A program made the translations under genes and the position numbers. Below, piece by piece: positions 1 through 21,155 of a stretch of DNA of 21,155 nt. The notes below the pieces were generated by a model. That model was not told the origin of the DNA. It did no database searches and worked only from the letters and a program-made list of their open reading frames with translations. Each line of letters begins with the position of its first letter. Position 1 is the first letter of the stretch. This stretch comes from a virus, in IMG/VR virus record IMGVR_UViG_3300048929_000466, positions 1-21,155 of that record. One strand, 5' to 3'.

Positions 1-1
1 T

Positions 2-394
2 GTTGCCAATCCACTCGACGTTCTCGCCGCGAAGCGGCTGCTCGATCCGGCTGACGTGTTCATGATCCGCATGGCCGTGCTCACTGCACTCGATGCGGCG
101 AAGCGCGGCCTTGCCACGGGCCGCATGGCGAACACGCTCAGCCAGCACCTGCTGACCGCGTGCGCGATCTGGGCGCAGCAGGGCAACCGACCAGCGTACG
201 ACGCCGGCGCGAAGGCCTGGACCGCGCATTCAAAGGCGCTCGCCAGGCCGACCACGCTGCTGGACCTGACGACCGGTGAGTACGCCGCTGTTCGTCTGGC
301 TGTGCGCCACTACGTGATTGCGCTGCCGGTGCTGGAGATGGGTGTCTACCTGGCCGCGCAGTTGAGGGCTGTCACCGAACTGGAGGGCGAATGA
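2..394 (+). CDS. Hypothetical phage protein, 5' end cut by window edge
   Basis: The reading frame is open from the first bases to a TGA at 392-394, so the gene probably starts upstream of the window. The first internal starts are a GTG at 56 and an ATG at 62, but the codons before them (VANPLDVLAAKRLLDPADV) read as normal high-GC coding sequence. At least 130 residues are visible. They are mostly helical and Ala/Leu-rich, with no membrane segment, signal peptide or catalytic motif that I recognise. The stop overlaps the start of the next gene by four bases (ATGA), so the two are probably translationally coupled. I do not recognise the family. The position before a late-regulator-like gene suggests an early or middle phage gene of unknown role. 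Confidence 0.65.
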   Translation, partial: VANPLDVLAAKRLLDPADVFMIRMAVLTALDAAKRGLATGRMANTLSQHLLTACAIWAQQGNRPAYDAGAKAWTAHSKALARPTTLLDLTTGEYAAVRLAVRHYVIALPVLEMGVYLAAQLRAVTELEGE

Positions 395-585
395 ACGCGC
401 CACTCAGCAAGGATGAACTGCTGGCCGTAATGCTCGCGCCGGCGCGCCAGTCGCCGGAACGCAGCCGCGCGCTGCCATCGGCATGCTACCGCGACCCGGC
501 CGAATCGGCGTTGCTCGAAGCGGAGAGACCGAAGCCAACACCGAAGAAACCCAAGCCGCCAAAGGTCAACAAGAAGTGGAGGTGA
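391..585 (+). CDS. Small basic hypothetical phage protein (64 aa)
   Basis: This starts at an ATG sharing four bases with the preceding stop, the usual sign of a coupled phage gene pair. The product has a neutral helical N-terminal half and a strongly basic Lys/Pro-rich tail (about residues 46-64). Such a tail could bind nucleic acid, but this is inference. No family is recognised. A T-rich tract and a weak hairpin follow it. Confidence 0.6.
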   Translation: MNAPLSKDELLAVMLAPARQSPERSRALPSACYRDPAESALLEAERPKPTPKKPKPPKVNKKWR

Positions 586-603
586 TGCAGAACAACAGAT
601 TCC

Positions 604-627
604 AGGCAATGCCTCTTTCTTTTTTTC
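604..627 (+). terminator. Weak intrinsic terminator candidate
   Basis: A short stem (AGGC 604-607, GCCT 611-614, three-base loop) is followed by a pyrimidine tract ending in seven T residues (621-627). The four-pair stem is weak, so this may be only a pause site between the small basic gene and the zinc-binding gene. Confidence 0.3.
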
Positions 628-668
628 ATGGATGTGTTAACGTTCGGGCTTCCATATCGAGGTAATCC

Positions 669-1208
669 ATGGGCTTCGCCGACCGCTTCCTTCACGCCGT
701 AAATTCGACCAACTTGCAGGACGACGCGCACCATCACGACACCGACCCGCTGTGCGCGGCGGCGCTGGCGGATACGGCCGGCGCTGGCATCGGCTCGCTG
801 CTTTCGCGCGTGAAGTACGCCGACGGCACGCAGCACAAGCTGTTCGAGTCCGGCAGCGCCAACCTCGCGCAGCTACTGCGCATCTGGACTGCGCGCGTGA
901 TCGAGAAGGGCCGCGAGCGCAAGTGGGTCAAAATCGGCAACGCATGGGACGGTCAGGCCGCCGAGGCGCTGTACCGTCGTGTTGCTGAGCGTTCGCTGGT
1001 GCACTGGCTGGACGGCAGATGCGAATCATGCTCCGGCAGCGGCAATGCGGTGGACCGCCGGATCTGCGTGCCTTGCAAAGGCACCGGTAAGAGTCAGGTG
1101 GGCGGCCAGGGATTCGAGCGCGAGCGCGTGCTGGACATGGTCAGCGAGTTAGAAGGTTTGTTGCAAGCGCATAATTCCCGAGCCGCCGGAATGCTTCGTC
1201 TCGTATAA
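669..1208 (+). CDS. DnaJ-type zinc-binding phage protein, possible late antiterminator (Q-like)
   Basis: A 179-aa protein with one DnaJ-like zinc site made of two CxxCxGxG motifs: C118/C121 and C133/C136 (CESCSGSG, then CVPCKGTG). True DnaJ has four such repeats and a J domain; neither is present, so it is not a chaperone of that type. Lambda-type Q antiterminators also carry a small zinc finger, and a helical protein with a single CxxCxGxG pair just ahead of the late genes fits a Q-like or transcription-regulatory role. That assignment is inference from position and motif. The start at 669 has GAGGT five bases upstream. The C-terminal region (residues 145-179) is helical. The stop lies inside the palindromic region that precedes the HNH gene. 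Confidence 0.65.
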   Translation: MGFADRFLHAVNSTNLQDDAHHHDTDPLCAAALADTAGAGIGSLLSRVKYADGTQHKLFESGSANLAQLLRIWTARVIEKGRERKWVKIGNAWDGQAAEALYRRVAERSLVHWLDGRCESCSGSGNAVDRRICVPCKGTGKSQVGGQGFERERVLDMVSELEGLLQAHNSRAAGMLRLV

Positions 1209-1228
1209 TTAAAAAATTCAATTATACG
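1202..1228. promoter_or_regulatory. Palindrome with embedded TATAAT upstream of the HNH gene
   Basis: Perfect 9-bp inverted repeat CGTATAATT (1202-1210) / AATTATACG (1220-1228) around a 9-base A-rich spacer. Each arm contains a consensus -10 hexamer TATAAT, so it occurs on both strands. The + strand -10 (1204-1209) lies 30 bases before the HNH start. No good -35 is visible at 16-18 bases. It could be an operator overlapping a promoter. As a hairpin it would be AT-rich and weak. It overlaps the last codons of the upstream gene. Confidence 0.5.
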
Positions 1229-1238
1229 GGTTGGGGCT

Positions 1239-1982
1239 ATGGCTAAAAATCAGCATGATTTGGATCGCTACGTCCCGGCCGGGATTGCACGTGAGATTCG
1301 TCAGCGTTGTGGTTTTGGGTGTGTTCGTTGTGGGCTAGCATTCTACGATATTGAGCATTTCGATCCTGATTTCTCGGACGCGACGTCGCACAATCCGGAC
1401 GGCATGACGCTGCTCTGCATGCAATGTAATCAAAAAAGGGCGCGTGGGACGTTGTCTCGTGAAGCGGTGGCAGCGGCAAATGCAGCTCCGAAATGTCGTG
1501 AGCAAGGTTTTGCAAGCGAGGTGTTTGATCTACTCTCAACTACGCCAGTGGAAGTGGTATTCGCGGGCAGCACGATCATAGGTTGTCCGGTTCTCATTTC
1601 CATCAATGGGGAGCCAATTTTGTCCCTTAAGGCACCAGAAGTGCCGCGTCAGCCATATTTACTCTCGGGAATTTTCACGGATAAAGACGGATGTCCCACA
1701 CTGTCAATCGAGAATAATGTTTATTCCGTTTCGGACGCGAACTGGGACGTCACGCAGGAGGGGGCACTGACCACTATTCGTTCGGGGCGAGGTAAAATTG
1801 TTCTGCAGTTGCGGGTCACTCCTCCGTCGAAGATCATCGTCGAGCGCATAGAAATGCATTATGCTGGGGTCATGATTAGCGGCGATCAAGACGTACTCAA
1901 AGTCTCGCATGACGGCGGCGCCCACTGGACTGAACTGCGGAACTGCGTTGCTGGATATAGCTCGGTCGCTTTTGCATTCTGA
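1239..1982 (+). CDS. HNH endonuclease-domain protein
   Basis: A 247-aa protein. The N-terminal 70 residues form a zinc-supported HNH nuclease domain: C28-x2-C31 and C60-x2-C63 as structural ligands, E39-H40 as the first H motif, and H51-N52 plus N64 in the second part. HNH enzymes cut DNA with a single metal; in phages they serve as homing or packaging-associated nucleases, or as defence genes. The remaining ~170 residues are beta-rich, contain 'DGGAHWTEL' near the C terminus and resemble no domain I can name, so this is an HNH plus unknown-domain architecture rather than the short packaging HNH. Codon use and base composition are less GC-rich than in the structural genes, and it has its own upstream palindrome with TATAAT. 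Both suggest late acquisition as an independently expressed unit. The SD is weak (GGGG). Confidence 0.75.
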   Translation: MAKNQHDLDRYVPAGIAREIRQRCGFGCVRCGLAFYDIEHFDPDFSDATSHNPDGMTLLCMQCNQKRARGTLSREAVAAANAAPKCREQGFASEVFDLLSTTPVEVVFAGSTIIGCPVLISINGEPILSLKAPEVPRQPYLLSGIFTDKDGCPTLSIENNVYSVSDANWDVTQEGALTTIRSGRGKIVLQLRVTPPSKIIVERIEMHYAGVMISGDQDVLKVSHDGGAHWTELRNCVAGYSSVAFAF

Positions 1983-2243
1983 ACAGATGGGCGCTCGCCT
2001 TTCGAAACCAAATTAGCGTTGACACGGCCGCAAAGAGTAGGTTAACGTGCAGTCTTACACACTCACTGCGTGTCGTAATGCAGGCTTCGAGCCTCACCGC
2101 TAGCAGTGATTCGAGGATAGCACCCAGATCGTTTGATGCTTTCGCTCGCGTGTACCGCTCACTTCGCAGATAGCGCTGGAGCAAACATCGAAGCCACCCT
2201 TGCGGTGGCTTTTTCTATTTCGGCGCCACTTCGCGAGGCGGCC
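1983..2243. other. Noncoding interval after the HNH gene
   Basis: No convincing gene. It contains a perfect TTGACA (2019-2024) with only a poor -10 downstream (TAACGT at 18 bases), several small dyads and an intrinsic terminator at 2192-2214. The combination would allow a short untranslated RNA of about 150 bases ending at the terminator, but nothing proves transcription. Confidence 0.35.
2192..2214 (+). terminator. Intrinsic terminator
   Basis: Seven-pair stem AGCCACC (2192-2198) / GGTGGCT (2204-2210), five-base loop, followed by TTTT and a further T-rich run. It separates the HNH unit from the next small phage gene. Confidence 0.75.
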
Positions 2244-2405
2244 ATGACGCAAACGACGCACCCGACAAAGCAGCTCATCCGTGACTACTTGGACGACCGC
2301 ACCCGGTCTGACGATCCGCCGCCGTCTGCGGATGAAATTCGGCTACAGCTTGGGTGGCACCTGTTACCGGCGAGTCGCCAACCATCGGAAATCGTTGCCG
2401 ATTAG
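2244..2405 (+). CDS. Small phage protein (53 aa) of the 'IRxxLGW' type
   Basis: Starts at ATG 2244 with GAGGCGG upstream; the longer in-frame reading would run through the terminator and is rejected. The product has a basic/acidic N-terminal helix ('QLIRDYLDDR'), a Pro-rich linker with PPP, then 'EIRLQLGWHLL'. From memory, short phage proteins with a PPP linker and an IRxxLGW segment are common in betaproteobacterial and pseudomonad prophages; their function is unknown. Its last 42 bases overlap the end of the convergent minus-strand gene, and the accessory island begins at about its stop. The C terminus may therefore have been altered when the island arrived. Confidence 0.6.
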   Translation: MTQTTHPTKQLIRDYLDDRTRSDDPPPSADEIRLQLGWHLLPASRQPSEIVAD

Positions 2406-2810
2406 AGTCCAGATATTCCGCTCCTTTGCTGTGATAGATATGGCGACAGGGTCACTAGCAGGAAAGCTTTCCTCCAGGGCCAGGTCCAAAGTAGCGTCAA
2501 TGTCGCATGGCTGCTTGGGGCGCTCGCAGTAGTCTTTGGTACTGCTTTGACCACTGCGGCGAAGTTGTTCCGTCATCGCGGTTAGCAGCTCCACTGTCGA
2601 CGCGTGCGCTGTTGCGTGTCGTTGCCTCAGCCTTAAGTAGACGTGTTGCTCGGCCAGAGATTGGCGGTCGTTAAATTCCCGTTGGTAGCGCAGGACGAAT
2701 CCCGACTCACTGGCGGTCAAGCCTACAAGAGTCTCGTTCCCCGCAGTGTCGACTGATAGGGACCCGGACTGGCCAAGTTGAGCTCGTTCCTCTGGATTTA
2801 ATTTAAGCAT
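2364..2810 (-). CDS. Unknown small-protein family, copy A, with C-terminal SFPASDP motif (148 aa)
   Basis: The start is taken as ATG 2810, with a strong GGAGGTG immediately upstream; an in-frame GTG at 2828 would place that SD inside the coding sequence. Residues 1-70 share a pattern with two other minus-strand genes in the island: 'MLxL', an Arg, 'LSVD..G.E.LVGLT..ES.FVLRYQ', a central Tyr, and 'RH' near residue 64. A second module follows at residues 108-127, 'DLALEESFPASDPVAIS'. From memory this matches a short motif (ALEESFPASDP) that recurs in small proteobacterial proteins of unknown function. Residues 136-148 are encoded antisense to the convergent phage gene, so the natural C terminus may have been lost at the island junction. 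It is the third gene of a minus-strand operon. Function unknown. Confidence 0.65.
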   Translation of the reverse strand: MLKLNPEERAQLGQSGSLSVDTAGNETLVGLTASESGFVLRYQREFNDRQSLAEQHVYLRLRQRHATAHASTVELLTAMTEQLRRSGQSSTKDYCERPKQPCDIDATLDLALEESFPASDPVAISITAKERNIWTLIGNDFRWLATRR

Positions 2811-2821
2811 GTCACCTCCGG

Positions 2822-3136
2822 CTACCACAATGAGGCCATGGCCAGCAGCGTCGCGACACTGATTGGGCTTGGCGTGGGACGAGTCTTTGCGATGATTGTC
2901 CGTACTACGTCCGCCGGGCCGAGGTAGACTGCGGCGCCATCTGGCCCGTCCTTATAATGCAGATACGCGCCATTTGGTTCTCGGCTCACCCACATGTCCG
3001 TCACAATCGTGTCGAGAGGGTTCGACGCATTTACTGCGTCAATCTTGCCTCTAAGGCCAACCGTAATGTCCCGAATTGCAAGCTTTGTCTTTTCGGTTAC
3101 CAAGGGCATATACTTTGCCGCCGAATGGTATTTCAC
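2822..3136 (-). CDS. Hypothetical protein (104 aa), island operon
   Basis: Starts at GTG 3136, which overlaps the preceding stop as GTGA, a translational-coupling arrangement. An ATG nine codons later (3109) is an alternative but has no better SD. The stop lies 11 bases before the next gene's ATG, and the gap holds that gene's SD. The protein has a helical N-terminal part and a central beta-rich stretch ('DMWVSREPNGAYLHYKDGPDG', then 'AAVYLGPADVV'). The C terminus (about residues 92-104) is hydrophobic but too short for a confident membrane anchor. No signal peptide or known motif. I do not recognise the family. Confidence 0.5.
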   Translation of the reverse strand: MKYHSAAKYMPLVTEKTKLAIRDITVGLRGKIDAVNASNPLDTIVTDMWVSREPNGAYLHYKDGPDGAAVYLGPADVVRTIIAKTRPTPSPISVATLLAMASLW

Positions 3137-3342
3137 TCAGTGCCCGTAGCGACTGAAATGTGCTTTGGCGAGGGACGTCGCGGTCGGCGGTGAGTTTGAG
3201 ACGCGAGCGCCCGTAAAATCGTCGGTGCAGCTACTCCGTGGTCGATTAAAAAGTCCCATGCCGCAGCCGAACCTAAGGCGTCGTCAACAATGAGTCCGTT
3301 CTCGATTGCTTGTGCTATATCGAAGTTTTTCCTGAAGTCCAT
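3133..3342 (-). CDS. Hypothetical protein (69 aa), first gene of island operon
   Basis: ATG 3342 is chosen because AGAGGTG lies four bases upstream; the longer reading from GTG 3369 would include that SD. The product begins with a helical 'FDIAQAIENGLIVDDALGSAAAWDFLIDHGV' type region, reminiscent of short regulatory or toxin-antitoxin-sized proteins. It ends in a basic tail ('THRRPRRPSPKH'). No catalytic residues or HTH are evident. It precedes the 104-aa gene with a GTGA overlap, so the three genes 3342 to 2364 form one minus-strand transcription unit. Function unknown. Confidence 0.5.
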   Translation of the reverse strand: MDFRKNFDIAQAIENGLIVDDALGSAAAWDFLIDHGVAAPTILRALASQTHRRPRRPSPKHISVATGTE

Positions 3343-3491
3343 TTGGCACCTCTTTATGTGAAAGAACACCGTAGCACGTTAACTGTGTCAGCCGTGATCT
3401 AGGCGTAAATAAGACTCGTAGATGAAACACGGGGGTAGAAAACGGAAGCATGCACTGCTTATTGCGGGAAGCGTTGCTTACTGCGCTTCGT

Positions 3492-3737
3492 TTAATTGCC
3501 GGGGCAATGATTATTTGAAATTTTTGTCCGCCTTGCAAGCAGATGGCGATCCGCCAAGCACTTATATTTGAGGACATTGCTGATGTTTTTCGCCATAGCG
3601 TTTTGCGTTTGGTAGCGAAGGAAAAAGTGCGACTCTGCGAAAGATAAGCCAACCAATATCTCGTGACCACCTTCATCAGAAGACAGAGCATTGACAGAGT
3701 GGAGGAACTCGCGGCCCTGACGTGTGAGATCCAGCAT
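3492..3737 (-). CDS. Unknown small-protein family, copy B (81 aa)
   Basis: ATG 3737 is preceded by AGGAG at good spacing and brings the N terminus into register with copies A and C; an ATG 20 codons upstream (3797) is rejected for that reason. The family pattern is clear: 'MLDL', Arg, 'ALSSDEGGHEILVGLSFAES', then 'FFLRYQ', a Tyr about 15 residues on, and 'DRHLLARR'. The protein ends soon after the shared region, so the shared ~70 residues behave as a self-contained domain. It stands alone with ~150-180 bp gaps on both sides. A weak promoter-like pair lies upstream (TTGCAT, 17 bases, CATAGT on the minus strand). Function unknown. Confidence 0.6.
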   Translation of the reverse strand: MLDLTRQGREFLHSVNALSSDEGGHEILVGLSFAESHFFLRYQTQNAMAKNISNVLKYKCLADRHLLARRTKISNNHCPGN

Positions 3738-3916
3738 TTCACTCTCCTGGTAGCTGTCGCAGACAACGACTATGTTCCCAGAGTCGATGGTATGCAATCC
3801 CGAGTTCGCCGCCTAAGCGTAGGACGTTGGCTTCTCTCACAAAAATATAGCTGGCGCAGCACACGCCCAGATCGACACGGATTAGGCCTCGCACTGAAGC
3901 CTGGGCACTGTCAATT

Positions 3917-4177
3917 CTATTTCTCGCCGGTGCCAAGGCGATTCGGTCGTAGCCGGAGGCTGTTCAATTGTCGTGAGGTGACATGCCGATCACGCAACTG
4001 CCGGTATGCCGCCGATTCCGAAGCCCCAACGTTCTCAGCCGCAGTCCTCTCCACTGCGAGAACGAACTGCGATTCGTCTACTGTGAGGCCGCGCAGCGTC
4101 TCAGCGCCGGCGGCATCGGTGGTCAGAGCATCGTTGGCGCGAAGCATTTTTCGCTCAATTTCCGCGAGATTTAGCAT
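3917..4177 (-). CDS. Unknown small-protein family, copy C (86 aa)
   Basis: ATG 4177 is preceded by GGGAGAG four bases upstream. The protein repeats the family pattern of copies A and B: 'MLNL', Arg at 9, 'ALTTDAAGAETLRGLTVDES', 'FVLAVER', a Tyr near residue 58 and 'RDRHVTSR' near 62-69. It diverges most in the 'LRYQ' segment, which reads LAVER here. The end is Arg-rich. A good minus-strand promoter lies just upstream (4214-4242). No membrane segment, signal peptide or known catalytic motif is visible. Small size, copy number and independent promoters suggest a regulatory or binding role, which is inference only. Confidence 0.6.
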   Translation of the reverse strand: MLNLAEIERKMLRANDALTTDAAGAETLRGLTVDESQFVLAVERTAAENVGASESAAYRQLRDRHVTSRQLNSLRLRPNRLGTGEK

Positions 4178-4213
4178 TTGGCTCTCCCGAGAATAATGTC
4201 AATCTGTAATCAA

Positions 4214-4242
4214 ATGTTAGCGCAAAAAACTAGTGTTGTCAG
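4214..4242 (-). promoter_or_regulatory. Sigma-70-type promoter for copy C
   Basis: On the minus strand, CTGACA (4242-4237; 5 of 6 to TTGACA) is separated by exactly 17 bases from TAACAT (4219-4214; 4 of 6 to TATAAT). The -10 ends 37 bases before the ATG at 4177. This is the best promoter match in the island. Confidence 0.45.
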
Positions 4243-4342
4243 CGGTTGTCAGTTACGTGCGCGAGAGTTGAACCGAGGGTGAACCGATGTTGGCGAGGAA
4301 TCGATAGACAGGCCTTCCGTTTCTGGGAAATCCACCAAATTG

Positions 4343-4416
4343 GCGGGCAGAGCAGGACAGTACTGCGTTGGCCTTCCAAGCCGACATTTGCGGGTTCGAA
4401 TCCGTTGCCCGCTCCA
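4343..4416 (+). pseudogene. tRNA-Gly(TCC)-like sequence, degenerate
   Basis: A 74-base tRNA-like sequence ending in an encoded CCA. The acceptor stem GCGGGCA (4343-4349) pairs fully with TGCCCGC (4406-4412). The D-arm GCAG/CTGC has a 7-base loop (4356-4362) lacking the usual GG. The anticodon stem TTGGC/GCCGA encloses loop CTTCCAA with anticodon TCC (4375-4377). The T-loop TTCGAAT (4395-4401) is normal, but the T-stem is defective: GCGGG faces only CCGT, one base short of the normal five. Both ends resemble classical glyT-type tRNA-Gly(TCC). The missing T-stem base and absent D-loop GG suggest a decayed phage tRNA or captured host fragment. A variant functional tRNA or a tRNA-mimic element cannot be excluded. 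Confidence 0.6.
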
Positions 4417-4423
4417 GAGTCTC

Positions 4424-4437
4424 CCGGCGCCTGCCGG
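4424..4437 (+). other. Short GC hairpin after the tRNA-like sequence
   Basis: CCGGC (4424-4428) and GCCGG (4433-4437) around a four-base loop, followed by only three T residues. It could mark the 3' end of a tRNA-like transcript but is too weak to call a terminator. Confidence 0.25.
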
Positions 4438-4481
4438 ACCTTTGCCGCGGGAAACGCGCTATCGGTGCTTTTATTCGACGG

Positions 4482-4844
4482 TCACTCCGCGTACCGCAGT
4501 AGCGATGCGGTGATGACATCCAGATGAACTGGCTTTAACAGGTAGGCGTCAAAGTCGGCCGTCGCAGCAAGCGGGTGTGTTGGCTCAAAAGGAGTTGCCG
4601 AGACCGCTACGAGACTGAGATGCTTGCGAGACGCGGATAGTCTCCTGATGTGGCATGCGAGCACGTAGCCATCAAGATCGGGCAGCATGATGTCCAGGAC
4701 GATGGCATCGTATTCATTCGCACTTACAAGGTTTAATCCGCGGTAGGCAGTGTGTGCCAGATCCACCTCGTGGCCAAGCAATGCAAAATACTCACGATAC
4801 AGCTCGATCGTATCGGAGTTGTCGTCTACGAACAGCAAGCGCAT
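4482..4844 (-). CDS. Stand-alone response-regulator receiver domain (CheY-like)
   Basis: A 120-aa protein that is one complete receiver domain with no output domain. Acidic pocket D7-D8, phosphoacceptor D51 in 'IVLDIMLPDLDG', conserved Ser S82 ('AVSAT') and Lys K104 ('LLKPV') are all present, so it should accept phosphate from a histidine kinase or small phosphodonor. Single-domain regulators act by protein-protein contact or as phosphate shuttles, not by binding DNA directly. ATG 4844 has AGGA eight bases upstream. No kinase gene lies in the window, so any partner is a host kinase. It is the most upstream gene of the minus-strand island. A receiver on a prophage island suggests rewiring of host signalling in the lysogen, but the target is unknown. 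Confidence 0.85.
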   Translation of the reverse strand: MRLLFVDDNSDTIELYREYFALLGHEVDLAHTAYRGLNLVSANEYDAIVLDIMLPDLDGYVLACHIRRLSASRKHLSLVAVSATPFEPTHPLAATADFDAYLLKPVHLDVITASLLRYAE

Positions 4845-5173
4845 CGAAAAGTCCTATTGAGTTTGGTCGGCCATAGTACCATTCTGGTCGTTATCGACTT
4901 GATTCAAATGCAATGCTGCGTCATTTTACTGATGTCAGATTATTATATTGTCGGCGGGGAATTGCGCAGCGCCGGTTCCGTCGCCGGTTGCCACCGAATC
5001 TGTGAGCCGGGCTCACACGTATAAATGAGAGACGACTTGTACCTGCCATTGCAACCCAGCGGATGGGCTTGTAAAAGCGGGGCAGTTCGCCGACGAAACA
5101 TGACCGAGTGGGTCCGGCCGCACGGAGTTGCGGCTTCAGCCCTGAGCGGGTGGCGACGATAGCGAGGTAACAC
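4845..5173. other. Noncoding interval between island and structural genes
   Basis: No supported gene; the only + strand small frame (20 codons from 5101) lacks an SD. AT-rich sequence at 4921-4950 gives way to GC-rich phage-like sequence by about 5035, probably the right border of the island. It holds an 8-base direct repeat CGCCGGTT (4970-4977 and 4982-4989, 12-base period), the palindrome at 5001-5017, and TATAAA at 5020-5025. The leader from there to the next ATG is about 145 bases. Confidence 0.5.
5001..5025 (+). promoter_or_regulatory. Operator-like perfect palindrome next to a -10-like TATAAA
   Basis: TGTGAGCC (5001-5008), one central G, GGCTCACA (5010-5017): a perfect 17-bp inverted repeat. 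TATAAA (5020-5025) follows three bases later. No good -35 is visible at 17-18 bases. The half-sites look CRP-like (TGTGA...TCACA), but the gap is seven bases instead of six, so a CRP-family site is doubtful. A phage repressor or activator operator in front of the packaging genes is the simplest reading. Confidence 0.4.
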
Positions 5174-5419
5174 ATGAACAAGCACCAGCACCATACGAAC
5201 AACGCAGTGCTTGGAGCACCCAAGGAATGGGACCAGGCGCAGTTGCCATGCGACGCGCTGCCGATCAGCCGTATCGAGGTGGAGGGCATGCCTGCTGTGG
5301 TGAGCTACTGGAAGCCGTCCGAGAACGAGCTGGCCATGCTGGCCGCCGGCGGGTCAGTCGCGCTGACCATGCTGGGCGTGACGATGCCGCCTGTGATGCT
5401 GGCGGTCGACCCGCTGTAA
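5174..5419 (+). CDS. Small hypothetical phage protein (81 aa)
   Basis: ATG 5174 has GAGG six bases upstream. The first 25 residues are polar, with His-rich 'KHQHH'. The rest follows a pattern I associate with small phage proteins encoded ahead of terminase genes: 'WDQAQLPCDALPISRIEVEG', 'SYWKPSENELAMLAAGGSVALTMLG', then 'PPVMLAVDPL'. There is no membrane segment long enough to span and no catalytic motif. Its stop overlaps the next start (TAATG), so it is translationally coupled to the metallopeptidase. Function unknown. Confidence 0.65.
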   Translation: MNKHQHHTNNAVLGAPKEWDQAQLPCDALPISRIEVEGMPAVVSYWKPSENELAMLAAGGSVALTMLGVTMPPVMLAVDPL

Positions 5420-6063
5420 TGGCAAAGAAGGCCGCCGCGCCCGGCTGGACCAGGCCACTGCCGCCGGAGAGTTTCACCGACCCGCTGAGCGCTCGCTACG
5501 CGCCGGCACCCGAGGTGCTGAATTGGGCTCGGGCCGAGATCCTCACCGAGGGCGGCCAGCTGCACAATCCCGATCACGCCCACCTGGAGTACTGCGACGT
5601 GCAGTTCCTGTGGGCGCCTGGCAGCTTTAACAAGCAGGGCCGCACAGTGATTGGCCAGTGCGAAGAGCTGCTGTTCCGCTGTGGACCGTGGCAGAAGGGC
5701 CGCCAGCAACAGCAGATGGCCGACTGGTTCGGCATGGTTCCCGATTTCCTGATCACCCTGGATGCCAGCTACTGCCTGACCTGCAGTGACGCGGAGTTCT
5801 GCGCGCTGGTCGAGCACGAGCTGTATCACATCGGCCAGGAGCGCGATCTCTTCGGCGGCCCGGCATTCACCAAGGACGGATTGCCCAAGCTGATGATTCG
5901 CGGGCACGACGTCGAGGAGTTCGTCGGCGTGGTACGCCGCTACGGTGTGGGCCATCCGGACGGCACGCTGGCCCAGCTGGTTGCCGCTGCAAACGCCGCG
6001 CCGGAGGTGGCAAAACTCAACATCGCGAGGGCATGCGGAACCTGTCTACTTAAGGCTGCGTAG
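5419..6063 (+). CDS. Putative phage metallopeptidase (HExxH)
   Basis: A 214-aa protein with a zinc-peptidase motif HELYH at residues 133-137 and a second conserved-looking His at 163 ('RGHDVEEF') as candidate third ligand. This fits the family named putative phage metallopeptidase domain, encoded in many betaproteobacterial prophages beside the terminase genes. The start at 5419 shares one base with the preceding stop; the frame is open upstream, but the earlier codons are shadow sequence of the 81-aa gene. The substrate is unknown; head-protein processing or host-protein cleavage are possibilities only. Four Cys residues lie before the active site (in 'CGPW', 'YCLTC' and 'FCALVEH'). Confidence 0.8.
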   Translation: MAKKAAAPGWTRPLPPESFTDPLSARYAPAPEVLNWARAEILTEGGQLHNPDHAHLEYCDVQFLWAPGSFNKQGRTVIGQCEELLFRCGPWQKGRQQQQMADWFGMVPDFLITLDASYCLTCSDAEFCALVEHELYHIGQERDLFGGPAFTKDGLPKLMIRGHDVEEFVGVVRRYGVGHPDGTLAQLVAAANAAPEVAKLNIARACGTCLLKAA

Positions 6064-6093
6064 GCTTTACGTTGCTTTACAGGAAACTAAAAC

Positions 6094-6552
6094 ATGGCCG
6101 CACTGAGAGACGAGGTGAAGCTGTACATCGTCAATGCGCTGGCCTGTTACGACTCGCCGACGCAGGTCTCGATCGCAGTAAAGGAAGAATTCGGCCTCGA
6201 TGTGCCGCGCCAGCAGGTTTCGCTGTACGACCCGAACACGTATGTGGGTCGAAACCTCAGCGAGAAGTGGCGCACGATATTCAACGAGACTCGCGCCAAG
6301 TTTCGCGAGACCGCTGACGAAATCCCAATCGCGAGCAAGGCCTTCCGGCTGCGCGGTTTAGGCCGCCTCGCGCAGCAGGCGGAGAAGATGCGCAACCTGC
6401 AACTGGTCGCCACGCTCTACGAGCAGGCCGCCAAGGAGGTGGGCGACATATACGTGAACAAGGCCAAGGCCGAGCAAAACGACCAGCCGCCAACGCCGGT
6501 GCAGGTGTTCATCGGCGTGAAGGATGCCAAGCGCCATGACGATCCAGCTTGA
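6094..6552 (+). CDS. terS: Terminase small subunit-like protein (DUF2280)
   Basis: A 152-aa protein matching the DUF2280 family: 'VKLYIVNALACYDSPTQV', then 'VKEEFGLDVPRQQVSLYDP', 'KWRTIFNETRAKFRE' and 'IPIASKAFRLRGLGRL'. The N-terminal half is a helix-turn-helix-like region for DNA recognition, followed by long helices suited to oligomerisation, as in small terminases that recognise the packaging site and regulate the large subunit. It lies directly before TerL, whose start overlaps its 3' end by 17 bases. No clear SD precedes ATG 6094, but this start gives the family N terminus. The small-subunit role is inferred from family and position; confidence in the family is higher than in the biochemical role. 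Confidence 0.82.
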   Translation: MAALRDEVKLYIVNALACYDSPTQVSIAVKEEFGLDVPRQQVSLYDPNTYVGRNLSEKWRTIFNETRAKFRETADEIPIASKAFRLRGLGRLAQQAEKMRNLQLVATLYEQAAKEVGDIYVNKAKAEQNDQPPTPVQVFIGVKDAKRHDDPA

Positions 6553-7819
6553 GCTGAACGTTCCGCAGTCGCAGTTCCTGCTGTTGCCGCACAAATATAA
6601 GGCCTATGTGGCCGGCTTCGGCTCTGGCAAAACGTTCGTTGGTTGCGTGGGCATTTGCATGCACTTCTGGCAGTGGCCTGGCATCAGCCAAGGTTACTTC
6701 GCGCCGACTTACCCGCAGATTCGCGACATCTTCTATCCGACGATGGAGGAGGTGGCCTACGCGATGGGCCTTCGCATCAAAGTGAAGCAGGGCGACCACG
6801 AGGTCGAGGTCTACGAGGGGCGACTTTACCGCGGCACCGTCATCTGCCGGTCGATGGAGAAGCCGGAAACTATCGTCGGCTTCAAGATCGGCCACGCGCT
6901 GATCGACGAGTTGGACGTGATGCCGATGCTGAAGGCCCAGACGGCCTGGCGCAAGATCATCGCGCGGATGCGCTACAAGGTGCCGGGCCTGTTGAACGGG
7001 ATCGACGTGACGACGACGCCGGAGGGCTTCAAGTTCGTCTACCAGCAGTTCGTGAAGGCGGTGCGCGACAAGCCCGAGCTGGCATCGCTGTACGGCTTGA
7101 TCCAGGCCAGCACGTTCGACAACGAGCTGAACCTGCCAGACGACTATATCCCGTCGCTCATGGCCAGCTACCCACCGGCGCTGATCGACGCTTACCTGCG
7201 CGGCAAATTCACCAATCTGACGAGCGGCTCGGTCTACCCTGATTTCGACCGCGTGCAGAACCGCTCGACGGCGATCATCCTGCCCGGCGAGCCGCTGCAG
7301 GTGGGCATGGACTTCAACGTCAACAACATGACGGCCTGCGTGAACGTGGTCCGCGACGGCCTGCCGCTGACTTTGGCTGAACGCGTGAAGGTGCGCGACA
7401 CGCCGGCCATGGCCAAGATCCTGAAGGAAGACTTCAAGGACAAGGGCCACCAGGTCAAGATTTACCCGGATGCCTCTGGCGCCAACACCACCAGCAAGAA
7501 CGCCAGCGAATCCGACCTGTCGATCCTGCGGCAGGCTGGCTTCCAGATCGAGGTCAATCCGGCCAATCCGGCCGTCAAAGATCGGGTCAACGCCTACAAC
7601 GGCATGATCCTGAACGCCGACGGCGAGCGCCGCTGGAAGATCAACACCGACCTGTGCCCGACGACCACCGAGGCGCTGGAGCAGCAGGTCTGGGGCGCGG
7701 ACGGCCAGCCCGATAAGAAGTCAGGCCATGACCACCCGAACGACGCGAACGGCTACTTCATCGTCAAGCGGTACCCAATCGTCAAGCGCTCCGGATCGTC
7801 GGCGCCGCTCAGAATTTAA
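6536..7819 (+). CDS. terL: Phage terminase large subunit
   Basis: A 427-aa packaging motor. The ATPase half has Walker A 'AGFGSGKT' (residues 26-33) and Walker B 'ALIDELD' with D124/E125. The C-terminal half has RNase H-like nuclease motifs: 'GMDFN' at about 258 and 'YPDASG' at about 310. It pumps genomic DNA through the portal into proheads and cuts the concatemer. ATG 6536 is preferred over ATG 6524 because the protein then starts 'MTIQLELNVPQ', typical for these subunits, and the start lies within the end of terS. Full family length, no frameshift. The subtype (terminase_6 / 3-like) is judged from motifs only. Confidence 0.93.
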   Translation: MTIQLELNVPQSQFLLLPHKYKAYVAGFGSGKTFVGCVGICMHFWQWPGISQGYFAPTYPQIRDIFYPTMEEVAYAMGLRIKVKQGDHEVEVYEGRLYRGTVICRSMEKPETIVGFKIGHALIDELDVMPMLKAQTAWRKIIARMRYKVPGLLNGIDVTTTPEGFKFVYQQFVKAVRDKPELASLYGLIQASTFDNELNLPDDYIPSLMASYPPALIDAYLRGKFTNLTSGSVYPDFDRVQNRSTAIILPGEPLQVGMDFNVNNMTACVNVVRDGLPLTLAERVKVRDTPAMAKILKEDFKDKGHQVKIYPDASGANTTSKNASESDLSILRQAGFQIEVNPANPAVKDRVNAYNGMILNADGERRWKINTDLCPTTTEALEQQVWGADGQPDKKSGHDHPNDANGYFIVKRYPIVKRSGSSAPLRI

Positions 7820-7831
7820 AGCAAGGAAGCC

Positions 7832-9280
7832 ATGGCCAAGGTCAACGATATTTCAGCTGCGGTCGCGGCAATGCAGGAAGACTGGGCCAAGATCGATGCG
7901 CTGGTCGGCGGCACGAAGGCGATGCGCGCGGCCGGCGTCAAGTTCTTGCCGAAGTTCCCGGCGGAAGATCAGGAGAGCTACGACTACCGCCTGGCGACGT
8001 CGACGCTGTTCAATGGCCTGGGCCGCACGCTGGAGAACATGGCCGCCAAGCCGTTCGCCGAGGCGATCACGTACACCGACATCGACCCGGCCGCCGAAGA
8101 GTGGCTCGACAACATCGACCTGAGCGGCAACAATCTGACCGTGTTCGCGCACAGCGTGTTCACCGAGGGCATGGCGAAGGGGCTGACCCACATCCTGGTC
8201 GACATGCCGTCCACGGTCGATGCCGAGGGCCGCCAGAAGTACATCACCAAGGCCGATGAGAAGGCCGCCGGCCTGCGCCCGTACATGATTCACGTCAAAC
8301 CCGGCCAGGTGCTGGGCTGGCGCAGCCAGAAGGGCGCGGACGGCGTCGAGCGGTTGACCATGCTGCGCATGATGGAATGCATCGAGGAGGACGACGGCGA
8401 GTTCGGCGTGAAGTCGGTGCCGCAGGTGCGCGTGCTGATACCAGGCGCCTGGGCCACGTACCGCGAGGACAAGCAACGGAAAGGCGAATGGGCGCTTTTC
8501 GAGGAAGGCTCGACCTCGATCGACTTCATCCCGCTGGTCACGTTCTACACGAAGCGGACCGGGTTTATGACCGCCGTTCCGCCGCTGCTGGACCTGGCCG
8601 ACTTGAACATCAAGCACTGGCAGTCGTCGAGCGACCAGGACAGCATACTGCACACCGCGCGCGTGCCGATCCTGGCGATCACCGGCCTGACTGACGACGA
8701 CAAGGTCGAGATCGGCGCGAAGTCGTTCCTGCGGCTGCCGATGGGCGCCGAGGCGAAGTACGTTGAGCACACCGGTGCGGCCATCGATGCTGGCCGCGTG
8801 TCCCTGCAGGATCTGGAAAACCAGATGCGCGCCATGGGCGCCGAACTGTTGGTCGAGACGCAAGTAGCCAGCACCGCGACGCAGAACAACATCGAGGACG
8901 GCGAGGCCAAGTGCCAGCTGTCGCGGATGGTGCAGTCGGAAGAGGACACGCTCGACAACGCGCTGGAGATGATGCACCGCTGGATGAATCTGGAATACAA
9001 GGGCGCGGTCGACATTTACGACGACTTCTCGTCCGACGCGATTCTGGCCACAGCCGGGCCGTTCGTGCTGGCGCTGATCCAGTTGGTGAACAACGGCCTG
9101 CTGGACAAGGAATCCGCCTTTGAGGAGATGCAGCGCTACGGCATCATCAATCCCGACAAGGTGTGGCAGGACGTCCAGGCGAAGCTGGAGCTGGAAGGGC
9201 CGACGTTCGATGTGCCGATGCCTGGTACTCAGCCACCGGCACCAGCGCCAGCGCCGATGCCAGCGCCTGCTGCTGAATAA
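7832..9280 (+). CDS. Phage portal protein (DUF4055 type)
   Basis: A 482-aa protein with AAGGAAG upstream, directly after terL. Recognised as a DUF4055-type portal from its opening ('RAAGVKFLPKFPAEDQESYDYR', then 'TLFNGLGRTLENMAAKPF') and its central 'VTFYTKRTGFMTAVPPLLDLADLNIKHWQSSSDQ' region. Portals form the dodecameric ring at one head vertex through which DNA enters and leaves. The last ~20 residues are an Ala/Pro repeat tail ('PAPAPAPMPAPAAE'), a low-complexity end that varies among relatives. Its stop and the next start share TAATG. Confidence 0.88.
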   Translation: MAKVNDISAAVAAMQEDWAKIDALVGGTKAMRAAGVKFLPKFPAEDQESYDYRLATSTLFNGLGRTLENMAAKPFAEAITYTDIDPAAEEWLDNIDLSGNNLTVFAHSVFTEGMAKGLTHILVDMPSTVDAEGRQKYITKADEKAAGLRPYMIHVKPGQVLGWRSQKGADGVERLTMLRMMECIEEDDGEFGVKSVPQVRVLIPGAWATYREDKQRKGEWALFEEGSTSIDFIPLVTFYTKRTGFMTAVPPLLDLADLNIKHWQSSSDQDSILHTARVPILAITGLTDDDKVEIGAKSFLRLPMGAEAKYVEHTGAAIDAGRVSLQDLENQMRAMGAELLVETQVASTATQNNIEDGEAKCQLSRMVQSEEDTLDNALEMMHRWMNLEYKGAVDIYDDFSSDAILATAGPFVLALIQLVNNGLLDKESAFEEMQRYGIINPDKVWQDVQAKLELEGPTFDVPMPGTQPPAPAPAPMPAPAAE

Positions 9281-10452
9281 TGAGCGCCCTTGAACAGTGG
9301 CTGCTTGAGGTATTGCTCGGCAACGGCATCAAGATGCTGCGCGCCGAGGCGGAGGTCAAGGCCAAGGTACTCGCACTGCTGGTGCTGATGCAGAAGGATC
9401 TGGTCGGCGTGCTGGCCAACGCCGGCGAGCTGTCGGTGATGGGCAAGCAGGCCAAGGCCGCGCTGCTGCGCGAGTCGAACGACCTGATCGCCAGCTACTA
9501 CGGTAAAGCGCTGGTGCAGCTGGATCTGTTCGGCGTGGCCGAGGTCGAGGCGCTTGGCGTGCGCAAGGCGCTGGCGACTGTGATCGAGCGCGCGGCGCCC
9601 GGCCACATCAGCGCCGAGGTGCGCCTGGGCCTGAGTATCCCGTCGGAGGGCTACCTGAAGAAGCTGGTCAGTGACGTGCTGATCCAGGGATCGCCAGCGA
9701 AGAGTTGGTGGCTGCGCCAGCAGCAGGACACGCAGTTCAAGGTGGCGACCCAGATCCGGATCGGCGCCGCGCAGGGCGAGACGAATGCGCAGATCATCAA
9801 GCGCATCGTCGGCCAAGAGGCAACTATCATCGCAGCGCCTGCCGCTGATCCGAAGGTACCGGCGCTGTTTCGTGCGCCGACTCCAGCGCCACCTACGATT
9901 CAACCGGGCATCCCGGGCGTGATGCCGCTGGCGAAGAAGAACGCCGCCGCCATCGTGCAGACCAGCGTGGCAACCGTCTCCGCCGCCGCGCGCCGCGCCA
10001 CGCTGCAACTGAACAAGGATGTGACCAACGGCTTCATGCAAGTCAGCACTCTGGACAGCCACACCAGCCTAACGTGCATCGCCTACAGCGGCGCGTGCTG
10101 GAACTGGGAATACGAGCCGATCAACGGCAATGACCTGCCATGGAACGGCGGCGTGCCGCGCCACTGGAACTGCCGCAGCGCCGAGATTGCTCTGATGAAG
10201 ACGCTGCGCGAGATGGGCATCGACATGGACGAGCCAGAGCCTGGCCAGCGCGCCTCGGCCGCCGGCCCGATCAGTGCGAAGTCCACCTTCGCCGACTTCC
10301 TCAAGATGATGGGGCCGGCCTACCAGGACGAATCACTGGGCAAAGGTAGGGCGGAGCTGTTCCGTGCCGGTAAGCTGACGCCGCGCGAACTGGTCGACAT
10401 GTCCGGCCGGCCGCTGAAGCTGTCGCAGCTCAAGGAGGAGTACGCGAACTGA
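9280..10452 (+). CDS. Phage head morphogenesis protein (SPP1 gp7 / Mu gpF-like)
   Basis: A 390-aa protein coupled to the portal gene by a one-base overlap. Helical N-terminal half, then a Pro-rich linker around residues 195-215 ('APTPAPPTIQPGIPG'), then the cysteine-containing module of gp7/gpF-like minor head proteins: T-C266-x6-C273 followed by 'PRHWNCRS' with H295 and C298. In SPP1 and Mu these proteins bind the portal and are packaged in small numbers inside the head, influencing DNA ejection. The tail after residue 315 ('FADFLKMMGPAYQDESLGKGRAELFRAG') is also typical. Intact. Confidence 0.85.
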   Translation: MSALEQWLLEVLLGNGIKMLRAEAEVKAKVLALLVLMQKDLVGVLANAGELSVMGKQAKAALLRESNDLIASYYGKALVQLDLFGVAEVEALGVRKALATVIERAAPGHISAEVRLGLSIPSEGYLKKLVSDVLIQGSPAKSWWLRQQQDTQFKVATQIRIGAAQGETNAQIIKRIVGQEATIIAAPAADPKVPALFRAPTPAPPTIQPGIPGVMPLAKKNAAAIVQTSVATVSAAARRATLQLNKDVTNGFMQVSTLDSHTSLTCIAYSGACWNWEYEPINGNDLPWNGGVPRHWNCRSAEIALMKTLREMGIDMDEPEPGQRASAAGPISAKSTFADFLKMMGPAYQDESLGKGRAELFRAGKLTPRELVDMSGRPLKLSQLKEEYAN

Positions 10453-10467
10453 TGTAGAATCTGGCGC

Positions 10468-10698
10468 ATGACCTTCGATGCCAAATCACTGTTGACCGCG
10501 CCGCTGCCGCCTGACCTGACGGTGAATGGACTCGTGGCCATCCTCAATCAGGTTCAGGATATGGGCATGGGCGGCTCCGGCGTCAAACTTCCCGGTGGCG
10601 CGCCGATCCGTAAGATCAACCTGGTGGCGCATGGCGAACAGGCCGCGCACTTCGTTCTAACCGACGGAGGGGCGCCATGCCCCAGGCGCGCAAGCTGA
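10468..10698 (+). CDS. Small hypothetical phage protein (76 aa)
   Basis: Begins 'MTFDAKSLLTAPLPPDLTVNGLVAILNQV', followed by a Gly-rich stretch and 'INLVAHGEQAAHFVLTDGG'. It looks like a real phage protein, but I cannot name the family. There is no SD before ATG 10468; instead TAGAAT (5 of 6 to the -10 consensus) lies seven bases upstream, so leaderless translation is conceivable though unsupported by a -35. Its 3' end overlaps the next tiny gene by 22 bases. GC-rich codon use matches the structural genes. Confidence 0.55.
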   Translation: MTFDAKSLLTAPLPPDLTVNGLVAILNQVQDMGMGGSGVKLPGGAPIRKINLVAHGEQAAHFVLTDGGAPCPRRAS

Positions 10699-10766
10699 AG
10701 GGCAGTACGCGGCAGATTATCTGCGTATGCTGCCTGCTTAAGGGAAAGCGGGTGGTTGCCGCGTAG
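10677..10766 (+). CDS. 29-aa basic CxCC micro-protein
   Basis: ATG 10677 is preceded by a near-perfect SD (GGAGG, six bases upstream) placed inside the end of the previous gene, a typical overlapping phage arrangement. The 29 residues are strongly basic, with a 'CVCC' cluster flanked by 'RQII' and 'LLKGKRVV'. A Cys cluster with basic flanks could bind metal and RNA, as in the Mu Com-type small zinc proteins, but only one Cys cluster is present and similarity to Com is not established. It ends just before the minus-strand accessory gene. Confidence 0.5.
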   Translation: MPQARKLKGSTRQIICVCCLLKGKRVVAA

Positions 10767-10777
10767 TTGTTTCGGGC

Positions 10778-11059
10778 CTAGTCGTCGTTCTTGGGTGGGT
10801 TAAATTGCAGCTCTTCGGCTCGCTGGGCTGCCTCATCCTGCTCCTGTGTAAAGTTGGTTCTGCTGTCGTCAACGAGGACCTTGGCCGCTTCAGCTAAGGC
10901 GCTCATGATTGCGTTGCGCGCTTCTGGGGCATATAGAGCCGCTAAGACGTCAATTATTATTTCGGACTTTTCGTTCATCTCATAGCTACCGTCTTCCTCA
11001 TCCAAATCCATGAGGTTGGCCGCGCGAGTGATCGCTGTCTCGAAATCGCATGCTTGCAT
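10778..11059 (-). CDS. Hypothetical acidic protein (93 aa), opposite-strand accessory gene
   Basis: ATG 11059 is chosen because AAGGAAC sits four bases upstream; an ATG five codons earlier (11074) would put the SD inside the gene. The product is acidic and mostly helical ('MDLDEEDGSYEMNEKSEIIIDVLAALYAPEARNAIMSALAEAAKVL') and ends in a polar 'EELQFNPPKNDD' tail. No HTH, signal peptide or membrane span. Codon use is less GC-rich than its neighbours and it is transcribed against the late genes, so it is likely a lysogenic cargo gene. A dyad (11080-11102) lies in its upstream region. Function unknown. Confidence 0.6.
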   Translation of the reverse strand: MQACDFETAITRAANLMDLDEEDGSYEMNEKSEIIIDVLAALYAPEARNAIMSALAEAAKVLVDDSRTNFTQEQDEAAQRAEELQFNPPKNDD

Positions 11060-11079
11060 AAAAGTTCCTTTCATATTTC

Positions 11080-11102
11080 GTTAGTGAAACGAGGATACTA
11101 AC
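11080..11102 (-). promoter_or_regulatory. Small dyad upstream of the 93-aa gene
   Basis: GTTAGT (11080-11085) and ACTAAC (11097-11102) form a 6-bp inverted repeat with an 11-base spacer, about 20 bases before the preferred start. The minus-strand sequence across the right arm contains TAGTAT, a possible -10. It may be an operator, but chance is possible for arms this short. Confidence 0.25.
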
Positions 11103-11193
11103 AAATTGCGACGCATGAGATTGGATTGTTTTGCAGTTAAGCATTAATCTAGATTTATGAGAAGGCCACATGAAGTGGCATCGTCGACTTACG

Positions 11194-11223
11194 AGCCGCC
11201 CGGGCAACCTGGCGGCTTTTTTT
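11194..11223 (+). terminator. Intrinsic terminator, first of a tandem pair
   Basis: Seven-pair stem AGCCGCC (11194-11200) / GGCGGCT (11211-11217) with a ten-base loop and a seven-T tract. It lies between the accessory gene region and the scaffold gene. Confidence 0.8.
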
Positions 11224-11242
11224 ACGCCCACAGATTTACCAC

Positions 11243-11265
11243 ACCGCCCTCGAGGCGGTTTTTTT
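11243..11265 (+). terminator. Intrinsic terminator, second of a tandem pair
   Basis: Stem ACCGCC (11243-11248) / GGCGGT (11254-11259), loop CTCGA, followed by seven T residues. It starts only 20 bases after the first terminator ends, and about 75 bases before the scaffold gene. Confidence 0.8.
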
Positions 11266-11338
11266 ATGCCGCAAGCGGACGCGACGCGGTGCACGGCCGG
11301 AAGGCCATCGATAGGGCGGATGCCCGGAAAGTCAGACC

Positions 11339-12148
11339 ATGCCATACAAATTCAATGCCGACGGCACCATTGCGATGGACGCCGAAAAGAAGCTGCCGAT
11401 CTTCATCCACCCGAACGGCACGGAGGCGCCATTTGACGCCGACAGCACGCTGGGAACCATCACCAAGCTGAACGGCGAGGCGAAGGGCCACCGCGAGCGC
11501 GCCGAGGCCGCCGAAACCAAGCTGAAGACCTTCGATGGCATCGAAGACGGCGTGGCCGCGCTGGCCGCCCTGAACACCGTAAAGAGCCTGAGCGTCGGCG
11601 ACCTGAAGACTGCTGCCCAGGTCAAGGAAATCCAGGACGCGGCAGCAAAGACCGCTCAAGAGCAGGTCGCTGCCCAAGCCAAGGCAAACGCGACCCAAAT
11701 TCAAGAGCTGAGCGCGCAGCTGGAAAAGCGCACCAACGAACTGAACACCCACATGATCGGCGGCGGCTTCGCCAGCTCGAAGCTATTCACCGATGACAAG
11801 CATCCGGCGCGTCTGCAAATCCATCCTGAGATGGCAAAGGCATATTTCGGTGCCAACTTCAAGGTCGAAGACGGCAAGATGGTCCCTTACGACGCTGCTG
11901 GTAACAAGATCTTTTCGCCGACCCGCCCCGGCGAGATCGCAGACTTTGACGAGGGCCTGACCCACCTGGTGCAAGCCTGCCCATTCAAGGACCAGATCCT
12001 GAAAGCCAGCGGCGCTTCCGGTGGCGGCGCCCAAGGCGGCAAGGGCGGCGCCGGTGCGGCGAAACAAGTCACGCGCGCTCAGTACGAAGCCGCCGATCCA
12101 TCCGCGCGCCCAGGCCTGCTGGCCGGCGGCGCCGTACTGGTCGACTGA
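11339..12148 (+). CDS. Phage scaffold protein (DUF6651-like)
   Basis: A 269-aa protein immediately before the capsid gene. It has a short conserved N-terminal part, a long Ala/Glu/Lys/Gln-rich helical coiled-coil region (about residues 40-135), then a folded segment 'FTDDKHPARLQIHPEMAKAYFG', 'FKVEDGKMVPYD', and a Gly/Ala-rich linker before a C-terminal stretch. This composition and order fit the DUF6651 family, which I assign as scaffold from position and coiled-coil character. Scaffolds direct capsid-protein assembly into proheads and are then expelled or degraded. Tandem terminators precede it and another follows. The SD is weak (GGA about 11 bases upstream). Confidence 0.75.
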   Translation: MPYKFNADGTIAMDAEKKLPIFIHPNGTEAPFDADSTLGTITKLNGEAKGHRERAEAAETKLKTFDGIEDGVAALAALNTVKSLSVGDLKTAAQVKEIQDAAAKTAQEQVAAQAKANATQIQELSAQLEKRTNELNTHMIGGGFASSKLFTDDKHPARLQIHPEMAKAYFGANFKVEDGKMVPYDAAGNKIFSPTRPGEIADFDEGLTHLVQACPFKDQILKASGASGGGAQGGKGGAGAAKQVTRAQYEAADPSARPGLLAGGAVLVD

Positions 12149-12168
12149 TTCACCATTCTGCTTCACCG

Positions 12169-12196
12169 AAGGCCTGCGACTGAGCAAGCCTTTTTT
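12169..12196 (+). terminator. Intrinsic terminator between scaffold and capsid genes
   Basis: Stem AAGGC / GCCTT (12169-12173 and 12188-12192), extended by TGC/GCA after one mismatch, six-base loop, then six T residues. It lies about 115 bases upstream of the capsid start. The stem is moderate. Confidence 0.65.
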
Positions 12197-12310
12197 GTAT
12201 CCGCAGCACCCGCAACACATAGCCAACGCCTGGATGGGGGTTGGTGCTTTGGGCTGGATGGCCTGTCTGCTTCGCAAATTCCAAACCACCAACTTCCAAA
12301 AGGCTACACC

Positions 12311-13675
12311 ATGAAGAAAACCATGCTGTCGGTCATGGCGCTGTGCGCTCTGGCCTTCTCCTCGGCCGCTCACGCGGTCACCGCCTTCGGTCACAAGGCC
12401 TGCGATGTTGTCGCGGCTGTGCCGGCGAAGGCTGAATTCTGTGCGCGCGTTGCGGCGGAAATCGGTTACCGCTACCTGTGGAACTACTCGGCAAGAACCG
12501 GCATCATGCTGGGCGCCAACAACCTGACCGGCCTGATCACCTCGATCTATAACGCGATGGACGTCGTGTCCCGCGAGCAGGTCGGTATGATCCCTGCAGT
12601 CACCGCGGACATGACGTTCGCCCGCGCCGCAGTGGGCCAGACCGTTACGTCGCCAGTCGCGCCAGCTGCGACCGCGACCGACATCACGCCCGCCGTGACG
12701 CCGCCTAATGATGGCGATCAGAACATCGGCAACAAGTCGGTGACGCTGACCAAGGCCCGCCGCGTGCCGATCCGCTGGAATGGTGAAGAAAAGCTGGCAC
12801 TGGACAACAACGGCGCCAGCTACAATATCATCCTGCGCGATCAGATCGCCCAAGGCATGCGCACGCTGTGCAATGAAGTCGAGAGCGACCTGGCTGCGCT
12901 GCACGTCAAGGCCTCCCGCGCCTATGGCACCCCAGGCACTGCGCCATTCGGTACGGCTGCCGACCTGAGCGACACCGCCGGCGCACTGCGCATCCTGGAA
13001 GACAACGGCGCCCAAGGCCTGGACTTCCAGCTGGTCCTGGGCAGCGCCGCGATGCAGAACATGCGCGGCAAACAGTCGGGCCTGTTCAAAGTCAATGAGG
13101 CAGGCCGTGAAGACATGCTGCGCAACGGCATCACCGATCGCCTGCAGAACTTCGCGCTGCGCCAGTCGGGCCAGATCAAGCGCCCGGCGGCCGGTACTGC
13201 TGCCGGCGCGACCACCAACGCGGCCGGCTATCCTGTTGGTGCCACCGTCATCACTCTGGCCGCTGCGGGCACTGGCTCCCAGCTGGCCGGCGACGTGATC
13301 CAGTTTGCTGGCGATACCAACAAGTATGTGGTGTCGAGCGGCGATGCGAGCTCGGCTGACGGCGGCACGATTACGCTGGCGGCTCCGGGTCTGCAACAGG
13401 CGATTCCAGCAGCCGCGACCGCGATCACGGTGGTTGCTGCGGGCTACCGCAATATGTTCTTCGCCCGCTCGGCCATTGTGCTGGCGACCCGCGTGCCAGC
13501 ACTGCCGGCACAGGGTGATTCGGCTGTCGATCGCACCATCGTGACCGACCCGATCTCGGGCCTGTCGTTCGAGATCAGCATGTACATGCAGTACCGTCAG
13601 GTGCAGCTGGAGATCGCGCTGGTCTGGGGCGTGGGTTCGGCCAAGGATGAGCACATCGGCATCCTGCTGGGCTAA
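12311..13675 (+). CDS. P22-type major capsid protein with an unusual signal-peptide-like N-terminal extension
   Basis: The 454-aa frame contains a complete P22 coat-family capsid protein from about residue 66 ('LTGLITSIYNAMDVVSREQ', 'TVTSPVAPAATATDITPAVT', 'VPIRWNGEE', then 'FEISMYMQYRQVQLEIALVWGV' at the end). A beta-rich insertion at about 300-375 occupies the place of the P22 I-domain. Relatives normally begin near M66 (ATG 12506). Here 65 extra in-frame codons precede it, starting like a Sec signal peptide (basic start, hydrophobic core, AHA at 20-22), then 43 residues with C31 and C44. Codon use in the extension is normal. AAAAGG lies eight bases before ATG 12311, while ATG 12506 has no good SD. 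The true start is therefore uncertain; both are possible. Confidence 0.85.
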   Translation: MKKTMLSVMALCALAFSSAAHAVTAFGHKACDVVAAVPAKAEFCARVAAEIGYRYLWNYSARTGIMLGANNLTGLITSIYNAMDVVSREQVGMIPAVTADMTFARAAVGQTVTSPVAPAATATDITPAVTPPNDGDQNIGNKSVTLTKARRVPIRWNGEEKLALDNNGASYNIILRDQIAQGMRTLCNEVESDLAALHVKASRAYGTPGTAPFGTAADLSDTAGALRILEDNGAQGLDFQLVLGSAAMQNMRGKQSGLFKVNEAGREDMLRNGITDRLQNFALRQSGQIKRPAAGTAAGATTNAAGYPVGATVITLAAAGTGSQLAGDVIQFAGDTNKYVVSSGDASSADGGTITLAAPGLQQAIPAAATAITVVAAGYRNMFFARSAIVLATRVPALPAQGDSAVDRTIVTDPISGLSFEISMYMQYRQVQLEIALVWGVGSAKDEHIGILLG

Positions 13676-13688
13676 TCCATCAACGCTA

Positions 13689-13712
13689 CCCGGCGGCCTG
13701 CGCGGCGCCGGG
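13689..13712 (+). other. GC-rich hairpin after the capsid gene
   Basis: CCCGGCG (13689-13695) and CGCCGGG (13706-13712) form a seven-pair stem with a ten-base loop. No T tract follows, so it is not an intrinsic terminator; it could stabilise the capsid mRNA or mark processing between genes. Confidence 0.45.
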
Positions 13713-13729
13713 CAACCTGCGAGAACAAC

Positions 13730-14191
13730 ATGACCACCATCAAAATCAAATCGAGCCATCCGAGTCAGGGCGAATTCGTCGTCATCAACGCGGCCGACTT
13801 CGACGCCGAGAAGCACGAGCCGTTCGATCAGGAGTCCTATGACGCGCTGCGCGGCGCGGTTCAGTCCGGCGGCCTGGTGCCGTCGGCGCCGGAGATTCTG
13901 GCAGCACGTGACCAGCTGTTGGCCCGCTCGGGCGAGTTGGATGACCGCGAACTGCAGCTCAACCAGCGCACCTTGTCGCTCGACGATCGCGAGCAGCAAC
14001 TGATCGAGCGCGAGCAGGCGAATGCGGCCGAAGCCCAGCGCTTGGCCGATCTGGCCGCCGCCCGCGCTGCCGCGCCGGACTACAGCACTCTGTCGAAGGA
14101 CGAGCTGCACGCCGCGCTGACCGCCAAGAGCATCCCGTTCCCGGTCGCAGCCAACAAGGCTGACCTGATTGCGCTGCTGACCGCCGCGTAA
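13730..14191 (+). CDS. Phage head-associated protein with C-terminal HeH/SAP-like domain
   Basis: A 153-aa protein. The N-terminal ~30 residues are beta-type ('FVVINAADFDAEKHEPF'). Residues ~55-115 form a charged coiled coil ('LARSGELDDRELQLNQRTL', then 'SLDDREQQLIEREQ'). The last ~35 residues ('LSKDELHAALTAKSIPF' then 'NKADLIALL') have the helix-extended-helix pattern of HeH/LEM/SAP-type domains, which often bind DNA or proteins. Its place between capsid and surface-protein genes suggests a head-completion or DNA-contacting head protein. There is no recognisable SD ('GCGAGAACAAC' precedes the ATG). A strong terminator follows. Confidence 0.65.
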   Translation: MTTIKIKSSHPSQGEFVVINAADFDAEKHEPFDQESYDALRGAVQSGGLVPSAPEILAARDQLLARSGELDDRELQLNQRTLSLDDREQQLIEREQANAAEAQRLADLAAARAAAPDYSTLSKDELHAALTAKSIPFPVAANKADLIALLTAA

Positions 14192-14211
14192 TCCCGCCTC
14201 GCTCCACCGCC

Positions 14212-14235
14212 AGCCCGCCGCGTGCGGGCTTTTTT
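14212..14235 (+). terminator. Intrinsic terminator
   Basis: Seven-pair GC-rich stem AGCCCGC (14212-14218) / GCGGGCT (14224-14230) with a five-base loop and six T residues. It ends 22 bases before the 585-aa gene. Confidence 0.85.
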
Positions 14236-14257
14236 CATTCCACCGCCGAGATAGCCA

Positions 14258-16015
14258 ATGTCCCAGACCACCACCATCAAAGTAGGCGAGTCCGCCAAGA
14301 CCATCACGCTGCCCGAGGGCAAGTCGTTGGTCATCACCGGCTCAGCCGGCGCAGTCGGCGTGGCCTACCTGCTGGACCCGACGCTCGGCGGCACCAACTC
14401 ACTTAAGTCGTGGGCGGTAGGAGTTGGCGCTCTGGCCCCCATCGGCCCCTATTTGAATACCCAGAAAGTCCGGGTGCACTGTAGCGCGGGCAGCATAGAT
14501 GCGACCGTGCAGGAGGCGGTTCTGGCCATCGCTGGCGGAGGTGCCGCTGACTTCAGCACCACAATCCCGCTTTCTGGTTCGACCACCATGACCAAACAAG
14601 CTGTCGGCGGGCCTATCGCATTTGTTCCTGCGGCCGACGCGAAACCGGGCGCGTCCTGCATTGCGATTTTGATCGCAGATGGTGTAAATGCACCGACCTT
14701 CACCGGCGGCTTTGCTGCAGCGGATGCTGAATGGGCAAGCTCTCTCGGATACGTGAACATCGCTGGCTACACCAACGTAATCCAGTTCTGGTACGACGGC
14801 GTTGGCTATCGCTACTCAATTTCCCAGCCGGCCACGCAAGTGGTCAGCGACACCACGGCACCGACTGCCACGGCCGCCGCCGTAGCGAACGCAACGCCAA
14901 CCATCGTGGCGGTGACGATGTCCGAAGCGCTGGACGCAGCCAATGTTCCAGAGGCGTCGGCCTTCACGGTCAGCGGTCACGCAGTGTCGGCGGTAGCCAT
15001 TTCCGGTGCTGTCGTCAACCTGACGGTGAGCACGCCGTTCGTCAATGGTGAAGCGGCCCGCACGCTGGCTTATACGCAACCTGGGGCGAATGGTCTGCGC
15101 GACGCCGCTGGAAATCTTGCCGTCAGCTTTACCGGTCGCGCGATCACCAACAACGTTGCGGCTGCCGACACCACCGCACCGGTGATCCAGTCGGCCAGTA
15201 TCAACGGCGCGACGCTGACGATGACCTATAACGAAACGCTGACGAGCAACAACCCGACGCCGGCAGCATTTGCGCTGGTGCTCGACGGAGGCGCGGCAGT
15301 TGCGCCAACAAGTGCAGTCGCGTCCGGTACGAACGTCGTCTTGACCTTTGCCGCCGCTGTGACGGCTGGTCAAGTTGCCACCCTCGGCTACACCCCTGGG
15401 GCTGTCGCGATCAAAGATGCTGCTGGCAACAGCGCCGCATCGCTGGTCGGGCAGGCCGTGACCAATGGCACGCCGTCGGCGGGAGCGACTGCTGGGCGTC
15501 TGACTTCATTGCTGCGCATGACGGAAGCGGGTTCGGCTGCGCCATACACTTACACCGGCACGGGTGGTGAATTTTCAGGTTCAAACGGGGTTGATGGTGA
15601 AGGTCGCTTGACTGTAGCCTTCCAAAATGGCGTTGATGGATCGGTAACGATGCAAGCGCTGACGACGCCGGTGGCGACTACCGGACCAGAAACGCTGCTG
15701 TCGGTTGATGCATCCAACGCTTCAGGCATGCGCTATGGGACTATGGATTACGCTCTGGTCAACCATCCGGCCGGATACAGCACCTTCACGAATGGCGCGG
15801 CTGGTCCCGCTTCAGCGGTTCTGGGCGCCGCAAACGACTATCAGCGTGTCAGCCGCGTCGGCTCTTCGCTGCTCTTCGATGTGTCGAAAGATGGCGGCGC
15901 GACATGGACCAATATTCGAAGCTTCACAGGTGTGTCTACCGGCGTGCTGTATGTGTTTGTTCGCACCGCCTTCGCTGCTCAGTTCACCAACCTGACCACC
16001 ACGGGCCTGGCATGA
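14258..16015 (+). CDS. Virion surface-type protein with two SwmB/Ig-like repeats (585 aa)
   Basis: N-terminal domain (1-~190) is beta-rich and Gly/Ala-rich. Two tandem ~105-residue repeats follow, starting at D198 and D304. Each opens with 'DTTAP' and ends 'KDAAGNxAxSxxGxAxTN' (first repeat 'RDAAGNLAVSFTGRAITNN'). This is the pattern of SwmB/bacterial Ig-like repeats, known from adhesins and phage surface proteins. The C-terminal domain (~406-585) has 'DGGATW' and looks like a lectin-like beta fold. No signal peptide, so it is a virion rather than a secreted protein. Located right after the head genes and coupled by ATGA to an SGNH hydrolase, it is probably a head fibre or decoration protein binding cell-surface glycans. 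The role is inference; the repeats are clear. Confidence 0.7.
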   Translation: MSQTTTIKVGESAKTITLPEGKSLVITGSAGAVGVAYLLDPTLGGTNSLKSWAVGVGALAPIGPYLNTQKVRVHCSAGSIDATVQEAVLAIAGGGAADFSTTIPLSGSTTMTKQAVGGPIAFVPAADAKPGASCIAILIADGVNAPTFTGGFAAADAEWASSLGYVNIAGYTNVIQFWYDGVGYRYSISQPATQVVSDTTAPTATAAAVANATPTIVAVTMSEALDAANVPEASAFTVSGHAVSAVAISGAVVNLTVSTPFVNGEAARTLAYTQPGANGLRDAAGNLAVSFTGRAITNNVAAADTTAPVIQSASINGATLTMTYNETLTSNNPTPAAFALVLDGGAAVAPTSAVASGTNVVLTFAAAVTAGQVATLGYTPGAVAIKDAAGNSAASLVGQAVTNGTPSAGATAGRLTSLLRMTEAGSAAPYTYTGTGGEFSGSNGVDGEGRLTVAFQNGVDGSVTMQALTTPVATTGPETLLSVDASNASGMRYGTMDYALVNHPAGYSTFTNGAAGPASAVLGAANDYQRVSRVGSSLLFDVSKDGGATWTNIRSFTGVSTGVLYVFVRTAFAAQFTNLTTTGLA

Positions 16016-16728
16016 TCGAAGCGCTCCGCCAAGGATCTCCGCCGGTTAATTTCGCGACTGCGGACCTGAACTGTGTATTCGATGGGAACTCTATCGTTGC
16101 CAATGTTGGTGCATCGACAGCAGCGAAGGGGATGGTTTCACAACTCGGGCTAATCCCGCCGATCAATGGCCGGACCGTGATCGCCAACATCGGCGTAAGC
16201 GGTCAGACCATTGGGCAGTCGCCGGCTACGACGGCGAGCATGCGCGGCCGCCGTGCGGCTTTCCTCGACCCGCTGTGGGCGCCAGGGAAGACGAATATTC
16301 TGTTCGTCCTGGAAGGCACCAACACGGTATGCAACAATCCGGGCCGCACCGGCTTACAGGCCGCTGCTGATTTGGCGGGGTACTGCGCCGAAGTGTTGGC
16401 GGTCCACCCATGGAAGATTGTGATGCTTCTGACGATCCCGCGCTTTAATATGACGCCCGGCATCTATCAGAGCGATCTGCCAGCAGGCAACGCCGAACTG
16501 CTCGCATTTAATAAGTACGTCATGGCGAATTACCGCTCGATGGGTATCAAGTTGTGCGTCGATCCGATGCTGCAAGCGGATGGAATTTTCACTGCGCCCG
16601 CTGCGGCGACCAACACACCGGCGAACATGTCGCCATTCATGTCCGACAAAATTCATCCGAACGACGCTGGCCACCTGAAGTTTGCGCAGTACATTGCTGC
16701 AGTGCTGCCACGCCTCTCAGCGAGATAA
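16012..16728 (+). CDS. SGNH/GDSL hydrolase
   Basis: A 238-aa protein translated from ATG 16012, overlapping the previous stop (ATGA). All four SGNH blocks are visible: nucleophile S27 in 'FDGNSI', Gly of block II around G61-G64 ('NIGVSG'), N104 in 'EGTNT', and D212/H215 in 'DKIHPNDAGH'. It should therefore be an active esterase or deacetylase. No signal peptide. In phages such enzymes commonly remove acetyl groups from capsule or O-antigen sugars, often carried on tailspikes or fibres. Coupling to the Ig-repeat protein suggests the two work together on the virion surface, although the position among head and connector genes is unusual for a receptor-processing enzyme. Confidence 0.8.
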   Translation: MIEALRQGSPPVNFATADLNCVFDGNSIVANVGASTAAKGMVSQLGLIPPINGRTVIANIGVSGQTIGQSPATTASMRGRRAAFLDPLWAPGKTNILFVLEGTNTVCNNPGRTGLQAAADLAGYCAEVLAVHPWKIVMLLTIPRFNMTPGIYQSDLPAGNAELLAFNKYVMANYRSMGIKLCVDPMLQADGIFTAPAAATNTPANMSPFMSDKIHPNDAGHLKFAQYIAAVLPRLSAR

Positions 16729-16734
16729 ATCAAC

Positions 16735-16779
16735 ATGACACTGATTATCGAAACCGGTGCCGGCCTGACTGGATTCGAG
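16735..16779 (+). pseudogene. Severed 5' end of the DnaT-like connector gene
   Basis: ATG 16735 begins 'MTLIIETGAGL', the N terminus I expect for DnaT-like phage connector proteins ('MTLIVETGAGLPNAESY...'). After about 15 codons it runs into the terminator and PEP-CTERM gene on the other strand. The full-length gene downstream restarts at 17504 with 'MLNTETGAGLPNAESY'. The shared 19-base segment (16749-16767 versus 17515-17533) differs at only two positions. I read this as the original start, cut off by insertion of the cassette. Confidence 0.6.
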
Positions 16780-16781
16780 AC

Positions 16782-16801
16782 AAAAATAGCCCCGAAGGGC
16801 T
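16782..16801 (-). terminator. Intrinsic terminator of the PEP-CTERM gene
   Basis: Read on the minus strand: AGCCC, loop TTCG, GGGCT, then ATTTTTG. The UUCG tetraloop makes an especially stable hairpin. It starts 15 bases after the gene's stop and lies at the edge of the inserted cassette. Confidence 0.75.
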
Positions 16802-16816
16802 GTTCATGCGAAGCAT

Positions 16817-17383
16817 TTAGGACTGCTTGCGGCGCCGCGCGATGGCGCCGAGTAAGCCTAGGCCGCCGAGCAGCATGGCATAGGTTTCTGCCTCTGGGAC
16901 CGGCAGAACCGCCACGCCTTCTATGCCGGGATTAGTGCTGTTGTAGAAATGCGGTCCCGTGTAATTGGCTCCGATGGCGAACATGAACCAATTGACCTGG
17001 GGTTGTAGGGAGAGGCTCGTTTCGGACACGACGAAGTGCGCGGTATCCCCACCAGCAAGCATATTAAGAAATTTGCCATCAACCCAATTTGCTGTGTAGA
17101 TTCGATCCGATCCCCCTATCTGTGCGTTAGTCCAAGTGCCCCAGATTCCGTAGTCGAAGTCGCCGCTTTGACGTCCGGTCGTTGGGTTTTTAAGCTCAAC
17201 ACCGAAGAAATATAGCGAACCGGCATTTAAATTATTGGTGACGCTGAAATCGTAAGTCCAGTTGTTCGCAGAGCCGTTCACGGTGTAGCTCACATCAATC
17301 GGTGCCGCAATCGCGTACGACGTGAAAAGTGTCGCAGTGATAGTCGCGCAGACGAGTGCGATCGAGCGCAGAATATTTTTCAT
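16817..17383 (-). CDS. PEP-CTERM sorting-domain protein
   Basis: A 188-aa exported protein. Residues 1-26 are a signal peptide (basic 'MKNILRS', hydrophobic core, cleavage after AIA). The mature part is beta-rich ('GSANNWTYDFSVTNN', 'LYFFGVELKNP', 'DFDYGIWGTW'). The last 27 residues are a PEP-CTERM tail: 'VPEAETYAMLLGGLGLLG' then 'AIARRRKQS', with PEA for PEP at 163-165. Such proteins are processed by an exosortase and linked to exopolysaccharide and biofilm formation. ATG 17383 is preferred over an ATG 12 codons earlier because the signal peptide then starts correctly. It runs against the phage late genes with its own terminator and an AT-rich upstream region, so it is a lysogenic-conversion cargo gene needing a host exosortase. 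Confidence 0.85.
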   Translation of the reverse strand: MKNILRSIALVCATITATLFTSYAIAAPIDVSYTVNGSANNWTYDFSVTNNLNAGSLYFFGVELKNPTTGRQSGDFDYGIWGTWTNAQIGGSDRIYTANWVDGKFLNMLAGGDTAHFVVSETSLSLQPQVNWFMFAIGANYTGPHFYNSTNPGIEGVAVLPVPEAETYAMLLGGLGLLGAIARRRKQS

Positions 17384-17503
17384 CGTTATCTCTACCTTCA
17401 GTAGTTTTAGAACGTTCATTGTACATGCATTAATTGCAACTTATTAATATATTTATACTATCGAAAAGCCGGCGTAAGCAGGGATTTTCGCGCGGAGAAA
17501 TGC
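17384..17503. promoter_or_regulatory. AT-rich divergent promoter region of the PEP-CTERM cassette
   Basis: The segment 17410-17461 is markedly AT-rich. Minus strand: TACAAT (about 17424-17419; 5 of 6) is a candidate -10 for the PEP-CTERM gene, without a clear -35. Plus strand: TTGCAA (17434-17439), 16 bases, TACTAT (17456-17461) could start transcription into the connector gene at 17504. Neither is strong; the assignment is tentative. Confidence 0.35.
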
Positions 17504-18001
17504 ATGCTAAACACCGAAACCGGCGCCGGCTTGCCAAACGCCGAGAGCTACGCCAGCGTGGCGGCCGCTGATGCGCGCTGCGCTGCCTTGGGCGTGACCG
17601 ACTGGGCCCCGCGCGCGGAGGCCGACAAGGAAGTCGCGCTGCGCAATGCCACCCAGTTCATGCTGACGACCTATCGTCAGCGCTGGGCAGGCCGCCGCGT
17701 CTACCAGGCGCAGGCGCTGGACTGGCCGCGCTGGAATGTGATGGTTGATAAATTCCCGGTGCTGAGCACCATCGTGCCGACCGAGGTGGTGAACGCGTGC
17801 ATCGACCTGGCCGTGCGCGCCGCCGGCGGCACCGAGCTGATGCCCGATCTGGAGCGCGCCATCAAGCAGGACACGGTCGGTCCGATCACCACGATCTACG
17901 AGGAGGGCTCGCCGGAGCGCCCGCGCTACACGGCCGTGGACGGCATGCTGGCGCCGTACCTGTGCGGCTCGGGCACGTCTGGAAAGTTGGTGCGCGGATG
18001 A
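17504..18001 (+). CDS. DnaT-like / head-tail connector protein
   Basis: A 165-aa protein of the phage DnaT-like single-stranded-DNA-binding family (DnaT_2 in Pfam, by memory), which in phages occupies the head-tail adaptor position. Hallmarks: 'ETGAGLPNAESYASVAAADAR', 'LRNATQFMLTTYRQRWAGRRV', 'QALDWPRW', and 'VVNACIDLAVRA'. ATG 17504 has GGAGA at good spacing. The first residues (MLN) replace the usual MTLI, because the original start lies 770 bases upstream beyond the PEP-CTERM cassette; the protein is thus repaired, with a slightly altered N terminus. The stop overlaps the next start. Confidence 0.8.
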   Translation: MLNTETGAGLPNAESYASVAAADARCAALGVTDWAPRAEADKEVALRNATQFMLTTYRQRWAGRRVYQAQALDWPRWNVMVDKFPVLSTIVPTEVVNACIDLAVRAAGGTELMPDLERAIKQDTVGPITTIYEEGSPERPRYTAVDGMLAPYLCGSGTSGKLVRG

Positions 18002-18372
18002 GCGGCTATCCAGTGGTGAAGATCGAGGGGTGCGCTGTGCACGAGAACACCTATTCGACTGACGGGAAGGTCTGGTCGGTCACCAATCTGATAGCGCAGG
18101 CGAAAGACCTGGTGCCGTTCGACCTGCCGCTGGCCGCAATCTATCTGGGTACCGAGGTGTGGACGCCGGAGGGCTCAGTCTTCGGCCTGGCATTCCACAT
18201 GCGCCGCGCGATGGATGTCGATACGAGCTACCCGGTCATCATGTGCGAGAAGGGCTTCATCATGGATGGATGGCACCGGGTGCTGCGCGCGCTGATCGAC
18301 GGCAAGACCACCATCAAGGCAGTCCGCTTCCAGAAGACACCGCCGCACGATTACCTGGAAACGAAGGCATGA
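17998..18372 (+). CDS. ParB/Srx-like domain protein (124 aa)
   Basis: Translated from ATG 17998 (ATGA overlap with the previous stop). The C-terminal half ends with 'IMDGWHRVLRALIDGKTTIKAVRF', the DGxHR signature (D90, G91, H93, R94) of the ParB N-terminal/sulfiredoxin-like fold. In ParB and relatives this motif binds nucleotide, and in some phage proteins it is part of a nuclease or modification enzyme. No HTH and no partition partner are present, so this is not a partition ParB. A gene of this kind among connector genes is unexpected for morphogenesis; small ParB-like proteins do occur in phage structural clusters, with no role I can name. Fold likely; function unknown. Confidence 0.6.
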   Translation: MSGYPVVKIEGCAVHENTYSTDGKVWSVTNLIAQAKDLVPFDLPLAAIYLGTEVWTPEGSVFGLAFHMRRAMDVDTSYPVIMCEKGFIMDGWHRVLRALIDGKTTIKAVRFQKTPPHDYLETKA

Positions 18373-18752
18373 GCAACTACGCGGCCAAGGCCAAGAGCAC
18401 CGACAAGACGTTCCGCCGCTCCGGCCAGCTGCTGACGCTGACCTTCAAGCAGCCCGGCACCTACGTCGGCGGCGCCCAGATCCCGGGCGAGCCCATCACC
18501 AAGCACGCATGGGGCATCGAAACCGGTGTCACCGCGCACGACCTTGGCGTGGGAACGATCAACGGCACGCTGATCAAGTCCGGCGACCGCAAGATCCTGA
18601 TGTCGGCGCTGGATGACACCGGCATCGCCCTGCCACCGATGAAGGAGGACGACCTGGTGCTGGCCGGCGGCGTCACGTACAAGGTGAAGAACATCGACAA
18701 GGTGGCGCCGGGCGGCGTGGTGGTGATGTGGCAGCTGGTGGCGCGGATCTGA
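18369..18752 (+). CDS. Head-tail joining / neck-region protein (127 aa)
   Basis: Translated from ATG 18369, overlapping the previous stop by four bases. Mostly beta: 'KTFRRSGQLLTLTFKQPGTYVGGAQI', 'GVGTINGTLIKSGDRKILMSAL', 'EDDLVLAGGVTYKVKNIDKVAPGGVVVMWQLVARI'. This matches small beta-barrel stopper or joining proteins located between the connector and gp10-like genes in lambdoid-type siphoviruses. The final 'VVVMWQLVARI' resembles the usual end of such proteins. Role inferred from order and fold pattern. Confidence 0.65.
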   Translation: MSNYAAKAKSTDKTFRRSGQLLTLTFKQPGTYVGGAQIPGEPITKHAWGIETGVTAHDLGVGTINGTLIKSGDRKILMSALDDTGIALPPMKEDDLVLAGGVTYKVKNIDKVAPGGVVVMWQLVARI

Positions 18753-19342
18753 TGGCCTCGTTCGCGTTGCAGATTCGGGCCTGGGTCGACAAGACGAAAG
18801 GGGATCTCGACACGGCCGTTCGCTACTGCGCGCTGGCCGTGGACGGCAAGCTGATGTACCGGTCGCCGGTTGGCGACCCGACTACCTGGAAGGTGAACCC
18901 GAACAAGCCGAAGGTCTTCGGCAAGTTCAGCGCGGCCGGGCCGAAGGCGAACTGGCAGCTGGGCTTCCTGAGCAAGGGCGCGTCGACTTACCGCACGTCC
19001 GGCGCCGGCTACGTTGGTGGGCGGTTCCGTGGCGCCTGGATGGTATCCATCGGCTCGCCGGACAATTCGCTGGGCACCGTGGTCGACCCGAGCGGCAATA
19101 TCACGCTGGAAGCCCACAAGGCGATCATCGCCGCGGCGAAAGCTGGCGACGTGATCCATTTTCGAAACAACATGCCTTACGCGGTGCGCCTGGAGCAGGG
19201 CTGGTCGAAGCAGGCGCCTATGAGCATTGTTGCGCTGACCGTCGTTGAGTGGCAGGTGATCGTCGACAACGTGGTCAACGGCATCCGCGCCGGCACCAGC
19301 GCCGATGACTTCGCGCAAGGCTTTAAAACATACGCCCTATGA
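18752..19342 (+). CDS. HK97 gp10-like neck / tail completion protein
   Basis: The start is ATG 18752, sharing one base with the preceding stop; eight upstream in-frame codons are discarded. The 196-aa product opens 'MASFALQIRAWVDKTKGDLD', has 'ALAVDGKLMYRSPVGDPTTWK', then 'YVGGRFRGAWMVSIGSPDNS', and ends with helices near 'RNNMPYAVRLEQGWSKQAPMSIV'. The 'SPVDTG..RG.W' and 'PYA..LE.G.S.QAP' pattern is characteristic of HK97 gp10-like proteins, which complete the neck. Its end overlaps the tail terminator start (ATGA). Confidence 0.75.
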   Translation: MASFALQIRAWVDKTKGDLDTAVRYCALAVDGKLMYRSPVGDPTTWKVNPNKPKVFGKFSAAGPKANWQLGFLSKGASTYRTSGAGYVGGRFRGAWMVSIGSPDNSLGTVVDPSGNITLEAHKAIIAAAKAGDVIHFRNNMPYAVRLEQGWSKQAPMSIVALTVVEWQVIVDNVVNGIRAGTSADDFAQGFKTYAL

Positions 19343-19752
19343 GCATTCCGAACATCCGAAACGCGCTGGAAGATGCGCTGGCCAGCCTCACGCCGGCGAT
19401 CGAGATCGTGCACGAGAACGGCGAGCGGTACGAACCGGAAGACGGCGTGCCGTACTGTGCAGCCTACCTGCTGGTGGCCGAGCCGAGCAACCCGGTGATG
19501 GGCCAGGCCTTCCACCGCGAAGCCGGTGTGTTCCAGGTCGACCTGCAGTATCCGCTGCTGGCCGGCACCCTCGACTGCGCGCTGCGCGCCGAGCAGATCC
19601 GCGCGCTGTTCAAGCGCGGTGCCGTGTTCACCGATGGCGGCGTTGAAGTCCAGATCGACAAGACGCCGGAGATCGCGGCTGGCGCGCCGGAGGAGGGGCG
19701 CTGGCGTCAAACCTGTCGTGTCCGCTGGCACGCCGACATTTTTACCGAATAA
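19339..19752 (+). CDS. Tail terminator-like protein (DUF4128)
   Basis: A 137-aa protein matching DUF4128 as I recall it: 'IRNALEDALASLTPAIEIVHENG', 'GVPYCAAYLLVAEPSNPVMG', 'GVFQVDLQYPLLAGTLDCALRAEQI', 'FKRGAVFTDGGVEVQIDKTPEIA', 'RWRQTCRVRWHADIF'. This is the lambda gpU-like position and fold; such proteins cap the tail tube and set the interface to the head. ATG 19339 overlaps the preceding stop. Two terminators separate it from the tail tube gene. Confidence 0.78.
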   Translation: MSIPNIRNALEDALASLTPAIEIVHENGERYEPEDGVPYCAAYLLVAEPSNPVMGQAFHREAGVFQVDLQYPLLAGTLDCALRAEQIRALFKRGAVFTDGGVEVQIDKTPEIAAGAPEEGRWRQTCRVRWHADIFTE

Positions 19753-19758
19753 CCACTG

Positions 19759-19781
19759 AAACCGCCGAGAGGCGGTTTTTT
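19759..19781 (+). terminator. Intrinsic terminator, first of a pair before the tail tube gene
   Basis: AACCGCC (19760-19766), GAGA loop, GGCGGTT (19771-19777), then T residues to 19781. The A run before and T run after the stem allow further pairing. Confidence 0.85.
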
Positions 19782-19787
19782 CATTCT

Positions 19788-19816
19788 GGCCATCCATGTG
19801 ATGGCCTTTTTCTTTT
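19788..19816 (+). terminator. Intrinsic terminator, second of a pair before the tail tube gene
   Basis: Perfect seven-pair stem GGCCATC (19788-19794) / GATGGCC (19800-19806), five-base loop CATGT, then TTTTTCTTTT. It ends 14 bases before the tail tube start, so the tube gene's SD lies directly after the T tract. Confidence 0.8.
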
Positions 19817-19830
19817 CTGAAAGGCATCAC

Positions 19831-21036
19831 ATGACGACCACTGCAAACGGTATTGACAGCCTGCTGGTGCTGGCTAAGCAAAGCGGGGAAGGCACCCAGG
19901 CGCTGGCCGGCGGCGGCAAGGTGTACCCACGTGTCACCGCAACCTTCGACACGGAGGCTGATAAATACAGCTCCAACGAAATTGACCAGAGCCAGCAGCA
20001 GGGCGACACGCGCCTGGGTAATTTCCGTGTCGCTGGCGCGCTGAACGCGGAAGCTTCCTGCGGCACCTACGCGGATCTGATTGCCGCGCTGCTGCGCCGT
20101 GACTTTACCGTGGCCGGCACCACAGCAGCAGCTGCCACGATCGCGGCCGTCGCCGACGGCTTCACCCGCTCCGCCGGCTCGTTCCTCGCTGACGGTCACC
20201 GCGCCGGCACGGTGGTGCGAATCACCGGCTTCGCGGCGCCGGCAACGGCAAACAACGGCAAGAATTTCTTCCTGACCGCTGTGACCGCCGGCAAGCTGTC
20301 CGGCCAGTTCCTGGACGGCAGCAGCATCGTGACCAAGGCGGCCGGCGACAACGTCGCGATCGCAGCCCCTGGCAAACGCACGTTCACGCCGCTGACGGGT
20401 CACACTCGCGACTGGTTCACTGCGGAAGTTCAGGAGCCCGGCATTTCGGTGAATCGCGTTTTCGTGGACAACTTCGTCAGCAAGGGTGACTTGTCCATCC
20501 AGCCGAACGGCCTGACCACCCTGAACTTTACCCTGATGGGCAAAAAGGAGCTGGACACCACGCCGGCGCCATACTTCGCAGCGCCTGCAGCCGCGCCCGG
20601 TACCGGTAAGTTTTCCGGCGCCACCGCGATGCTGTCGGTGGCGGGCACTCCATCGCAGATCTGCACGGGCATGTCGCTGAGCATCGACGGCCAGGGTAAG
20701 CTGGACAGCGTCATCGGTACCAAGTACGCCACCGCCGCGTCGCGCGGCAAAGTCGTCGGCTCGGGGCAATTCACGGTGCTGATGCAAGACAGCACCTACC
20801 TCGACTACTTCAAAAAGGAAATCGAGGTCTCGCTGGCGTATGTAATGGCTGCCGGTAGCGGCCCGCTGGCCGACTGCATCGCGATCTCGACCGGTCGAAT
20901 CAAGATCACCTCCGCCAAGGTCGACGACGGCGAGAAAAACAAGATCGTCACCTGCGCGTTCGACGTGCTGCGCTCCTACGCGACCGACGCCCAGTTCGAT
21001 AGCACCACGATCGCTTGGCAGGATTCCACCCTGTAA
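19831..21036 (+). CDS. Phage tail tube (major tail) protein
   Basis: A 401-aa protein. ATG 19831 has GAAAGG six bases upstream; earlier in-frame codons lie in the terminator. Opening 'NGIDSLLVLAKQSGEGTQALAGGG' followed by 'VTATFDTEADKYSSNEID' is typical of siphovirus tail tube proteins of the long form. A beta-rich insertion at about 90-170 ('ATIAAVADGFTRSAGSFLADG' onward) interrupts two halves that repeat the tube fold. The protein polymerises into hexamer rings forming the tail lumen. Its place after the tail terminator gene fits the usual order. No sheath gene precedes it, so a siphovirus is favoured over a myovirus. Confidence 0.82.
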   Translation: MTTTANGIDSLLVLAKQSGEGTQALAGGGKVYPRVTATFDTEADKYSSNEIDQSQQQGDTRLGNFRVAGALNAEASCGTYADLIAALLRRDFTVAGTTAAAATIAAVADGFTRSAGSFLADGHRAGTVVRITGFAAPATANNGKNFFLTAVTAGKLSGQFLDGSSIVTKAAGDNVAIAAPGKRTFTPLTGHTRDWFTAEVQEPGISVNRVFVDNFVSKGDLSIQPNGLTTLNFTLMGKKELDTTPAPYFAAPAAAPGTGKFSGATAMLSVAGTPSQICTGMSLSIDGQGKLDSVIGTKYATAASRGKVVGSGQFTVLMQDSTYLDYFKKEIEVSLAYVMAAGSGPLADCIAISTGRIKITSAKVDDGEKNKIVTCAFDVLRSYATDAQFDSTTIAWQDSTL

Positions 21037-21042
21037 TCAACC

Positions 21043-21057
21043 GCCGGCGCCGCCGGC
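21043..21057 (+). other. GC hairpin after the tail tube gene
   Basis: GCCGGC (21043-21048) and GCCGGC (21052-21057) around a three-base loop. No T tract, so not an intrinsic terminator. Confidence 0.35.
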
Positions 21058-21090
21058 ATTCCATTTCGGCGCAAGCCACCCCAGCACCGA

Positions 21091-21138
21091 CCGGTCGCTG
21101 TCGCCTTCGCGGGCGCAGCGGCCGGCTAGGTGCACCTA
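21091..21138 (+). other. Long hairpin followed by a perfect 12-bp palindrome
   Basis: CCGGT-CGCTG-(T)-CGCC pairs with GGCG-CAGCG-GCCGG (21091-21125, one bulged T, loop TTCGCG). TAGGTGCACCTA (21127-21138), a perfect palindrome, follows one base later. No coding frame is supported in 21037-21155; the next gene presumably begins beyond the window. Confidence 0.5.
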
Positions 21139-21155
21139 TTTACCCGCGAAGAAAG

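Follow-up and report, generated by a model that had tools for sequence, protein, structure and literature searches.

A previously undescribed small protein family of phages and Duganella hosts, possibly a borrowed accessory of bacterial signaling

Why would a phage keep several diverged copies of one small gene beside a lone response-regulator receiver? The question is raised by an IMG/VR virus record, 21,155 bases long (the window, meaning the whole stretch of DNA that was analyzed), which encodes three small proteins on its minus strand, here called A1, A2, and A3. The following sections describe their relationship, their surroundings in phages and hosts, and the role that these surroundings suggest.

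Three diverged copies of one domain

A1 (2364–2810, 148 residues), A2 (3492–3737, 81 residues), and A3 (3917–4177, 86 residues) are encoded by open reading frames on the minus strand, and all three start with MLxL. A1 carries the A domain in residues 1–85, followed by a disordered linker and the tail LDLALEESFPASDPVAISI. Over the first 70 residues, A3 is 41% identical to A1 and 36% identical to A2, and the alignment of the three copies contains 20 invariant columns in 70 (M1, L2, L4, R9, L12, L18, D21, G24, E26, L28, G30, L31, E35, S36, F38, L40, Y58, L61, R64, and H65). A tblastn search of the window with A3 as query returns exactly the other two copies, with E-values of 4.4e-11 and 1.6e-7. 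These values are far below chance, which places the three copies in one family. The original prediction of three diverged minus-strand versions of one domain of about 70 residues is thereby borne out, and the similarity holds at the profile level, both among the three copies and to members outside the window.

The starts of all three genes are preceded by Shine-Dalgarno-like sequences as judged by reading (GGGAGA, AGGAGA, and GGAGGTGA), in agreement with the proposal that each copy has its own. A good promoter had also been proposed for at least one copy. This part is not supported, as the three sigma-70-like sites in the region are not above the expectation from shuffled sequences (1.9 ± 1.4), and the site upstream of A3 scores only 9 of 12.

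Predicted fold, constraint, and comparison with known families

The AlphaFold models of A1 and A3, two of the three copies, share a predicted fold with the order helix, β-hairpin, helix, and long helix (helix 6–14/15, strands 18–20 and 26–28, helix 33–45/44, and the long helix from about 52–56), as would be anticipated for relatives. The mean pLDDT is 78 for A3, and the pLDDT exceeds 90 over most of the domain in A1. Orthologous A copies in related phages differ by dS values that range from 0.3 to saturation and by dN values of 0.05–0.25. The resulting dN/dS of about 0.1 in most pairs shows purifying selection, so that the A genes are translated and constrained.

No A member matches a family in Pfam, NCBIfam, or PHROGs at the curated cut-off, near it, or with a significant E-value, and none of 23 members compared to Pfam gave a match. 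A profile search of PDB chains with the A family returned no match, and Foldseek against the PDB and viral models found nothing at E ≤ 0.001 for the A domain. The A family is thus a previously undescribed small single-domain protein family, which upholds the initial impression that it belongs to no described one. Aqs1 (PDB 6v7u/6v7w), a small helical anti-quorum-sensing protein of a phage, is low in the Foldseek list with a probability of at most 0.14; this match is not significant and leaves homology with the A domain unsupported.

The accessory island of the phage

On the phage, the A genes sit in an accessory (moron) island together with family B and a lone receiver. Read from right to left, the minus-strand array consists of the receiver (4844–4482), A3, A2, B (3342–3133), C (3136–2822), and A1, and its strand is opposite to that of the structural genes. 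The receiver, the first gene of the array, encodes a stand-alone response-regulator domain of 120 residues that matches PF00072 with 57.6 bits against a cut-off of 30.2 and, by reading, keeps the acidic pocket, the phospho-acceptor Asp, and the conserved Lys. Gene B (69 residues from the ATG at 3342) belongs to a second undescribed small family. Gene C (104 residues) has homologs in two other loci with A genes (L009 and L068). C starts at a GTG inside the last codons of B, with an overlap of 4 bp, and A1 starts 11 bp past the end of C, so that B, C, and A1 look like one coupled unit. The initial view of independent cassettes, set apart by gaps or unrelated genes, is therefore partly right: it fits A2 and A3 but not A1, which is packed behind B and C and apparently coupled with them.

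The G+C content of the island is 54%, compared to 62% in the structural genes; low G+C is common for phage morons. In five related phages (L004, L006, L009, L086, and L090), the A genes occupy an equivalent slot on the opposite strand. This slot lies between the end of the Q-like/replication (early) genes and the packaging genes, and portal proteins were confirmed in L071 and L090.

A tRNA-Gly (TCC) gene (4342–4415, plus strand) is located between the receiver and A3 on the opposite strand. The same tRNA gene lies beside A genes in three further contigs (L098, 9785–9859; L099, 1544–1617; L105, 4631–4705), and Met-Trp-Thr tRNA arrays lie beside A genes in two (L103, 1968–2209; L107, 1227–1468). 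Elsewhere in the window, a protein of 247 residues (1239–1982, plus strand) matches phrog_6544 with an E-value of 1.5e-74 and has a weak HNH-like stretch near its N terminus. Another protein is encoded on the minus strand, against the structural genes (16817–17419). Its start resembles a signal peptide, and its C-terminal VPEAETYAMLLGGLGLLGAIARRRK can be read as a PEP-CTERM sorting signal.

Distribution and subfamilies

The nearest copies of the window's A genes are found on the viral contigs L004–L008, one of them (L008) being the counterpart of a prophage in Duganella aquatilis FT26W. These relatives identify the window as a phage of a Duganella-type host. Further phage contigs were found with a degenerate DNA pattern, as a mixed A3 alignment had too few conserved stretches. 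About ten distinct related phages carry one or two A copies, which supports the claim that the family is repeatedly retained on phages. Neither A1 nor A2 alone as query found viral relatives, and phage and plasmid records yielded nothing closely related to A3. In L004, the second A copy (5398–5616, plus strand) has an ATT-encoded Ile where its relatives have the start Met (ILNLTD...). The wider match frame of this copy contains stops, and its start may lie elsewhere or the gene may be in decay.

A profile search detects the A family in 20 of the 75 genomes from the genus of D. aquatilis, at most three copies per genome. In a set of 394 genomes taken from the taxonomic family, one genome (G323) is the sole match outside that genus set. 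About five to six of 25 host copies lie beside recognizable phage genes and the others are chromosomal, so that the expected clustering of homologs in prophages was not found for most host copies. A distant branch with the motif EKHExARL occurs elsewhere in the Pseudomonadota. Its members, some of them on plasmids of Pseudomonas sp. MPC6 and Microvirga sp. VF16, are annotated as hypothetical or carry no annotation. The distant and main branches are joined by an hhalign probability of 98.9.

The subfamilies were assigned with a maximum-likelihood tree. A3 falls inside a mainly phage clade (support 96/95), the phage ‘a’ subfamily, and is 69–77% identical over its length to the copies in L004–L008. 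A2 groups with phage L094 and with a host clade of chromosomal copies that, in other Duganella, adjoin a permease gene of the FtsX/MacB type (98/93), with a weak inner fork (90/41). The sister group of A1 consists of four host proteins that have the same tail, LDxALxxSFPASDPxAISI (99/96). The three copies thus belong to three subfamilies with relatives elsewhere, which argues that they were gathered rather than duplicated in place.

The C-terminal motif LDxALxxSFPASDPxAI is recurrent (window 2410–2500, minus strand; L116, 3157–3330; L133, 3078–3293). It is found at the end of A1, in host A proteins, and in other small proteins near the kinase-like gene described below, and the literature searched contained no mention of an FPASDP motif. 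A different extension is present in Duganella proteins of the L030/L031 type, in which DUF2158 (PF09926) follows at the C terminus of the A domain. DUF2158 is a domain separate from the A domain and is absent from the window copies.

A rare histidine kinase–like neighbor

Receivers adjoin A genes in the window, L004/L006, L068, and L085. Among 90 near neighbors of A genes, three contain a receiver and three a HATPase_c domain. Since host genomes hold at least 138 receivers each, receiver adjacency at host A loci is near background, and a general enrichment of receivers or kinases beside A genes, as had been anticipated, was dropped. A BLAST cluster of “receiver-like” neighbors was also set aside, as it turned out to hold many kinases and chemoreceptors.

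One particular gene behaves differently from this background. It encodes a histidine kinase–like protein of 374–377 residues with HATPase_c, has seven copies in 20 genomes, and adjoins an A gene in three of the seven cases. In L081 and L083 (genomes G040 and G072), A is located upstream of the kinase-like gene and the frames overlap by 4 bp, whereas in L080 (G045) the kinase-like gene comes first and A follows after 97 bp. Adjacency within 2.5 kb is expected 0.006 times (Poisson P of 3.5e-8). The G040 and G072 loci are orthologous, leaving two independent cases, and P is about 2e-5 when they are counted once. A1 is sister to the clade that holds the kinase-overlapping host copies (99/96). The A copy of L080 forms a group with the phage ‘b’ copies (83/71).

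Most A genes are without such a neighbor. A search for undetected A genes alongside the remaining kinase-like copies found none, and the distant A branch on the Pseudomonas plasmid has no kinase-like neighbor. At the level of genomes, A (20/75) and the kinase-like gene (25/75) occur together in six cases compared to about 6.7 expected. The kinase-like protein of L080 and L081 matches HATPase_c alone; an RsbRD_N label for it was rejected, as the RsbRD_N match is confined to the more distant kinase of L068, to which its similarity is remote.

Family B is characterized by the motif AxxFLxxxxVxxxxIxRVLxxxxRR and has about seven copies per Duganella genome. It is located within 2.5 kb of three of 25 host A genes, compared to 0.13 expected, and in L084 two A and two B genes alternate. 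B is also common near kinase-like genes, a link that is biased because kinase loci supplied part of the seed sequences of the B profile. Islands in which B clusters with kinase-like genes were noted, e.g., five copies within about 10 kb on contig C31 of G049.

Proposed role and its alternatives

A protein-binding accessory role is the most likely one in view of the consistently small size and long helix, the adjacent genes, and the absence of any signature of DNA binding or catalysis. Tentatively, the A domain can be read as an accessory that docks on a host signaling protein and is carried by phages as a moron. It would bind a host signaling protein, which for some subfamilies would be the rare histidine kinase–like protein, and the bound domain would modulate the activity of this partner. 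By acquiring different A subfamilies, phages could then retune host signaling in the lysogen. Here we infer binding to a kinase or receiver, as well as the direction of the effect and expression from the prophage. The earlier suggestion of a regulatory or partner-binding module is kept in its binding part, which the overlap or adjacency of some host copies with the kinase-like gene makes plausible.

A somewhat broader reading is also a serious possibility, namely that A is a general protein-binding or adaptor domain with many unrelated partners. That A lies near the kinase in two lineages and near receivers on phages would then be opportunistic, and the phage copies might serve, e.g., host takeover or superinfection exclusion. 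The widely varying neighbors (permease, porin, TonB receptor, RibD, and phage genes) fit such a domain, as do the C-terminal extensions, which differ between members (DUF2158 in L030/L031 and the SFPASDP tail in other proteins), and the missing genome-level co-occurrence with the kinase-like gene. What speaks against it is that A adjoins a gene with zero to two copies per genome in two independent arrangements, one of them overlapping, which is unlikely by chance. Host signaling proteins are named, with due reserve, as the best-supported candidate partners of the A domain.

A role of the A proteins in transcription, as small DNA-binding regulators of the prophage or of its morons, is improbable. 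Their size, their retention on prophages, and the basic C-terminal end of A3 would suit such a function, but they match no DNA-binding family and the models lack an obvious helix-turn-helix or ribbon-helix-helix order; the Foldseek matches to DtxR/CarD-type regulators are weak and non-significant (E of 0.4 or worse, high rmsd). A prophage-borne toxin-antitoxin or anti-phage defense module is more improbable still. Small paired genes in a moron slot are reminiscent of such modules, and two of the 90 neighbors are HicA toxin genes. PADLOC, however, matched none of A, B, C, and the kinase-like protein, a constant toxin-like partner is absent, and A copies also occur singly.

Phage proteins that act on response regulators and kinases are exemplified by two known systems. 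TorI of prophage KplE1 is a small protein that binds and inhibits the host response regulator TorR, and its C-terminal part, which includes a long helix, makes protein contacts (PMC3509656). The likeness to the docking role proposed for the A domain is a functional analogy only: TorI is a winged-helix excisionase, while the A domain shows no TorI/Xis family match or integrase link and has the helix-hairpin-helix-helix order instead of a winged helix. PIT4 of Pseudomonas phage LSL4 was reported to bind the histidine-kinase domains of several host two-component systems (PMC10714779). The likeness to the role proposed for A lies in this described function; PIT4 is encoded by an early gene of a lytic phage, and the A family occurs in hosts as well.

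A bolder extension, judged unlikely, is that Duganella phages collect different subfamilies of a host-encoded kinase-partner domain and a lone receiver as a modular kit that would rewire several host signaling pathways in the lysogen, with A and B as two new kinds of small two-component accessory.

The analysis adds an undescribed, constrained protein family that is common to phages and hosts, and the host A copy whose frame overlaps the rare kinase-like gene offers an experimental handle on it. As far as gene order and relationships indicate, the A family could be an accessory borrowed from bacterial signaling. If A proteins bind such kinases, phages would recruit host signaling partners as morons, for which isolated examples such as TorI and PIT4 are known to date.
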